From assembly GCA_013360215.1 (NCBI GenBank), contig JABWCP010000013.1, forward strand, positions 1-64,000: a stretch of DNA of 64,000 nt. The letters run 5' to 3'. This DNA comes from a bacterium. GTDB lineage: Bacteria > CLD3 > SB21. The position numbers and the translations under genes were made by a program. The first letter of the stretch is position 1, and each line of letters opens with the position of its first letter. The notes under the pieces were generated by a model that saw only the letters and a program-made list of their open reading frames with translations, was not told the origin of the DNA and ran no database searches. Positions 1 through 64,000 of this stretch are shown in pieces.

Positions 1-1330
1 TGGATAAAATAAAGGGCGCTTTGGGATTGAGTACGGAAAACGCTTCATATATAGAGGTATTCAGTTTGTTTTGTTTTTGGAGTGAAGCGGTTTTGGAGGC
101 CGCGATCGGTTTGTAAAAACTATAGATGTCCAAATCCGGATCGTGCAGCGGACGAAATCCCGATTCCGATTCAATCCGGCGATGCAATTCCTGTGCGGCC
201 AGAAAATTTTCCGTCAAAAGTCGTCCGTAGCCTTCTTCGTGCAAAGGCATCATACGGTGCGTGAGCCAGCAGCCTGCCGCGACGGCACCCGGGCGCGAAC
301 CTTCCAGCGTAAACATGCCGATATTGGGTTTGTCTTTGATGTGGTAAGTGTACGGCGCTGTATTGAGTATCGCCGATCGCAAGGCTTCGTTTTTGTAGAT
401 CACCGCGCCGCATCCGTATCCCAAAGCACCCTGTTTGTGCGGATCGATCGTGATCGAGTCGGCATCTTTCATGGCCCGCAGACTGAGGTAAACTTCCGGT
501 TTGACGACCAGCGCGACATCCGCATAGGGCTTGATACGACCGGATGCATCTAAAATAATCGAACGCGAATATCCGCCGTAGGCCGCGTCAAGATGCAGGT
601 GAAACCCGTAACGTTTTCGGAGTTGCAAAATACCTTCGATATCATCCACCGCGCCGACACCCGTCGTGCCGATATTGGCGACCACCATCATGGTTTTCTT
701 TTTTTTCAGTACAGACTCAAGCACATCGAGGTCCATGCGAAATTTGGAATCGGTGGGAATTTCCACACCGTCCTGTATGGCAAGGATGGAGCAAATGCGT
801 TTCCATGAATAGTGTGCCATATGTGAAAAAAGTACGGCGCCTGGTTTTTTATGTTTTTGTGTATATACGTCGCGTACCGCCCACATGGCTTCGGTATTGG
901 CAAGCGAACCGCCGCTGCACAGATGGCCCCAACCTTTTTTGAAACCGCAGAGGTTGAGCAAATCCTGTACGCATTCCATTTCAAGTTCGGTCGTGATCGG
1001 CCCGCCTTCATAGGCATGGTTATTGGGATTGGTAAGTATGGCGGCAAGATAACCCAGAGTGGAACTGAGCGCCGGATCTTTGAGCATCTGGGCCGCATAA
1101 CGCGGCGAAAAATACGGTGGCTGGTGACTGAGGCGCTCCAAAAGTACATCCAGATGTTTTTGCAAGGTATTGTCTGAAGGAGTCGCCGAGCGATCAAACA
1201 CCTCCGGATCGTTCGTAAAAAACGTACGCCGCCACGCGGCATGCCAGTCGAGAATTTTGATCAGCGATTCTTGCAAGGCTTCGGCGTTTTCCGCCTTGGG
1301 CCCGAGAAAATTATCGTGCAGTATGGACAT
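1..1330 (-). CDS. Pyridoxal-dependent decarboxylase (group II), C-terminus beyond the window
   Basis: PLP enzyme of the group II amino-acid decarboxylase family (glutamate/aspartate/aromatic type). It removes the alpha-carboxyl group of an amino acid in the cytoplasm. About 443 residues are visible on the minus strand before the frame runs off the left edge, so it is partial. The PLP lysine sits in SITIDPHKQG (Lys299), the PLP-ring aspartate in HLDAAYGG (about 246-253), and the phosphate/aldimine region in CSGGSLANTEA (about 138-148). NPNNHAYEGGP (101-111) matches the family's substrate-side loop. The ATG at 1330 has GAGGGG upstream. It lies 48 bases after the FmdB gene on the same strand, so co-transcription is possible. 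The substrate cannot be told from sequence alone. Confidence 0.85.
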   Translation of the reverse strand, partial: MSILHDNFLGPKAENAEALQESLIKILDWHAAWRRTFFTNDPEVFDRSATPSDNTLQKHLDVLLERLSHQPPYFSPRYAAQMLKDPALSSTLGYLAAILTNPNNHAYEGGPITTELEMECVQDLLNLCGFKKGWGHLCSGGSLANTEAMWAVRDVYTQKHKKPGAVLFSHMAHYSWKRICSILAIQDGVEIPTDSKFRMDLDVLESVLKKKKTMMVVANIGTTGVGAVDDIEGILQLRKRYGFHLHLDAAYGGYSRSIILDASGRIKPYADVALVVKPEVYLSLRAMKDADSITIDPHKQGALGYGCGAVIYKNEALRSAILNTAPYTYHIKDKPNIGMFTLEGSRPGAVAAGCWLTHRMMPLHEEGYGRLLTENFLAAQELHRRIESESGFRPLHDPDLDIYSFYKPIAASKTASLQKQNKLNTSIYEAFSVLNPKAPFILS

Positions 1331-1378
1331 GAAAAACCCCTCAAGCACGTGAAAAAAAGAGAACTGTATTAAAACAAA

Positions 1379-1600
1379 CTAATTCATATGACATCCGCAA
1401 CCCGCGCCGCATCCGCCGCCCATCATGGGCATACTTTCGCCGGAGCTTTTGCAGTCGGCGGCAAAAACGGAAAGTTTGCGGTTGGCTTCATGGGCACGGC
1501 ATTTGGGACACTCGACTTCCGATGCGTCAAACGTGCTGGAATGGAAAAGTTCAGAAAAATCCGTACCGCATTTTTTGCAGGTAAATTCATAGATCGGCAT
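1379..1600 (-). CDS. FmdB-family zinc-ribbon protein
   Basis: A 73-residue protein beginning MPIYEFTCKKCG, the hallmark of the FmdB/CxxC_CxxC_SSSS family. Cys8/Cys11 and Cys32/Cys35 form one zinc ribbon. The family is often annotated as a putative regulator, but its biochemical role is not established. The tail is unusual: after a Ser/Met-rich linker it ends in a Gly-Cys-rich GGGCGAGCGCHMN with three more Cys and one His, possibly a second metal site (inference). AAGGAA precedes the ATG. It sits between the SIR2-TPR gene (38 bases upstream) and the decarboxylase (48 bases downstream), all on the minus strand. Confidence 0.8.
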   Translation of the reverse strand: MPIYEFTCKKCGTDFSELFHSSTFDASEVECPKCRAHEANRKLSVFAADCKSSGESMPMMGGGCGAGCGCHMN

Positions 1601-1638
1601 ACACGATATTCCTTAGATGATGTTAACAATGAATAATG

Positions 1639-3372
1639 TTAGGGTTTGTCGGGCAAAATATCAACGGGGGCATCTTCGGTGATGACTTTATCTAATTTTT
1701 CCAGTAACGCAACATGCGGATGCCCATATTCGTGCGCCAGCTCGATGTTGGGTTTCAGATTCCATCCGGGCGAGCGCACACCGGATCGGATCAGCTTTAA
1801 TATCTCATCATAACAAGCATCGCCATATTGATTGTAGAAATTGGCAAACCGGTAAAACCAAAGTTCGAGATAAATTTGTTTTTCATCATGTGTTGGGAAT
1901 AGGAACGCTTCATAAATTTTAGTTTCTGCGTTAGGAAATTCACGCTTCCAAATTAACAATTGAGCGAAATTTCCAAAAATGATTGGGTTTATTGTTCCAA
2001 GATTTATGGCTTTAGAATAACATATTGCGGCTTCGTTATCATTTTGTCGTATAGTGTGGAGGAATATACCGTAATTTCCATAATTATCAGGGTTTTCGGG
2101 ATCAAGCTCTATCGCCTTTTTGTAATATTTTTCAGCGGCTTTATAATCTTTTTTTATTCGATTTAGGAAATTAGCGTAATTACCATTGATGTAAAAATGA
2201 TTTTGGTTTTTGCTTAAAGCTTTTTTATAAAAATTTTCAGCTTTATTGTAATCCTTAAGAAAATCTGTTAAGAAAACTGCATAACAAGCATATAAATCTA
2301 TGCTATCAGGAAATTCGTTAAGACCTTTTTTGTATATATTGTCTTTTTTATTCAAGTCTTCCTCGGTCTGTACTTCAAGCTCGACGCTCCACCACGTTCG
2401 GGGTGATTTTTCGTTTGCAAGCTCTATCGCTCTTGCAGTTTCGGAGGCAGGATTTTCTTTGTTGAGCTTTTCGATTTGTTCGCGGTATTTTTTTACGCGT
2501 TGTTCGGCTACATTTAAGATTTCTTGATCCTTTAATGGATATTCCATTTCTTCATTCAGGGCGATCATCATTTCATCAAAACCATCAATGGGAATAAGAA
2601 AACCTTTTTGATTGGTTAGCAATTTTTGTATGCGTTCGTTAGGTTTACCATCTGCATTCCTGTAACACCAAAACATACCATTGGAGAGGGTTTCGAGTTT
2701 CTCAAGATATTCCATCAGGCTACCGTCATTACCTCCATAGCCGATAAAAACCGGTGTATAGTAGCGGAATATCTGCGTCAGAGCATCAATCCAGCCTTTG
2801 GCCAATTGCGACGTTTCATCTGAATTACTTTTGGGGGCGAATAATAAATCACGGTGTATTTTGGCGATCACCGGGCGGTTGCTAGTGATGTTGATAAAAC
2901 TCGCAAGAGACTCATGCCCGCATACTAGGGGCTTTCGCCGCGTGTAGATAAACAAGGCATCTTCTGTCATGCTGTCAAAGTTGGTTGTAATAACCACGTT
3001 GTGAAACGGATCCGTCAAAAGCTGTGCTAATACGGAATAACCGATACTCGGCTCTTTGCCATCCATGATTTGCACAAGCTGTGCAAACCCTTCTTCGGGA
3101 TTAAGTTTAAAGCGTTTATCGTAGATAGCGGAGTAGTGGATCGCAGGATTTTGTTCATCGATATTTTTTTCGTTTTTCCACTGATCGTATTGCGAGCGAT
3201 ATAGATTTTTTATCCCATCCAACCAAATCTTGGCAAGTTCTCCGCCGGTAGGGATACCGGATTGTTTGGAGGCTCCGGCACCGAGAATAAAACAATACTT
3301 CCGCACAGACACCCGATCACGATGAAACTGTTTGATAAATGTCTGGAGTTCTATTTCTTCTGGTTGATCCAT
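1639..3372 (-). CDS. SIR2-like domain protein with C-terminal TPR repeats (candidate NAD-consuming defence effector)
   Basis: A 577-residue protein. Residues about 25-270 form a SIR2-like NAD-binding domain: FILGAGASKQSGIP (28-41), TTNFDSMTEDAL (129-140, with the Asn/Asp pair), KIHRD (171-175, with the candidate catalytic His173) and FIGYGGND (209-216). Residues about 325-495 are TPR-like helical repeats (for example KAAEKYYKKAIELDPENPDN). Bacterial SIR2-like domains of this divergent type, joined to sensor modules, are known from antiphage proteins (ThsA, DSR) where they deplete NAD. They differ from deacetylase sirtuins, and no zinc-ribbon Cys quartet is seen here. The usual Gly after the catalytic His is Arg. 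The TPR part is AT-rich compared with its neighbours. It stands alone, divergent from lpdA. The defence role is inference. Confidence 0.75.
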   Translation of the reverse strand: MDQPEEIELQTFIKQFHRDRVSVRKYCFILGAGASKQSGIPTGGELAKIWLDGIKNLYRSQYDQWKNEKNIDEQNPAIHYSAIYDKRFKLNPEEGFAQLVQIMDGKEPSIGYSVLAQLLTDPFHNVVITTNFDSMTEDALFIYTRRKPLVCGHESLASFINITSNRPVIAKIHRDLLFAPKSNSDETSQLAKGWIDALTQIFRYYTPVFIGYGGNDGSLMEYLEKLETLSNGMFWCYRNADGKPNERIQKLLTNQKGFLIPIDGFDEMMIALNEEMEYPLKDQEILNVAEQRVKKYREQIEKLNKENPASETARAIELANEKSPRTWWSVELEVQTEEDLNKKDNIYKKGLNEFPDSIDLYACYAVFLTDFLKDYNKAENFYKKALSKNQNHFYINGNYANFLNRIKKDYKAAEKYYKKAIELDPENPDNYGNYGIFLHTIRQNDNEAAICYSKAINLGTINPIIFGNFAQLLIWKREFPNAETKIYEAFLFPTHDEKQIYLELWFYRFANFYNQYGDACYDEILKLIRSGVRSPGWNLKPNIELAHEYGHPHVALLEKLDKVITEDAPVDILPDKP

Positions 3373-3491
3373 AGAGAGTATTTGTATTCAATTCCCTTAT
3401 TGATTCTTTAAACCGTTTTTTTTAGTTTGCAGGGCTTAAAGAAATTATAAATCAATCTAAAATAAAATGTTATCTCAATCAAGAGGATCGA

Positions 3492-4892
3492 ATGGAGACC
3501 AAAAATTTTGATGTAGTGGTATTGGGCGGAGGCCCCGGCGGTTATGTGGCAGCGATCAAAGCGGCACAACTCGGTTTCAAAACAGCGGTTGTCGAACGTG
3601 AAAAAATCGGCGGCGTCTGCGTTAATATCGGTTGTATCCCGACGAAAGCATTGCTGAAAAATGCCGAGATGTATGAACACATGAAACATGCCACTGAATG
3701 GGGTTATTCCTTTGACAACCTCAAGTATGACTACAAAGCCATCATCAAACGCAGTCGCGATGTGGCTGATGCCAATTCCAAAGGCGGCGATTTTTTGATG
3801 AAAAAAAATAAAATCGAAGTCATCAAAGGAACCGGCAAATTTCTTGATAAAAGTACACTCAGTGTGGCCGATGCGACCGGTAAAGAAATTGTTCAGGTCA
3901 AAGGTAAACATATCATCATTGCCACCGGTGCCCGCGCACGTATGCTGCCCAATCTGAAAGCCGACGGCAAACGCATTCTGACCAGCACGGAAGCGATGAC
4001 CAATACCGAACAGCCGAAGTCCATCGTTATCATCGGCGCCGGCGCGATCGGTATTGAGTTTGCCTATTTCTTCAATACCTTCGGCACGAAAGTAACTGTC
4101 GTAGAAATGATGCCGACGATTTTGCCCGTTGAAGATGAAGAAGTCTCCAACACGCTGCTCAAAGTGCTCCAGAAAAAAGGCATGGATATTCACACCGATA
4201 CCAAAGTCGAAAAAGTGGATGTCGGCGCCAATAATGTTACCGTAACCGTTTCCAGTAAAGGTAAAACACAGACGATCACGGCTGATCAATGCCTCGTCGC
4301 CATCGGCGTGCAGGGCAATACGGAAAATATAGGCCTTGAAAAAATCGGTGTTACCGTCGAAAAAGGTTGGATCAAAGTGGACGAGTATTACCGCACCAAT
4401 GTACAGGGTGTTTATGCGATCGGCGATATCATCGGCGCACCGTGGCTCGCTCACGTGGCCTCCCATGAAGGTATCGTCTGCGTCGAAAAAATTGCTGGAA
4501 AAGATACCCACCCGATTGATTATTCATCCATTCCCGGATGTACCTATTGCCAGCCGCAAGTCGGCAGCATCGGTCTGACGGAGAAAAAGGCGCGTGAAAA
4601 AGGGTATGATATCAAGGTCGGTAAATTTCCTTTTTCCGCCAGCGGCAAAGCCCGTGCGATCGGCGAACGTGACGGTTTCGTAAAAGTGATTTTTGATGCG
4701 AAGTACGGCGAATTGCTCGGCGCACATATCTTAGGTTCCGAAGCGACGGAAATGATCGCCGAATACGGCATCGCGAAGTCTTTGGAGTCCACATATAAAG
4801 AAATAGGCAATACGATTCACGCCCATCCGACGTTGTCTGAAGCGATGATGGAAGCGGCGCTGGATGCGTACAAAGAAGCCGTTCATATTTGA
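3492..4892 (+). CDS. lpdA: Dihydrolipoyl dehydrogenase (E3)
   Basis: FAD enzyme that re-oxidises dihydrolipoyl groups of 2-oxoacid dehydrogenase and glycine-cleavage complexes with NAD+, in the cytoplasm. It has 466 residues, the normal family length. The FAD fingerprint GGGPGGYVAA is at 12-21. The redox disulfide is Cys43/Cys48 in GGVCVNIGCIPTKALL. The NAD Rossmann motif IIGAGAIGIEFAY follows near 180, and the catalytic His445/Glu450 pair lies in HAHPTLSEA at the C-terminus. AGAGGA precedes the ATG. It is divergent from the SIR2 gene, with 119 bases between them. A strong hairpin terminator follows at 4916-4949, so it is probably monocistronic. The window also carries lipA and lipB, which supply its lipoyl substrate. 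Confidence 0.95.
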   Translation: METKNFDVVVLGGGPGGYVAAIKAAQLGFKTAVVEREKIGGVCVNIGCIPTKALLKNAEMYEHMKHATEWGYSFDNLKYDYKAIIKRSRDVADANSKGGDFLMKKNKIEVIKGTGKFLDKSTLSVADATGKEIVQVKGKHIIIATGARARMLPNLKADGKRILTSTEAMTNTEQPKSIVIIGAGAIGIEFAYFFNTFGTKVTVVEMMPTILPVEDEEVSNTLLKVLQKKGMDIHTDTKVEKVDVGANNVTVTVSSKGKTQTITADQCLVAIGVQGNTENIGLEKIGVTVEKGWIKVDEYYRTNVQGVYAIGDIIGAPWLAHVASHEGIVCVEKIAGKDTHPIDYSSIPGCTYCQPQVGSIGLTEKKAREKGYDIKVGKFPFSASGKARAIGERDGFVKVIFDAKYGELLGAHILGSEATEMIAEYGIAKSLESTYKEIGNTIHAHPTLSEAMMEAALDAYKEAVHI

Positions 4893-4915
4893 TTTTTTTA
4901 CAATGAAGCTGAGAG

Positions 4916-4949
4916 CAACCGGAATGCGTTGATTCCGGTTGTTTTTTTT
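4916..4949 (+). terminator. Rho-independent terminator of lpdA
   Basis: Perfect 9-bp stem CAACCGGAA/TTCCGGTTG (4916-4924 and 4933-4941) with loop TGCGTTGA, followed by eight T (4942-4949). It lies 24 bases after the lpdA stop. An upstream extension of the engB frame would start inside it, which argues against that start. Confidence 0.9.
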
Positions 4950-4988
4950 AGGGCAGATGGGTATACTACCGAAGCCCGACAGGAATGC

Positions 4989-5570
4989 ATGATCATTAAG
5001 TCCGTCGAATTCATAGCCAGCGTCTATAAACCGGAACAGGTACCCAAACCGCAGTTGCCGGAAATAGCATTTTTCGGGCGCTCTAATGTGGGCAAATCTA
5101 CCTTGCTCAATACGTTAACCGGCAAAAAAATGGCGCGCGTGAGTTCCACGCCCGGTAAGACGCAGTGCCTGAATTATTATAAAATAAATGATACGTTTTA
5201 TCTGATTGATGCGCCGGGTTATGGCTATGCCAAAGTCGAGCGGAAACTTAGAGAAGCCTGGCAACGTAATCTAGGCGCGTGGCTCACGGAAAACGACCGT
5301 ATCTGTCTGGCAGTACTTATCATTGATGCGCGTATCGAACCGCAGGCGTCGGATCTTCAGATGGCGGAATTCCTCAATTATTATCAAGTCCCGACTTTGA
5401 TCGCCGCCAATAAAGCCGATAAATTGAAAAACAGTGAGCGAAAACCGATACTCAAATCGCTCAACGAAGCCTACGGCACTTGGGAATGGCCGATTGATTT
5501 TACGTCCGGCGAAACCGGAGAAGGCAAAGTAGCTGTTTTGAAAACCATGGATTCGGCATTAACGCATTAA
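4989..5570 (+). CDS. engB: Ribosome-biogenesis GTPase YsxC/EngB
   Basis: TrmE-Era-EngA family GTPase needed for assembly of the large ribosomal subunit. With the start at 4989 it has 193 residues, the usual size. G1 is GRSNVGKST (30-38), G2 is STPGKTQ (53-59), G3 is DAPGYGY (74-80) and G4 is NKAD (141-144). The frame is open upstream to 4929, but that region lies in the lpdA terminator. The ATG at 4989 (MIIKSVEF) has GACAGG at the right distance and matches the family N-terminus. A short hairpin (5588-5606) lies between its stop and the next gene. Confidence 0.93.
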   Translation: MIIKSVEFIASVYKPEQVPKPQLPEIAFFGRSNVGKSTLLNTLTGKKMARVSSTPGKTQCLNYYKINDTFYLIDAPGYGYAKVERKLREAWQRNLGAWLTENDRICLAVLIIDARIEPQASDLQMAEFLNYYQVPTLIAANKADKLKNSERKPILKSLNEAYGTWEWPIDFTSGETGEGKVAVLKTMDSALTH

Positions 5571-5587
5571 ACGAAATTATATTAACC

Positions 5588-5606
5588 CCGGTCTAAGTCA
5601 GACCGG
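5588..5606 (+). terminator. Intergenic hairpin, possible weak terminator
   Basis: Perfect 7-bp stem CCGGTCT/AGACCGG (5588-5594 and 5600-5606) with loop AAGTC, between engB and the GWxTD gene. No T-run follows, so it may be an attenuator or RNA-stability hairpin rather than a full terminator. Confidence 0.4.
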
Positions 5607-5627
5607 ATCATTGTGTAAGGAGTTGGC

Positions 5628-7040
5628 ATGAAACATCGTATTCTCATCGTGTGTTGTGTGATGCTGTGGGCGAGCATGACGCAAGTTAATGCGCAAAAAG
5701 GTTCCGGCAATCAGAGTTCGGGGCGGTTGTCGTTTTATGTGGATTATGCGGCATTTAAAATGTTCAATCAAAAAAACGTTACTTACACGCAGTTGTATTT
5801 TTATATGTCCCGCAATCAGTTCAATTTTGTGAAAAAAGATACATCGTACTCGGCGGCATATACGGTGAGTTTGGAGTTTACCGATCTCAACGACAGTAAA
5901 AATGTTGTTCAAAACACATGGACAACCGTAATGGATGATCGCATTGCGGAAGCCGATACCGGCAAAGAAGTACCTTTGTTGTTTGAATATCCTTTATTGC
6001 TGAAGCCGTCAAAATATATTCTCAAAGCTACGATACAGGATAAAAATGATGCGTCGCGGAGCGGAAGCTATACCGAATCCATAGAGGTATATGATTTTGA
6101 TAGAAGTGAATTGATGATCAGCCAGATTCAGTTTGCGACACAAGCGCTCAAAGGCGGGAACAGCGGTGAAATGTTTGTAAAAAACGGATATACGGTTTAT
6201 CCCAATCCGACACGTTTTTACGGTTCCAATCTGCCTCGGTTATCTTTTTATTCGGAAGTGTACAATCTGAAACACACGCCGGATGATGCGATGACAAACA
6301 CGTATACGGCAGAATTTATCGTAACGGACGAAAACGGAAGCATCATCAAAGAGTACCCATCCAGACAGATCAATAAAGCCGGTGAAACATCCTTGCTTAT
6401 GCATAATGTGAATGTTATTTCGCTGCCAAGCGGTCGTTATGTTTTTATGGTACGCATTACGGACAATGCCAGTAAATCCGTCGCTATAAGCAAAAAATTA
6501 TTTGTGGTCTATCGCGAAGGTGAATCCATTTATGAAACTCAGGCGGACGATTCATTTTTCAAAGACTTGGACGAAGCCGGAGCCATCCGTGCAGGAAATA
6601 TCGTTTCGCTCATCGGTCGCGAAGATGAAAAAAAGATTTTTTCACAATTGGAATTTGAAGGTAAAAAGAAGTTTTTAGATCGTTTTTGGAAAGATCGCGA
6701 CCCTTCACCGGGTACCAAATCCAACGAAAAGCTGATGGATTATTACAAACGGTATGAAGAAGCTAATATGAAGTTTACAACGCCCAATGTGCAGGGATGG
6801 AAAACGGATATGGGGCGTGTCATGGTCGTGTATGGTATGCCCGCTCAAATCGAAAAACATGAATTTGAATCGGATATGAAGCCGTATCAAATTTGGTATT
6901 TTCTTCAATTAAAAGATCAACCGGCGCAGACTATTTTTGTATTTGCAGATATGGAAGATTCGGGGGTTTTGAGGTTAATACACTCGAATGCACGTGGCGA
7001 AATCGCCACAGCCAATTGGCAAACAATGATAAAAAAATAA
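5628..7040 (+). CDS. GWxTD-domain exported protein (paralogue 1)
   Basis: A 470-residue exported protein with a cleavable signal peptide (MKHRILIVCCVMLWASM, cleavage probably after VNA). The name-giving motif GWKTDMGRVMVVYGMP lies at 390-405, followed by a conserved tail with KPYQIWYFLQ. The domain is known from FCB-group genomes, and its function is not established. The N-terminal 350 residues are beta-rich, and a charged segment (FWKDRDPSPGTKSNE) precedes GWxTD. A second paralogue at 14983-16323 shares the same layout, including FWRAKDPTPGTERNE. AAGGAG precedes the ATG at 5628. The asnS gene starts 38 bases downstream, so the two may be co-transcribed. Confidence 0.82.
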   Translation: MKHRILIVCCVMLWASMTQVNAQKGSGNQSSGRLSFYVDYAAFKMFNQKNVTYTQLYFYMSRNQFNFVKKDTSYSAAYTVSLEFTDLNDSKNVVQNTWTTVMDDRIAEADTGKEVPLLFEYPLLLKPSKYILKATIQDKNDASRSGSYTESIEVYDFDRSELMISQIQFATQALKGGNSGEMFVKNGYTVYPNPTRFYGSNLPRLSFYSEVYNLKHTPDDAMTNTYTAEFIVTDENGSIIKEYPSRQINKAGETSLLMHNVNVISLPSGRYVFMVRITDNASKSVAISKKLFVVYREGESIYETQADDSFFKDLDEAGAIRAGNIVSLIGREDEKKIFSQLEFEGKKKFLDRFWKDRDPSPGTKSNEKLMDYYKRYEEANMKFTTPNVQGWKTDMGRVMVVYGMPAQIEKHEFESDMKPYQIWYFLQLKDQPAQTIFVFADMEDSGVLRLIHSNARGEIATANWQTMIKK

Positions 7041-7078
7041 TTTAATTCATTTTTTAATATCTGATGAGAGAATGTGTT

Positions 7079-8383
7079 ATGCGTTCGCGTGTTTATATCG
7101 AAGATGTTTTTAAAGGTAAGTTTTCAGATGGTGAAGAAGTCACCATCAAAGGGTGGTTATATAACAAACGCTCCAGCGGCAAGTTGAATTTTTTGCTTGT
7201 GCGTGACGGAACCAATACGATACAGGCTACCGTGTATAAGCCTGGCGTTACCCCTGAATCGTGGGAGGCTGCGGATAGCGCTTCACAGGAATCAAGTTTG
7301 TCGGTTAAGGGGAAAGTGAAAAAAGATGAGCGCGCGCCCGGCGGATACGAATTGCAAGTGACCGAGGTGGTTTTATTGGGTTATGCCAAGGATTACCCGA
7401 TAAGCCCCAAAGAGCACGGAATTGATTTTCTGATGGATCACCGGCATTTGTGGTTGCGTTCTAAACAGCAGCATGCCGTCCTTCGCATTCGCCATACGAT
7501 TATCAAAGCCATTCGCGATTTTTTTGATGGTCGTGGTTTTACACTAGTAGATACGCCGATTTTCACTCCGGCGGCATGTGAAGGCACTTCGACTTTGTTT
7601 GAAACGGATTACTTCGATACCAAAGCATATTTGACGCAGAGCGGTCAGCTTTATGCAGAGGCCGGCGCTATGGCATTCGGAAAGGTGTATTGCTTCGGAC
7701 CGACATTTCGTGCAGAAAAGTCCAAAACACGCCGACACTTAACCGAATTTTGGATGGTGGAACCGGAAGTCGCGTTTAATGATCTGTATGACAACATGGA
7801 ATTGGCGGAGGATTTCCTAGAGTATATCGTACAAACTGTATTAAAAGATCGTATGGAGGAATTAAAAACTCTCGAACGCGATATCACGAAATTGGAATGT
7901 GTAAAGGCGCCGTTTCCGCGTGTGCATTATGACGAGGCTGTAAAAATACTGAAAGAAGCGAACCAACCATTTGAATACGGTAATGATTTTGGTGCGCCGG
8001 ACGAAGCGATCATTTCAGCAAAATATGATCGTCCCGTGATCGTGCATCATTATCCGTCGGCCGTAAAAGCATTTTACATGAAACGCGATCCCAATGAACC
8101 GGATAAAGCCTTAGCTATGGATATTCTGGCGCCAGAAGGATACGGCGAAATCGTCGGTGGCAGTCAACGTGAAGATGATTATGAAGCGCTATTGTCACGC
8201 ATTCAGGAACATAAGCTGCCGGTCGAAGCTTTTGATTGGTATTTGGATCTTCGGAAATATGGAACGGTTCCCCATGCTGGTTTTGGGCTTGGAGTTGAGC
8301 GCACGGTAACATGGATTTGCGGCATCCAGCATCTGCGTGAAACGATACCATTCCCACGCATGATTCATCGTTTGAAACCATAA
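7079..8383 (+). CDS. asnS: Asparaginyl-tRNA synthetase
   Basis: Class IIb aminoacyl-tRNA synthetase that charges tRNA-Asn. The N-terminal OB-fold anticodon-binding domain ([19 protein letters not shown]) is followed by the class II core with motif 2 ([15 protein letters not shown]) and motif 3 ([13 protein letters not shown]). The PFPR near the C-terminus is typical of AsnRS. The frame also offers an ATG at 7064, but the ATG at 7079 ([10 protein letters not shown]) has GAGAGA upstream and fits the family N-terminus, giving 434 residues. It sits between the GWxTD gene and a PD40 lipoprotein gene with only short gaps. Confidence 0.94.
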
Positions 8384-8403
8384 AAAAGTCAAAAGGAATA
8401 CAT

Positions 8404-9402
8404 ATGAAAAAATCTATCGTTTCGGTCTTATTGGCGGGACTGTTGGTGCTTAATGGATGTGATAAGAAAGATGATTATTTTGCACGTTTTGCGGACTTGA
8501 CAAAAGTTCATCCTGATCTTCTTTTCGTTTCGGAGTCTCCCGGTTCGCAGCATATTTATGCTGTTCATGATACGGCCAGAGGAGATGTATTGGATGTGAG
8601 TTATAACGATTTTGAACTTGATCCTACTTGGGAAAAATCAGGGCGGGTTTTTGCATATACCAATATTCACCTTTTTAATAGCTCAACAGGTCAACCAGCG
8701 CACTCTAATATTTATATACGGCATATGGATAGTTCATCCATAACACCGATCACCTATAGTAAATATTATCAGGACACGAATCGCGTAATCAAAGGGTTGA
8801 CTTTAAATTTACGCCCTGACTGGTCTCTCAATACGTCGGAGGTTGTTTTTTTATCAAATCGTGATTCCTTATTTAATATTTATAAAACGACGATTTCAGA
8901 TACGTTATACGGCGATACGTTACCTACGAAATTGACAGAAATAGATGATAAAATAAATATTTTTTGTCACCCCTCATGGTCACCCGACGGATCTAAAATA
9001 GTCTATACATCGTCCAAAACGGGGAATGAAGAAATCTGGATCATGAATGCAGATGGTACAGGAAAAACACAGTTAACGGATTTAAATGCTTCCATCGCGG
9101 CTCGTCCGCGTTTTTCACCGTCCGGAGATAAAATTGCATTTTACAGTTCGTATTTAAAAGACGGCAACGACAGTCTGAATATTTTCACAATGAATCCGAA
9201 TGGTACGGGTATACAAAAAGTTACCCAATCAGGGAACAATATTGATCCGGCATGGACTCCGGACGGTAACCGGATTGTGTATTCAAAACGTACATCAACT
9301 CGCGGTTATATTTATCTTATTAACCGGGATGGCACGGAGGAGAAAAAAATGATTTCCAAAGACAGCCGAGCTTATTATCCGATTTGGAGACCGGCCCATT
9401 AA
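8404..9402 (+). CDS. Lipoprotein with TolB-like PD40 beta-propeller repeats
   Basis: A 332-residue protein with a lipoprotein signal (MKKSIVSVLLAGLLVLNGC, lipid Cys19), so it is envelope-anchored. At least three or four PD40/WD40-like blades are visible: RPDWSLNTSEVVFLSNRD, HPSWSPDGSKIVYTSS followed by IWIMNADGTGKTQLTD, PRFSPSGDKIAFYSS, and PAWTPDGNRIVYSKR. TolB-like propellers usually bind proteins or sugars in the periplasm, and the partner here is unknown. AAAAGGA precedes the ATG. It lies 20 bases after asnS and is followed by a strong terminator, so it is the last gene of this plus-strand run. Confidence 0.85.
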   Translation: MKKSIVSVLLAGLLVLNGCDKKDDYFARFADLTKVHPDLLFVSESPGSQHIYAVHDTARGDVLDVSYNDFELDPTWEKSGRVFAYTNIHLFNSSTGQPAHSNIYIRHMDSSSITPITYSKYYQDTNRVIKGLTLNLRPDWSLNTSEVVFLSNRDSLFNIYKTTISDTLYGDTLPTKLTEIDDKINIFCHPSWSPDGSKIVYTSSKTGNEEIWIMNADGTGKTQLTDLNASIAARPRFSPSGDKIAFYSSYLKDGNDSLNIFTMNPNGTGIQKVTQSGNNIDPAWTPDGNRIVYSKRTSTRGYIYLINRDGTEEKKMISKDSRAYYPIWRPAH

Positions 9403-9424
9403 TCAATATTATAAGTGATTAAGA

Positions 9425-9454
9425 AAAACCTTCAGATAATTCTGAAGGTTTTTT
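9425..9454 (+). terminator. Rho-independent terminator after the PD40 lipoprotein gene
   Basis: Perfect 12-bp stem AAAACCTTCAGA/TCTGAAGGTTTT (9425-9436 and 9441-9452) with loop TAAT. The T-run at the right arm forms the tail. It ends just before the next ORF begins. Confidence 0.9.
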
Positions 9455-9464
9455 CGTGTTAACT

Positions 9465-10013
9465 ATGACGACAACAAAACCTTCACTCAAACGCCAGATG
9501 GTCGGTATTCTTGACCAGTTTCTTCGTGGTGTTATTTCAGCGCGTGAACTGCGTTCGGCGGCCTTACCTCTTTTACAAATATCGGCGCACAAACGCGGTC
9601 GAAAAAATTATATCGAACGGTATCTCGTGGATATTTCCGGTAAAAAAGATTCGGAGTTAACGCGGGATTACATATATGAATTGCGTGATATGATCATTGG
9701 CGATGCCGTCACTTCAGAAAAAGATCGCGGAAGAGTTTTTAAACGTACATTAAGAAAACTGATCGAACGCTATTTTTATGAAGAAATCGAGGAGGCCTAT
9801 TATTTGTCGCTTCTATACGATTTGATGTTCGAGTTTGACTCGGAGGTTGAACGCGAACCGGTGGTGAAAAACTTTTTCGCACAAATTCAATCCGCTACAC
9901 CGATACATGATGACCAAATGACGGTAGTTGAAATCGCCGAAACGCAAGATGTGATCTATGATAAGACGATGGATTTTTATGAAGAATATTTCAAAAGCTT
10001 ATGGGATGACTAA
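9465..10013 (+). CDS. Conserved-looking protein of unknown function
   Basis: A 182-residue protein not recognised. It has no signal peptide, membrane segment or cysteine motif, and it is rich in charged helices, with long acidic/aromatic stretches such as ERYFYEEIEEAYYLSLLYDL. The C-terminus FYEEYFKSLWDD is acidic. A GTG three codons upstream (9456) is in frame, but it lies beside the terminator hairpin, so the ATG at 9465 is preferred. No good Shine-Dalgarno site is seen for either. It ends 6 bases from the convergent mutS2 stop. Codon use looks native. Confidence 0.65.
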   Translation: MTTTKPSLKRQMVGILDQFLRGVISARELRSAALPLLQISAHKRGRKNYIERYLVDISGKKDSELTRDYIYELRDMIIGDAVTSEKDRGRVFKRTLRKLIERYFYEEIEEAYYLSLLYDLMFEFDSEVEREPVVKNFFAQIQSATPIHDDQMTVVEIAETQDVIYDKTMDFYEEYFKSLWDD

Positions 10014-10019
10014 GGCGAA

Positions 10020-12413
10020 TCAATCGTTTTTCAAAACGACCACGGTGACACCCGTATCCCCTTCGCCGTACTGCCCCAACCGATAGGAATCAATTCGGCG
10101 GTCTCGTTTTAAAAATTCATTAATACGATTTCTCAGTATGCCGGAGCCTTTGCCGTGGAGTAATGTCACTTCTCTGAACCCTAGTATTCCCGCATCGGTA
10201 AGATATTTATCTACTTCATACAGCGCTTCTTCGGCAGTCAAACCTCGTAAATCAAGTTCTTGCCCGATATCATCAGTATCCCATTGGATGGTCTGACGTG
10301 CGGGAGAAGAGTTTTTCTCACCGGCGTTTTGAGCAGGGGAAAGTTGGCGAGGGTCTATTTTAAGACGGATGGCTCCAACCGCGATAAGCGCCTGACCGCC
10401 GTTTCCGGGAGATTCGATGACCGTTCCTTCGATATCCATGTGCCGTATATAAACACGGTCGCCTTTTTTGACATGAAGCGGTTCAGATACGAATTCAGTT
10501 AAATTTTTTTCATCAGCTAAGGCTTGATCCGTGGCGAGCCGTTCGTTTTGTATGGAGGCTTTGGCAGATTTGATGGCTTCTTTGGAGGCCTCGGCTTTTT
10601 TGATTTCCAAAATCGCTGCTTCGATTTTTTTATTGGCTTCAGCCAGTACGCGTTGCTTCTCTTCTAAAATGGTCTGTTTAAGTGTGCGCTCCTTCTGCTT
10701 TAGTTCTTTGGACCGATCATTGTAAAACTTAACCATGCCTTCAAGCCCGGTTTTCTCGCGATTGATATCGGCCAGGTCGGTTTCATATTTTTTGACGCGG
10801 GATTGAAGATCATGTATCAGTGTTTCGAGTCGTAAGGCCTCGGTGCCGGATAAGCTTTTAGCGCGTTCGATGATATCAGGATGTAAACCGATACGCCTGG
10901 AAATTTCCATCGCATAGCTGCTGCCGGGAATACCCGGTCTGAAAACGTAGGTCGGTTCTAACGTAGCTTGATCAAATTCCATGGAGCCGTTTTCAACACC
11001 CGGCGTATTATGAGCAAACGCTTTCAATTCGCCGTGATGCGTCGTTACGATCGACACGGCGCGGTGAGTGTTAAAATATTCAAGCAACGCAATAGCAAGA
11101 GAAGCGCCTTCTTTGGGATCGGTCCCACTTCCCATTTCGTCAATAAGAATCAGTGTTTGATCATCCAGTTGGGAAGCCATTTCGGACAAATGCTGCATAT
11201 GCGAGGAGAAAGTGGAGAGATCGTTTTCGATGGACTGATCGTCGCCGATGTCGGCAAAAAGTCTGGTAAAAAGACTCAGTTCGCTGTCAAATCCGCACGG
11301 AATCAACAAACCGCATTGCGTCATCAATACGAAAAGTCCGACGGTCTTGAGGGCAACGGTTTTTCCACCGGCATTGGGACCGGAAATAATGAGTGTACGA
11401 AAATTTTTTCCGATCTCTATATCCAGCGGTATCACGGGACGCCTTTGATCCGGCATCTTCTGATTTTCTTTATGCAGCAGCAGCGGGTGAAATCCTTTTT
11501 TAATTCGAATGTATCCGCTGGTATTGAGTTTGGGTTTGATGCCTTGAAGCGCATTACAAAACCGTGCTTTGGCGTACAAAAATTCGATCATGGTTGCAAT
11601 GTCGATGTTTTCATTCAGCGCGTGACGGTCTGTGCGAATCGCATCGGCGATATCGATCAAAATGCGTTCGACTTCTCTTTGTTCGTCGATGAGTAAACGG
11701 CGCATTTCATTGTTGAGTTCGAGCCCCTCGGCCGGTTCAATGAAAACTGTTTGACCGCTGGACGACGTATCATGCACAAAACCGCGAACGGTATTCTTAT
11801 ATTCATCCTTAACAGGTATGACCATGCGCCCGTCGCGCATAGTTACGATAGCCTCCTGTGAATATCCGGCATCGGCAAATTGCCTGGCAAGAGATTCTAG
11901 TTTTTTTCGAAGACTGTGCGATTTGTTGTCAATATCGCGACGCAATTGGCGCAGCTTCGGACTGGCGTGATCTTTGATGTTGCCGTGATCGTCGATCGCA
12001 TGATGAATGGCATCTTCGATAGTTCGCAGATCGTGCAACGTATCCGTGTTGCGCGAAAGCAAAGGGTATTTTTCATGGCGATGGCGTACATAATTTTTTA
12101 TTTTGCGTGTCGTTTCGACAAATCGTGCTACAAGCAATAAATCGGATGAAGGTAAAAAAGTTCCGTGCGAATGGATGCGATCTAAAAGTTGACGTATATC
12201 GGTCAAGGTATCAATCGGAAATGTATCATCATAACGCAATAGGTCAGCCATTTCGACCAACATATCCAAACGTTTTTCGATCAAATCCGCATCCGTCATG
12301 GGTTTCATAGCCTGGACACAGGCGTCCGCCATAGGTGTGAGCACACATTGGCGAATCAATTCTTTGAGTTTATCAAACTCGAGCGGCTGTATATCAAAAT
12401 GTGTCGTCATCAC
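10020..12413 (-). CDS. mutS2: Endonuclease/ATPase MutS2
   Basis: A 797-residue MutS2 protein, linked in other bacteria to suppression of recombination and rescue of collided ribosomes. The core and lever helices are followed by the ABC-type ATPase with Walker A GPNAGGKT (345-352), the STFSSHM signature (400-406) and Walker B LILIDEMGSGTDP (421-433). A long coiled coil (about 520-640) and a KOW-like patch follow, then a C-terminal Smr nuclease domain with LDLRG (720-724) and HGKGSG (755-760 region). There is no N-terminal mismatch-recognition domain, as expected for MutS2. Its start directly abuts the moeA stop. It is the last gene of the rimO-to-mutS2 operon. Confidence 0.95.
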   Translation of the reverse strand: MMTTHFDIQPLEFDKLKELIRQCVLTPMADACVQAMKPMTDADLIEKRLDMLVEMADLLRYDDTFPIDTLTDIRQLLDRIHSHGTFLPSSDLLLVARFVETTRKIKNYVRHRHEKYPLLSRNTDTLHDLRTIEDAIHHAIDDHGNIKDHASPKLRQLRRDIDNKSHSLRKKLESLARQFADAGYSQEAIVTMRDGRMVIPVKDEYKNTVRGFVHDTSSSGQTVFIEPAEGLELNNEMRRLLIDEQREVERILIDIADAIRTDRHALNENIDIATMIEFLYAKARFCNALQGIKPKLNTSGYIRIKKGFHPLLLHKENQKMPDQRRPVIPLDIEIGKNFRTLIISGPNAGGKTVALKTVGLFVLMTQCGLLIPCGFDSELSLFTRLFADIGDDQSIENDLSTFSSHMQHLSEMASQLDDQTLILIDEMGSGTDPKEGASLAIALLEYFNTHRAVSIVTTHHGELKAFAHNTPGVENGSMEFDQATLEPTYVFRPGIPGSSYAMEISRRIGLHPDIIERAKSLSGTEALRLETLIHDLQSRVKKYETDLADINREKTGLEGMVKFYNDRSKELKQKERTLKQTILEEKQRVLAEANKKIEAAILEIKKAEASKEAIKSAKASIQNERLATDQALADEKNLTEFVSEPLHVKKGDRVYIRHMDIEGTVIESPGNGGQALIAVGAIRLKIDPRQLSPAQNAGEKNSSPARQTIQWDTDDIGQELDLRGLTAEEALYEVDKYLTDAGILGFREVTLLHGKGSGILRNRINEFLKRDRRIDSYRLGQYGEGDTGVTVVVLKND

Positions 12414-13652
12414 TCAAAGTATGGAAACGATTAATTGATGGAGGTGATCGCGATCCAACATGACGGCATCCACGGTGTCGTTTTTGTCTTTATCTCCGTC
12501 GTTTTCCGGTATATCGAGGAGCGCTTGTGCATAAGCCATATGCGAGAGAACGCCGGAACTTTGTTCGCCGGATAATGAAGCCTTGATCTGACCATCATCA
12601 ATATAAAGGCGCGCTCTCAAAAAATGCCGAAGCCCGGGTTTTTTGGAAACAGGGTGATCCAAACGGACCGGAATGCGCAAAATCGGCGACGGTTGACTTG
12701 CCATGCGGGCTATTGCTGGTGTCACATACAGTTCGAAGCATACAAGCGAACTCACCGGGTTTCCCGGTAATCCGAAAAACAATTTCCCCCCTTTTGATCC
12801 GAAAACCATAGGTTTTCCCGGTTTTTGCCGGATTTTCCAAAAATGGATTTTTATGCCCGCTTTTTCAACTGCTTGGCGCACATAATCTTTTTCGCCCATG
12901 GATACGCCGCCCGTTGTGATGATGACGTCTGCTTTTAATGCTTTTTGTATTTGAGCTGCGATGGCTTTGGGTGTATCGCGCGCAATTCCCAGATTGATTA
13001 CGGGGTAACCGGCTTTTTGTAATAAAGCGGTCAAGGCAAAATGTGTGCTGGCGCGTATCTTGCCGGGTTTTAGTTTTTCTTCAACGGATAACAATTCGTC
13101 ACCGGTCGCAAGCAATGCGATGGTCGGTTTGGTTTGAATACGAATTTTTGATTTTCCGATAGACGCTAAAACACCAAGATCATAAGGTCGTATGATGTGA
13201 TCGCGTGAAAAAACGATCTGGTTTTTCTGAATATCGGATCCGGCTTTACGGATGTGGTCACCTTCGTGGGCCGGTTTTTCTATATGAACCCATTGGCCGT
13301 CGCGACGCGTATGCTCTACCATGACGATAGCTGTCGTTCCTCGCGGAACAGGCGCACCGGTCATGATTTGAATAGCTGTTCCGGGGGTCAATTTTTTTGT
13401 TGATACATTGCCGGCATGAACTGTGTCCAAAACCTTTAGCATACACGGTTGTTTGGTTTTGCTTGTATCGGAAGCAATTACAGCGTAACCGTCAACACCA
13501 CTATTATCCCAAGGTGGTATCATTTCGCGGGACACGATATTTTCTGCGAGGGCATAACCGCAGGCATCCGTAAAAGGTGCCGTTCTGATCGCAAGCGGTT
13601 TAACTTTGGATAATATGGTGTCCAGCGCTTCATCAACGGATATCATAGTCAC
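12414..13652 (-). CDS. moeA: Molybdopterin molybdenumtransferase MoeA
   Basis: Inserts molybdenum into adenylylated molybdopterin in the last step of molybdenum-cofactor synthesis. It has 412 residues. The N-terminal region contains PPWDNSGVDGYAV (46-58), the central MoCF-binding domain has TTGGVSMGEKDYV (246-258), and GKPMVFG and LPGNPVSS follow. The C-terminal MoeA domain IV is present. It overlaps the upstream lipoprotein gene by 20 bases and abuts mutS2. The only molybdoenzyme visible in the window is the hydroxylase at 30-34 kb, and no other moa/mob genes are here. Confidence 0.94.
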   Translation of the reverse strand: MTMISVDEALDTILSKVKPLAIRTAPFTDACGYALAENIVSREMIPPWDNSGVDGYAVIASDTSKTKQPCMLKVLDTVHAGNVSTKKLTPGTAIQIMTGAPVPRGTTAIVMVEHTRRDGQWVHIEKPAHEGDHIRKAGSDIQKNQIVFSRDHIIRPYDLGVLASIGKSKIRIQTKPTIALLATGDELLSVEEKLKPGKIRASTHFALTALLQKAGYPVINLGIARDTPKAIAAQIQKALKADVIITTGGVSMGEKDYVRQAVEKAGIKIHFWKIRQKPGKPMVFGSKGGKLFFGLPGNPVSSLVCFELYVTPAIARMASQPSPILRIPVRLDHPVSKKPGLRHFLRARLYIDDGQIKASLSGEQSSGVLSHMAYAQALLDIPENDGDKDKNDTVDAVMLDRDHLHQLIVSIL

Positions 13653-14055
13653 TCCGGATAAATTGATAATTACTGATTTTCCCGCCGCTATCGTTTTTCA
13701 GTGTTATCCGAAACAAACTTTCCTGAAAACCGCCCGTAGCATCCCGATCAAGAAGTACTAAATCATAAATCATAGTACCGGTAGAGTCCGGTATTGAATC
13801 TTTAACATAAAACTCCGATATCGAAATGTCAGGCTCTTTCCATATATCGGGAAGCTGTCGTTCAAAAGAGGACGCATTAAGTATTTTAGAGCGAGCGGCA
13901 TCGGTACAATGAACAAGGGCGGCGTCCCATTTTCGATGAAAATAGGAGTGCGTAAATTGGCGGACTCGACGGGACGGTGAATCTTCGGTAGGTGGGGTAC
14001 AGGCCTTAATCAGCGAAAAAACTGCGATTAAAATAATTCCACAAAATCGTATCAC
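13633..14055 (-). CDS. Small lipoprotein of unknown function
   Basis: A 140-residue protein with a lipoprotein signal: a hydrophobic stretch (IILIAVFSLI) then KAC, with the lipid Cys at 19. The mature part starts TPPTEDSPSRRVRQF and looks like a DUF4878/NTF2-like small domain: a helix with FHRKWDAALVHCTD, then beta strands such as MIYDLVLLDRD. That fold guess is weak. The start is GTG overlapping the era stop (GTGA), a classical translational-coupling overlap. The 3' end overlaps moeA by 20 bases, so expression is tied to the operon. Confidence 0.7.
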   Translation of the reverse strand: MIRFCGIILIAVFSLIKACTPPTEDSPSRRVRQFTHSYFHRKWDAALVHCTDAARSKILNASSFERQLPDIWKEPDISISEFYVKDSIPDSTGTMIYDLVLLDRDATGGFQESLFRITLKNDSGGKISNYQFIRSDYDIR

Positions 14056-14978
14056 CGGTATCCCAAACTCCGGAGCATAGCATCGTTACTGCGCCATTCT
14101 TCTTTTACTTTCACCCACAATTCTAAAAAAACCTGACGATCAAGAAAGGTTTCAATATCTTTGCGTGCCGTTTCACCGATACGTTTGAGCGCTTCGCCTT
14201 TTTTTCCAATTAAAATTGCTTTTTGTGAATCACGCTCGACTATGATTATGGCTCGAATAAGATCTTTGCCGCGTTCTCTTTCTTTAAATTCTTCGATGAC
14301 CACTTCCGTCGAATAAGGAACCTCTTGTGTGTAATGGAGAAAAATTTTTTCACGAATTATCTCCGCTACAAAAAAGCGTTCGGGTTGTTCGGTCAACGCA
14401 TCAGGCGGATAAAATGGCGGGTTCAACGGCAGGTATTTGAAAAGCACTTGTTTCATTTGTTCCACACCGTCATTTTCGAGCGCCGATATAGGGATGACCT
14501 CTTTGAAAAATCCGGTCTTGATATACGCATCCATCATCGGAAGTAATTCCGGTTTGGCCATACGATCCACTTTGTTGATCGCCAAAATTTTGGGAATATC
14601 GGAATGTAGAAGTTTGGTTTTAAACAGTTCTTGTACAAAATCGGATTCGGCTTTTGAAGTTCCGTCGATCATGATAAGCAGCACATCGGCTGCTTCCATG
14701 GATTGGTCCGCTATTTTCATCATGGCCGTTTGTAGAGCGTATTGCGGTGCAATGAGCCCGGGGGTGTCCAAAAAAATGGCCTGTGTATCGGGTTCGTTGA
14801 GTATGCCAAGAACACGCTGGCGAGTCGTTTGAGGTTTGGGCGTGACAATGCTTAGTTTGACATGCAAAAGCTGATTCATCAGCGTGGACTTGCCGACATT
14901 GGGGCGACCGATAATCGCCACATATCCGCAGCGCATCATAGCGGATGGTTGCTCGCCTAGGTTGTTCGTTTCATTCAT
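14052..14978 (-). CDS. era: GTPase Era
   Basis: Small-subunit assembly GTPase that binds 16S rRNA 3' end. It has 308 residues. The P-loop is GRPNVGKST (24-32), G3 is DTPGLI, and G4 is NKVD. The C-terminal KH domain shows LIGKKGEALKRIGETARKDI and the WVKVKEEWR ending. The first 14 residues look like an extension, so Met14 or Met15 could be the true start. It begins 5 bases after the GWxTD paralogue 2 stop and overlaps the next lipoprotein gene by 4 bases. Confidence 0.94.
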   Translation of the reverse strand: MNETNNLGEQPSAMMRCGYVAIIGRPNVGKSTLMNQLLHVKLSIVTPKPQTTRQRVLGILNEPDTQAIFLDTPGLIAPQYALQTAMMKIADQSMEAADVLLIMIDGTSKAESDFVQELFKTKLLHSDIPKILAINKVDRMAKPELLPMMDAYIKTGFFKEVIPISALENDGVEQMKQVLFKYLPLNPPFYPPDALTEQPERFFVAEIIREKIFLHYTQEVPYSTEVVIEEFKERERGKDLIRAIIIVERDSQKAILIGKKGEALKRIGETARKDIETFLDRQVFLELWVKVKEEWRSNDAMLRSLGYR

Positions 14979-14982
14979 GATA

Positions 14983-16323
14983 TCAACGCCTCAGGTAGAG
15001 ATAACTTTCAAATTCTTGACGATTCATCAATTCATAGTCTCCGATCTGGTTGATATCCACAAATAACAATTTAAGGTTGGCCTGATAATAATACCAAATT
15101 TCGTAAGGTTTGTCGTTGTTATCAAAAGGGTGTCGCTCTATATCATCCGGAGCTTCCAAAATAATAAAAACCATGCCCCGATCCGTATCCCAACCCTCAC
15201 GGTATCCTGATGTAAAATATCGGTTGGCATAATCGACACGACGAAAATATTCTTCCATGATTTCGTTACGCTCAGTGCCGGGTGTAGGGTCTTTTGCCCG
15301 CCAGAAATTTTCAAAAAAATCGGCTTTTTCTTTCTGCGTTCCTTTGAGAATTTTATCGGTACTCAAGTTTCTCCCGACATGACGCATTTGTTTGATGGCG
15401 ACATCCAAATCAAAGGCTGTTGCCGATAACGACGGCGCGGTAAACGTTGATAGCCGCACGTCAAATATCGCTTTGGAGGTTGCGCGAACACCGTTTTTGC
15501 CGTATACCATCACGTCTAAAACATATTTGCCGAAGCTCACTTTATTTTTATCAATCTCGATCGAACTGAATGTCTGAAATTGATTGACCTCACGGACGGT
15601 GGAATCTTCCGTTACAATTTTTTGGTTTTTATCGAAGACACGATAGCGAATGCGAACCGGTTCATTTTCCTCCGGGAGATTTCCGGTGGAGTCGCGGTTT
15701 TTCCAGGCATATTTGGAATTGTAGATTTCAAAATACACGGCATATTTTTTAAATTCATTATCAAAGCTTTTGAATACATTTGGGAGAATATGTATGATAT
15801 CGTCCACACTGTCTTTTTGAATTTTATCGGCAAAAAGCAGATCACTTATGCCGATTGATTTTTCTCGAAAAGTGCGCACTGGGAGGCTTAGTTTACGCTG
15901 ACCGAATTTTTGTGTTTCTTTATCCGTGATAACAACGGTAAGAATGTATTCACCCGGATCGATATTGAGCGTCAGGCGGCTAAAATGGAATCGCAGATCG
16001 GAAAGTGTTTCTTCATAATGTTCGGTAACGATCTCTTTATCTTGTATCTCGCGAAGCACTACGTTGCCTTTTTTGTCGGCTAACGTATAATTGACTTCAT
16101 ACTGCGAACGGAAGAGTACCTGATTGTACCGTGCAAATAACAATTCGCTATAAGCGATTTTGATAAAAATTTCCACTCGTCCTTTGGTGGTGTCTTTGGC
16201 TGCTACATTGGCTGCATCCAAAAAGAAAAAAGGGCCGCCACCGGTTTTGCCCATGTTCGCTTGTCCCCGCAGCGCACAGCTACCTAAAAAGGTGAGCACG
16301 ATAAGGCTTAAAATTCGTTTCAA
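14983..16323 (-). CDS. GWxTD-domain lipoprotein (paralogue 2), UUG start
   Basis: Second GWxTD protein, 446 residues from the start chosen here. GWDTDRGMVFIILEAP lies at about 377-392, followed by KPYEIWYYYQ and a tail shared with paralogue 1. The in-frame GTG at 16332 lies directly against AAGGAG, too close to be used. The TTG at 16323 is 8 bases downstream of that site and gives a normal lipoprotein signal MKRILSLIVLTFLGSC (lipobox LGSC). The N-terminal region is beta-rich, with strands such as GEYILTVVITDKET. It lies between rimO (78 bases upstream) and era (4 bases downstream). Function unknown. The link to two ribosome-related genes may be only positional. Confidence 0.82.
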   Translation of the reverse strand: MKRILSLIVLTFLGSCALRGQANMGKTGGGPFFFLDAANVAAKDTTKGRVEIFIKIAYSELLFARYNQVLFRSQYEVNYTLADKKGNVVLREIQDKEIVTEHYEETLSDLRFHFSRLTLNIDPGEYILTVVITDKETQKFGQRKLSLPVRTFREKSIGISDLLFADKIQKDSVDDIIHILPNVFKSFDNEFKKYAVYFEIYNSKYAWKNRDSTGNLPEENEPVRIRYRVFDKNQKIVTEDSTVREVNQFQTFSSIEIDKNKVSFGKYVLDVMVYGKNGVRATSKAIFDVRLSTFTAPSLSATAFDLDVAIKQMRHVGRNLSTDKILKGTQKEKADFFENFWRAKDPTPGTERNEIMEEYFRRVDYANRYFTSGYREGWDTDRGMVFIILEAPDDIERHPFDNNDKPYEIWYYYQANLKLLFVDINQIGDYELMNRQEFESYLYLRR

Positions 16324-16401
16324 ATTGACCACTCCTTGAGCTTAGATGAGGTTATGATATATGTCCCACAATACATATCGTTTAAAAGTTAACGCTAATC
16401 T

Positions 16402-17787
16402 CTATAACGCTTCAGCATACAAGTCGTATTCCGTCGCGTCGGTGATTTTTACATCAACGAATTGTCCCGGTTTTAATTTCCGGGATGAAGTAATAATTAC
16501 TTCATTGTCTATTTCCGGAGCGTCCGACATAGTCCGACCAATATAGTGCTCGTTGTTCTGGGTATCAATCATCACACGAAATGTTTTATCAATTTTTTCC
16601 ATGTTATGGGCGTGAGAAATTTCACGCTGTATTTCCATCAAACGATTAAAACGTTCTTTTTTTACGGGTTCTTCGACTTGAGGTTCCAAATCATACGCGT
16701 AGGTGCCTTCCTCTTGCGAATAAATAAATACACCAAGCCGATCGAACTGAAATTCGCGAACGAAATCACACAATTCTTCAAAGTCCGCTTCGGTTTCTCC
16801 GGGATAACCGACGATCATAGATGTGCGTAGGGCGACATCGGGCATGCGTGCTTTGATTTTATAAAGCAGGTCGGTGGTTTGTTTTTTTCCGGTATTACGA
16901 CGCATTGTTTTCAGTATGCGATCGGAAATATGCTGAACGGGCATGTCAATATATTTACAGATTTTGGGATGCGTTGCGATGGTTTCGATCAAGGCATCGG
17001 AAAATAAGGATGGATACAAATACATAACGCGTATCCATTCGATGCCGCGCACTTCACCCAAAGCATGCAATAGTTCGATCAGGTGTTTGTTCTGTCGGAG
17101 ATTAGGGGCACTGCGATCAAAATCATATCCGTAAGATGAGGTGTCTTGGGAAACGCAGATCAGTTCTTTAACGCCGAGCGAGGCTAATTTTTCGGCTTCA
17201 GCGACATTGTCAGTGATGGATTTGCTGTCGAGATTACCGCGAATCAGTGGGATATAACAAAACCCGCAACGCTGGTTACAACCTTCGGATATTTTGAGGT
17301 AGGCGTAGTGGCGCTGGTTGAGAAGAATGCGTTCGGTAAACAAAACTTGCTGATAATGCCCTTCAATGCGCTCGGTGATTTTGTCAAACTGGTGTACGCC
17401 GAAAAAAGCATCAACTTCCGGCATTTCGGCGGCTAATTCTTTCGGATAGCGCTCTGATAAACACCCGGCAACAATGATTTCTTTGGTAATTCCTTTTTTG
17501 GCGGCACGTTTTTTGAGTTCGATCGCTTCGAGTATAGTTTGAATAGATTCTTGTTTGGCGCTTTCGATGAAACCGCAGGTATTGATTACGATCGTATCGG
17601 CGTCCTCGGCTTTATCTACGATACGCGTATGCTTCAGGTTGCCCAAAATGACTTCGGAGTCCACTTGATTTTTGGGGCATCCAAGTGAAACGATATTCAC
17701 TTTTTTTTGTTTATTGGAACGTGGTGCGCGTTGCCTTGAAGCTTCGCCGAGTACCGGCAAAGTTATACGTTTTGATGTGGTTGACAT
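16402..17787 (-). CDS. rimO: Ribosomal protein S12 methylthiotransferase RimO
   Basis: Radical-SAM enzyme that methylthiolates an aspartate of ribosomal protein S12. The ATG at 17787 has GGAAAGGA upstream and gives 461 residues. The longer open frame back to 17913 starts with TTG and has no such site. The MTTase domain has the three cluster Cys in SLGCPKNQVDSE (Cys37), NTCGFIESAKQ and AGCLSERY. The radical-SAM domain has the CxxxCxxC in SEGCNQRCGFCYIPLIRG, and a TRAM domain closes the protein. About 30 extra residues at the N-terminus are Ser/Arg-rich. It is the first gene of the operon running to mutS2. Confidence 0.94.
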   Translation of the reverse strand: MSTTSKRITLPVLGEASRQRAPRSNKQKKVNIVSLGCPKNQVDSEVILGNLKHTRIVDKAEDADTIVINTCGFIESAKQESIQTILEAIELKKRAAKKGITKEIIVAGCLSERYPKELAAEMPEVDAFFGVHQFDKITERIEGHYQQVLFTERILLNQRHYAYLKISEGCNQRCGFCYIPLIRGNLDSKSITDNVAEAEKLASLGVKELICVSQDTSSYGYDFDRSAPNLRQNKHLIELLHALGEVRGIEWIRVMYLYPSLFSDALIETIATHPKICKYIDMPVQHISDRILKTMRRNTGKKQTTDLLYKIKARMPDVALRTSMIVGYPGETEADFEELCDFVREFQFDRLGVFIYSQEEGTYAYDLEPQVEEPVKKERFNRLMEIQREISHAHNMEKIDKTFRVMIDTQNNEHYIGRTMSDAPEIDNEVIITSSRKLKPGQFVDVKITDATEYDLYAEAL

Positions 17788-18022
17788 GGGTTCCTTTCCG
17801 TCGGCCAACATAACCAAAACACCTCTGAAAGTCAACGAAGATGGGTTAAAGGAAAAACAAGAATCTCTTAGCTCCATCAGTCCCAAAAAATCATTCAATC
17901 GATCAAGTATCAACGCATTTATGTTTGGTTCCGTTTTAATTAAATCTTGAAATTCTTTACACGAAAATGGTTGAAATAAATAACTAAAAAGAGTGCTTTA
18001 GGCTCGTTTCAAAAAAATTACC

Positions 18023-18051
18023 TTGACAATGGATCGTTCTCGTATTATTTT
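18023..18051 (+). promoter_or_regulatory. Candidate sigma70-type promoter of the TetR gene
   Basis: TTGACA at 18023-18028, a 17-base spacer, then TATTTT at 18046-18051. The -35 is a perfect consensus. The inverted repeats at 18051-18076 begin at the -10 box and cover the expected transcription start. Confidence 0.55.
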
Positions 18052-18076
18052 AACAGTGTTTAGTAAACGATGTTTA
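18051..18076. promoter_or_regulatory. Candidate TetR operator (autoregulatory)
   Basis: Overlapping inverted repeats GTTTAGTAAAC (18058-18068) and TAAACGATGTTTA (18064-18076), preceded by AACAGTGTTTA. They share half-site TAAAC/GTTTA with the perfect palindrome TAAACAGTGTTTA upstream of the TonB receptor gene. The position over the -10/start region suits repression by the TetR protein encoded immediately downstream. Confidence 0.55.
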
Positions 18077-18088
18077 ATTAATATTAAA

Positions 18089-18733
18089 ATGGCAAGACCA
18101 AAAGAAAGCGAAAGACAAGATATTAAAGCATTGGTGCTTAGGCATTCCAAAGCATTATTTCTGAAGCAAGGTTTTGCGAATGTTACTATGCGTGATATTG
18201 CGCGAGAAATTGGATACAGCCCGGCGGCTATTTATCTTTATTTCGACAACAAAGATCAAATTTATTACGAACTCTTCAACGAAGGTTTCCAAATTTTATA
18301 TAAACGTCAACTGGAAACCGCCCAACAAAGTTTCAATGATCCGATCGATGAATTGTACAGCATGGGCCAAGCGTACATACGTTTTGCGATGGATTTTCCC
18401 GAATATTACGATCTCATGTTTGTGATGCGGGAGCCGCGCAAATTTTTGGAACATTGTCTGAACGAAAACACCGGTGAACCGATAGGAACCGACTTTAGTG
18501 AAATGTCTTACAATCTGCTTCGTGCGACGATTAAAAAGTGTATTGATCAAGGCTATTTTAAAGGTTTTGATGTAGAGATCGCTTCGTTTACGACATGGGC
18601 CGCCGTACACGGTATGGCCACTTTGATTCTGCGTGGAATGCTCGTAGCTCCCGAAGAAATGAAGCCGATTATTTTTAATGGAGCGCATGAATGTTTGCAA
18701 GCTCTCATTAAAACAAGTAAACAAACAAAATAA
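18089..18733 (+). CDS. TetR/AcrR-family transcriptional regulator
   Basis: A 214-residue one-component repressor. The N-terminal helix-turn-helix covers about 10-58, with the family pattern FANVTMRDIAREIGYSPAAI then YLYFDNKDQIYYELF. The rest is a helical ligand-binding domain of the kind seen in TetR_C_33-like regulators, and the ligand is unknown. The start at 18089 (MARPKESERQ) is chosen because upstream in-frame starts fall on the -35 box and lack family similarity. No Shine-Dalgarno site is visible. Shared palindromes upstream of this gene and of the TonB receptor gene suggest that it controls both. Confidence 0.88.
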   Translation: MARPKESERQDIKALVLRHSKALFLKQGFANVTMRDIAREIGYSPAAIYLYFDNKDQIYYELFNEGFQILYKRQLETAQQSFNDPIDELYSMGQAYIRFAMDFPEYYDLMFVMREPRKFLEHCLNENTGEPIGTDFSEMSYNLLRATIKKCIDQGYFKGFDVEIASFTTWAAVHGMATLILRGMLVAPEEMKPIIFNGAHECLQALIKTSKQTK

Positions 18734-18751
18734 AAATTTTTACCTCATAAC

Positions 18752-18826
18752 TAAACAGTGTTTATAAAAAATTAATAGACAAATCATTTTTTAATAGATA
18801 ATTACACATAAAAACTAAACATCATT
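18752..18826. promoter_or_regulatory. Candidate TetR operator upstream of the TonB receptor gene
   Basis: Perfect inverted repeat TAAACAGTGTTTA (18752-18764, one central base). A second half-site-like TAAACATCATT (18816-18826) lies next to the ribosome-binding site. The sequence between is AT-rich and suits a promoter. The same half-sites occur upstream of the TetR gene. Confidence 0.55.
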
Positions 18827-18840
18827 CAGAAAGGGCTATT

Positions 18841-21207
18841 ATGAAACGTGTTATTCTCATTTTGAGCGTATTGTGTATTGCGCATTTGGGCGCGCAAGAA
18901 AAAGGTACCATAAAAGGTAAAGTGTTAGATGCTGTCGGTAAACAACCTTTAGCGGGCGTATCAGTGCGTATCGTGGGCAGCACAACGGGAGCCATCAGCG
19001 ATATCAATGGCGTTTATACTATTTCCGGGTTAAGTGAAAACGTGTATAAATTGCAATTGGACTACATTGGTTACCAATCGCACTTTGAAACCGATATTCG
19101 TGTCGTTCGGGGAAAAATCACGTATGTGCGCGAGATTGAAATGCAGGAGTCATCCATTGCCGGGGAAGAAATAACCGTCGAGGCCTCGGGGTTTGAGCAG
19201 GATAAATCGGCACCGGTATCCAATTATAATTATTCACGTGAAGAGATTCGGCGCAGTCCCGGAGCTACCGGAGACATTTTTCGTGCGATCGAAACCTTGC
19301 CCGGTGTGAGTTCGTCCGGTGGTGAGTTTTCAAGTTTCTCCGTTCGTGGCGGAAGCCCACGGGATAACATTGTTCTCGTAGATAACATTCCGTTTAGTAA
19401 AGTCTCTCATTTTGACGGGGGCACCGAAGAGCAGGAAGCGCAGGGCGGGCGATTTTCCATATTCACGCCGGGGTTGATCGAGTCGGCTAATTTTCAGGCC
19501 GGCGGGTTCGGCGCGCGTTATGGAGGTAAAAATGCTTCACTCGTTGATCTGCACATCAAAGAGGGAAATCGTGAAACGCCGACGGTCAATGGTACCTATG
19601 ACGCGATCGGTTGGGAAATCAATTATGACGGACCGTCGTATATTCATAAAAAAACGAGTCTTCTTCTGAGCGCACGTCATCAGGATTTTAATAATATTCT
19701 GAAATGGACCGGTCAAAAAGATCTCGGCCATCCGCGCTATACCGATATTATCGTAAAAACGACGACAGACATCGCATCGGCACATAAGTTGTCCTTTCTC
19801 GGCATTTATGCGGATGATTTATTTGATCGAAATCTGTCGCACGTATACGAAAGCAATAATCTGTATGGCAATGACTTAGCTGAAGGCGGTGAAACAAAAT
19901 ATCTGATCGGGCTCAACTGGCGCTGGCTTACCGGTAAAAAAAGTTTTATGGAATCGGTCGTTTATTACGGTCACAGGGAAAACCCGTTTAAAAGCGGAGT
20001 CGCCTATACCGACGCAACAAACGGAATCGCCCCTGCGCGGTCCGAAGTGAGAACGCGGGATAATATTTATGTGTATGATTTCAACGAACAACAGTTGGGT
20101 GCTAAATCGCAATTTACATACCAGGTTTTCACTCATCTTACAGCTATGACCGGCGTAGAAATCAACCGCTTTAGCATGGATAATACGCTCAAACAAAACG
20201 GTTGGGATACGACCTTTGTGTACGATAAAGATGATTACCGTTCAGATATATCCCAATTGTATCTTGTGCGTGACCCGGCAAGGACGAGTTATGCGAACAA
20301 ACAGACACGCTATCAGAGTGCAGGATTTTTAGAATTAAGTTATTCGCCGGACAAAAAAATTACACTCAATCCGGGGGTGCGGTATGAATACAGTACGTTC
20401 AATAGACGGCACGCCATTTCGCCGCGCGTGAGCATCAGTTATGTTTTGAGTGCGCGAACGACGCTCAATGGCGCTACGGGCTTGTATTATCAAGCGCCGG
20501 AGCTGGATGTTACGGGTAGTGATGCGCGAAATAAGAGTCTTAAAAATCAGAAAGCATTGCATCTCATTGCCGGTGGTACACGTTATCTCGGTAATGATGT
20601 CAAACTTACGATCGAAGGGTATTATAAAAAACTTGATCATCTTATCGTAAAACCGGATCGTACATCCAATCTGCGTACCAATCAGGGCGAAGGTTGGGCA
20701 CGCGGGGTGGACATCGGTCTTGTCAAACGGTTTGCACAACGGTGGTATGGCCAGATCAACTACTCACGTATGGCAAGCCGTCGCAATGACCACAACGGTG
20801 AAGGATGGTACAATTCGGATTTTTCTCAGCCCAACATCTTCAATGTTTTATTCGGGTACGAATTTAACAAAGAATGGTCATTTTCGACGAAATGGAAATA
20901 CGCGACGGGTCGCCCGAAGGACACGTATGTGATTCACGAAAATGTATTTAATGATACGGATCATATGCGTTACAGCAAAGAGATCATTCGTAACAACGGG
21001 GATCGTCTGGATGATTTTCACACATGGAATGTTCGTGTGGATTATCGGAAGCAAATCGGACGTTTTGCCGTGGTAAGCTTCGTGGATATTCTCAATATGT
21101 ACGGCCATCTCAATGTTAACGAGGAGTTTTTTCAGTATCAAAACGGAAAGTTGGACAAACGCGGATTTCGTGTCGCTCCGACGATGGGCGTAAAAATAGA
21201 AATGTAG
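18841..21207 (+). CDS. TonB-dependent outer-membrane receptor with carboxypeptidase-regulatory-like N-domain
   Basis: A 788-residue outer-membrane transporter. The signal peptide ends at about residue 19 (AHLGAQ). A CarboxypepD_reg-like Ig domain follows (about 22-105: GTIKGKVLDAVGKQPLAGVS). The plug domain includes APVSNYNYSREEIRRSPGA and FSSFSVRGGSPRDNIVLVDN. The 22-strand barrel fills the rest and ends in an aromatic-poor strand VAPTMGVKIEM. Such receptors import siderophores, vitamin B12, sugars or peptides using TonB energy. No substrate clue or binding-protein neighbour is present. AAAGGG precedes the ATG. Upstream palindromes suggest TetR control, and a long inverted repeat follows the gene. 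Confidence 0.88.
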   Translation: MKRVILILSVLCIAHLGAQEKGTIKGKVLDAVGKQPLAGVSVRIVGSTTGAISDINGVYTISGLSENVYKLQLDYIGYQSHFETDIRVVRGKITYVREIEMQESSIAGEEITVEASGFEQDKSAPVSNYNYSREEIRRSPGATGDIFRAIETLPGVSSSGGEFSSFSVRGGSPRDNIVLVDNIPFSKVSHFDGGTEEQEAQGGRFSIFTPGLIESANFQAGGFGARYGGKNASLVDLHIKEGNRETPTVNGTYDAIGWEINYDGPSYIHKKTSLLLSARHQDFNNILKWTGQKDLGHPRYTDIIVKTTTDIASAHKLSFLGIYADDLFDRNLSHVYESNNLYGNDLAEGGETKYLIGLNWRWLTGKKSFMESVVYYGHRENPFKSGVAYTDATNGIAPARSEVRTRDNIYVYDFNEQQLGAKSQFTYQVFTHLTAMTGVEINRFSMDNTLKQNGWDTTFVYDKDDYRSDISQLYLVRDPARTSYANKQTRYQSAGFLELSYSPDKKITLNPGVRYEYSTFNRRHAISPRVSISYVLSARTTLNGATGLYYQAPELDVTGSDARNKSLKNQKALHLIAGGTRYLGNDVKLTIEGYYKKLDHLIVKPDRTSNLRTNQGEGWARGVDIGLVKRFAQRWYGQINYSRMASRRNDHNGEGWYNSDFSQPNIFNVLFGYEFNKEWSFSTKWKYATGRPKDTYVIHENVFNDTDHMRYSKEIIRNNGDRLDDFHTWNVRVDYRKQIGRFAVVSFVDILNMYGHLNVNEEFFQYQNGKLDKRGFRVAPTMGVKIEM

Positions 21208-21234
21208 TTTTATATTTTATATGTTATAACGAAT

Positions 21235-21341
21235 AAAGATTGCCTCAAAAAAGTTTAGATGGATCTATTCATCATTGGACCCGAAAATTTGATGAATTGT
21301 TTGATGAGTAGATGTGTGTGTAACGGATTGAGGCAATCTTT
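21235..21341. repeat. Long inverted repeat with nested stem (structured element or bidirectional terminator)
   Basis: Perfect 14-bp arms AAAGATTGCCTCAA (21235-21248) and TTGAGGCAATCTTT (21328-21341) enclose 79 bases and run into a 9-T tract. Inside, ATCTATTCATC (21263-21273) pairs with GATGAGTAGAT (21303-21313) with one G-U pair. A competing TCATCA/TGATGA pairing (21269-21274 and 21290-21295) is also possible. It lies between two convergent genes. A simple terminator would not need the large, internally structured loop. Confidence 0.7.
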
Positions 21342-21350
21342 TTTTTTAAA

Positions 21351-22283
21351 TTACTTCTTATTCGCTTTCTTAAAACGTGTAATCAATTTTTTCATCTCTG
21401 CATCTTCCGTGATATTTTCACTCAATGTGTAAAACCGGTTAGTGTGGTTTATTATTTTACCGGATTTCAAATACAATGTAAGCTTTCCGACTTTAGTGCC
21501 ATTGCCGCCGGCTTGTACGATATACCTGTTTTCGTCGACGATAGGTTCTTCGATTTCAACCTGATCGTGTGCACCGACGATCATATCAATATCCGGAAAA
21601 TCCGATAAAATCAACTTGTCTTCTTCTGAACCGGCATGAGACAAAACAATAAGAATATCCACTCTTGAGCGAATATCTTTTATTACTGCATTCAAACGTT
21701 CTCTTTCATTGACAGAGTGTACTCCGGGTTGCTTGTTTTTCGGAAAATATCGAAACGCGGAAAATGGTGTATAACCGATGATTCCGATCTTATAGTTCTC
21801 TCTAGTTACGATCTGATAAGGTTGAGCAATGGGTCGGTTATCATGCCAAAGTGTAGATGAAGTCAATGGTAACTTAGATCGGGATACGATACGTTCAAAA
21901 AAATCGTATCCATTGGCAAACTCATTATCACCCGGATTTACAGCATCATAGGAAAGCAATTCGTATAATCGTATCGTCATAGAATCCTGCTGAGGAGAAA
22001 AACCAAATTGATTTAAAAAATCTCCGGCATCTACAAAAATAACCGCTCTCTCGTTTTTCCTTATGTTATCGAATATAAGCTTTCTTCGTGCAAGCCCACC
22101 CAAAGGTTCCTCTCCGCAATCGCATGCTTCGATATATCCGTTGGTATTATTGGTATAAACAAAAGAAACAGAATCCTGAGCCACTGCGCTATAAGATAAT
22201 AGTAACGGTGCGATGATATAAATCAGGATAAAAAAAACCATGTCGCAATAGCGCGACGGACTGATACAAGTGTATTGGTACAT
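21351..22283 (-). CDS. Exported metallophosphatase/5'-nucleotidase-like protein with N-terminal CxC motif
   Basis: A 310-residue protein. A hydrophobic signal (VFFILIYIIAPLLL to SAVAQ) suggests export, and Met15 (22241) is a possible start. The fold follows the calcineurin-like N-domain of 5'-nucleotidases: FVYTNNTNGYIEACDCGEEP, VIFVDAGDFL, NPGDNEFANG, IVLSHAG and IVGAHDQ. Compared with the canonical DxH and GNHE motifs, the first Asp and His are Asn, and GNHE reads GDNE. CDCGEEPLGGLARR is the pattern of a CxC-bearing subgroup. It lacks the C-terminal nucleotidase domain. Activity is therefore uncertain. It is convergent with the TonB receptor gene and divergent from a small barrel gene. Confidence 0.75.
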   Translation of the reverse strand: MYQYTCISPSRYCDMVFFILIYIIAPLLLSYSAVAQDSVSFVYTNNTNGYIEACDCGEEPLGGLARRKLIFDNIRKNERAVIFVDAGDFLNQFGFSPQQDSMTIRLYELLSYDAVNPGDNEFANGYDFFERIVSRSKLPLTSSTLWHDNRPIAQPYQIVTRENYKIGIIGYTPFSAFRYFPKNKQPGVHSVNERERLNAVIKDIRSRVDILIVLSHAGSEEDKLILSDFPDIDMIVGAHDQVEIEEPIVDENRYIVQAGGNGTKVGKLTLYLKSGKIINHTNRFYTLSENITEDAEMKKLITRFKKANKK

Positions 22284-22471
22284 TTTTGCGACGCTTAATA
22301 TAATGTTACAATTGAAATCTATAATTTATAACACTTAAAAGTAAATCATTTTTTGGCATAAGACTTGATACATTTGATAAGTGTTATCGGTTCTTCACAT
22401 TTTAAAAATCACATAGTTACTTAAAAAAATCGGTTCTCTTTTTTATAATAAACTAAATGTAGGAGTTACAC
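22284..22471. promoter_or_regulatory. Divergent intergenic region with inverted and direct repeats
   Basis: AT-rich region between the metallophosphatase gene and the barrel gene. ATAACACTT (22328-22336) and AAGTGTTAT (22379-22387) form an inverted repeat. ATCGGTTCT is repeated at 22386-22394 and 22429-22437. It could hold operator sites, but no -35/-10 pair is convincing. Confidence 0.35.
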
Positions 22472-22978
22472 ATGAAAAAATTAGTTGTTCTCGCTTTGTT
22501 AGTTATGCTAGCCACAGCGATTCAAACCAATGCACAAATGAAAGCCGGAAGTATGCGTCCCGCGTTGGAGTTGAATTTTGGAGGTCTTGGTCTTGGTTAT
22601 GGTGCCAGCTTCGAATATGGTATCACAGACAAAATCAGTGCACGCGCCAGCGCAAATATTTCAAGTTACAAAACCGGCGGTGATGAATGGTCATTGATCC
22701 CCATTGATGCGGTTGGTGTTTATAATGTTGATGATAGTAAGTATGCCATGCTGGGCGTTACGTGGACAACTTTCTCAGTTGATCCGAGCATTGGAAAAAA
22801 GGAAAGTTCTTCGTCGTTCGGCGTAGTTGCTGGTGGAGGTTATCGCTATAAACTCAATGATAAAATTTCAGTCAACGGAGAAGGAAAGTACCGTGTGATC
22901 ACACTTGAATCAGGTGCTTATAAACTTTCTGTAGCATGGTACACTGTCGGCGCAGGCTTCTCTTACGCTTTGAATTAA
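22472..22978 (+). CDS. Small outer-membrane beta-barrel protein
   Basis: A 168-residue exported protein with a clean signal peptide (MKKLVVLALLVMLATAIQ, cleavage near TNAQ). The mature part is Gly/Tyr-rich alternating strands such as LELNFGGLGLGYGASFEYG and VVAGGGYRYKLNDKISVNG, ending YTVGAGFSYALN. This is the pattern of an 8-strand OmpA/OmpW-like or porin-family barrel. GGAG precedes the ATG, and a strong terminator follows, so it is monocistronic. Substrate or role unknown. Confidence 0.78.
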   Translation: MKKLVVLALLVMLATAIQTNAQMKAGSMRPALELNFGGLGLGYGASFEYGITDKISARASANISSYKTGGDEWSLIPIDAVGVYNVDDSKYAMLGVTWTTFSVDPSIGKKESSSSFGVVAGGGYRYKLNDKISVNGEGKYRVITLESGAYKLSVAWYTVGAGFSYALN

Positions 22979-23002
22979 CTTATCCAGACTTCAGGTATTT
23001 CA

Positions 23003-23038
23003 AGCCTCGCTGACTGTTGGCAGCGGGGCTTTTTTTTT
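23003..23038 (+). terminator. Rho-independent terminator of the barrel gene
   Basis: Ten-bp stem AGCCTCGCTG/CAGCGGGGCT (23003-23012 and 23021-23030, one T-G pair) with loop ACTGTTGG, followed by eight T. Confidence 0.9.
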
Positions 23039-23262
23039 AATATGTTCAAATCTACATAATTTTCGAAGCAAACATCGGTGTGGTGTAGATCAATGAAGAG
23101 ATTCTCCCTCTTCGAAATTATCTGGCAAAATATCATACCATGACAATAATCGGTTGAGGTAAAAATTCATGTTGTTTTTTAAACTAAAAACTAATAAATG
23201 TGTCGCGTATTTTTTATCTCTAATCTCATGGTGTGTCAATTTCCAAAAAAAAGGGAGTATTT

Positions 23263-23679
23263 ATGGTAGCAAAAGCATTGATTCCACTAATAGTGATAAC
23301 AGCGTTGATTGTGATTTCATGTTCGGAGGATGATTCGATCGGGGACGAGGGTTCTCTCACGGCACTTGATACGGTAAATGTGTCCATTTCCAAAGATTCG
23401 ACTTGTATTGTAGCATTAATAGTGAAAGCGACTGTAACCATTACGAGCAAAAAAACCGGAATACCGGTATCCGGATTTTCAGTTAATATAGAATCCAAAG
23501 CTTATTACCGTACAGCTTGCGGATCGCCGGGATCGCCTGATTTGGCTGATTATGCTAATGGTAGCGGAACTACTAATGCATCAGGTAAAGTAACGATTGA
23601 TTTGATTTTTGCTCCTTCAAGCTACGAAGGCGGTATCTATAAATATAAACATGTAGATTACGTCAGAGTAAAACCTTAA
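23263..23679 (+). CDS. Small lipoprotein with an Ig-like domain
   Basis: A 138-residue protein. The ATG at 23263 has GGGAG upstream, while the longer frame from 23233 has none. The lipoprotein signal is MVAKALIPLIVITALIVISC (lipid Cys20). The mature part has an acidic linker (SEDDSIGDEG) and beta strands typical of a Big_1/CarboxypepD_reg-like fold, VTITSKKTGIPVSGFSVNIE and GTTNASGKVTIDLIF. Only two Cys remain in the mature domain (in the STCIV and TACGS segments). Function unknown. A terminator follows directly. Confidence 0.7.
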   Translation: MVAKALIPLIVITALIVISCSEDDSIGDEGSLTALDTVNVSISKDSTCIVALIVKATVTITSKKTGIPVSGFSVNIESKAYYRTACGSPGSPDLADYANGSGTTNASGKVTIDLIFAPSSYEGGIYKYKHVDYVRVKP

Positions 23680-24071
23680 ATGTCTTACTGCAAAGCAAAC
23701 TTTAAATTCCACTTGGAGAGGGTTTCACAAGTGGAATTTTTTTATTCAGAAAATCGAATTAAGAAAAGATGTTACGGTCAAATAAATCGTCGCTTAAAGA
23801 TGATGGTGAGTAAATGCAGCGAAAGTAGTTTCTTGTGCTGATTTAAGACAACCGTCTCCCGTGAAGATAGAAAAGTTGCGATTTATCTCACACCCATCGT
23901 CATTATTTGGGCCTTTGTTCAAAAATCCTCGTTTTAAAGGAAGCTTATGAATTTCCTTTTTTAAACGATATTTCTATGGAGTCACGACTTTTAATAAAAG
24001 ATTGAAATTCTTTGCCATTTATCTTAATCTGTGGGTGCGTAGTTAAATCTCTAAAAAAAATGAGGAATTCC
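23680..24071. other. 392-base intergenic region with terminator and imperfect palindrome
   Basis: Holds the terminator at 23704-23743 and an imperfect palindrome at 23929-23968, in which TCGTTTTAAAGGAA is opposite TTTCCTTTTTTAAACGA. The rest shows no open frame of note and no recognisable RNA gene. GAGGA for the next gene is at the right end. Confidence 0.5.
23704..23743 (+). terminator. Rho-independent terminator of the Ig-like lipoprotein gene
   Basis: Twelve-bp stem AAATTCCACTTG/CAAGTGGAATTT (23704-23715 and 23728-23739) with a 12-base loop. The T-run continues to 23743. Confidence 0.88.
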
Positions 24072-24749
24072 ATGAAACACTTACTTTCTTTTATCGCAAT
24101 TGTATTGATGTCTATGGGGCAAATAAGTTATGCACAAGACAAAGGTAATCTTTTGATTTCAGGTGCTTTCAGTTACAATGTTTCAGAAACTATACCCGAA
24201 GAACTTTCTTTTCTAGGAGAAAATTTTAGTGGGGGGGTATACCAATACGAGAATAGTTTTGATGCCGCGCGTAGGTGTTTTTATCACGCCGAACATGGCA
24301 TTAGGCATTGGTATCGGCTATCAAAACACAAAAGTTGAATTTGAATATGATACGGAAAAACAAACAACGTCAGATCCACGCATTGTAATCCAACCTTTTG
24401 TAACAAACTACCACCATTTAAACGACAACGCGAGTTTTTTTTCGACGCCTCAGTTTTTTATAATTTTGGAACCAGCAAGTTCACTTATACAGACGATGAT
24501 TATCCGGAAGACAATGAATCCGAAAAATTGAAGAACGTATCATACGGTATTAATTTGAGCCCCGGTATCGCTTACAAACTTACAAATAAAGTCGCGCTTG
24601 AGCTAACAATGGGACGTGTTTACTATAGTAAATCTGAAGTAAAACCTAAAGGAGCTCCCAGTTCGTTAGCGATCAAAAACAAAAATTACGGATTGAATCT
24701 TGATTTGAAACATGTCGAACTTGGTATTGAGCTTTATCTTTCACGCTAA
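24072..24749 (+). pseudogene. Outer-membrane beta-barrel gene broken by two homopolymer frameshifts
   Basis: Three frames join into one exported barrel protein of about 225 residues. Frame one (ATG 24072, GAGGA upstream) encodes a signal peptide (MKHLLSFIAIVLMSMGQISY) and about 50 residues, then goes astray at seven G (24231-24237). The next frame continues YTNTRIVLMPRVGVFITPN and GIGIGYQNTKVEF to eight T (24435-24442). After that the original frame resumes with FDASVFYNFGTSKFTYTDDD and ends as a C-terminal strand VELGIELYLSR. One G fewer and one T more restore a full reading frame, and the two shifts cancel. Either a sequencing/assembly error, a true pseudogene, or slipped-strand phase variation of a surface protein. 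Confidence 0.7.
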
Positions 24750-24785
24750 ATTGAATTATTGCTATTCGTTTGATACATACTACGC

Positions 24786-24807
24786 ACCCGGCTTAGCCGG
24801 GTTTTTT
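24786..24807 (+). terminator. Rho-independent terminator of the frameshifted barrel gene
   Basis: Perfect 7-bp stem ACCCGGC/GCCGGGT (24786-24792 and 24796-24802) with loop TTA, followed by T to 24807. Confidence 0.9.
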
Positions 24808-24825
24808 ATTTGACCAACATTTTCC

Positions 24826-24853
24826 TTGCTTTCAGTGATAAAAAATATATATT
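24826..24853 (+). promoter_or_regulatory. Candidate promoter of rpsU
   Basis: TTGCTT (24826-24831), a 16-base spacer, then TATATT (24848-24853). It lies directly after the preceding terminator and about 90 bases before the rpsU start. The same two boxes with a 17-base spacer occur upstream of the large repeat protein gene. Confidence 0.45.
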
Positions 24854-24942
24854 TAGCCCATATTAGCTATTATCAGCTCTTATATTTTTAAGTTTATTAT
24901 TTACAATTACTTAATATAAAAAGCTAAACCAAAGGATACCTC

Positions 24943-25140
24943 ATGATCACCGTCCAAGTCGGCGAAAACGAACCTTTTGATAAAGCGCTCAAGCGTTTTA
25001 AACGTAAATGTTTACAATCCGGTCTTATGCGCACATTGCGCGATACAGCGCACTATGTGAAGCCGAGCGAACGCCGCAAAGCCGATCGTATGCGTGCTAT
25101 CCGTAAACAAAAACAGATTCAGGCCGAAGAAGGCAACTAG
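24943..25140 (+). CDS. rpsU: 30S ribosomal protein S21
   Basis: A 65-residue basic protein of the small ribosomal subunit. It begins MITVQVGENEPFDKALKRFK, as in S21 of FCB bacteria, and continues with the RRKADRMRAIRKQK basic helix. AAAGGATA precedes the ATG. It is set apart by its own upstream candidate promoter and by a terminator just downstream, so it is likely a monocistronic, highly expressed gene. Confidence 0.95.
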   Translation: MITVQVGENEPFDKALKRFKRKCLQSGLMRTLRDTAHYVKPSERRKADRMRAIRKQKQIQAEEGN

Positions 25141-25161
25141 TCTGTTTGCGAAGTAGTTTTC

Positions 25162-25195
25162 AAAAACCATCCCTTTTCGGGATGGTTTTTCTTTT
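25162..25195 (+). terminator. Rho-independent terminator of rpsU
   Basis: Twelve-bp stem AAAAACCATCCC/GGGATGGTTTTT (25162-25173 and 25179-25190) with loop TTTTC, followed by CTTTTT. Confidence 0.92.
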
Positions 25196-25216
25196 TATAT
25201 GACGAAAGGAATGGTC

Positions 25217-26788
25217 ATGAAAAAAATGATGTTATTGTTCCTAGCGGCGAGCCTTACCGTTTCGGCTCAAACCACACGTCAGGTGCTAAAGCCTGTCAAA
25301 GTGGATATTTTTAAAAACGGGAACGGTTTTTTTGTCGCCGAAGGAAACCTCAGTATGAGTAGCAGTGAAGCGCAAATCACAGATGTGCCCCGGACCGCGT
25401 TTGGAACGCTGTGGGTAGGTGCTATGGACAAGAACATTCAAATATCCGGTTTACGTGCGATCGAAGAAAAATTTGCTAATCGCCGAGATCCTGCTTCATT
25501 GTATGAAATATTAATCTCCAATATCGGCAAACAGGTGATATTTCGCCAAAGCGGGGAAAAGGCAATTGAATACACAGGGATTTTAGAGCGTGTCATAGGC
25601 GAAGTATCGCAACCGGTTATTGTATTGCGTACGACCAAAGGGACGATGATATTAAATACGTGGTATGCGATGCATGCCGAGTTTCCGGAGTCTTTTCAGA
25701 GTACGTTTTCCGATACGACCAAAGCGATGGCGCTGCGCATAAAGACCAATAGTGCAGCAAATGCCGCACGATTTCAAATGGTCTATTTTCAAAACCAGAT
25801 CGGGTGGACGCCCAGTTACAAGATAGATCTCGTTGATGATAAAAACGCGCAAATCATCTTATCCGGCACGGTAGTCAATGATATCCAGGATATTGAAAAA
25901 GCCGATGTTAACCTGGTCGTAGGTTACCCGCATTTTGAATTTGCCAACACGTTATCACCGCTTACCACACCGATGCCGATCAGTGATTTCCTGTCTGCGT
26001 TAGGTTATGATGCACGTCGCCCTGATTTTGATAATTATGGTAATCGGATGATGGCCGCGCAAGTTGCTCGTTATGAGATGAGCGCAGGACAAGCCGATGC
26101 GGGCAATTTTACACCTGTCGGAGGTACGACTGTAGAAGACCTTTTCTTTTATAACTTACCTGATTTTTCACTGAAAAAAAATGAGCGCGCACAGATCAAT
26201 ATTTTCTCGGCTACGGTGCCTTATCAACATGTCTATGAAGTAACGCTCCCTAATGCATTTAATATACAAGAGGGGTATCTCTACGATAAAACCCCGGCAC
26301 GCAAAGAGCCTTACGAAGTGTGGCACTCCATTCGTTTAGAAAATAAAACAGCTATGCCGTGGACGACCGGTGCCGCGCTGACCATGCAAAACGGCAAAGC
26401 TTTGGGCCAGGATATTTTGCAGTACGCACCGGCCAAATCAACAACCCACGTCAAAATAACGACCTCGCCCGATATCTATGTTACGGAAGAGGAACGTGAA
26501 ACAGAGCGCAAAGAAGATCAGAAAAAAAAGGATGGGTATTCGTATGATCTTGTTACCATATCCGGCGAGATCAATCTGAACAACTACAAAGATAAAGACG
26601 TCAAACTCAAAATAACGCGCCCCATAACCGGTAAACTGCGCGAAGCAACGGCCGAACCCAAAAGTAAAGTCAACGTTAAGTCAGGAAGTGCGATCAATCC
26701 CGAAACAACATTGACTTGGGAGGTTAATCTGAAAAAAGGCGACGCCCGAAAGATCACGTATACTTACGAAGTGTATCTCAGACGATGA
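25217..26788 (+). CDS. Exported DUF4139-like protein
   Basis: A 523-residue exported protein. The ATG at 25217 lies 10 bases after GAAAGGA and gives a clean signal peptide (MKKMMLLFLAASLTVSAQ). Other in-frame ATGs at 25199 and 25211 are less well placed. The N-terminal part is a beta domain (KVDIFKNGNGFFVAEGNL). The middle shows the DUF4139 hallmark NQIGWTPSYKIDLVDD followed by TVVNDIQDIEKADVNLVVGY. The C-terminal part has WEVNLKKGDARKITYTYEVY. Proteins of this type are exported and of unknown function. A lysine/glutamate-rich segment (EERETERKEDQKKKDG) separates the last two domains. No operon partner is evident. Confidence 0.75.
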   Translation: MKKMMLLFLAASLTVSAQTTRQVLKPVKVDIFKNGNGFFVAEGNLSMSSSEAQITDVPRTAFGTLWVGAMDKNIQISGLRAIEEKFANRRDPASLYEILISNIGKQVIFRQSGEKAIEYTGILERVIGEVSQPVIVLRTTKGTMILNTWYAMHAEFPESFQSTFSDTTKAMALRIKTNSAANAARFQMVYFQNQIGWTPSYKIDLVDDKNAQIILSGTVVNDIQDIEKADVNLVVGYPHFEFANTLSPLTTPMPISDFLSALGYDARRPDFDNYGNRMMAAQVARYEMSAGQADAGNFTPVGGTTVEDLFFYNLPDFSLKKNERAQINIFSATVPYQHVYEVTLPNAFNIQEGYLYDKTPARKEPYEVWHSIRLENKTAMPWTTGAALTMQNGKALGQDILQYAPAKSTTHVKITTSPDIYVTEEERETERKEDQKKKDGYSYDLVTISGEINLNNYKDKDVKLKITRPITGKLREATAEPKSKVNVKSGSAINPETTLTWEVNLKKGDARKITYTYEVYLRR

Positions 26789-26797
26789 TTTAAAAAA

Positions 26798-27808
26798 TCA
26801 GTTAACGGTAAAGTCCGTCGCGCGGAGCAATCGCCCTTGTGCGTCCACAATTTCAACCTTCCAGCTTCCTTTGCGTCCGCTGACGGTACGAAATGCATAA
26901 GTGCGCATGGATTGTGATCGGATGTCCAAGGGCACTTCACCGAGGGAGTTTCCATTGTGAATCCATCGCACTTTGACGGTTTTTCCCTGGCCTCCGTTGA
27001 CGCGCAGCCAGCAATAAATTTTTTCTGTAGTCGAGGAAGAGAAAGTATCTGCCACACCGGTAATTTCCATATTCGCTACGCCGGTTCCGATTCGCAAAGA
27101 TTCCACCAGCATACCGTCAATCGTATTGCCGCCGGCAGGCGTTGATTGGGTTTCAGATGGTGCTGCATTTTTATTAGTAGTTGCATTGCTGTTATTGGCT
27201 TTTACAGACGTATTATTGCCTGTATTCGAAACTGCATTTGTAACCGGGGCAACATTGGTACTTGTCACGGTTTTTGGTTTAGGGGTCGGTTTGTCTTCGC
27301 CTAATTTGGAGTTAGCGCGTGTGATACCATAGACACTGCGCAAATCGTAAGGCAGGTAACGTGCGGGTTGTTGCCGGTTTTCGCCGCCGTAACTCAGCAT
27401 CAAAGCCAGTTTGTTTTCTTTATCTATCCATTCTACAAAAATAGCACTGTGCTCAATATCTCCATAAGAATGATTGATATAATACAACCAGTCTCCGTTT
27501 TTGATTTTTTCAATATCAACAAAAGGGCCGGCTTTGACCGACTTGAAAACAGTTTCGCGTTTTCCCCACACATAACCCGCACGATCAAAAACCGCATTGG
27601 CATAATCCCAACAACTGCCCGGTAGTATTTCCGCATTGGTCAATGTCATCGTTCGGCCGGTCTCTAGTATTTTTTTTCCGTCCGCTGATGCAGTTTCTTC
27701 CGCTTGGGTCAGCATCGCCGTATAATCGCCCGTGTCGTAATAATCCTGTGAACAGATGGAGAGCGAAATACCCGTGAAAACAAAAAGATAGGGGATAATT
27801 TTAAACAT
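26798..27808 (-). CDS. Exported protein: NlpC/CHAP-like domain fused to DUF2914
   Basis: A 336-residue protein with a signal peptide (MFKIIPYLFVFTGISLSI). The first domain has the papain-like amidase layout: Cys66 in GSCWDYANAVFDRAGYVWG and His120 in GDIEHSAIFVEWID, spaced as in NlpC/P60 or CHAP enzymes. A low-complexity Asn/Thr/Pro linker (about 170-228) follows. The C-terminal DUF2914 beta domain (about 240-335) has YCWLRVNGGQGKTVKVRWIH and GSWKVEIVDAQGRLL. Cell-wall amidase activity would be periplasmic or extracellular and is inference. It ends 9 bases from the convergent DUF4139-like gene. Confidence 0.7.
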   Translation of the reverse strand: MFKIIPYLFVFTGISLSICSQDYYDTGDYTAMLTQAEETASADGKKILETGRTMTLTNAEILPGSCWDYANAVFDRAGYVWGKRETVFKSVKAGPFVDIEKIKNGDWLYYINHSYGDIEHSAIFVEWIDKENKLALMLSYGGENRQQPARYLPYDLRSVYGITRANSKLGEDKPTPKPKTVTSTNVAPVTNAVSNTGNNTSVKANNSNATTNKNAAPSETQSTPAGGNTIDGMLVESLRIGTGVANMEITGVADTFSSSTTEKIYCWLRVNGGQGKTVKVRWIHNGNSLGEVPLDIRSQSMRTYAFRTVSGRKGSWKVEIVDAQGRLLRATDFTVN

Positions 27809-28005
27809 ACCGCTATTCCTGCGTTTAAGGTGTATGAAATGAAATTTAAAAAATGAGAAAATGGTGAACCGTAAAATAATACAGACAGGAAGATATAAGT
27901 CTGTCTTTAGGACACACGTAAGATAGGACGAATCGGCGTGATTCGCAATTTACAATTTAGAGATATGTACAGGCTTACTCAAATCGTCGGTAGCCGAGTG
28001 AATGC

Positions 28006-28440
28006 CTAATTAAACGTGTCTTTCACTCTTTCGGACTTCATCAAATATAAAGTCCATACGATGAACATCATCGCGCCTATTACAAATTCGGCCAAACGTA
28101 CCGATGAGGCATTATGATTTGTATCTGAACTCAACCACTGTGCTGATGTACCGACCAGACCGACGAAAACCAGATTGACCAGTAAAAGCATCATGATCAT
28201 TATTGGGGTGCGACGATCCATTCGGAAAAAATAAATCGGCACCATGATCGCATAAACAAGATAGCAGAGCGTAACGGTGACTTCTGCGTACGCAAGGTAG
28301 TTGGATGCCAAGACATTCGCAGCGGGTAATGACACTTGTTTGAGTGCGATCAATATACGAATCGGATTAATCAGCAGAAATAAACCTAATAACCATAACC
28401 ATCCTCCGATACGATGCGGATATTTGATAGTATGCTCCAT
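28006..28440 (-). CDS. DUF2569-family membrane protein
   Basis: A 144-residue protein with four transmembrane helices. The N-terminus HRIGGWLWLLGLFLLINPI is the DUF2569 hallmark. Further helices lie around 45-72, 80-98 and 117-135. An extracytoplasmic loop (SAQWLSSDTNHNASS) separates helices 3 and 4. GGAGG is perfectly placed before the ATG. The family has no known function. The downstream 200 bases hold two small hairpins (27881-27904 and 27929-27945) but no clear T-run. Confidence 0.8.
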   Translation of the reverse strand: MEHTIKYPHRIGGWLWLLGLFLLINPIRILIALKQVSLPAANVLASNYLAYAEVTVTLCYLVYAIMVPIYFFRMDRRTPIMIMMLLLVNLVFVGLVGTSAQWLSSDTNHNASSVRLAEFVIGAMMFIVWTLYLMKSERVKDTFN

Positions 28441-28595
28441 AAGACACCTCCTTCACAATCAAAGTACAGTGTAGCCTTTGGCGGAGCAATGACGGAGGTC
28501 AGTAGCGGCGTATTTTTTATCGACATGCGTATGGTTTCATTTATAGGATGGATTATAATTTTTGATTCCGTAAAAATTTCCATTATCTTATCCGT

Positions 28596-29342
28596 ATGCG
28601 TAAGACGTGGATAATTATAACTATAGCGATTTTAGCGTGTTCGCCGGAAAGTGGATCGCCGCCCAATGAATCGCCATTGGTGACGCGTATACTCGCACCT
28701 GCCGTCGTAGGGTTGACAGATACAGTAAAAATTTATACCTATGATGCCGATGAGAGCACGCTACAGATTGAAGCTAAAATCTTTGATGGTGACGGCCAAG
28801 TGCTATCGGATGTGTGGAAAACGAATTTGCATGACGACGGTCTTGCCGGAGATGTGAAGGCCAATGACGGCAACTATATCGGAGTGATCAAATCGCAAGC
28901 TCTTTTGGATCACAACAGCGGTTTTTTTGAATTGCAAGTCATCGTGACAGAAGCGAAGAGCGGAGCGACGGACAAGCAGTCGGTGTTTATAGAACAGAAT
29001 CCAAATCGCACGCATCCGCCTGAAGTTATCTTAGTGACGGCTCCCGATACGGTAAACCCAAGTCTGGTGAGTGAATTTTTAATAACCGTTACGGTTTCCG
29101 ATCCGGACGGTTTGGGTGATATAGCATCCGTGACGCGTACGACGCCAAGCAATCTGGTTTTAGCCTTACGTGATGATGGTGTGAACGGAGATGCGACGGC
29201 ACATGATGGTGTTTACTCAGAAAGAGTTTCGGTCAATCCTTCACCGCCAGCGGGGAGTTATACATTTACATTCAAAGCGACCGATCGGATCGGTCTTCAA
29301 AGCGCCGCGATCCCAAAAACGATAGTCATTATTTCAAATTAA
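28596..29342 (+). CDS. Lipoprotein with choice-of-anchor-X-like repeats
   Basis: A 248-residue lipoprotein: a short hydrophobic signal and AILAC lipobox (Cys15). Two beta-sandwich repeats each carry the LxDDGxxGDxxAxDGxY signature: NLHDDGLAGDVKANDGNYIG (about 81-100) and ALRDDGVNGDATAHDGVYSE (about 188-207). This is the choice-of-anchor X pattern, and the Asp-rich loops are likely Ca-binding (inference). No Shine-Dalgarno site is visible. It is divergent from the DUF2569 gene, with 155 bases between. Partner unknown. Confidence 0.75.
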   Translation: MRKTWIIITIAILACSPESGSPPNESPLVTRILAPAVVGLTDTVKIYTYDADESTLQIEAKIFDGDGQVLSDVWKTNLHDDGLAGDVKANDGNYIGVIKSQALLDHNSGFFELQVIVTEAKSGATDKQSVFIEQNPNRTHPPEVILVTAPDTVNPSLVSEFLITVTVSDPDGLGDIASVTRTTPSNLVLALRDDGVNGDATAHDGVYSERVSVNPSPPAGSYTFTFKATDRIGLQSAAIPKTIVIISN

Positions 29343-29399
29343 AATCGCAGCCTCTGCCGTATAGTTTATCAAAACGTATCTAAAATCCACATCCTTACA

Positions 29400-29609
29400 T
29401 CAAAGCGTTACATCTTCAAAACAACTTCTTCCGTGCTGGCAAGTTTCCGGCGCGACGTAGGAGCCATCCGGCCCGGAAGTCAACATCGTTCGCAAACACC
29501 AGTACTGCGCTGTAGCTGAAGCATCCGTTCGCCATGCGTCATGATGATCCGGTTCCGTAACGTAAGCGGTTTTAGTGCGAATATGTTTACAATCTGATCG
29601 TGCGTTCAT
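29400..29609 (-). CDS. Small Cys-containing protein of unknown function
   Basis: A 69-residue soluble protein not assigned to a named family. It has four cysteines: Cys7 in DCKHIRTK, Cys38 in QYWCLRT, Cys57 in PETCQHG and Cys63 in RSCFE. The arrangement with GPDGSYVAPE between suggests a small metal- or cluster-binding fold (inference). It ends the minus-strand pair with the membrane protein gene 5 bases upstream, so they are probably co-transcribed. Confidence 0.6.
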   Translation of the reverse strand: MNARSDCKHIRTKTAYVTEPDHHDAWRTDASATAQYWCLRTMLTSGPDGSYVAPETCQHGRSCFEDVTL

Positions 29610-29614
29610 TTTGA

Positions 29615-30043
29615 TTAAAAATTAAGTTCCTGATTTTTTTTGTTAACGGCGCGCTGTAAGGTGATATGACCAAGTAATGCGCAGGGCAGGTAGGTGATAA
29701 AATTGGCGACCCAATATTGAATAGGGTGACTGATCATGAGCATACCGATGACACCGAAAACCACATAAAATGCAGCGACAATGATCGCATTACGGTAACC
29801 GTTTTCCGGTGCAATCCAGGACGCTACGAGACCGCCCATAAAAGAACCCAGCGCCATACCCGCCACCGCAAAAAGAAATGCGCCTAAGGAAAGTGTTCGC
29901 AAGTGCGCTTCCAGCGTTTCAACGCTGTTAGGATTGAAATCGGCGGGGGGAGGATATATCGTGGCACCGACGTTTTGAACGATAGTCACCATTACGATCA
30001 CTGTGATGATACCGCCGATAACGGAAAAAATATTTTTAGCCAT
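29615..30043 (-). CDS. Four-helix integral membrane protein, unknown function
   Basis: A 142-residue protein with four hydrophobic helices: 5-25, 52-75, 87-105 and 110-125. Glycine-rich helix faces such as GMALGSFMGGLVASW occur. An extracytoplasmic loop YPPPADFNPNSVETLEAHLR lies between helices 1 and 2. The C-terminus is hydrophilic. No named family is recognised. It lies between the molybdenum-hydroxylase FAD gene (40 bases upstream) and the small Cys protein. Confidence 0.65.
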   Translation of the reverse strand: MAKNIFSVIGGIITVIVMVTIVQNVGATIYPPPADFNPNSVETLEAHLRTLSLGAFLFAVAGMALGSFMGGLVASWIAPENGYRNAIIVAAFYVVFGVIGMLMISHPIQYWVANFITYLPCALLGHITLQRAVNKKNQELNF

Positions 30044-30083
30044 AAAACCTTTCGTGGTTGTTTGATGTAAAAACTAATACAGT

Positions 30084-31073
30084 TTATCGCAAAGGATCAA
30101 TACCGACCGCAAAACACAAAGCACGTCGGATCACGGTTTCCAATACGGAAATTTTGTACGCATTTTTGGATAGCGGCGTCGCGTTTGATAAAGCTTTTTT
30201 CGCGGCGCGCGCGGCAGACTCTTTGGTGATTGTCTGGCCGATGAGAAGGTTTTCAGCATCGGTGCAACGCCAGGGTATCGGAGCTGCTGCACCCAGCACG
30301 ATGCGCGCCGATCGGCAGATGTTGTTTTCGATAGCGAGTGCAACGGCAACTTCCGCGATCGGCCAATCAAACGATTGTTTTTCGTTTTGTCGAAGATAAA
30401 AACTGATCGTGCCTTTCGGCGGTTCGGGTATGTATATTTCCGTGTTGACTTCACCGGGTTGGAGCGCGTTCTCTTTTGTAATATCGTTCGCCGGAGTAAC
30501 AAAAAATTGATCCATTGCAAGTTCGCGTTCGCCTTTGGACGATTTTATTTTCAGGCGAGCATCCAACGCTGTCAAAGCCACGGCCGGCGACGAGGGATGA
30601 ACGATAACGCAGCCGTCGGTATTTCCAAAAATCGCGTGATACGTGTTTTCACCGTTCATCGCGTAACAGATTTTTCCGCCTTTGCGTGTACAATCAAATT
30701 CGTGACTTCTAAAGTACCAGCAGCGTGGTCTTTGGCAGAGATTGCCTCCGATCGTAGCGGTATGGCGGATTTGTGGTGTCGCCAAACTTGCACAAGCCTG
30801 AGCTAAAGCGCGAAACGGGCCGGAGTAAATATTATTTACGTTGGAAATATCCGCTATCGTAGTGCCGGCTCCGATGGATAGATCATCATCCAGGGAAATT
30901 TTTTGTAGTGCCGAGATTTGGCGCAAACTGACTAAGCGCGAAGGCGCTGTCAATCCTTCTTTCATCAAATCGATAATGTCCACGCCGCCGGCTTTTATCG
31001 TGGTGTTCGGTTCTTGAAGTACGGGCAAAAGTTTGTCTAAACTTGCACTCTGTAGGTATTCAAATTTATTCAT
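30084..31073 (-). CDS. Molybdenum hydroxylase (xanthine dehydrogenase family), FAD-binding subunit
   Basis: A 329-residue medium subunit that passes electrons from the iron-sulfur subunit to its acceptor. The N-terminal FAD_binding_5 domain (FEYLQSASLDKLLPVLQE) contains ISALQKISLDDDLSIGAGTT and the flavin motif ATPQIRHTATIGGNLCQRP, followed by RCWYFR. The C-terminal CO-dehydrogenase flavoprotein domain starts near 215 (ISFYLRQNEKQSFDWPIAEV). It follows the Mo subunit gene after 42 bases. The order is small, large, medium. Electron acceptor and substrate cannot be told from sequence. Confidence 0.88.
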   Translation of the reverse strand: MNKFEYLQSASLDKLLPVLQEPNTTIKAGGVDIIDLMKEGLTAPSRLVSLRQISALQKISLDDDLSIGAGTTIADISNVNNIYSGPFRALAQACASLATPQIRHTATIGGNLCQRPRCWYFRSHEFDCTRKGGKICYAMNGENTYHAIFGNTDGCVIVHPSSPAVALTALDARLKIKSSKGERELAMDQFFVTPANDITKENALQPGEVNTEIYIPEPPKGTISFYLRQNEKQSFDWPIAEVAVALAIENNICRSARIVLGAAAPIPWRCTDAENLLIGQTITKESAARAAKKALSNATPLSKNAYKISVLETVIRRALCFAVGIDPLR

Positions 31074-31115
31074 ATGTACAAACCTTTTGATCTTGCTGAA
31101 GTGTCAGATGTTTCG

Positions 31116-33401
31116 TTACGACTGAAGCGCTTCCAGTACATGGGCGGCATGCATAGGGAGTTTGCGAATGCGTTTACCCGTTGCGTGAAAAAAGGCATTG
31201 GCTATAGCCGCCGCCGTCGGTATCGTAGCAGGTTCGCCGATCCCCATAGCGCCCGTAGCGGAAGCGCCGGTGTAGACATCCAGTATTTCCGTTTCAATGA
31301 CCGGTATATCTTTGGCTCCGGCAATTTTGTATTGATCAAAATTGGCGTTGACCATACGGCCGGTATACGTGTCTAAAATTCTATTTTCAAATAAAGCATA
31401 ACTCAATCCCTGTATCACGCCGCCGCGAATCTGGCTATCCAGTGTCAGCCGATTGATCACACGACCGCAATCGTGCACCGCGACGATACGATTAACCTTG
31501 ATAATGCCGGTTTCGGTGTCCACTTCGATATCTGCAAATTGTACACCGGCTATGTACGGCGGGCTGAGTGTAAGGTAATCGCGTGTGCGTTCACCGATAA
31601 CCGAAAATTTATCACCGCTGATTTTAGCGGCAACTTGTTTCCATGCGAGACTTTTAGACGCATCGCGGCGGGAAAAAATGCGGCCGTCGGCAACGGACAA
31701 ATCGTCCGATGGTACACCCAGCATAGGTGCGGCGATTTCAAACATTTTGAGTTTAGCAAGATAAGCGGCATGACGCGCTGCCGGGGTAATACCCGCCGTA
31801 GTCTGACTACCGCCGCTGGCAGGGCCGAGGCCGTACTGTGTATCGCCGATTTTGATGACGATGTCCTTCGTTTGCAATCCCAGTTCTTCCGCGACGACCA
31901 TTGCCAAAGCGGTGCGGATACCGCCGCCAATATCTTGTACGCCGTTGGTCATTTCGACGGAACCGTCGCTATGCACTTCGATGGTAGCTTGAAATCCGGT
32001 ACCGTAAATGTAATACCATACGGCGTTGGCCATTCCGAAACCGCGCTTAATCGGGCCTTTGTCGCTGGCGGGTTGGACGGCGCGCCGGTCCCAACCGAAA
32101 CGTTTCGCGCCAATGTCGTATTCAGCCAATCGAACGGTATCGGTTTTAGAATTGATTCGTCGTAGGGCAAGCGGGTCCATGTTGAGTTTGTATGCCAATT
32201 CATCTACGGATTGCTCCAGTGCAAATGTTCCCTGCGGATGACCCGGCGCTCTAAATGCGGCGCCTGCACCGGCATGGGTAAAGACATCGTACTGCTCGGA
32301 GTATTTATGAGGAACGGCAAAATACAAATTCATCGCCGGACCGTCGCATCCGGAGCCTGTACCAACGCCGGCCGTACCGTGCGCAATTAATTTGATGGCT
32401 TGGATTTCACCTCGCGCGTTAGCACCGACACGAAGTTTTTGCACCGCGCTGGGGCGATTGCCTGCAGCGATGTGTTCTTCCTTTCGGTCCAGCATAAGGC
32501 GTACAGGTGCACCGGCTATTTTGGCCAATTTAGCCGCAGCGATGCCGTATACTCCTGCACCGAACTTTGCACCAAATCCGCCGCCCATGTATTCCGTAAT
32601 AACGCGTACATGTGTTTTGGGTAACTGAAAAACATTGGCTAATTCATCCCGAACACTGAATGTGCCTTGTGTCGAAGCCCACACCGTAAGTTTGTCCGAG
32701 CTTTCCCAGAACGCCACGACACCATGCGTTTCCATTGCCGAATGGGTCTGCACTTGTGTTTCATAAACAGCATCTACGGTTACGGCGCTGGATGATAACG
32801 CGGCATCCACAGAAGCGGCGTTGCCTTTGACGGCGGGGCCGCGCAAGTTGCCTTTTTGCGTAACGGATCCGATGGATGTCGGTTCATCGCCTTCCGATTT
32901 TTGTTCTTCAACGGCCGTGTCAAAAATATGCGATGCACCCGGTTTCATTGCATCCTGAATGGTGGTAATAACCGCACGTTTTTCGTATTGAATTTCGATC
33001 AGTTTAAGTGCTTCGTTGGCGGCGTGTGATGAAGTCGCGGCTACGGCACAAATTTCCTGACCGGCAAATCGTACGAATTGTGGTATCGTGTCTTGTATAC
33101 GTATCACCGCGCGCACGCCGGGATATTTTTCGGCGCGGGAGGTGTCTATCTTGCGAATGACGGCTGAAGCGTGCGGTGAGCGCAAAATCCGAGCATATAA
33201 CATGTCCGGCAATTGAATGTCGAAGGTATACCGTGCAGAACCTGTTACTTTGGCCTGACCGTCCAGACGAGTTTGGCTTTTGCTAACCAATTGCAAACGG
33301 TCATCCGCATCCCATGGTTTCGGGACGTTATCGGGAAGGGAAACGTTTTTTTCCGTCCATACTCCGGAATGACCGGTTTTGAGCTTGATATTTTTAGGCA
33401 T
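31116..33401 (-). CDS. Molybdenum hydroxylase, molybdopterin-binding large subunit
   Basis: A 761-residue catalytic subunit of the xanthine dehydrogenase/aldehyde oxidase family, which hydroxylates aldehydes or N-heterocycles. The N-terminal 'hammerhead' domain (about 50-160) has SARYTFDIQLPDMLYARILR. The Mo-cofactor domain has VITEYMGGGFGAKFG and GAGAAFRAPGHPQG. The C-terminal GIGEPATIP carries the catalytic glutamate (Glu723). A charged insertion (IFDTAVEEQKSEGDEPTSIG) near 165-180 is typical of periplasmic-type aldehyde oxidases. Its export partner is the Tat-tagged small subunit encoded 18 bases upstream. MoeA elsewhere in the window supplies cofactor. Confidence 0.9.
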   Translation of the reverse strand: MPKNIKLKTGHSGVWTEKNVSLPDNVPKPWDADDRLQLVSKSQTRLDGQAKVTGSARYTFDIQLPDMLYARILRSPHASAVIRKIDTSRAEKYPGVRAVIRIQDTIPQFVRFAGQEICAVAATSSHAANEALKLIEIQYEKRAVITTIQDAMKPGASHIFDTAVEEQKSEGDEPTSIGSVTQKGNLRGPAVKGNAASVDAALSSSAVTVDAVYETQVQTHSAMETHGVVAFWESSDKLTVWASTQGTFSVRDELANVFQLPKTHVRVITEYMGGGFGAKFGAGVYGIAAAKLAKIAGAPVRLMLDRKEEHIAAGNRPSAVQKLRVGANARGEIQAIKLIAHGTAGVGTGSGCDGPAMNLYFAVPHKYSEQYDVFTHAGAGAAFRAPGHPQGTFALEQSVDELAYKLNMDPLALRRINSKTDTVRLAEYDIGAKRFGWDRRAVQPASDKGPIKRGFGMANAVWYYIYGTGFQATIEVHSDGSVEMTNGVQDIGGGIRTALAMVVAEELGLQTKDIVIKIGDTQYGLGPASGGSQTTAGITPAARHAAYLAKLKMFEIAAPMLGVPSDDLSVADGRIFSRRDASKSLAWKQVAAKISGDKFSVIGERTRDYLTLSPPYIAGVQFADIEVDTETGIIKVNRIVAVHDCGRVINRLTLDSQIRGGVIQGLSYALFENRILDTYTGRMVNANFDQYKIAGAKDIPVIETEILDVYTGASATGAMGIGEPATIPTAAAIANAFFHATGKRIRKLPMHAAHVLEALQS

Positions 33402-33419
33402 AAAAATTACTCAATTTTG

Positions 33420-34058
33420 TTATTTCATGTTTTTTGCGGCCGACTGTACGGCTTCAAAAACGTGATTGTATGTGCCGCATCGGCAAAGATTTCCGCTGAC
33501 CGCATCTTTTACGTCGTCGATGGACGGGTTTTTATTATCGCGAAGCAAGGCCGCACAACTCATCACCATACCCGGCGTACAAAATCCGCATTGTAACGCG
33601 TCATGTTCGATGAAAGCTTGCTGTAGCGGGTGCAGCGACGTACCATCCGAAAGTCCTTCGATGGTCGTAATCTCGGACCCGATCGCATCCACAGCCAAGG
33701 TGAGGCATGCGTTTATGGTTTTACCATTCATCCATACTGTACACGCACCGCAGGCTCCGCGTTCACATCCCGTTTTAGTGCCTGTAAGATGGAGATGATC
33801 GCGCAGCACTTCGGCCAATGTCCATCGTGGTTCGACACGCAAGGATTGTTTCTTGCCGTTGACGGATAATGTGATGTCCGTTGCGTCCGGGCCCAGTGTT
33901 TGGATATCCTGCGTCGGATTGGCACAGGAAGCTTGCAGTGCACCGATGATGCCGCCGTTAGCGGCGACAGCGCCCAGAGATGAGAGGCCGAAATCTTTGA
34001 GGAAAGCGCGGCGTGATGGATCCGGCAATTCACCGGCATCGTCTTGCGGTTCATTCAT
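33420..34058 (-). CDS. Molybdenum hydroxylase, Tat-exported [2Fe-2S] subunit
   Basis: A 212-residue small subunit. The twin-arginine signal is SRRAFLKDFG (Arg16/Arg17) followed by a hydrophobic stretch to about 45, so the complex is probably assembled in the cytoplasm and exported. The plant-type cluster uses Cys98, Cys103, Cys106 and Cys118 (CERGACGACTVWM). The second cluster uses Cys157, Cys160, Cys192 and Cys194 (CGFCTPGMVMSC and GNLCRCG). All eight ligands are present. E. coli PaoABC has the same logic: a Tat tag on the small subunit. No PaoD/XdhC-like chaperone gene is adjacent. Confidence 0.9.
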   Translation of the reverse strand: MNEPQDDAGELPDPSRRAFLKDFGLSSLGAVAANGGIIGALQASCANPTQDIQTLGPDATDITLSVNGKKQSLRVEPRWTLAEVLRDHLHLTGTKTGCERGACGACTVWMNGKTINACLTLAVDAIGSEITTIEGLSDGTSLHPLQQAFIEHDALQCGFCTPGMVMSCAALLRDNKNPSIDDVKDAVSGNLCRCGTYNHVFEAVQSAAKNMK

Positions 34059-34157
34059 AAGCTGCTCTTCAAAGTTGGTATAGTGTTCGATATGTTAAGT
34101 TTTATTAACGGAAAAATCAGGCCTAATGTTTCAGAGTTGCAAAGTTGTTGTGATCCA

Positions 34158-34622
34158 TCAACCCAAAACAAAATCCACTTCATACATTGCATAATGCGCT
34201 TCATTCATACCACAACGATGATATACATTCATGGCTTTGCGATTACTTTTGTCCACATATAGTCGTATGCCGCACACGTCTTTTTTATTGCGTGCCTGCT
34301 CAAGTACATATTGGTATAATTTGCGATATATACCCATGCCGCGAAATTCCGGGTCAACGTATACGCTTTGAATCCACCAGAAAACTCCGTTTCGCCAATC
34401 GCTCCATTCGTATGTGATCATGAGTTGTCCGACGACCGTGCCATCGGGCCGTTCGGCGAGTAAATAAAAACCAAATTGCGGCTGACGAAACAAATTGGTT
34501 ACGCCGTCGCGTAAAATATGGCGCGGTAATTCTTTATTTTCAGTTTCTTTGGCCATGGCGGCATTATTGTGAACAAGGATATCCGTGTCGGAAACAGATG
34601 CTAAGCGTATATGGATGGCCAT
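34158..34622 (-). CDS. GNAT-family N-acetyltransferase
   Basis: A 154-residue acetyl-CoA-dependent acyltransferase. It starts MAIHIRLASVSDTDILVH, as in typical GNAT proteins. Strand beta4 is VFWWIQSVYVDPEFRGMGIY, containing the acetyl-CoA pyrophosphate loop RGMGIYRKL. The C-terminal NVYHRCGMNEAHYAMYEVDF follows the usual core ending. Substrate not predictable. It stands alone between the molybdenum hydroxylase genes and a divergent glycosyltransferase gene. Confidence 0.88.
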   Translation of the reverse strand: MAIHIRLASVSDTDILVHNNAAMAKETENKELPRHILRDGVTNLFRQPQFGFYLLAERPDGTVVGQLMITYEWSDWRNGVFWWIQSVYVDPEFRGMGIYRKLYQYVLEQARNKKDVCGIRLYVDKSNRKAMNVYHRCGMNEAHYAMYEVDFVLG

Positions 34623-34756
34623 AAAGTTAATGCAGTTATAATGAAGGGATTATAGCGCTATAATACGCTTTTCCTAATTTGGTTACAAATAGAGAATAAC
34701 CGGTGTACTTTGCAGACGCTTATTGCCTTAGTCGGTATCGGCACTTATATTTGCAG

Positions 34757-35521
34757 ATGACGATGAAAATCAGTGTGATCATACCCGCCTACAACGAAGC
34801 CTCGATTATTGGTGAAACGCTTTCGGCATTGATGAAAGCCGACCGTCCATCGAACCCGATAGAGTTTATCGTTGTCAATAACGCCAGCACGGATCGTACG
34901 GCGGAGATTGCCTCTTCGTTTCCCGACGTCCGAGTTGTTACAGAATCGGAAAAAGGCCTCACCAAAGCGCGTCAGTGCGGTAACGCCCATGCGCAAGGCG
35001 ATATCCTGATCTATATTGATGCGGATACGCGTATCCCCAAACATCTTTTACGAACGATCGAAGAGAAATTTATAGCCGATCCCAAACTTGTTGCGATGTC
35101 GGGTCCTTATAAGTATCACGACTGGACATGGTACGGGCGGTTGATCTTATGGCTTTATCACTGGACTTTGGTTCCGATGAACCAATTGGTAATCAATCGC
35201 ATACTCAATAAAGGCAGTGTTTTTTACGGTGGTAATTTTGCCGTGAGAAAAAAGGCGCTGGATAAAATAGGCGGCTTTGATACCGGGTTGGAATTTTGGA
35301 GTGAAGATACGCAGATCGGTCGCCGTATGAGTCGGGAAGGCCGTGTTCGTTTTTTTCATCGGGCGTATGTTTATACGTCGGCACGTCGTTATTATGCGGA
35401 GGGGTTTCTTCGCGTGCTCATGCGGTATATCATGAATTATTTTTGGGATATTATTTTTCATCGCCCTTTCACCAAAGGTTATCAGGACGTACGTTCTACC
35501 CCGCCGAAGCAAACGACTTAA
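34757..35521 (+). CDS. Family 2 glycosyltransferase
   Basis: A 254-residue GT2 enzyme of GT-A fold that transfers a sugar from a nucleotide donor. SVIIPAYNEASIIGETLSA opens the Rossmann-like domain, VVNNASTDRTAEIA follows, and the metal-binding DxD is in IYIDADTRIP. The acceptor-side FDTGLEFWSEDTQIGRR carries the ED base motif. A hydrophobic C-terminal segment (YIMNYFWDIIF) may contact the membrane. The frame opens at a GTG at 34703, but similarity starts at Met 34757/34763 (MTMKISV). No good Shine-Dalgarno site is present. It is a lone gene without envelope-sugar neighbours. Confidence 0.85.
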   Translation: MTMKISVIIPAYNEASIIGETLSALMKADRPSNPIEFIVVNNASTDRTAEIASSFPDVRVVTESEKGLTKARQCGNAHAQGDILIYIDADTRIPKHLLRTIEEKFIADPKLVAMSGPYKYHDWTWYGRLILWLYHWTLVPMNQLVINRILNKGSVFYGGNFAVRKKALDKIGGFDTGLEFWSEDTQIGRRMSREGRVRFFHRAYVYTSARRYYAEGFLRVLMRYIMNYFWDIIFHRPFTKGYQDVRSTPPKQTT

Positions 35522-35534
35522 AATCTTCCAACGT

Positions 35535-36725
35535 TCACGGTGTAATTTTTTTTACAAAAACCGATCGTGCTTTTTCAGCCGGATTAGCGTCGGGATAGTC
35601 CAGAACCGCCGTATTGATGTATATCTGGTTGGTTATGGTTTTTTGGATCTCTTTACCTACCGCAAAAGCGTACAGCGCTGTATCGGCATCTGCTTCGATG
35701 GGAATGCTCCACTCGATGCGATCACCTCGTTTACGCGCGATGTAGTAACCATCTTTGTTGATATACACATGGCATGCGGTAGCTAATGTAGGATGCACTA
35801 GACGTGCGGTGCCGCGAAGAAACCATTTTTCTTTGCGGGCGATGGCGATGTCTTTGCGCTGCAAAAGAACGGGCGACGGACTGAGGGCCTGTGTGAGCGA
35901 TAGGACACTTTTGACGGTGTCCTGAAAAAACAAAGCATATTCTTTGGTTTGCTCGTTACTGGCGCGGGCTAGCGTAAGAATCATACCGGGTTCATAGGGG
36001 ATTTCGATATGTATAGGCACGCTGTTGCCGATCGCGTTGACAAACTGAACGCGCGGGCTGGCCGCAACAAGCATACTGCGATCCGATTGAAATTGCAGAT
36101 CTAACACGAGAAAATCATCGCTGCGCTTTTCGATAAATAAAGAATCCATCATAAGATCGCGTTCGCAAAAAACCTGCGTACCGTAATGACGTATCGTATA
36201 ACGCGCGAGTCGCGTTTTGGCGCCGCGGATCAGCGTATCTTTGATCACGCTGTCTTTGTAGGAAGCAATACCGATACCGATATGCGTAAATTCCGCTTTC
36301 AATATATTAGCGCGATGGCCGGGACTATTCATCCACTGTTTCATCAGTTGATCGGCGATGCTGCGATATCCGCCATCCACGCTATGCAAAGCAATATTTT
36401 CGCCGAGCGATGCGTCCGATGCCCCCGTGCGATATACGCGGTCGGATACGGTTTTTAGTGAAGCGGTAGGGGAAGTATGAGAAAAATAACCCAGTGCCAT
36501 CATTTCACGGGAATGTTGCCGGGCCGCTGAGCGCAAGGCTTTATCCCACACGAGAGGCGGAAGTTTAACTTTGGCGCGTTCGACATTCACCTGGTTCCAA
36601 ACTTCCATTTCGGCTAATGAGTCGCCCGGTAGCGCCGAAAATTCGTCATGCAGATATTGGATCTGTTGCCCCCAAATCGTTGTCGTCAGGCATAATGAAA
36701 CAAATATGAATAACTTTTTGATCAT
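35535..36725 (-). CDS. Exported CAP/SCP-domain protein
   Basis: A 396-residue exported protein (signal MKKLFIFVSLCLTTTIWGQ from the Met after the initial Met-Ile). The CAP domain (about 42-160) shows NVERAKVKLPPLVWDKAL, HSREMMALGYFSHTSP, GENIALHS and WMNSPGHRANIL, with the His and Glu pocket residues. The C-terminal 230 residues are beta-rich and not recognised. Bacterial CAP proteins are extracellular and often of unknown role. AGGAG precedes the ATG. The stop of ruvA is 6 bases upstream, so it is the last gene of the radC-ruvA operon. Confidence 0.82.
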   Translation of the reverse strand: MIKKLFIFVSLCLTTTIWGQQIQYLHDEFSALPGDSLAEMEVWNQVNVERAKVKLPPLVWDKALRSAARQHSREMMALGYFSHTSPTASLKTVSDRVYRTGASDASLGENIALHSVDGGYRSIADQLMKQWMNSPGHRANILKAEFTHIGIGIASYKDSVIKDTLIRGAKTRLARYTIRHYGTQVFCERDLMMDSLFIEKRSDDFLVLDLQFQSDRSMLVAASPRVQFVNAIGNSVPIHIEIPYEPGMILTLARASNEQTKEYALFFQDTVKSVLSLTQALSPSPVLLQRKDIAIARKEKWFLRGTARLVHPTLATACHVYINKDGYYIARKRGDRIEWSIPIEADADTALYAFAVGKEIQKTITNQIYINTAVLDYPDANPAEKARSVFVKKITP

Positions 36726-36731
36726 AACGAA

Positions 36732-37346
36732 TTATGCTCCTGTTGAGGCGAGGCGTAAAGCCTGTTTGATCATATCCTGCAGAGCAAACGGTTTATCACC
36801 GGATTCACGTAATAAGCGAGCGATAGCTTTTTCGGCGACGGGTTTGGAGTAGCCGAGAGAGATCAGTGCCATTAAGGCTTCATCGGCGACCTGCAGGTTG
36901 GCCGATGATGTGGTAAGCTTAGCGGTTGATGCGACGTCGCCCATTTTGGTGATTTTGTCTTTGAGTTCGACGACGATACGTTGCGCAGTTTTTTTGCCGA
37001 TACCCGGAATGGCCGTCAGCAATTGTACGTCTTCGTTGAGGACAGCGGCTTTAAAATCACGGATCGCGATGCCGGACATCATACTGATGCCGGACTTGGG
37101 GCCGATGCCGGAGACGGAAATCAAAAGTAAAAAAAACGAGCGCTCTTCAGCGCTTACAAAGCCGAACAACTGCATGATGTCTTCGCGCACATGCATATAC
37201 GTCAGTAGCTTGCAAGCCGCGCCTACGGCCGGGATTTTTTCGTAGGTGCTCACGGGTATAAAAAGTTCGTAGCCGATACCCTGTACGTCAATAACGGCGC
37301 GTGTCGGTTCTTTTTCGGCCACTAGGCCTTGGACAAATGTGATCAT
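36732..37346 (-). CDS. ruvA: Holliday junction DNA helicase subunit RuvA
   Basis: A 204-residue junction-binding subunit of the RuvAB branch-migration motor. The OB-fold domain (MITFVQGLVAEKEPTRAVID) is followed by two helix-hairpin-helix motifs (LISVSGIGPKSGISMMSG and LLTAIPGIGKKTAQRIVVEL), and the C-terminal domain III that contacts RuvB (EALMALISLGYSKPVAEKAI). It follows radC by 2 bases. No ruvB or ruvC is in the window. Confidence 0.95.
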   Translation of the reverse strand: MITFVQGLVAEKEPTRAVIDVQGIGYELFIPVSTYEKIPAVGAACKLLTYMHVREDIMQLFGFVSAEERSFFLLLISVSGIGPKSGISMMSGIAIRDFKAAVLNEDVQLLTAIPGIGKKTAQRIVVELKDKITKMGDVASTAKLTTSSANLQVADEALMALISLGYSKPVAEKAIARLLRESGDKPFALQDMIKQALRLASTGA

Positions 37347-37348
37347 GA

Positions 37349-38065
37349 TTAAAGATATCCTGATTTGGCTAAACTGGTATAGTGACGTCCCGCGATGATG
37401 ATATGATCGCGAACGGGGATACTCATAATAATGCCGGCTTCTTTGAGCTGTTCGGTGACCGCGATATCCTCCCGGCTCGGTTCCGGATTTCCGCTGGGAT
37501 GATTATGTACGAGGATAATACTTGCCGCCATATATTCGATCGCCGCTCGAAAAACTTCGCGGGGATGTACCAAACTGGCATTGAGTGTGCCTTCGGAGAT
37601 CGTGCAATCACGTATGATCTGATTGGCGCTGTCCAGCAATACCACCATAAAAATTTCCCGATTAAGATCGCGTAACCGTGGCATATAATGTTTGAATAAA
37701 TCCTCCGGCGCACGTACACGGATTTTTTTAGCATCGCTTTGAGCCTCGATGCGACGGGATAATTCGAAAGCCGCGGCCAATTTGATGGACTTCACTTTAC
37801 CGATGCCTTTAAAACGGCGCAATTCGTGCGTCGAACACCGCGCCAGTGCGGCAAGGCCTGAGAATTCCTTTTCGAGCGCACGCGCCAAATCAACGGCTGT
37901 AATATTACGCGTACCGCTGCCGATGAGTATAGCTATTAATTCGGCGGAACTCAATCGTGCGGCACCGAGTTGTTCTAATTTTTCCCGCGGTCGGTCTTGC
38001 GAAGACCAGTCTTTGATCTTGGCATGATAGAGCGAAGGTTCGGCTATTTTTTTTGGTTTCCCCAC
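37349..38065 (-). CDS. radC: RadC/JAB-domain protein (UPF0758)
   Basis: A 238-residue protein of the RadC family. The N-terminal helix-hairpin-helix (ELRRFKGIGKVKSIKLAAAF) is followed by the JAMM metalloprotease-like domain with His187, His189 and Asp200 in LVHNHPSGNPEPSRED. The family's role is not settled; the original repair phenotype was withdrawn. It lies 15 bases downstream of the zinc-ribbon membrane protein gene and 2 bases before ruvA. Confidence 0.93.
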   Translation of the reverse strand: MGKPKKIAEPSLYHAKIKDWSSQDRPREKLEQLGAARLSSAELIAILIGSGTRNITAVDLARALEKEFSGLAALARCSTHELRRFKGIGKVKSIKLAAAFELSRRIEAQSDAKKIRVRAPEDLFKHYMPRLRDLNREIFMVVLLDSANQIIRDCTISEGTLNASLVHPREVFRAAIEYMAASIILVHNHPSGNPEPSREDIAVTEQLKEAGIIMSIPVRDHIIIAGRHYTSLAKSGYL

Positions 38066-38080
38066 GATGGTTTTGGTTGC

Positions 38081-38854
38081 CTATACCTGCGCTGCGCCGC
38101 AATTGTCGCAAAAATTGGTTTCCGAGCGAAGTTGTTTTCCGCACGTCGTACAATATTTAACCGCGCCGGTAAAGGTAGGCGCATCATTGGCGGCTGCCGG
38201 ATTTACGCAATCTTCGTAGGCCACTGCGGCAAATGTAAACTGCAAGCCGATTGAAAAAACGATCGGTATATAGCACGCATATAAACCGACTTGTGCGATG
38301 ATTTGTGCAACCAAAGCAAAGAGTGTAAACATAAGCCAATCTTTTTTGGCTATGGAAAAACTTTTTTGAATAGCTTCCATAGGCCCCAGGCCTTCGTATA
38401 CAGCGATGGGTATGGCCAAATAAAAAAAACCGCCGACGATAAAAGCCGGAAAAACGCAAAAAACGAATCCGATGCACGCGGCGAAAACATATACAAGACA
38501 AATAACTAATACTGTGAAAAAATGGCCGCCACCACTAAAGGCATCCGATACGGAGATGGACTCCCCTTTTAATTGTTTACGCGCGGTGAGGTACATGCCC
38601 GGTAAAAGGAAAAGCATAAAAAGGCCGATTCCCAAAACGAGAAGGCCGAACATTACCATACCCGGCAAAGCCACATCCGGATCCATGTGTTTTCCGAGAA
38701 AGGGGAGTGCGAAAATGCTGGCATATAACATGATGATTGCGACGACTAGCGGGCCGAAATAAAGAGATCCCATTAGAGCCCACGTGCCCCAGTCTTTGCG
38801 CAGCAAATCAAATCCGCGCGAAATCCAATCGCCAAATTTTACCGTGTTTCCCAT
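38081..38854 (-). CDS. Membrane protein with C-terminal zinc ribbon (tandem paralogue B)
   Basis: A 257-residue polytopic protein. The frame opens at 38890, but the ATG at 38854 (MGNTVKFGDWISRGFDLLRK) has GGGAGG upstream and avoids overlap with the preceding stop. Five or six transmembrane segments are present. The conserved core GESISVSDAFSGGGHFFTVL and EGLGPMEAIQKSFSIAKKDW is shared with the gene at 38869-39666. The C-terminal YCTTCGKQLRSETNFCDNCG is a CxxC...CxxC zinc ribbon facing the cytoplasm. The layout resembles DUF975/YciC-like membrane proteins. Function unknown. It is 15 bases upstream of radC. Confidence 0.78.
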   Translation of the reverse strand: MGNTVKFGDWISRGFDLLRKDWGTWALMGSLYFGPLVVAIIMLYASIFALPFLGKHMDPDVALPGMVMFGLLVLGIGLFMLFLLPGMYLTARKQLKGESISVSDAFSGGGHFFTVLVICLVYVFAACIGFVFCVFPAFIVGGFFYLAIPIAVYEGLGPMEAIQKSFSIAKKDWLMFTLFALVAQIIAQVGLYACYIPIVFSIGLQFTFAAVAYEDCVNPAAANDAPTFTGAVKYCTTCGKQLRSETNFCDNCGAAQV

Positions 38855-38868
38855 ACATCCTCCCTCTA

Positions 38869-39666
38869 TTATACTTGTGATGCGCCGCACTTATCGCAAA
38901 ACGATGCGCGGACATCTATGGAAGCTCCGCATCGAATACAGGACTTTGAGTATAATGCGTCCACGCGAGATATCGGTTCTTCCGTTTTGATTTCAAAACA
39001 GTCTCTGTATGCTGCGGCTGTCGTGGTCACTATCAAAGGGGCCGTAATAAAAATACCGATTCCGCACAATAGAATGCCAAGAAACGCCAGCACCTGCGTT
39101 ACGATCCAAAGGACGGTGTACATGACCCAATCGCTTTTGGTCGTTTCAAAACTTTTTTTCAAGGCTTCCAATGGCGGAAGATTTTCACGAACGACCATCG
39201 GTACGACGTAGTACAAAAGTCCTTGTGCGATCAAACCGGGAAATAGACACAACATGCTGCCGATCATGCTAAACAAACTGACTGAAAGCATTGCGACTAA
39301 TACCGATACATAAATATCCACACCGGAGAAAGCATCGCTAACGGAAATGGACTCGCCCTGAATTTGGCGAAATGCCGCCCGAAAAGCGCCGCCCATAAAA
39401 AAGGCGATAATAAATACCATAGCAAATTGCGTGAGCATATTGACGGCAAACGACGATTCCATGGAGCGAAGAAAATAATCCGTCAGGCTTTCGTTAGGGC
39501 CGATCTGTAGCGAACGGCCGATAAGCATTTGGATCATGATATAGACAAATCCGGCCGGAATAAAAGTCAATGCACTGATACCGGTCCATGCCGCCCACTC
39601 CTGACGCAGCATCGTCCAACCTTCACTCAGCCATTTACCCAAACGTACTTGATAATTCGGATTCAT
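38869..39666 (-). CDS. Membrane protein with C-terminal zinc ribbon (tandem paralogue A)
   Basis: A 265-residue polytopic protein, first gene of the operon to CAP. The core GESISVSDAFSGVDIYVSV and ENLPPLEALKKSFETTKSDW matches paralogue B, and the tail CIRCGASIDVRASFCDKCG is the same zinc ribbon. The N-terminus RLGKWLSEGWTMLRQEWAAW parallels FGDWISRGFDLLRKDWGTW of B. So a tandem duplication is likely. Such membrane plus zinc-ribbon pairs are common in environmental genomes without assigned function. Confidence 0.78.
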   Translation of the reverse strand: MNPNYQVRLGKWLSEGWTMLRQEWAAWTGISALTFIPAGFVYIMIQMLIGRSLQIGPNESLTDYFLRSMESSFAVNMLTQFAMVFIIAFFMGGAFRAAFRQIQGESISVSDAFSGVDIYVSVLVAMLSVSLFSMIGSMLCLFPGLIAQGLLYYVVPMVVRENLPPLEALKKSFETTKSDWVMYTVLWIVTQVLAFLGILLCGIGIFITAPLIVTTTAAAYRDCFEIKTEEPISRVDALYSKSCIRCGASIDVRASFCDKCGASQV

Positions 39667-39674
39667 AGTTCCTC

Positions 39675-39710
39675 AAAAAAATAAAAAGCGGGTTGCGATG
39701 AACAACCCGC
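39675..39710 (-). terminator. Rho-independent terminator of the antiporter gene
   Basis: On the minus strand, stem GCGGGTTG/CAACCCGC (39688-39710 with a 7-base loop) is followed by a T-rich tract (39687-39675). It lies between the antiporter stop and the zinc-ribbon membrane protein gene, separating the two transcripts. Confidence 0.88.
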
Positions 39711-39755
39711 ATAATAATCATTTCCTACTTTTTACAAAAGCAAAAAACCAAACTA

Positions 39756-41144
39756 TCAGTGCGATGAAGTGCCGCCGGCACCGGGCATACAGCAAGACCC
39801 GGCTGGCGCTTGTTCGATCACTTGGGCGTGGGGTTTGGTCTCTTTGCCTTCCTTATGCGGTGCGTGCGGATGCCATCCGACCATATACAGCATTATAAAA
39901 AAGCCGATGATATAGGCTACGGCAACGTGCCAGCCGTCTTTTATCCAAAATACTACGGATTTGCCTTTGGGGAACATATTGGTCAATGCGACGCCGGCCG
40001 ACGATCCGAACCAAATCATGGAACCGCCGAAACCTACTGTAAATGCCAAAATACCCCAATCGTAGCCGCCTTGTGTCAGAGCCAATTTGGTCAGCGGAAT
40101 ATTATCAAATACAGCAGAAACAAAACCAAGGCTGAAGGCTGTTTCCCAGGAAGCCGGAGGCAGTTCCTCGACGGGCATCATCGAAGCGCACATCACCAAG
40201 GATAATAGGAAAATACTACCTTTCAAAGCACCGGGCAATTCATGCCATGCAGTTTTGCGAAATGTCGCGCCAATTAAAATCGCGATCCATACGCCGACGG
40301 CGGGGAAATCCAACATAAAGTTGGTTGTAATCGCACCGACGAGGATAAGGAAGACAACTAAAATTTTCCCCCAGTCAATGGCGATATCTTCGGCATGGGC
40401 CGCGACGATAGGTTGAAATTTATGTTGTTGTTTGGCGGCGATAAAACCAAATACTAAGAATGACGCGATCGCGCCAACAAAAGCGTGTGTGACATCCAAT
40501 GCGTTTACACCGTCTATCCACATCATCGTTGTCGTTGTATCGCCGACGACAGAGCCGGCACCTCCGGCATTGCTTGCAGCAACGATCGCCGCAAGAAATC
40601 CGATATGCACATTGCCTTTGAAAACGACCATCGCAATGGTACCGCCGATCATTGCCGCGGCGATATTATCCAAGAACGATGAGAGAATCATAACGATAAA
40701 CAGTAACACAAAACCGCCCATCCAGCCGGATGGCAGATATCTGGGAAGAATTTCGGGGATTTTGGATTCTTCAAAGTGTTTTGCCAAAAGTGCAAAACCA
40801 AGCAACAACCCGAGCAGATTGGTAAGGATTTCCCATTCGTGATGGATATGATTCATTAAATTAAAATTGGTAAATCCTAATTTGAAAGTTAAGATGGTAG
40901 CCAAGCCAATAAGCGCAACTTGCAAAACATAATGGTGAAAAAGCGCCACACCAAGCAGCGTCAAAGCAAAAAGGGTAAATTCGAAAGGAATACCGAAAAA
41001 CATAATTTGACTGTGACCAAGGGATTCAACCGTGGAAAACATGGGTTGACTGGAAAACAGCGACATCATGCCGATCACGGCCAAAACAAAAAGACCGATA
41101 ATAACCGGCGCGGTAAAAAAACCGCCTTTTTGTGTTTCACTCAT
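39756..41144 (-). CDS. NhaD/ArsB-type ion transporter (sodium:proton antiporter-like)
   Basis: A 462-residue inner-membrane transporter of the ion-transporter superfamily with about 11-12 helices. AAMIGGTIAMVVFKG, AIVAASNAGGAGSVVGDTTTTMMWIDGV and LGFVSAVFDNIPLTKLAL match the NhaD/CitMHS pattern; the SNAGGAGSVVGDTTTT and DNIPL motifs carry the ion site. The exact ion (Na+, citrate or arsenite-like) cannot be told. The C-terminal tail is unusual: it ends EQAPAGSCCMPGAGGTSSH with an adjacent Cys pair. It is preceded by GGAGGAGCG and followed by its own terminator. Confidence 0.85.
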   Translation of the reverse strand: MSETQKGGFFTAPVIIGLFVLAVIGMMSLFSSQPMFSTVESLGHSQIMFFGIPFEFTLFALTLLGVALFHHYVLQVALIGLATILTFKLGFTNFNLMNHIHHEWEILTNLLGLLLGFALLAKHFEESKIPEILPRYLPSGWMGGFVLLFIVMILSSFLDNIAAAMIGGTIAMVVFKGNVHIGFLAAIVAASNAGGAGSVVGDTTTTMMWIDGVNALDVTHAFVGAIASFLVFGFIAAKQQHKFQPIVAAHAEDIAIDWGKILVVFLILVGAITTNFMLDFPAVGVWIAILIGATFRKTAWHELPGALKGSIFLLSLVMCASMMPVEELPPASWETAFSLGFVSAVFDNIPLTKLALTQGGYDWGILAFTVGFGGSMIWFGSSAGVALTNMFPKGKSVVFWIKDGWHVAVAYIIGFFIMLYMVGWHPHAPHKEGKETKPHAQVIEQAPAGSCCMPGAGGTSSH

Positions 41145-41196
41145 AGACGCTCCTCCTGTGTAGGGTTAAACAATTTTTCGTTCGCAAAACGGTATA

Positions 41197-41841
41197 TTAC
41201 AATAACGATTTGTCTTTATGGTATTTGGATTTGCGATACTCGGCGGCAAATTCACAATATACTTCCCAATTGCGGCGTATCATCGCCAATGTTTGTTCAT
41301 CGGCTGTTTTTTTGACTTTGGCAGGCACACCCATGACAACCGAGTTGGGCGGAATAATCTGATTTTGCATGACGATCGCACCCGCCGCGACGATGCAGTT
41401 TTCACCGACTTCGGCACCGTTGAGTATCGTGGCATGCATGCCGATGATGCAGTTTTTGCGAATGGTTGCGCCGTGCACGATGGCGCTGTGACCTATGGAG
41501 ACGTTATCTTCGATAATGGCGGGAAAATGATCGTCCACATGCACGACGGCGTTATCCTGTATATTGCAGTTTTTTCCGATAATGATGGGGTCCATGTCGC
41601 AACGTAAAACGGCGCCAAACCAGATGCCGCAATTTTCGCCGATTTTTACGCCGCCGATGACAGAAGCGGTATTGGCGATAAAAACGCTGTCGTGAATTTC
41701 AGGCGGTTTAAGATCAGACAAACGAAAAGGTTTATGGATGGGTTCCACGATGCCTCGGTGTACACAATGTTTAAACGGTGGTTGGGATGTTGATTCAGCG
41801 GCGGTAAGTTCTAAAAAAAAAGATTCAAAGTCAAATTGCAT
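41197..41841 (-). CDS. Gamma-carbonic-anhydrase-like left-handed beta-helix protein
   Basis: A 214-residue protein of the gamma-CA/PaaY/YrdA group. Hexapeptide repeats form a left-handed beta-helix (SVIGGVKIGENCGIWFGAV, IGKNCNIQDNAVVHVDDH, SIGHSAIVHGATIRKNCI). His residues in AVVHVDD, IGHSAIVHG fit the trimeric zinc site. An N-terminal extension of about 50 residues precedes the repeats, longer than usual. Either carbonic anhydrase or a related acyltransferase-like protein; the assay decides. It is transcribed toward the antiporter gene, 52 bases apart. Confidence 0.85.
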   Translation of the reverse strand: MQFDFESFFLELTAAESTSQPPFKHCVHRGIVEPIHKPFRLSDLKPPEIHDSVFIANTASVIGGVKIGENCGIWFGAVLRCDMDPIIIGKNCNIQDNAVVHVDDHFPAIIEDNVSIGHSAIVHGATIRKNCIIGMHATILNGAEVGENCIVAAGAIVMQNQIIPPNSVVMGVPAKVKKTADEQTLAMIRRNWEVYCEFAAEYRKSKYHKDKSLL

Positions 41842-41919
41842 GCCTTAAGCGCTCTCGCACTTATCCGGGTATCTCGGAAGTTTTCTTGCACTTATCGGCA
41901 GCAGAGCGTATAATCTGTT

Positions 41920-42327
41920 ATGAATGAGCGTGAAGAAATAGAAGCGCTGATCCAAGAAGCGATCCATGCGCGATCATTTGCCGTAGCGCCATATTCCAAA
42001 TTCCAGGTCGGCGCTTTGGTTGTGATGAAGTCCGGCAAACGATTCACCGGATGTAATGTCGAAGTGAGTTCTTACGGTCTCACGATCTGTGCCGAACGTA
42101 CGGCGATTTTCAAGTCGCTTTCAGAAGGCGAACGAGATGTACATACCGTCGTGGTTGTTGCCGATACGACCGGGCCGTGTTTTCCTTGCGGGGCGTGCCG
42201 ACAGGTGCTTTCCGATTTTGCACCCAATGCGCGGATAATTTGCAGTAATATCCATGGCGTGTATTCCGTTTTCAGCATGAAAGAACTTTTGCCTCACGCT
42301 TTTGATGCAAACGATCTCCACCCGTAA
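41920..42327 (+). CDS. cdd: Cytidine deaminase
   Basis: Zinc enzyme of pyrimidine salvage that converts cytidine or deoxycytidine to uridine forms. It has 135 residues, the tetrameric class. Cys57 and Glu59 lie in TICAERTAIF, and Cys90 and Cys93 in PCGACRQVL; these are the zinc ligands and the catalytic glutamate. Substrate-binding FQVGALVVMKSGKRFTGCNVE is conserved. No strong Shine-Dalgarno site. It is divergent from the gamma-CA-like gene and 44 bases before mscS. Confidence 0.94.
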   Translation: MNEREEIEALIQEAIHARSFAVAPYSKFQVGALVVMKSGKRFTGCNVEVSSYGLTICAERTAIFKSLSEGERDVHTVVVVADTTGPCFPCGACRQVLSDFAPNARIICSNIHGVYSVFSMKELLPHAFDANDLHP

Positions 42328-42371
42328 TTTCATTTAACACTTAAAAATTTCTACTAAGGGTCTGTTCAACG

Positions 42372-43460
42372 ATGGCAGAATGGTTTGGTGTATTTCAGGT
42401 CGAAGATCCGGTATGGCGGCATTTGATCCAAGCCGGGGTGATAATTGTCGGCGGGTACGTATTGGCTAAACTTTTGTATCGCTTGGTACACCTGATCGGA
42501 TACAAAATTTCTGCTAAAACAGAAACGGATCTCGACGATAAAATCGTTGCCATATTTGAAAAATCCGTGCAACGAATCGTCAATACGACGGCGCTTTATT
42601 TTGCTATCAATCGGTTGGAGCCTTTATTTCAAGGTACGTGGCTCAACTATGTGGATGGCGCTTTTTTTGTTGTGATGGTCATCCTCGCGACCATACTCCT
42701 GACCAACGTAACGAAAACAATCATCGAATGGTATGTGGCTACCATCGCGGTGAGGACAGAGAGTCCGGTGGATGAAGAAATACTTCCGCTGATTCGTCGT
42801 CTTCTTAATATGTTGCTTTATTCTATCGCACTGATGATCTGTCTTGATCATTTTCACATTGATATCAAAGCACTCGTCGTGTCGCTTGGTGTGGGTTCGT
42901 TTGCCATCGCGTTTGCGGCGCAGGAAACGTTGTCTAATATGATTGCAGGTTTTGTGATCATGGTGGATCGCCCGTTTCGCGTGGGGGATCGTATTCGTAT
43001 TACGGCCGGCAATATCACCGGTGATATCGTCAAAGTCGGTCTTCGCAGCACACAGATTCTTGATTTTGATTACAATATAGTCACGGTGCCCAACGCGCAG
43101 ATCGTCAAATCGGATATTATCAATTTTGCCTATCCGGATCCAACGATGCGGTTGCGTATCGAAGTGGGCATAGCCTATGGTAGCGACATCGAAAAGGCGA
43201 AAAAAATATTGCTGGAGGTATTGCAGAGTGATGAACGCATTCTCAAAGAACCGTTGCCTGAAGTGGCTGTGATAGGTTTTGGCGATTCGGCTGTGCAGCT
43301 GGTGGCGATCGGACGCGTTCGGCATTATAAAGAGCATTTCGAGACCGGCGATACGGTTCGGGACCGGATCCATTCATCATTTGCCCGCAACGGCATCGAG
43401 ATACCTTATCCGCATCGGGTGATTATTGCCCGTACCGATCAAAACGCAAAAAACGGCTGA
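42372..43460 (+). CDS. Small-conductance mechanosensitive channel (MscS family)
   Basis: A 362-residue inner-membrane channel that opens under membrane tension. Four or more helices precede the pore helix TM3 VVSLGVGSFAIAFAAQETLS, followed by NMIAGFVIMVDRPFRVGDRI and the MscS beta domain (GDIVKVGLRSTQILDFD, VPNAQIVKSDIINFAYPD). The cytoplasmic C-terminal alpha/beta domain ends the protein. It follows cdd on the same strand, and its stop is 162 bases before the large repeat protein gene. Confidence 0.92.
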   Translation: MAEWFGVFQVEDPVWRHLIQAGVIIVGGYVLAKLLYRLVHLIGYKISAKTETDLDDKIVAIFEKSVQRIVNTTALYFAINRLEPLFQGTWLNYVDGAFFVVMVILATILLTNVTKTIIEWYVATIAVRTESPVDEEILPLIRRLLNMLLYSIALMICLDHFHIDIKALVVSLGVGSFAIAFAAQETLSNMIAGFVIMVDRPFRVGDRIRITAGNITGDIVKVGLRSTQILDFDYNIVTVPNAQIVKSDIINFAYPDPTMRLRIEVGIAYGSDIEKAKKILLEVLQSDERILKEPLPEVAVIGFGDSAVQLVAIGRVRHYKEHFETGDTVRDRIHSSFARNGIEIPYPHRVIIARTDQNAKNG

Positions 43461-43512
43461 TTTTCCAGGGTATGATTTTATAAAAAAACGACTTTTTTTT
43501 GGATTGCTTAAC

Positions 43513-43541
43513 TTGCTTTTTTAGGTGTACCTGTCTATATT
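43513..43541 (+). promoter_or_regulatory. Candidate promoter of the LVIVD/Ig-repeat gene
   Basis: TTGCTT (43513-43518), a 17-base spacer, then TATATT (43536-43541), about 80 bases before the gene start. The boxes are the same as those upstream of rpsU. Confidence 0.5.
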
Positions 43542-43622
43542 CGCGGGCGTAACCCTGCGTTCAAATATCTGCATAATTGTGGTAACTTTCGATAGAGTAA
43601 AATGAATTTCCCGGAGAAAACA

Positions 43623-46600
43623 ATGCTCAAAGTACGTTTAACCGGTATTGCGGTTTGGGCCGCAGTGCTTCTGTCTTTTTTTGCACAAACGGCACACAGC
43701 CAATCCAATGCGCGCGGCATGTTCGAATTTGTGTCCCGCGTGGGAAATCCAGACGACGGCGCGACAGACCTCGTTTTGGACGGAAAAACGCTTTTTGTTG
43801 CCAATAAATTCAGCGGCCTTCAGATCATTGATATTTCCGATATCCGCCGCCCGATTATTCGCAGCCGTACCAAATCGGAAGGTCAAAATTTTGGTATTGC
43901 CAAAAAAGACAAGATGGTGTTTTTATCGGATAATAAAGCCGGTTTGGTTGTCTATGATGTTACCAGTTTGTCCAAACCTAAACTCGTGACATCCTTTGAA
44001 ACGCGCGGTGAAGCGTGGGACGTCCAGATCAAAGATAATTATGCTTTCGTAGCGGCCGGTCTTGCCGGTCTTCTCGTTATTGACATTACAGATCCCAAAG
44101 CGCCTAAAGAAGTCGGTTCTCTGCGTTTTGATAAAGATTGGGACTTTGCGCGTCAGCTTTTGATTCGTGAAAACCGTTTGTACCTTGCTGATCGTAAAGC
44201 CGGCGTACATATCATCAATATCGAAAACCCTCTTGCGCCCAAAGAGATCAAACGTTTTCCTACGCAGTTTGCCGAAGGTTTGGATGTGTGGGATAACTAC
44301 ATCTGTGTGGCAGACGGGCCGAGCGGTTTTGTGATTTTGGATATCACCAATCCCGAAAAAATCAGACAAATTGCATCGCAAACATTACCCGGCCATGCGA
44401 ATCGTATCTTCAAAGAAGGGCCGTACGTCTATATCGGTGTTGACGATGCGGGTATTCGCGCCTATGATGTGAGCAATCCGGCAAAACCGTTTTTTGATGC
44501 GCGCTACGATACGCCGGGTCAAACATTCGGTATGATCAAATATGATATTTTCCTTGTTGCGGCAGATTTGAATGCGGTTCTTTTTCTCACGCATAACAAA
44601 CCTCCGGTCATTACACGTTCCGGCGATAAGGTCATAGCCGAAAACCAGACGTTGCGTTTTAAAATCAAAGGTATGGATCCGGATAACAATCCGATCGGTT
44701 TTTCTGCCAATTTTATTCCTCAAGGCGCATCGTTTGATATCAAAGATACGGTTTTTTCGTGGACACCTTCTTTCGAACAATCCGGCGTATATGAGGGAGT
44801 AGTATTCTCCGCGACAGAAAAAACACAATCCGCATTATTTTCGCGTGATACGATCAAAATCACCGTAAATAATGTCAATCGCGCCCCGGCGCTTCCTTCC
44901 ACGGGAAATTACACGGTAGATGAAAATAAAGAATTGGCTTTTACGATCAATAAACCGACCGATCCGGATATCGAAGATACGACAAGCCTCAAAGTCGAAT
45001 TGACTAATCCGCCAACCGGTGCAACGTTTGACAGTAAGACGCTGGCTTTCAAGTGGGTTCCCGCTTACGATCAATCCGGTGTATACACATTGTCTTTTGT
45101 GGTGACGGACGGCAGTGGTGCAACGGATACCAAACAAACAACGTTGACGGTTAAAAACATCAATCGCCCTCCTATGTTTGATGCGCTTGCGGCATCGTTC
45201 ACGACGGACGAAAACAAGCCGGTATCATTTACGGTCGTCGCCAGCGATTTGGATAAAGAAGACGCCGGTAAGTTGGAGTTGGGTGGATTCAATATTCCTC
45301 CCGGCGCAACGTTTGACCGCAGCAGCGGTGTTTTAACGTGGACACCTTCGTATGACCAATCGGGCAAATACGACGGGATTTATTTTATCGTGCGTGATGC
45401 CGAAGGATTGAGCGACACCGTCAATACATCAATCACCGTAAACCACGTCAATCGTCCACCTTTCTTTGCTACCGTGGATGCGCAAAAGATTGATGAAGTG
45501 AAACCGTTATCATTCAAAATAGCGGCGGCGGATGCCGATGCCGAAGACGACGGCAAGCTGACAATCAAAGCGACGACCGTACCCCAAGGTGCAATATATA
45601 ATGAAATAACCCGCACCTTGACATGGACGCCGACCTATGATCAATCCGGCGACTATACGGCTGTATTCAAAGTAACCGATCCGGCCGGTGCCAGCGATGA
45701 AATGACCGTACCTGTCCAAGTCGTGAATATCAATCGCGCGCCAAGTATCGCTGCAGTTCCTGCGCAAAATGCGGATGAAAATAAAGCCTATACGTTGGTC
45801 GTAACGGAAGGAACGGATCCGGATAAAGAAGACGTAGGCAAGCTTACTTACAAAGCTGAAAATCTACCGCAAGGTGCGACTTTCGATCCGGCGACGCGTA
45901 CGATCGCATGGACACCGACGTACGATCAATCCGGCGTATATGAAGGTGTCAAAGTAACCGTTACCGATGCACTTGGACTTACAGCTACGACGACATTTCG
46001 TTTCACGGTCAAAAATATCAATCGTCCTCCGGTAATGGAAGTGATTGCAGCGCAAACTTCGGATGAGCAGAAACCGTTGGCTTTCCAGGTCAAATTTTCC
46101 GATCCGGATAAAGAAGATGCGAATCGTTTGACGGTAGCTGCGGCCGGAATGCCGCTAGGCGCTTCGTTTGCCGGCGGTAATTTTACGTGGACACCGACGT
46201 TTGATCAAGCGGGTAACTATACGGTTAAATTTACGGTAACTGATTTTGAAAAATTATCGGACACCAAAGAAGCGGTCATAACGATTAATAACGTCAATCG
46301 TCCGCCGGTATTGGCTGCGATCCTTGCGCAAGCCGCGACAGAAAACACTCCTTTCACATTTACCGTTCCTGCAGCGAACGACCCGGACAAAGAAGATGCC
46401 GGCAAGCTCACGTATAAAGCAGAAGGATTGCCGGAAGGTGCAAATTTTGATGCGGCAACACGTGTCGTCAAGTGGACACCGACGTATGATCAATCCGGCG
46501 ATCACAATATACGTATTACGGTTACGGATGTATTGGGCGTCGCGGATAACAAAGAACTCGTAATCAAAGTTAAGAATGTAAACCGCACCCCTGTTGTAGC

Positions 46601-47420
46601 GGATGTGGCCGCGCAAAACGGCGATGAAAATGCGAAGATGGAGTTTCGCATTGAAACCAGTGATCCGGATAAAGAAGATGCGGACAAACTGAAAGTAGTG
46701 GCGGAGCAAATGCCACAAGGCGCTACGTTTGCCAATAACACATTTAGCTGGACACCGACGTACGATCAAGCCGGGACCTATCGCGTAACTTTCCGCGCAA
46801 CGGATGTTGCCGGAGGATTTGCCGTCAAAACGGCCGTGATCACCATCAAAAATGTAAACCGCAATCCTGCCCTCGGTGCGATCAATAATCAGACAGCCGA
46901 CGAAAATAAATTTATGACATTTACAGTGTCAGCCAGCGATCCGGATAAAGAAGATCAAATTCGCTTAAATGTTACGGCTTCGGACCTTCCGAAAGGCGCG
47001 ACGTATGCGGCGGGTAAATTCTCATGGATGCCCGGATATGATCAAGCCGGAGATTATACGGTGAAGTTTACAGCTAAGGATCCAAGCGGCGGTGAAGATG
47101 TAAAATCTGTTTCCATCAAAGTGAATAATACTAATCGTGCACCGAAAATGAATGCTGTTGGGACAAAAAATGGCAAAGAAGGATCTGAAATTTCATTCAG
47201 TGCATCAGCCAGTGATCCGGACAATGATAATCTGTCGTTCAGCCTCGTTGGCGGCCCTTCGGGTGCAACTATGAGCAGTGATGGGAAATTTACGTGGACA
47301 CCGCAAACCGGTCAGTCGGGCACATTTAACTTTACAGTCAAAGTAAGTGATGGTACGGCCGAAGCGTCTGCTCCGGTTACCGTAATTGTTGCCAAAGCAC
47401 CACAAGGCGGCGGTCAATAA
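43623..47420 (+). CDS. Large secreted protein: LVIVD propeller plus ten Ig/cadherin-like repeats
   Basis: A 1265-residue exported protein. The ATG at 43623 has GGAG upstream, and the in-frame ATG at 43602 does not. After a signal peptide ending near AHSQ, residues about 30-325 hold LVIVD blades (LFVANKFSGLQIIDIS, AGLAGLLVIDITDP, SGFVILDITNP), a propeller predicted to bind proteins or sugars. Ten Ig/cadherin-like repeats of about 94 residues follow, each with NRxP, a DENK segment, a DPDKED-like Ca-binding loop and WTPTYDQSG. The C-terminus (IVAKAPQGGGQ) has no type IX or LPXTG sorting signal. Repeats are similar in DNA, so the gene can expand or contract. Probably an adhesin or surface-layer-associated protein (inference). 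Confidence 0.85.
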   Translation: MLKVRLTGIAVWAAVLLSFFAQTAHSQSNARGMFEFVSRVGNPDDGATDLVLDGKTLFVANKFSGLQIIDISDIRRPIIRSRTKSEGQNFGIAKKDKMVFLSDNKAGLVVYDVTSLSKPKLVTSFETRGEAWDVQIKDNYAFVAAGLAGLLVIDITDPKAPKEVGSLRFDKDWDFARQLLIRENRLYLADRKAGVHIINIENPLAPKEIKRFPTQFAEGLDVWDNYICVADGPSGFVILDITNPEKIRQIASQTLPGHANRIFKEGPYVYIGVDDAGIRAYDVSNPAKPFFDARYDTPGQTFGMIKYDIFLVAADLNAVLFLTHNKPPVITRSGDKVIAENQTLRFKIKGMDPDNNPIGFSANFIPQGASFDIKDTVFSWTPSFEQSGVYEGVVFSATEKTQSALFSRDTIKITVNNVNRAPALPSTGNYTVDENKELAFTINKPTDPDIEDTTSLKVELTNPPTGATFDSKTLAFKWVPAYDQSGVYTLSFVVTDGSGATDTKQTTLTVKNINRPPMFDALAASFTTDENKPVSFTVVASDLDKEDAGKLELGGFNIPPGATFDRSSGVLTWTPSYDQSGKYDGIYFIVRDAEGLSDTVNTSITVNHVNRPPFFATVDAQKIDEVKPLSFKIAAADADAEDDGKLTIKATTVPQGAIYNEITRTLTWTPTYDQSGDYTAVFKVTDPAGASDEMTVPVQVVNINRAPSIAAVPAQNADENKAYTLVVTEGTDPDKEDVGKLTYKAENLPQGATFDPATRTIAWTPTYDQSGVYEGVKVTVTDALGLTATTTFRFTVKNINRPPVMEVIAAQTSDEQKPLAFQVKFSDPDKEDANRLTVAAAGMPLGASFAGGNFTWTPTFDQAGNYTVKFTVTDFEKLSDTKEAVITINNVNRPPVLAAILAQAATENTPFTFTVPAANDPDKEDAGKLTYKAEGLPEGANFDAATRVVKWTPTYDQSGDHNIRITVTDVLGVADNKELVIKVKNVNRTPVVADVAAQNGDENAKMEFRIETSDPDKEDADKLKVVAEQMPQGATFANNTFSWTPTYDQAGTYRVTFRATDVAGGFAVKTAVITIKNVNRNPALGAINNQTADENKFMTFTVSASDPDKEDQIRLNVTASDLPKGATYAAGKFSWMPGYDQAGDYTVKFTAKDPSGGEDVKSVSIKVNNTNRAPKMNAVGTKNGKEGSEISFSASASDPDNDNLSFSLVGGPSGATMSSDGKFTWTPQTGQSGTFNFTVKVSDGTAEASAPVTVIVAKAPQGGGQ
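44598..47390 (+). repeat. Ten tandem ~280-base coding repeats
   Basis: Period about 280 bases (94 codons) inside the large gene, starting near 44598, 44877, 45162, 45450, 45732, 46019, 46297, 46578, 46857 and 47133. TGGACACCGACGTA recurs exactly or nearly so at 45909, 46188, 46473 and 46749. Middle copies are the most alike, and the first and last are diverged. Confidence 0.85.
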
Positions 47421-47444
47421 GTTTTAATAATGATCTGAAAAAAT

Positions 47445-47481
47445 CAAAGCCCTTTGGTAAAACAAAGGGCTTTGTTGTTTT
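47445..47481 (+). terminator. Terminator of the LVIVD/Ig-repeat gene
   Basis: Perfect 12-bp stem CAAAGCCCTTTG/CAAAGGGCTTTG (47445-47456 and 47463-47474) with loop GTAAAA, followed by TTGTTTT. Confidence 0.85.
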
Positions 47482-47661
47482 ATGCAATGATCCGCATGAA
47501 GATAAAAATGATCGAATAGAAAGTATTCTGATGTCGAATTCGAGGGCGAGAGCTACACCTGAATGTGACGAATGTGAATAGAATAGTCATTATATATAAG
47601 CTTATGGCTTATACCATGCTCTGACGTTTCGTAATAAGTATCATTACTGTTGGTACAAATG

Positions 47662-47693
47662 AAAAACCCGCTAAAGGTATTAGCGGGTTTTTT
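47662..47693. terminator. Bidirectional terminator before the DUF2147 gene end
   Basis: Stem AAAAACCCGCTAA/TTAGCGGGTTTTT with loop AGGTA, flanked by A-run on the left and T-run on the right. It can stop transcripts from either side, and it closes the convergent pair. Confidence 0.88.
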
Positions 47694-47723
47694 ATGATCA
47701 AACAAATAGAATGTAATTCCTAA

Positions 47724-48206
47724 TTAATTGGCGCGACTCCAATACGAAGTACGTCCGATCAATGAAAATCCTATGAATCCGCGGATTTTCAATTTATTCT
47801 GTTCCATGAGCTGCATATAGCATTTATAATCAGAGCCTTTTTTGGGATCATAGATCATACCGTTGCTCCATTCACCTTCAGCAGAATCATACGTGAAGTC
47901 CCGCAAAATCACCAAACCGATGATTTTTTGTGAGCGACGACCAGAATCGGGGTTTTTGAAATCTACTTTTTCGGCGCCAAGTTTGACTAAGGGTTCGCCT
48001 TCATTATCGCTTACATCATTGGCGTTATACGTAGGTTCTTTGAGCCATACGATTTTGCCAAAATACTGTGAACCTTGTTTGTAAATTTCGATCTGTGCCG
48101 TGCCTTCTTCATTGTACCACTTACCGATGATGGCATCCGGATCGCCCGCAAATGCGGCTGACAAACCGACTACCATAAGTAAACCGAGGATCATAAAACG
48201 CTTCAT
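47724..48206 (-). CDS. DUF2147-family exported protein
   Basis: A 160-residue protein with a signal peptide (MKRFMILGLLMVVGLSAAFA). DUF2147 features are clear: DAIIGKWYNEEGTAQIEIYK, YFGKIVWLKEP, GLVILRDFTYDSAEGEWSNG and YDPKKGSDYKCYMQL, then LKIRGFIGFSLIGRTSYWSR. It is a small lipocalin-like beta-barrel in the periplasm; its function in the family is not established. GGAGG lies near the ATG. Monocistronic, between a DEAD-box gene and the convergent repeat gene. Confidence 0.9.
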   Translation of the reverse strand: MKRFMILGLLMVVGLSAAFAGDPDAIIGKWYNEEGTAQIEIYKQGSQYFGKIVWLKEPTYNANDVSDNEGEPLVKLGAEKVDFKNPDSGRRSQKIIGLVILRDFTYDSAEGEWSNGMIYDPKKGSDYKCYMQLMEQNKLKIRGFIGFSLIGRTSYWSRAN

Positions 48207-48230
48207 ACAGCGCCTCCTTTGAATGATGAA

Positions 48231-49949
48231 TTAAGAAGAATGATCTTTCTTATATGTTCGTGATTTACGAAACGGGGAATCCTCTTTTGTGTGAGTTGAT
48301 CGTTTGGCGAAGGGCATACGCGGTGCGCCGCCGGAGCGTCCATCGGTTCGCTCGACGACGGCTTTTTTTCCGCCGATGGTAATGCCTGTGAGGGAACGGA
48401 TCACACGATCCACGGATTCGGCATCCACGCGGAACACGGAATGATCTTCATTGATAAATACTTTGCCTACTTGCCGTCCTTCAAGGCGCGCCAGATTACA
48501 TATTTTTCCGACAAGTGTGCCGGTTTGCAGATTGTGCTGTGCACCGACATTGATACGCAGTTCGGTCATCTCTGCACGCGGCGCATAGCTGCGGTCACGC
48601 ATTCCGCTACGCTGTCCGAAATTATCCGGTACATTAAGTTCTTTGTCGTCTTCGTATTTTTCCAAAAATTCACGGCAAAGCAAGGTTACCAAACCGCGCA
48701 TGATTTCTTCGGTTTCATATTTTTTGAGTATGGGTTTCCACCGGTCAAAATAACGATCAAACCCGGTCGGATTTTTCAACGCCTCTTCAAATTCTGTAAT
48801 CGTCCGGTCAATGTTGGCTTCCATGATTTCTTGTATGCCGGGAATCGTGGATTTGGTAATACGTTTACGTGTATTACCTTCAAGCCGACGAAGCTTATAA
48901 TTTTCCGACGGGGTTACCAGGGTAATGGCAATTCCTGTTTTGCCGGCACGTCCGGTACGACCGATGCGGTGAATATAGCTTTCAGATTCCATCGGCAGCG
49001 AATAATTGATGACGTGCGTAAGATCATTGACGTCAATGCCACGCGCAGCAACGTCCGTCGCGATCAACAGCCGTACGCCTTTAGCTTTAAATTTACGCAT
49101 TACATGCTCGCGTTGGGCCTGATTCATGTCGCCGTGCAAAGCCTCGGCTTTAAATCCTTTGAGTACCAAGCGCTCGGCGACTTCGGCGCATTGAGCTTTG
49201 GTTTGACAGAAAACGATCGCGTACATTTCTTTGGCGTGATCAATAAGCCGGCATAACGCTTCAAATTTATTATGTTCCTGTACGGCGTAATAAATCTCTT
49301 CCGTGTTTTCCGTCGTGGCCGTGTTTTTTTGAATTTTCACTTCACGCGGCTCGGTCATAAATCGTTTGGCAATACCGCGAATTTGACTGCTGAGTGTGGC
49401 CGAAAAAAGCCAGATGCTGCGTTCGGTGCCCGCATGCGTAAGAATTTCTTCGATTTCCTCCAGAAAACCCATGTCGAGCATTTCGTCGGCTTCATCGAGG
49501 ACAAAGTGTTTGATCTGCGAAAGCTGTAATGTGCCGCGATGCAAGTGATCTACAACGCGACCGGGCGTACCGACGACGATCTGCACGCCTTGGCGCAACG
49601 CACGGAGCTGTACGCCGATATCTTGACCGCCGTAAATCGGAAGAATGCGCAAGCGTTTATGTTTACTTAATTTTTTTAATTCCTCGCTGATTTGCACGGC
49701 TAATTCGCGTGTCGGGGAAAGAATAATAGCTTGTACCGTTTTAGCGGAGGGATCAATTTTTTCGATGAGCGGGATGCCAAAAGCCGCGGTTTTACCGGTA
49801 CCGGTTTGTGCCTGGCCTACAAAATCGCCATGGTGTGATAAAAGCAGAGGAATGGCTTTTGCTTGAATTTCAGACGGTGTGACAAAACCCATTTCTTCGA
49901 TGGCTTTTTGCACTTCGGGACTAAGAGAATACTCTTTGAATGTGGACAT
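48231..49949 (-). CDS. DEAD-box RNA helicase with DbpA-type RNA-binding domain
   Basis: Cytoplasmic ATP-dependent RNA helicase of the DeaD/CsdA group, used in ribosome assembly and cold adaptation. The start at 49949 (MSTFKEYSLSPEVQKA) follows AAGGAA; the frame reaches 49973 without such a site. 572 residues. Q motif, Walker A QAQTGTGKTA, PTRELAVQI, DEAD in LDEADEMLDMG, FSATL and HRIGRTGRAGKTG are present. The C-terminal DbpA RNA-binding domain is in LRINVGAQHNLQTGTLVGKI. The very end is basic and Ser-rich. No operon partner: lipA starts separately upstream. Confidence 0.93.
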   Translation of the reverse strand: MSTFKEYSLSPEVQKAIEEMGFVTPSEIQAKAIPLLLSHHGDFVGQAQTGTGKTAAFGIPLIEKIDPSAKTVQAIILSPTRELAVQISEELKKLSKHKRLRILPIYGGQDIGVQLRALRQGVQIVVGTPGRVVDHLHRGTLQLSQIKHFVLDEADEMLDMGFLEEIEEILTHAGTERSIWLFSATLSSQIRGIAKRFMTEPREVKIQKNTATTENTEEIYYAVQEHNKFEALCRLIDHAKEMYAIVFCQTKAQCAEVAERLVLKGFKAEALHGDMNQAQREHVMRKFKAKGVRLLIATDVAARGIDVNDLTHVINYSLPMESESYIHRIGRTGRAGKTGIAITLVTPSENYKLRRLEGNTRKRITKSTIPGIQEIMEANIDRTITEFEEALKNPTGFDRYFDRWKPILKKYETEEIMRGLVTLLCREFLEKYEDDKELNVPDNFGQRSGMRDRSYAPRAEMTELRINVGAQHNLQTGTLVGKICNLARLEGRQVGKVFINEDHSVFRVDAESVDRVIRSLTGITIGGKKAVVERTDGRSGGAPRMPFAKRSTHTKEDSPFRKSRTYKKDHSS

Positions 49950-50047
49950 ACTTTCCTTGGGAAACGCTGACATGAGAAATCAATAAATTATGACTATGAC
50001 GTTTTATGAAATATCAGCGGTCTTCATAAAAATCATAAAAGACAGGT

Positions 50048-51010
50048 TTATAAAATTTGGACGCTGTCGCGGCGAACAAAAGAATCGGCCACCACATCGG
50101 TCTGTTCATCGGCGTGATACGAACTCCGTACCAGCGGTCCGGACTCGACCACACGAAAACCCATAGCCAGGCCTTTTTCGCGGAACATGGCAAAATCATC
50201 GGGATGAACAAAACGATCCACGGGGATATGTTCTTTGGTAGGCTGGAGATATTGGCCGAGTGTGAGTATGTCCAAATCCACTTTTCGCAGATCGTCCATG
50301 ACGGCAAGTACTTCATCGTTTTTTTCGCCAAGACCGAGCATGAGTCCGCTTTTGGTGATCATGCCGTTTTTCTTGGAGCGATCGAGTACCTCCAACGTTT
50401 GTGCATAGTTGGCTTGAGGGCGTACGACCTGATACAAACGCGGAACAGTTTCCGTATTGTGATTGAGTATATCAGGGTGCGCATCAATGACGTTTTTGAG
50501 ATTTTCAAAATTGCCCTTAAAATCAGGGATCAGTACTTCGATGCGGCATGTGGGAATGGCTTTACGAATTGCGCGAATCGTTTCGGCAAAAATCATAGAA
50601 CCGCCATCTTGCAATTCATCCCGATTGACGGACGTGATTACGGCATGGCGAAGATTCATCGTTCGCACGGACTCGGCAACGCGCCGGGGTTCATCTTTAT
50701 CGAGCCATGTCGGTTTACCTGTTTTGACCGCACAAAAACCGCAACTGCGGGTACAGGTATCGCCGAGTATCATAAACGTGGCCGTGCCGCGATTCCAACA
50801 TTCGGACAGATTAGGGCAACGGGCTTCTTCGCAGACGGTATGCAGTTTTTTGGAACCGACAAGGTTTTTGATTTCCGAAAATTTTTCACCGATCGGAATT
50901 TTGACTTTGAGCCATTCGGGGCGCTTGAGCGGTTCTTTTTCCTGAACTTCTTCGGTTTTCTTTTTGATGTAGTCAACCTGTACGGAAGTCATCGGATATT
51001 GACGGGACAT
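50048..51010 (-). CDS. lipA: Lipoyl synthase
   Basis: Radical-SAM enzyme that inserts two sulfurs into octanoyl groups on lipoyl domains. It has 320 residues. The auxiliary cluster Cys are Cys60, Cys65 and Cys71 ([13 protein letters not shown]), and the radical-SAM cluster is Cys86, Cys90 and Cys93 ([10 protein letters not shown]). A conserved C-terminal Ser lies in [10 protein letters not shown]. lipB, which provides the octanoyl group, and lpdA, which uses the product complex, are elsewhere in the window. A 117-base gap separates it from the upstream 203-residue protein gene. Confidence 0.95.
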
Positions 51011-51126
51011 AGCGAACTTTCTTACTCCTCAGTTTCGAGACGTTATATCAAATCCCGACGCCAAAAGCAAAGGGAAAATGAATCATTTTAATCTCGGGTA
51101 TTCCTGCATTATTCGTCGTTGTTAAC

Positions 51127-51738
51127 TCATTTGACGTACACGATATCACCGGCGGCGATAAACTTGATCCGCCCTTCATTTTCTTTGGTAAAACCGACGG
51201 TTTTATCGGTTTCGCGGTCTTTCCATTCAGTCAGAACCTCTACGGTGCGAGCGCTCCATACTTCGATGCGGAGATTGTGCGTACCCTCAGGCAATTCGTC
51301 AAAGCAGCGCTGCAAATCACTTGGAAGTTCCATAAGCCAAGATGACCAATCTGATTCCGGTAGGGCATCACCGCGCGATTCGATTTCATAAATGCGTTTA
51401 CCGTTTTCGATGACGCGGTATTCGATCACTTCCGGCATTCCCCCCGGCAGGCCGCCCATGTGTACGGGGCTATATACGCGCCCAAAAAAAGTGTCGCCGT
51501 GATTAAATTGAGTTTGCAATAAGGGTTGTACCTCTGCGGTTTTACCGAGACGCGGGATTTCTTCTTTGGAAAAAACCACGGCGCCGGCACCCCACCATTC
51601 CTGCCCTTTTGTCTTACGGCGTTCATCATCCGTTTTTTTAATAATATGTTTGTGGAACTCACCTTGCGGCTGCTGTGCTGTGACCATTGCCACTCCTATG
51701 AAAGTAAATAGGATGCAAAACATGGTAAAAAGTTTCAT
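51127..51738 (-). CDS. Exported protein of unknown function
   Basis: A 203-residue protein with a signal peptide (MKLFTMFCILFTFIGVAM, cleavage near VTAQ). The mature part has a basic segment (HKHIIKKTDDERRKTKG) then EWWGAGAVVFSKEE and a beta-rich region with NHGDTFFGRVYSPVHMGGLP and GTHNLRIEVWSARTVEV. No named family is recognised. One Cys remains (QRCFDEL). It lies 51 bases downstream of the HIT gene on the same strand. Confidence 0.65.
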   Translation of the reverse strand: MKLFTMFCILFTFIGVAMVTAQQPQGEFHKHIIKKTDDERRKTKGQEWWGAGAVVFSKEEIPRLGKTAEVQPLLQTQFNHGDTFFGRVYSPVHMGGLPGGMPEVIEYRVIENGKRIYEIESRGDALPESDWSSWLMELPSDLQRCFDELPEGTHNLRIEVWSARTVEVLTEWKDRETDKTVGFTKENEGRIKFIAAGDIVYVK

Positions 51739-51789
51739 ACGGATGCTCCGTTTTTTTTATTTAACGCATAAGCAGAAAGGACAAAAGAA

Positions 51790-52134
51790 TCAGGCAGGGT
51801 TCCAACCCATCGGTTTGCCGCCAAGGATATGCAAATGAAGATGAAAAACTTCTTGGCCGGCGTATTTACCGTTATTTACGACGACACGAAAACCATTGTC
51901 TTTGATGCCGGCCGCTTCGGCGACTTTGCCTACGGCAAGTAATAATTTTCCGCCGAGCTTCGAATCATCGCCCGTCATGTCGGATAATTTTTCGATATGT
52001 TTTTTGGGTATCAATAAAATATGAGTAGGCGCTTTAGGATGCAGATCATCAAACGCGATAACATCGCTGTCTTCATATACAGGTTTGGACGGGATACGGT
52101 GATCGGCGATTTTGCAAAAAATACAATCATTCAT
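51790..52134 (-). CDS. HIT-family purine nucleotide hydrolase
   Basis: A 114-residue histidine-triad protein (HinT-like), which cleaves nucleoside phosphoramidates in the cytoplasm. The N-terminus CIFCKIADHRIPSKPVYE carries the Cys/His zinc-like site of HinT proteins, AFDDLHPKAPTHILLIPKKH is the core, and the active-site triad HLHLHILGG is at the C-terminus. It is 9 bases downstream of the glutamine-amidotransferase-like gene, so co-transcription is likely. Confidence 0.94.
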   Translation of the reverse strand: MNDCIFCKIADHRIPSKPVYEDSDVIAFDDLHPKAPTHILLIPKKHIEKLSDMTGDDSKLGGKLLLAVGKVAEAAGIKDNGFRVVVNNGKYAGQEVFHLHLHILGGKPMGWNPA

Positions 52135-52143
52135 AAAAAACTC

Positions 52144-53064
52144 CTACGCTATCGGTTTTTGCAAGTGCGGCAATTCGTAATAATTCATCAAGCCGTTAAA
52201 AGAGCGGCGAAGGAATCCCGGAAGTATGGCTTTGTACGTACGCAAAAGTTTATTAGGATTGAGAACAGATTGGATAAATTCTTCATACGCTTTATCACCC
52301 AACACTTCGATGATGTGTGATTTTTCGTCCGGATCGGTAAACCGCATTAAAATGGCACTCTTTTCAGCCTCGGGATGAAATTGTACGGACTCCATTTCAT
52401 CCGAATAGCGAATACCTGTGATCGCTTTACCGGCATGCGATTCCGATCCTTCAAAGGACAAAATGAGGGCATTCATGTTTTTTAGCCGCTGCGCATCGGG
52501 TTCGGTTACTTGCCAGTCGCGATTATCAAAAGCATAAAACTTGTCCTGAAGTCCTTCGAATAAATAATCCTGCCGACCTTCTTCGGAGCGAAAAATGGGA
52601 ACGATGCCCAGGTTACGTTTATCGCGCTGACTGATATATCCTACTTCAAATTTTTTGGCCATGAGTTGAAACGAATGGCAAATACCGAAAAAGTACTGCT
52701 TGTTTTCGTGCGAAAGGTTGTGCTCTAATATTTGATCTAAAAGTTTCGAAAACTTTTCTTCCCAGTCGGTTGTCGTCTCTTCGAGAGGGCTTCCCGGGCC
52801 GCCGCTGGAAATATAAATGTCGTACCCGTTTTCGGGCACTTCATTGCGATCGCGCACATGAAAATGATCAATCTGAAAATCGACCGCATAACCGTTGACC
52901 CGGACGTAATACGTAAAATTATCAATAATACGTTTGATATTGCGAATGCCTAGATTGCGCAGGCCGTTATTCATATCTAAAATAGCAATGCGTATCGTGA
53001 CCGAAGCGTGCCAGTCCAGATGCTGTTCCTGATTGAGAGAGCGTGCGAGTGAATCTGAGATCAT
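52144..53064 (-). CDS. Class I glutamine-amidotransferase-like protein
   Basis: A 306-residue protein with the class I GATase fold. The nucleophile is Cys129 in FGICHSFQL, and the His/Glu pair is His230 and Glu232 in VQFHPEAE. SSGGPGSPLEE carries the oxyanion loop. The amidotransferase domain stands alone, with an N-terminal extension and a C-terminal helical tail of about 60 residues (TYKAILPGFLRRSFNGLMNYY). It has no synthase domain, so it is GMP-synthase-like only in the GATase part; the acceptor is unknown. It starts 4 bases after the M50-like gene ends. Confidence 0.82.
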   Translation of the reverse strand: MISDSLARSLNQEQHLDWHASVTIRIAILDMNNGLRNLGIRNIKRIIDNFTYYVRVNGYAVDFQIDHFHVRDRNEVPENGYDIYISSGGPGSPLEETTTDWEEKFSKLLDQILEHNLSHENKQYFFGICHSFQLMAKKFEVGYISQRDKRNLGIVPIFRSEEGRQDYLFEGLQDKFYAFDNRDWQVTEPDAQRLKNMNALILSFEGSESHAGKAITGIRYSDEMESVQFHPEAEKSAILMRFTDPDEKSHIIEVLGDKAYEEFIQSVLNPNKLLRTYKAILPGFLRRSFNGLMNYYELPHLQKPIA

Positions 53065-53068
53065 ACGT

Positions 53069-53872
53069 TTATCCGGCGGAGGGTTGTGGTGGTTTGGCAG
53101 AAGCTTGAAAGCGCGCGCTGATTTTTAACGCATAATACAAAATCGCTACAGCGGTAATGACCCACAGAATGGACCACACTATGGCCGGTAAAAAAAACAA
53201 TTGCGCCACGGTGTCCGCATCCGAATGGCCGAGACTATAGCGGCTTCGTGTCGCTCCCATAGACAGACGTACCAGAGTCAATGCGTCGCTGACGGCGTTA
53301 AGCGCACATTGTACGGCGAGAAAATTAATCACAATATAGTTGAGCCATGTACCGCCTTTGAAAGCGAGTAACAGCAAGACAACGCATAGGCCACCGCTAA
53401 CAGCTAATGTAAAAAAATCACGCACATAAAAAATAATGGCTACGGCAAACCCGATACCGATCACGGCTAAAATAACCCGCGCCAGATTTCGCCGACCACT
53501 CATGATGATCAAAATGCCTGCGAATAATGCTGCGCCCAGATAACCCGCACTCGCGATGAAGCCTTGCGCTAATCTACCGCCGGAAACGGTGTGTTGCATA
53601 TAACCGCTGGTATCAGGATTGATGACAATGCGACTGACCGATTCGCCCATGATCAGGCTGGCGATGGCGTGACCGCTTTCGTGAACGAATGTGGTGAAAA
53701 ACTCAAACGGCAGAAGGATCATGCCGGTAAACGGGAAAAAATCTAGAGCGATAGATACCGCGACAAGAGCAAGGATTAAACCGTTGCTGCGAAAAAACCC
53801 TCTACCGTTAGGTGAAGATTGGGATGGACCGGCGGGGCCGGTTTCGGTTGTATGTGATGTGGTTTCTTCCAA
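53069..53872 (-). CDS. M50-like membrane metalloprotease
   Basis: A 267-residue polytopic protein. The zinc motif HESGH (His64, Glu65, His68) sits in the FVHESGHAIASLIMGES segment after the first helix, as in M50B site-2 protease-like proteins. Six or seven hydrophobic helices follow (for example LGAALFAGILIIMSGRR). The third ligand is not assigned with certainty. The N-terminal 28 residues are Thr/Ser/Pro-rich and cytoplasmic. Regulated intramembrane proteolysis is the family role; the substrate is unknown. The GATase-like gene follows after 4 bases. Confidence 0.78.
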   Translation of the reverse strand: MEETTSHTTETGPAGPSQSSPNGRGFFRSNGLILALVAVSIALDFFPFTGMILLPFEFFTTFVHESGHAIASLIMGESVSRIVINPDTSGYMQHTVSGGRLAQGFIASAGYLGAALFAGILIIMSGRRNLARVILAVIGIGFAVAIIFYVRDFFTLAVSGGLCVVLLLLAFKGGTWLNYIVINFLAVQCALNAVSDALTLVRLSMGATRSRYSLGHSDADTVAQLFFLPAIVWSILWVITAVAILYYALKISARFQASAKPPQPSAG

Positions 53873-53990
53873 AACACAGGAAACTTACATTTTTTTTAAG
53901 TGGCGTGCAAATGAATGTTGAAAGCAAATCGTATTTAGAGGCCGGTGGAAACAAATATATAGAAACACAATGATGGACAAATATTAACGG

Positions 53991-54374
53991 TTACTCTTCA
54001 TCCGGGCAAGCATCAATAATACGCGTTGGACGCGATCGGAGTAGTCGTATTGCTTCGTCGCCCGAGCGAATCCACAACGTGTCAGCTTGACCAAAAAAAT
54101 CATACACCAAACGGTTATCCAATCGGTCTATCATGATAAGTTCATCCGAAGAAATATGATATTGACCGCACATAAAAACGTGTACGACCGAGTCTTGCCG
54201 TCCATACTGAAAAGCACCGTTTTTTTCAAATATCCAACATGTTTTACGTTGGGTATCCGACCAAAAACCTTCGATGTTTTTTAAAGCAGGATACGTTGTG
54301 CTCAAAGACTCGGTATGTTTGCAAGCGATACACATCAATACTATCATTGCTATCAGCAGGGTGTAGTTTTTCAT
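53991..54374 (-). CDS. Small lipoprotein of unknown function
   Basis: A 127-residue protein with a lipoprotein signal (MKNYTLLIAMIVLMCIAC, lipid Cys18). The mature domain looks like a lipocalin-like or META-type small beta-barrel (IEGFWSDTQRKTCWIFEKNG, HISSDELIMIDRLDNRLVY), but similarity is too weak to name. The ATG overlaps the HAD gene stop by 4 bases (ATGA), so translation is coupled. It ends the operon that starts at the propeller kinase. Confidence 0.65.
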   Translation of the reverse strand: MKNYTLLIAMIVLMCIACKHTESLSTTYPALKNIEGFWSDTQRKTCWIFEKNGAFQYGRQDSVVHVFMCGQYHISSDELIMIDRLDNRLVYDFFGQADTLWIRSGDEAIRLLRSRPTRIIDACPDEE

Positions 54375-55033
54375 AAAGCGTTGACCTTAGCCCATGTTTT
54401 ATCGTCCCAAGCGTCTAATGAAGCAAGTTGAATATCGGCAATACACCACTGCGGTTTGCCCGCTGCCGCGGTATCCGGTACGCATGCGGCCAACATACGG
54501 GCCGCTTTAGCAGCGATCACGCCACTAAGTGAATCTTCGATGACGAGGCATTCTGTCGGGTTGACGTTGAGCCGCTCCGCTGTCGTGATAAAAATTCCCG
54601 GATGCGGTTTACCGTAGGGTTCATATTCTGCGGAGTGGATAACTTCAAAACGATCTTTGATTTTTAGATGAGTAAGAACGGCCTGGATAATGCGCATAGC
54701 GGACGATGAAGCTAAAGCCAATTTGCCGACGTGTTTTGTAAAAAAATCCAAAGCATGATATACACCTGGCATAACTTTGCCGTGCGTTGTGGATAGGGCT
54801 ATGACGCGGTCCACCACGCGCTGCTCTACGGTATAAAGATCAACACCGCTCCACGGTTTACGTTTATACCAATAGTGAACGACTTCATCAAACCGCCAAC
54901 CCATCGTGCGTTCGCAGTCCGCATCCGTTAGAGCGATGCCCAAATCAGCGAATACTTCACGTTCGGCTTGCCTCCAAAAGGGTTCTGAATTGATCAAAAG
55001 CCCGTCCATATCAAAAATAACCGATTTTATCAT
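54371..55033 (-). CDS. HAD-superfamily phosphatase (HxpB/YniC-like)
   Basis: A 220-residue HAD hydrolase. Motif I is FDMDGLLINSE with Asp8 and Asp10; motif II is ALASSSAM; motif III/IV lie in GKPHPGIFITTA and CLVIEDSLSGVIAA. The cap domain between motifs is helical (FWRQAEREVFADLGIA). This places it with hexitol- or 2-deoxyglucose-6-phosphate phosphatases and beta-phosphoglucomutase-like enzymes; the substrate is not fixed by sequence. It is 11 bases after the AlkD-like gene. Confidence 0.9.
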   Translation of the reverse strand: MIKSVIFDMDGLLINSEPFWRQAEREVFADLGIALTDADCERTMGWRFDEVVHYWYKRKPWSGVDLYTVEQRVVDRVIALSTTHGKVMPGVYHALDFFTKHVGKLALASSSAMRIIQAVLTHLKIKDRFEVIHSAEYEPYGKPHPGIFITTAERLNVNPTECLVIEDSLSGVIAAKAARMLAACVPDTAAAGKPQWCIADIQLASLDAWDDKTWAKVNAL

Positions 55034-55044
55034 AACGGAGTTTC

Positions 55045-55713
55045 CTACAAACGGCTTTTTTTAAATTTATCTTGCAGTTTTTTATCGGTTAATATTTTCA
55101 ATGCATCGGGTGCATCCGTATGATCGAGCACGACCGGCCCGATTTGTGTCACCGCAAAAAGCGCTTCTTTATTGAGCCGTGGAGATATTTGGCCGATAGC
55201 GATGACGGCTTTATTCATGGCTTCACGAGCAAAATTGGGCGATTCGTGAATATCACGTACGATATTCCACAAATAAGCCATGCAATCGGCTTCACTAATG
55301 GCTGGTCCGGATAGTGCCAAAATCGTATAACCGCACCGACGCACCATTTCTTTTGGGGATGAAGTCCAGCGATCAATCCATTGTTTTCGATCGGTTAAGT
55401 CGGGAGTGATGCTTTCGATTAACGCATCCGCAACATGAGGGTGCTGTACAGTCTCTATACGGTGCTTTAGAAGATTAATATCGGGTGAAGTATGGCGTGA
55501 GGTCATTGCAACCAAAATTTGTGCTTCAGGTATATTGGTGTTCCATAAGTTTTCCAACAAAGCCGCGTCGTTAGATATTTTCTTTTGAATTTTTTTGAGT
55601 AATGCGAGCTTGATTCGCGATTGGATCAAATCGGGGGGTACGTGCGCAAGTGGTTGGTGTGCCTCGTTTTCGTGAGCCTGGCATAACAAAGTTATAACTT
55701 CATCCGGGGTCAT
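55045..55713 (-). CDS. DNA alkylation repair (AlkD-like) HEAT-repeat protein
   Basis: A 222-residue all-helical protein. WIDRWTSSPKEMVRRCGYTI and NWNIVRDIHESPNFAREAMN-type helix pairs resemble the AlkD/PF08713 family, which excises alkylated purines with a HEAT-like fold. Similarity is moderate: the catalytic Asp and Trp cannot be confirmed by eye. Family alternative: HEAT-repeat protein of other role. It follows the propeller kinase by 45 bases and precedes the HAD gene by 11. Confidence 0.6.
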   Translation of the reverse strand: MTPDEVITLLCQAHENEAHQPLAHVPPDLIQSRIKLALLKKIQKKISNDAALLENLWNTNIPEAQILVAMTSRHTSPDINLLKHRIETVQHPHVADALIESITPDLTDRKQWIDRWTSSPKEMVRRCGYTILALSGPAISEADCMAYLWNIVRDIHESPNFAREAMNKAVIAIGQISPRLNKEALFAVTQIGPVVLDHTDAPDALKILTDKKLQDKFKKSRL

Positions 55714-55758
55714 GTGGTCTTCTTAATCATAAAATTCTATGTGATCAGACGTTTGGGA

Positions 55759-58700
55759 TTATACGTTATAACGAGGCAGTTCGATGATGAAAACGGCACC
55801 TTCACCGGGTGTGCTTTCGACTGAAATTTGGCCATCATGCAATTCAACAAGTTGTTTTACGATCGCCAATCCAAGACCGGTGGATGATTCACGGCCGGTT
55901 GGTTTGGCCGAAAGGCGCTGAAATTTACCGAACAATTTTCGTCTATCTTCTAATGTAAGGCCCGGCCCGCGATCACGTACAGAGAAGCGAATAATTGAAT
56001 CCGTAGCTTCTACCTTGATATCTATTTCTGAATCGCGCGGGCTGTACTTTATCGCATTATTGACAATATTTTCAAACGACTCCCTCAAACGAATCGCATC
56101 CCCCCATACATACGAATCAGCATGCGGATGAAAGTGAATGCGTTGCGCTTTTTTTTCGGCATGGATCAGGTTGTCTTGTATAACCAAAGCGGTTATTTCT
56201 GAAACGTCGGTTTTTTCTTTGTTCAGTTTAAGCTTACCGGATTCGATGCTCATGGTCTCAAGTAATCCGTTTATAAGATGAAGCATCTGTGAAGACGATC
56301 GCTGAATCTGATCAAGGTCTTTATTGGCTTTTTCGGGATTGTTCAGTTCGACGCGAACCAGATCAGTATAACCGACAATTCCTTGAAGTGGGTTGCGTAG
56401 ATCGTGTGCAGCGATTCCCAATAACTGCGATTTGGTTTCGCTTGCTTGTTGAGCGATTTCCCGTTCTCTTTCGGCAACACGCCGTGCGGATTCGGCCATT
56501 TGCAATGCGTTTTCTGTTCTTTCTTTTTCTTCTTCGAGTTTACGCGTACGCATTTGTACCAACGCGGCCAGTTGTTGTTCGCGGGCGATCAGCTGACGTA
56601 CGTTGTATCGGTATGCACCCAACACAACAAAAACAACTCCGGTCAAACACAAAAGTACAAACCACCATGTTTGGTAAAAAAATGGTTGTTGCACAAAATC
56701 CAGGCTTGCGCCCTGTGTATTCCAAATTCCGCTGGCATTGGCGGCAATGACTTGAAAACGGTACGTACCGGGCGGGATATTGGTATAAACAGCCGTTCTC
56801 CGGTAACCTGCATCAATCCAGTCATTGTCATAACCATCTAACTTAAATTTGAAACGAATTTTACCGGGTGCACTATAACTCAAACCGGTATAATAAAATT
56901 CAATGCGATCGTGCCCCGCAGGAATGAATATAGTCGAATCCAATCTGATATTTTGTTGACCGTCGGCAAATCGAGTAATGACAACGTAAGGAGGATCAAA
57001 ATTTTTTACAATTTTGGAAGGATCAACCACAGATACGCCATTAATGGTAGCAAACCACAACCGGCCTGATTTATCTTTTATCCCGCCGTATTGTGCTCCG
57101 CCATTGCATTCATTGGTTTTCATGCCGTCATCAATCCCGTAAGCATGGCTTTCCAGTTTCGTTATAATACGACGGTCTAATTGTTCAAATTGATGTTTAT
57201 TGATTCTGAAAATGCCGCGATTGCAACTCATCCAAAAATTGGCACTGTCATCTTCTAATATAGAAAACACGACGTCATCAAATAATCCGTCACGACTGGA
57301 GTAGCGCTTAAAATGCCCGTCATGATAACGAATAATCCCCCCGCCGTGTGTACCAATCCACATATCACCGCTTTCTTCTTCGTAAAAAGTCATAACCGAG
57401 TGGCTCACCGTCTCGTCCGGCGACTTAAAAGATTCAAATTTACTGTTGCGGAGAATATTGACGCCGCTACCGGTGCCTATCCAGAGCCCTCCCTTGCGAT
57501 CTTCGTGAAGAGCGCGCACAATATCATGATTCAAACCGTTAAACGTCGTGTAAACGGAAATATTATTATGATGTAACGCGTGCAGGCCGCCTTTGGTGCC
57601 AATCCACACGATTCCCGAACGGTCTTTCAATACAACGTTGATAAAGTTATTGGTCAAACCGTTAGTTTTATTATATAACTTATATTTTCCGTCGGACCAT
57701 CGGGTCAATCCACCCCCGTCTGTTCCGATCCACATCGCACCCTCGGGGTCTTCATATAATGCATGTATGGGAAAGTTTGGTAACCCATTGGTTCCCAAAT
57801 GAAGTGATGTATGCCTTGTGTTTTGATTGCCGAAGTCAAGCATGCTTACACCAAGGTCGGTACCAAGCCATACCCGATTTTTTCGATCCACAAATAAACA
57901 TTGGATTACGTTATCCAAAATGCCTTCTTCGTTGCCATACGTAATAAAAAGCGCATCTTTGAAACAACTTAAGCCTCCGGATTCCGAACCAAACCAAAAA
58001 ATACCCTCGCGGTCTTCATAAAGTGAAATTATCGTATTATTCATCAATCCTTCTTTGGCGCTGATGAGTTCCAGGTGTTTTTGATTCCATCGGAATAACC
58101 CTAATGAAGATCCGAGCCATAGATTGCCGTGACGATCATACCGGATTGCATATATCTGAGTGTTGTTTGGAATATCAAATTCGGAATAACTTTTTAAACC
58201 ATAAGATTGATCGGTTTGTTCAACCCCAAAAAAACCGTTGTTTGTTCCGACTAAAATGCGATTGTCTTTGTTTATGGATAAAGCGTGGATGGCGCTTTTG
58301 TTTGAGATATTCTTGTTTATGGAATCCACAATAATGATTTTTTTAGAAATGGAGTTAATCATGTATAACCCATCGTGCGAACCAACCCAAATGTTTCCGT
58401 TTAGATCACATTGAAGTGCATGAATGATAGATTCGGATGAATTATACGGTAAAAAAACGCGTGATAACGAATCGCCATTGGTATGGTACAAGCCTCTGTC
58501 TGTTGCAATCCAAATACGTTTATCGTGGTCCATGGTGATGGCGTTGACAAACCGTTCGCTCAAAGGGGAAAACGAAGCGGCACTATAAAAACGATTGTTC
58601 TTGTGTATGACAATACCGCCGCCGCCCGTTCCAATCCATAACGAGCTGTCGGGCATTACGGTTAAGCTTATAATGCTGTGGGATATAAATACAGGTTCGG

Positions 58701-58956
58701 TGGTTTTATTGAATACTTCAAACTGGATTCCGTCAAATCTAACGAGGCCTTCGAATGTTCCTATCCATAAGTACCCGTCCGAAGTTTGTACGATTGATGT
58801 TACCGTTGACTGGGGTAAACCTTCTTTCAAGTGCCAATTGGTATGCGCGTATTGAGTCAATCGGCGCGCAGGATCAAGAGCATAAGAAAAATCTAATCCT
58901 ACAAAAACACATACGAAGAAAAAAAGATGTACAGATTTAACAAGAAGTGCATTCAT
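55759..58956 (-). CDS. Periplasmic-propeller sensor histidine kinase
   Basis: A 1065-residue inner-membrane kinase. The signal peptide is followed by about 12-14 Reg_prop blades (DGYLWIGTFEGLVRFDG, DREGIFWFGSESGGLS, DRSGIVWIGTKGGLHAL and so on) to about residue 640, then a Y_Y_Y domain (KLDGYDNDWIDAGYRRTAVY). A transmembrane helix is at 764-783 and a coiled coil at 790-840. HisKA has the phospho-acceptor His851 (GIAAHDLRNPLQGIVGY). HATPase_c has the N box NIVNNAIKYS (about 963-972), DRGPG and GLGLAIV. No receiver or DNA-binding domain is present, unlike Bacteroides hybrid systems, and no response regulator lies nearby. It is the first gene of the operon to the AlkD-like, HAD and lipoprotein genes. 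Confidence 0.92.
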   Translation of the reverse strand: MNALLVKSVHLFFFVCVFVGLDFSYALDPARRLTQYAHTNWHLKEGLPQSTVTSIVQTSDGYLWIGTFEGLVRFDGIQFEVFNKTTEPVFISHSIISLTVMPDSSLWIGTGGGGIVIHKNNRFYSAASFSPLSERFVNAITMDHDKRIWIATDRGLYHTNGDSLSRVFLPYNSSESIIHALQCDLNGNIWVGSHDGLYMINSISKKIIIVDSINKNISNKSAIHALSINKDNRILVGTNNGFFGVEQTDQSYGLKSYSEFDIPNNTQIYAIRYDRHGNLWLGSSLGLFRWNQKHLELISAKEGLMNNTIISLYEDREGIFWFGSESGGLSCFKDALFITYGNEEGILDNVIQCLFVDRKNRVWLGTDLGVSMLDFGNQNTRHTSLHLGTNGLPNFPIHALYEDPEGAMWIGTDGGGLTRWSDGKYKLYNKTNGLTNNFINVVLKDRSGIVWIGTKGGLHALHHNNISVYTTFNGLNHDIVRALHEDRKGGLWIGTGSGVNILRNSKFESFKSPDETVSHSVMTFYEEESGDMWIGTHGGGIIRYHDGHFKRYSSRDGLFDDVVFSILEDDSANFWMSCNRGIFRINKHQFEQLDRRIITKLESHAYGIDDGMKTNECNGGAQYGGIKDKSGRLWFATINGVSVVDPSKIVKNFDPPYVVITRFADGQQNIRLDSTIFIPAGHDRIEFYYTGLSYSAPGKIRFKFKLDGYDNDWIDAGYRRTAVYTNIPPGTYRFQVIAANASGIWNTQGASLDFVQQPFFYQTWWFVLLCLTGVVFVVLGAYRYNVRQLIAREQQLAALVQMRTRKLEEEKERTENALQMAESARRVAEREREIAQQASETKSQLLGIAAHDLRNPLQGIVGYTDLVRVELNNPEKANKDLDQIQRSSSQMLHLINGLLETMSIESGKLKLNKEKTDVSEITALVIQDNLIHAEKKAQRIHFHPHADSYVWGDAIRLRESFENIVNNAIKYSPRDSEIDIKVEATDSIIRFSVRDRGPGLTLEDRRKLFGKFQRLSAKPTGRESSTGLGLAIVKQLVELHDGQISVESTPGEGAVFIIELPRYNV

Positions 58957-59021
58957 ATGTCAAAGGGTGTGAGGGCAACAGAACTGAAAATTGCGGTTAG
59001 CAAGTTAAACGCTGATCCAAA

Positions 59022-59060
59022 TTAGAAGTATTTCTACAATTATTCAAATACTTAGAAGTA
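59022..59060. promoter_or_regulatory. Direct and inverted repeats in the kinase/rarA divergent region
   Basis: TTAGAAGTA occurs at 59022-59030 and 59052-59060, 30 bases apart (about three helical turns). AGTATTT (59027-59033) and AAATACT (59046-59052) form an inverted repeat within the same stretch. A candidate regulator-binding site between divergent genes. Confidence 0.4.
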
Positions 59061-59100
59061 ATTTTTTGCATTTGCATGTCGAGCATGATAGATTGGTGCC

Positions 59101-60444
59101 ATGTCATTATTTGAAATAGACAAATCAGGATTTGAACAACACACAGCACGCATACCGCTTGCAGAACGCATCAGGCCGCGTACGCTAAGTATGGTTATCG
59201 GGCAAGAGCATTTGCTTGGGCATGGGAAAGCTTTGCGTACCCAGATCGAACAAGGTAATGTCGTATCTATGATTTTCTGGGGTCCGCCGGGTACCGGCAA
59301 AACTACTTTGGCGCGCGTGATCGCCGCAGAGACGCGGTCCAAGTTTGTTTCGCTGAGTGCCGTGGAGGCGGGTGTAGCGGATGTACGTCGGGTCATTCAG
59401 GATGCCCAGGCGCTCAAACGGCAGACCGGGGAACGAATGATGTTGTTTATTGATGAAATTCACCGGTTTAACAAGTCACAACAAGATGCCTTGCTGCATA
59501 GTGTTGAAGAAGGAACTATCACGTTGATCGGCGCGACGACAGAGAACCCTTCGTTTGAGGTTATCAATGCTTTACAATCCCGATGTAAAATATACAAGCT
59601 GGAATCTTTGACGGATGCACATCTTGAAAAGATTTTGGATCAAGCGTTAAAAACGGATGATCTTTTAAAAACTCTGACTGTCGAAATCGCCGATCTTCAC
59701 AGTTTGATTTTTTACGCCGCCGGCGATGCCCGTAATTTACTCAACACGTTGGAATTAGCCATACAGATCACCCGACCAGATACGAACGGGAAACACATTG
59801 TTACTCGGGAGATCGTTGAAGAGGCTTATCAGCAGCGTAATATTCATTACGATCGGGCCGGCGAATATCATTATGACACGATCAGCGCTTTTATTAAAAG
59901 CGTCCGCGGGAGCGATCCGGATGCGGCATTGTATTGGATGGCACGTATGCTCGAAGGCGGAGAAGATCCTAAGTTCATTGCTCGACGATTGATTGTTTTG
60001 GCGTCGGAAGATATCGGCAACGCTGATCCCTACGCGCTTACACTGGCGGTTTCGACGTTTACAGCCGTAGATTACATAGGCATGCCGGAGGGTCGCATCG
60101 TCCTTGCGCAGTGTGTTACGTATCTCGCCTCTTGTCCTAAAAGTAACGCATCCTATCTGGCTGTTGACGCTGCTATCCATGATGTACGCTCAGAAAAAGC
60201 ACATCCTGTACCGCTGCATCTTCGTAATGCGCCTACCAAACTGATGGAAAAAATGGATTATAGTAAGGGCTATAAATATGCGCATGATTTTTCAGATCAG
60301 GGGGAGCCGCACTTTGTTGAACAAATATATTTACCGGATGATTTGAAAGCGCGCATTTATTATCAGCCCACAGCCAACGGCGGAGAAAAGCGGTTAAAAG
60401 ATCGGTTGGAAAAAATCTCGAAAAAACGAAATAAAAAGGATTGA
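59101..60444 (+). CDS. rarA: Replication-associated recombination protein RarA (MgsA)
   Basis: A 447-residue AAA+ ATPase that acts at stalled replication forks. Walker A is GPPGTGKTT (61-69), Walker B is FIDEIHRF (116-123), and sensor motifs follow in GATTENPSFEVINALQSR. The C-terminal MgsA_C oligomerisation domain runs from about 290 (VDAAIHDVRSEKAHPVP, YKYAHDFSD). It begins a tight plus-strand operon with dut (3 bases), lipB (2 bases) and a TPR gene (4-base overlap). Confidence 0.94.
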   Translation: MSLFEIDKSGFEQHTARIPLAERIRPRTLSMVIGQEHLLGHGKALRTQIEQGNVVSMIFWGPPGTGKTTLARVIAAETRSKFVSLSAVEAGVADVRRVIQDAQALKRQTGERMMLFIDEIHRFNKSQQDALLHSVEEGTITLIGATTENPSFEVINALQSRCKIYKLESLTDAHLEKILDQALKTDDLLKTLTVEIADLHSLIFYAAGDARNLLNTLELAIQITRPDTNGKHIVTREIVEEAYQQRNIHYDRAGEYHYDTISAFIKSVRGSDPDAALYWMARMLEGGEDPKFIARRLIVLASEDIGNADPYALTLAVSTFTAVDYIGMPEGRIVLAQCVTYLASCPKSNASYLAVDAAIHDVRSEKAHPVPLHLRNAPTKLMEKMDYSKGYKYAHDFSDQGEPHFVEQIYLPDDLKARIYYQPTANGGEKRLKDRLEKISKKRNKKD

Positions 60445-60447
60445 GTT

Positions 60448-60879
60448 ATGCCTGTTGTTAAAATTCAAAAACTTCATCCGGATGCCAAACTTCCTTCGTA
60501 TGCGCACCCCGGCGATGCAGGTTTGGATATTTGTTCAGTCGAGAGGGTAGAAATATTACCCCATGCTTCAGCTTTGATCAAAACAGGTTTTTGCATGCAG
60601 CTTCCCGACGGCACAGAAGCACAAGTGCGACCTCGAAGCGGTCTTGCTCTCAAACATCAAATCACCGTACTCAATTCACCCGGTACGATTGATCACGGTT
60701 ATCGGGGTGAGGTGGGTATCATTCTTATCAATCACGGGTCAACTCCTTTTATAGTAGAACCCGGTATGAAAATCGCACAAATGGTCATCGCAGAAGTGCT
60801 GCACGCACATGTGGAGGAGGCGACGGAGCTCACGGATAGTTCGCGCGGTCAGGGCGGGTTTGGCAGTACGGGGCGGTAG
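60448..60879 (+). CDS. dut: dUTP diphosphatase
   Basis: Trimeric dUTPase that hydrolyses dUTP to dUMP and pyrophosphate, keeping uracil out of DNA and feeding thymidylate synthesis. 143 residues. All five motifs are present: [50 protein letters not shown] and [20 protein letters not shown] precedes the ATG. It is 3 bases after rarA and 2 bases before lipB. Confidence 0.96.
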
Positions 60880-60881
60880 AT

Positions 60882-61577
60882 ATGTCAAATTTATTTCAAA
60901 TACATCGTTTGGGTTTGGCGGATTACCAAGCCGCTTGGGATCTACAAAAACAACTTTTTGATGATTGTTTAAGTGGTCGAAATGGTGATGCGATTATTAT
61001 TTGCGAGCATCCTCATACATATACAGTTGGTAAAAACGGTGTTGAGAGCGTTGGAAAACATTTATTGCTTAATCAGGAACAGCTCCGGGAAAACGGAATT
61101 CGGGTTTTTGAAATCGATCGTGGCGGCGATATCACATATCATGGTCCGGGACAAATCGTAGGCTATCCGATTCTCAACCTAAACCGTTATTATCGCGATG
61201 TGCACCGATATTTGCGTGATATCGAAGAAGTAATTATTCGTACGATTCGTCATTATAATATTGTAGGAAAACGAATTGAAAAGGTTACCGGGGTATGGGT
61301 TGATACACCGCGCGGACCTGAAAAAATCTGTGCGATCGGCGTTAAAGTAACCCGATGGGTCACGATGCACGGCTTTGCAATGAATGTGAATACAAATCTC
61401 GATTTTTTTAACGGAATCGTACCCTGCGGTATCACGGACAAGGGCGTAACATCCATAGCAAAGTTGCTTAATAAAGAACAAGATATCAGAGAAATAGAAA
61501 ACGTGATCATCCATGAGTTTCAGTCCGTATTTAAACCTGCCGAAATGCCAATAATGGAAAATCAAGGAGCGATATGA
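60882..61577 (+). CDS. lipB: Lipoyl(octanoyl) transferase
   Basis: Moves octanoyl from acyl carrier protein to lipoyl domains in the cytoplasm. 231 residues. EIDRGGDITYHGPGQIVGYP is the family signature. The thioester Cys182 is in NGIVPCGITDKG, and the catalytic Lys148 is in RGPEKICAIGVKV, with the 34-residue spacing seen in other LipB proteins. lipA (50048-51010) completes the pathway. Its last bases overlap the TPR gene start (ATGA). Confidence 0.95.
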   Translation: MSNLFQIHRLGLADYQAAWDLQKQLFDDCLSGRNGDAIIICEHPHTYTVGKNGVESVGKHLLLNQEQLRENGIRVFEIDRGGDITYHGPGQIVGYPILNLNRYYRDVHRYLRDIEEVIIRTIRHYNIVGKRIEKVTGVWVDTPRGPEKICAIGVKVTRWVTMHGFAMNVNTNLDFFNGIVPCGITDKGVTSIAKLLNKEQDIREIENVIIHEFQSVFKPAEMPIMENQGAI

Positions 61578-62458
61578 AAAAATATATCTTTTGTTATGTG
61601 GTAATAATATCTGAAGTGTTGGGTCGGTGGGGCCTGGCACAAAATCCGGATCAAGCCAAATTCTGGTATGATAAAGGACGATCCGCGTATCTTCGTTTTA
61701 TGTCAGAAGACTACAAGACGGCGTTGTCTTATTATGAAAGGTCGACTGCTGCGGATTCCAACTACGCACCGGCTTTTGCCGGAAAAGCGGAGGCGTTGAC
61801 GCTTTTAGCTTTGGAAAAAGAACAAAATGGTTTGGCAGCAGAAGTTGATTTTACCCATGCGTTACGATCAGCCCAACAAGCGATAGCTAAAAAACCAGAC
61901 CAAAACTTAGGTTACCGTGCTCTTGCACAAGCATATCTGAATATGGACCCCAAAACATACGGCGAAAAAGCGCATGATGCGTTACAGCGTGCCATAGAGT
62001 TGGATTCAACCGATGCGGAAAGTTATTTTTTATTGTGGCTTCTGACCGAAAACGACAAACCAAACAGCCCGTTTTTGCGATTATCATTGAAGTTAGATCC
62101 TAATTCGTTTCAAACTCACTATGCTTTAGGCCAATACTGGTCTCGTAATAAACAGCCGGATAAAGCGATAGACGAGTACAAGTTATGTATACGGATTAAT
62201 CCGGACAATTACCGCTCTTATTATTCACTTGGCAATGTATACTCACAAATCAAACGCTACGATATGGCCGTGGAAGAATACGAGAAAGCTATTGCAATAA
62301 ATAAAAACCTGTACGAAGCGTATTTTTATGTCGGTGTAGCGTATTATTATTTAGATAAAAACAAAAAAGCACAACAACGACTCTCTCAATATATAGAGAT
62401 GCAACCTAATCCTAAATATAAGCCACAGGCCGAACAGCTTCTCATGGATATGAAATAA
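61574..62458 (+). CDS. Exported TPR-repeat protein
   Basis: A 294-residue protein with a signal peptide (MKKYIFCYVVIISEVLG, cleavage near LAQ). At least five TPR units are visible, including FMSEDYKTALSYYERSTAAD, KTYGEKAHDALQRAIELD, NKQPDKAIDEYKLCIRIN, KRYDMAVEEYEKAIAIN and NKKAQQRLSQYIEMQ. Such proteins act as periplasmic scaffolds. It overlaps lipB by 4 bases, and AAGGAG lies upstream. Last gene of the rarA operon; no clear terminator follows within the 70-base gap. Confidence 0.85.
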   Translation: MKKYIFCYVVIISEVLGRWGLAQNPDQAKFWYDKGRSAYLRFMSEDYKTALSYYERSTAADSNYAPAFAGKAEALTLLALEKEQNGLAAEVDFTHALRSAQQAIAKKPDQNLGYRALAQAYLNMDPKTYGEKAHDALQRAIELDSTDAESYFLLWLLTENDKPNSPFLRLSLKLDPNSFQTHYALGQYWSRNKQPDKAIDEYKLCIRINPDNYRSYYSLGNVYSQIKRYDMAVEEYEKAIAINKNLYEAYFYVGVAYYYLDKNKKAQQRLSQYIEMQPNPKYKPQAEQLLMDMK

Positions 62459-62528
62459 AACGCTTTGAGCGCGAAAGTAACGCGGCATCCTAAAATAGGG
62501 CATGGCCATATTTGGAGTGCATATGGTA

Positions 62529-63014
62529 TTATACTTTCCAACGATATTGATACGCTAGCGGGCCTGGCTTCTTACATTCTACTATGTTACTGTTTCCAAA
62601 ATGAAGTTTATTTAGGTGAATTATGATATGATATCCATCTTTCGATATTATCCATAGATTGGGTTTTAGTTTATAAGGTTTTAAACTATAATCAGGATCA
62701 AGGAATACCCCTGTTTTCTTTCTTAACTCCTTAAGTGTAATGTCAATATTATAATTATTTTGAATCGAACTCGATACAAAAGCTCTACCGTTGGAAAGAT
62801 AGAGAAAATGATGATAAAACTCTGTGAATGAATCGCCATCAGGGTTGCCGTGCTTTCGGTGAGTCAAAACATGTAGTCCCTGCTGGTGTTTATCAAAATA
62901 AACGCACTCAAGGCTCGTTGGGTATTTAAATACTAATAAGTAGAATATCCAAAATGGAACGATCAAAATAGATATTACAAAAAAAACTCCAGCGTCCATA
63001 GGTGTCGTATCCAT
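62529..63014 (-). CDS. Membrane-anchored protein of unknown function
   Basis: A 161-residue protein with one N-terminal transmembrane helix (VFFVISILIVPFWIFYLLVF) and a hydrophilic C-terminal domain. No named family is recognised. Residues such as FTEFYHHFLYLSNGRAFVSS and KLKPNLWIISKDGYHIIIHL suggest a mixed alpha/beta domain. It is 2 bases downstream of the next gene, so it belongs to the AT-rich minus-strand cluster at the right edge. Confidence 0.6.
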   Translation of the reverse strand: MDTTPMDAGVFFVISILIVPFWIFYLLVFKYPTSLECVYFDKHQQGLHVLTHRKHGNPDGDSFTEFYHHFLYLSNGRAFVSSSIQNNYNIDITLKELRKKTGVFLDPDYSLKPYKLKPNLWIISKDGYHIIIHLNKLHFGNSNIVECKKPGPLAYQYRWKV

Positions 63015-63016
63015 TT

Positions 63017-63385
63017 CTATTTTACTTCAATCTGTCCACAACCGCTTAGCTCGGATTCGTCGTTTACAACTATCGCAGCCGTAAATACACCACTTTCCGC
63101 CACTTCTATAAACGTTGTAAAATAATCTAATTGATCTGCTTGTATTTCGGAGATTTTATACTTCAAATTGTTTTTATACCATTGTACTTTTAACGGTATA
63201 AAATCACTGCATCTTTTCTCAAAGTGCGCATACAATTTGACGGTATCCTTTTTATCAATATCAAAAAAAGAACAATAATCGCTATTTCGAATTTGCTGAT
63301 ATGGCGTAACGAACAGATGGGTGCAGTCGCTCATGGAAGTAAATTGCTGTGCACATAAAATCGAAGCGTATATTATAATAATCAA
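63017..63385 (-). CDS. Small exported protein of unknown function, UUG start
   Basis: A 122-residue protein with a short signal peptide (MIIIIYASILCAQQ). The only start in frame is TTG at 63385, because an in-frame TGA lies 15 bases upstream. The start lies 9 bases after the upstream stop. GAGA is the only Shine-Dalgarno-like site. The mature part is a beta-sandwich-like PKD/Ig-type domain (LKVQWYKNNLKYKISEIQAD, YFTTFIEVAESGVFTAAIVV) with Cys at 21, 38, 59 and about 117. Unrecognised family. Confidence 0.55.
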   Translation of the reverse strand: MIIIIYASILCAQQFTSMSDCTHLFVTPYQQIRNSDYCSFFDIDKKDTVKLYAHFEKRCSDFIPLKVQWYKNNLKYKISEIQADQLDYFTTFIEVAESGVFTAAIVVNDESELSGCGQIEVK

Positions 63386-63394
63386 TTTATTATC

Positions 63395-64000
63395 TCATTT
63401 TGAGATAGGGCCGATATACTTTTTAGCAATTACCAAATGATCAAAGAATATAGAGCCGATGTGATTAGCATTATTATTATCATTAAAATTTTTCAACCAA
63501 ATATAATTTAAGTTTAACGCGGGGTCATTTCGCCACTGAAATCCCTCGAACGGTATGCCTGAACCCTCTGTAAAAAATGCTTCACTCCAAGTCCCAACAG
63601 GAAACATGTAGCCCAGATGAAATATTTGAACACCATCAACCCACAGTTTCAGTTCGCCATTAGAAGCCGAAACCGGACTATTTAATTTAATCATCATTTC
63701 GATGCAGTGCCACGAGGTCAAACTAATATTATTGGCGGTCGAGTTATTAATAAACTCATTTCCATAATAGGATCCAGCATTCGGCCCGGTAGTGTAGGGG
63801 TGCATGCCCATCCAATAATTATAAAATCCAAATTTCGAATAGTCGGCGGGATTTTGTCTTGCAGCACCTGTTATTTCTGTACCTACGTGAAATTCTACAT
63901 TGCCAAGCGGTTTGACGCCGGACTTTTGTCCGGCTGTTGGCGATGGTGGATTTTTGCCGCCGACATAAACACCGGAATGGTGATATGCAGTGGTATTGTC
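63395..64000 (-). CDS. C-terminal part of an exported jelly-roll/lectin-like protein (partial)
   Basis: The frame is open to the window edge, so about 201 C-terminal residues are visible; an internal ATG at 63811 is unlikely to be the real start. The visible part shows a jelly-roll, concanavalin-like pattern: NVEFHVGTEITGAARQNPAD, WHCIEMMIKLNSPVSA, NGELKLWVDGVQIFHLGY and IFFDHLVIAKKYIGPIS. The W...E...K-N, then WVDG pattern is common in alginate-lyase-like and other polysaccharide-binding or -cleaving domains. An N-terminal signal lies outside the window, so export is inference. Catalytic residues cannot be judged from this part. Confidence 0.6.
   Translation of the reverse strand, partial: DNTTAYHHSGVYVGGKNPPSPTAGQKSGVKPLGNVEFHVGTEITGAARQNPADYSKFGFYNYWMGMHPYTTGPNAGSYYGNEFINNSTANNISLTSWHCIEMMIKLNSPVSASNGELKLWVDGVQIFHLGYMFPVGTWSEAFFTEGSGIPFEGFQWRNDPALNLNYIWLKNFNDNNNANHIGSIFFDHLVIAKKYIGPISK

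Follow-up and report, generated by a model that had tools for sequence, protein, structure and literature searches.

A putative outer-membrane protein gene broken at a G7 and a T8 tract: tentatively, a young pseudogene made by slippage

The window analysed here is a stretch of 64,000 nucleotides (bases 1-64000 of contig C13) from a 3.72-Mb draft genome in 56 contigs (G000). On its forward strand, positions 24072-24749 hold a former single gene for a protein of about 225 residues, now split over two reading frames. The first piece (24072-24338) begins with a signal-peptide-like N-terminus, and an AGGA that by eye resembles a Shine-Dalgarno motif (24063-24066) stands 5 nt 5' of its ATG; the second piece (24235-24441) lies in the +1 frame and encodes 69 residues, and the third (24444-24749), again in the original frame, encodes 101 residues up to the stop. 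Downstream of the gene, on the same strand, a hairpin (24786-24802) with a T tail (24786-24807 in all) resembles an intrinsic terminator, and the gene is apparently monocistronic. A search for sigma-70-type promoters across 23650-24950 found 0, against 4.7 in shuffled sequences, a result that says little, as the lineage may use other promoters. Two neighbouring genes also encode exported proteins: the one at 22472-22978 an OMP_b-brl protein (36.8 bits with PF13505), the one at 23233-23679 a lipoprotein-like protein of 148 aa that has no family.

Read from the ATG at 24072, the frame runs into a stop at 24336-24338 after 88 codons, a stop that is reached out of the gene's original frame. The +1 frame carries a stop at 24214-24216 and is then open from 24217 to 24531, while the original frame reopens at 24351 and stays open to 24749. 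Seven Gs at 24231-24237 and eight Ts at 24435-24442, both exactly where the earlier note had placed them, are the sites of the two frameshifts. Sequence, stops and orthology together locate the first one: it is bounded to about 24217-24237 by the +1 stop at 24214-24216 and by the alignment to the orthologue described below, which sets in at the glycine codon at 24235, and G7 is the longest run in that interval. The second is placed at T8, between the last matched residues of the second piece and the aspartate codon at 24444, and the incoming frame reads the tract as T_TTT_TTT. Apart from the stops at the breaks, the three pieces contain no in-frame stop, and a change in the length of either tract alters the frame, which is how the repeat of an SSR contingency locus is placed. 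That the gene as drawn is not translated whole, as had been claimed, is borne out by the stop that leaves 88 residues; the further claim that the two shifts cancel each other does not hold for translation, given the three stops (24336, 24342 and 24348) that stand in the original frame between G7 and T8. A possible internal start is also seen in the +1 frame at 24215-24231, where AGGAGA is followed by a GTG at 24229, and it would yield a 100-aa ORF (24229-24531) on its own.

Joined with X at the two junctions, the three pieces found one close relative among 40 other genomes (G004:C20). It is uninterrupted over 233 aa, the same gene being present in JABWBZ010000004.1 (locus L009; bacterium isolate MAG_43). 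This orthologue is collinear with all three pieces, with 18/53 (residues 1-53 of the first piece), 28/69 and 47/101 residues identical, and in each of the three pieces the observed identity was reached by 0 of 10,000 shuffles. The third codon position is the most divergent in every piece, and the two proteins show only one- and two-residue differences in length until the slightly longer C-terminus of the orthologue. Because this intact orthologue aligns along all three pieces, the middle piece is, as judged from the alignment, true former coding sequence in another frame, and the earlier proposal that the three frames make up one protein is thereby confirmed. On the scale of the 34%, 41% and 47% identity to the orthologue, the inactivation would be recent. 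What defines a pseudogene, i.e., an intact relative together with frame-breaking lesions in the copy under study, is found here. The earlier note had also suggested that orthologues be compared for conservation of the tracts, and neither tract is present in the only close orthologue: it has no G tract, and its T run is shorter and interrupted. Among 9 genomes of the class, own genome included, no further close orthologue was found; a search of the gene's own genome with the third piece gave no paralogue at a threshold of E<=1, and tblastn against IMG/VR revealed no relatives. Weak matches were recorded in G004, G002 and G005 (E 2.7e-7, 8.2e-5 and 1.4e-3) and in G003 (E 7e-3, against the 40 relatives plus the own genome).

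An outer-membrane barrel is the likely identity of the protein, as predicted from profile similarity. The orthologue, whose N-terminus also looks like a signal peptide by eye, matches the outer-membrane beta-barrel families PF13505 (weakly, over profile positions 22-172 of 175) and PF13568 (in part), but its scores of 23.8 and 22.7 bits are under the curated cut-offs of 28.7 and 27, respectively; the third piece of the window gene likewise gives a weak OMP_b-brl match below cut-off, with 16.2 bits for PF13505 and 15.2 bits for PF13568. A search of NCBIfam returned sub-threshold outer-membrane matches only, and a sequence search of the PDB gave a best match at chance level (E 0.3). The single-sequence structure model of the orthologue reached a mean pLDDT of 35 and was not used.

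The tracts as such are unremarkable, and the broken frame is not due to chance. G7 is the sole G/C run of at least 7 in the 64-kb window, and T8 runs number 13 there, that of the gene included. Over the first 200 kb of the genome sample, 1 G/C run of at least 7 was seen versus 1.7 and 0.8 in second-order and fourth-order Markov simulation, and 71 A/T runs of at least 8 were seen versus 82.6 and 91.7; an enrichment of long tracts in the genome was rejected on these 200 kb, the counts being as simulated. The G tracts of at least 7 in the whole genome (25 tracts, from 32 overlapping 7-mer matches) were all examined: a single tract precedes a start codon and 24 are genic, of which 21 keep their gene open; the three that break the frame are those of the window gene and of two paralogous lipoproteins. 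The sample together with another 40 stretches yielded 55 G/C tracts of at least 6 that are flanked by 600 bases or more on both sides, 34 of them in ORFs of at least 150 aa; the remaining 21 comprised the window gene, one G8 before an ATG and 19 without a clear frame break by eye, including one 5' of a patatin-like gene (L107) that was hard to judge by eye.

Frame changes were also surveyed with a codon model trained on 185 ORFs with lengths of 300 aa or more, by which the window and 20 stretches of 20 kb were decoded (464 kb). When single-base indels were introduced artificially into well-decoded genes, 278/338 were detected (18/47, 55/74, 100/106 and 105/111 by length class). The survey yielded 107 frame changes between adjacent coding stretches, and the 23 most suspicious, with a run-on of at least 20 or an overlap lacking a nearby start codon, were read: 20 appeared to be ordinary gene ends or non-coding sequence, and three were switches within genes (L054, L050 and L047). 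Breaks in weakly coding genes are missed by this survey, because the codon model does not see the window gene as coding. When the 464 kb were searched for perfect repeats of 2- to 12-base units, just two emerged, an 8-bp repeat in L054 and a 6-bp repeat that keeps the frame. Since 21/24 genic G tracts of at least 7 lie in open genes and the survey gave few frame switches, the assembly is mostly sound at homopolymers.

The two frame-breaking tracts outside the window lie in lipoprotein genes. One (L065, 2887-2896, i.e., G000:C8:107887-107896) is a G10, longer than any other G run in the genome, and the other (L066, G000:C30:25836-25842, reverse strand) is a G7 in a distant paralogue, the two proteins sharing 28% identity (E 3.5e-5) and having no Pfam or NCBIfam match above cut-off. 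Both tracts stand, by eye, after the start codon and ahead of the signal peptide's hydrophobic core and are out of frame by one base, and after the tract both genes are otherwise open, for 420 and 413 aa. The relatives of L065 in G002 (61%) and G004 (40%) contain no G tract, and none stands near the start of three further lipoprotein paralogues that G000 encodes (L080, L082 and L083). As for the switches found in the survey, the one in L054 (7201-7227, i.e., G000:C4:7201-7227) coincides with 3.4 copies of an 8-bp unit inside a secreted protein that carries a caspase domain (PF00656, 4e-17), with a Fib_succ_major domain (PF09603, 1e-25) located past the switch; its relative in G002, 71% identical to the first part, is open for about 750 codons with no tandem copies of the 8-bp unit. 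At the same locus the caspase-like gene has a G8 (8819-8826, reverse strand) that starts 12 nt 5' of its ATG, a position at which it might serve as the ribosome-binding site or modify it. The switch in L050 (near 1738, G000:C2) changes the frame of a large Ig-like, probably secreted protein without any repeat, and may reflect decay into a pseudogene or an assembly error.

Our preferred explanation, to which we give a probability of roughly 45%, is that the window gene is a recently inactivated outer-membrane protein gene, i.e., a young pseudogene made by slippage. In its favour, both breaks lie at homopolymers, and no G/C run in the window is longer than G7; an intact collinear orthologue is known; and the other long genic G tracts of the assembly, like the reading of the survey's 23 suspicious changes, gave few broken frames. 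This judgement is based on one assembled genome of the species, in which fixed, segregating and erroneous tract lengths look alike. On the other side, the absence of further decay suits a switchable gene or an error equally; the two lipoprotein genes that are out of frame at signal-peptide G tracts and otherwise open favour switching; and the frameshift outside any repeat may be decay or assembly error. The scenario would run as follows: replication slippage shifted the frame at G7 and at T8, one after the other, and the second shift met no opposition, as the gene was already off and presumably dispensable in this population. Standard translation from the ATG would then produce 88 residues only, and ribosomes crossing G7 in frame 0 would never reach T8. 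Restoring the gene would take more than the reversion of a single tract. Because stops stand between the tracts, the second shift would not have been selected as a repair.

Inactivation through homopolymers is described as a route of gene loss across prokaryotes, as far as the consulted part of that report goes (PMC2831843), and the window gene resembles such pseudogenes in its two slippage-type indels, its truncated product and the intact orthologue elsewhere; it differs in having no substitution-type stop elsewhere. A second point of comparison is offered by the frameshift scars of Mycobacterium tuberculosis, where, according to the portion of the source available to us, paired indels first disrupt and then restore the frame (PMC8339072). 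Two opposite-sign indels in one gene are common to both cases, whereas the second indel restores the frame there and stops intervene in the window gene.

Homopolymer contingency loci are well known, and a reversible switch was likewise suggested by the earlier note. On this reading, slippage at G7, and perhaps at T8, would turn a surface protein on and off, and the assembly would have caught the OFF state. We regard this as unlikely, though the best supported of the alternatives. The window gene shares with the poly-G/poly-C loci of Campylobacter jejuni and Neisseria an out-of-frame homopolymer of seven Gs in a surface-protein gene; it differs from them in being known from one tract length, in a genome where tracts are not enriched, with an orthologue that has no tract, and in being off at two tracts at once. 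In C. jejuni NCTC11168, polyG/C tracts of at least 7 are found at 29 loci, 28 of them typed as phase-variable in the part of the study that was accessible (PMC4965091). The suggestion gains from the three similar exported genes that are out of frame at repeats in this genome. All three frame-breaking tracts among the 24 genic G tracts lie in exported genes, and the survey adds, as one of its three in-gene switches, that at the 8-bp repeat of a gene with a G8 before its ATG. Exported genes hold 9/24 of the genic G tracts by reading, so that three of three has a p of about 0.04, counted after the fact, and the loss of accessory exported genes is also more readily tolerated. With dnaX set aside, the broken genes found, five in number, are all exported by reading (the window gene, the two lipoproteins, the caspase-like and the Ig-like gene), and in four the break is at a repeat, a pattern that fits phase variation and the loss of dispensable genes alike. 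The break of the exported Ig-like gene without any repeat points to a loss of exported accessory genes. Furthermore, G/C tracts do not exceed Markov simulation, and the G tract is absent from the orthologues and from near the starts of the three lipoprotein paralogues. Finally, G7 is at the lower limit for such tracts and a switch to the ON state would here require both to be in register at the same time; since the two tracts are out of register, loss is likelier than a switch for the window gene. It is doubtful that the genome holds a small phasome switched throughout by slippage, which would comprise the window gene, at least two lipoproteins with G tracts in the signal peptide, and the caspase-like/Fib_succ_major gene with its 8-bp repeat and a G8 at the ribosome-binding site.

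An error of sequencing or assembly at one or both homopolymers, with a real gene that is open, had been offered as the alternative to slippage, and it too strikes us as improbable. The error would explain why both breaks are at homopolymers in a gene that is otherwise undecayed; many apparent pseudogenes in assemblies are errors, as stated in the part of the source at hand (PMC11017572), and the genome is a 56-contig draft whose sample contains the unexplained frameshift outside any repeat. Against it stand the in-frame genic G tracts of the same assembly (21/24) and the 464-kb survey, where the 23 changes read, out of 107, include only two in-gene switches apart from dnaX. At such a rate, two errors within 678 bases are improbable, with the proviso that the survey is blind to weakly coding genes.

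Recoding, in which the ribosome or the RNA polymerase slips at the tracts and makes some full-length protein from the sequence as drawn, is very improbable: T_TTT_TTT (24435-24441), in the +1 frame, is a -1 slippery heptamer of the X_XXY_YYZ type in the right phase, and a -1 slip there would join the second and third pieces with the spacing of the orthologue, but this applies to T8 only, a slip in the opposite direction would also be needed at G7, and the one close orthologue is a single open frame that needs no slip and has neither tract, so the two-frame organisation is not conserved. The dnaX-like gene of the same genome (L047, about 430-455 on the reverse strand, G000:C1) makes slippage recoding at homopolymers plausible here: it encodes 388 aa to a stop, and a second frame continues past a run of about ten As. 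This A run followed by a stop is presumably the layout of the slippage-recoded dnaX of other bacteria, and the frame change is, by that analogy, probably normal slippage recoding that need not be a defect.

If the window gene is only a slippage-made pseudogene, it is a routine event of a known kind, and it is the similar loci in an unstudied lineage that raise its interest. General searches of the literature, a weak test here, found no paper that could be recognised as dealing with this lineage, and nothing on phase variation in it. Should it be true that its repeat-bearing exported genes switch, slippage would be a source of surface diversity in an uncultured lineage, one that metagenome reads could reveal without cultivation. 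In practical terms, gene callers will miss proteins like that of the window gene in this genome. Across the 9 genomes of the class, G8 tracts lie, by eye, mostly within open genes, with a few intergenic. In one relative, a G9 (L138, around 1501; G003:C22:35123) stands about 60 nt 5' of the ATG of a lipoprotein gene, where it might serve as a promoter or leader switch.
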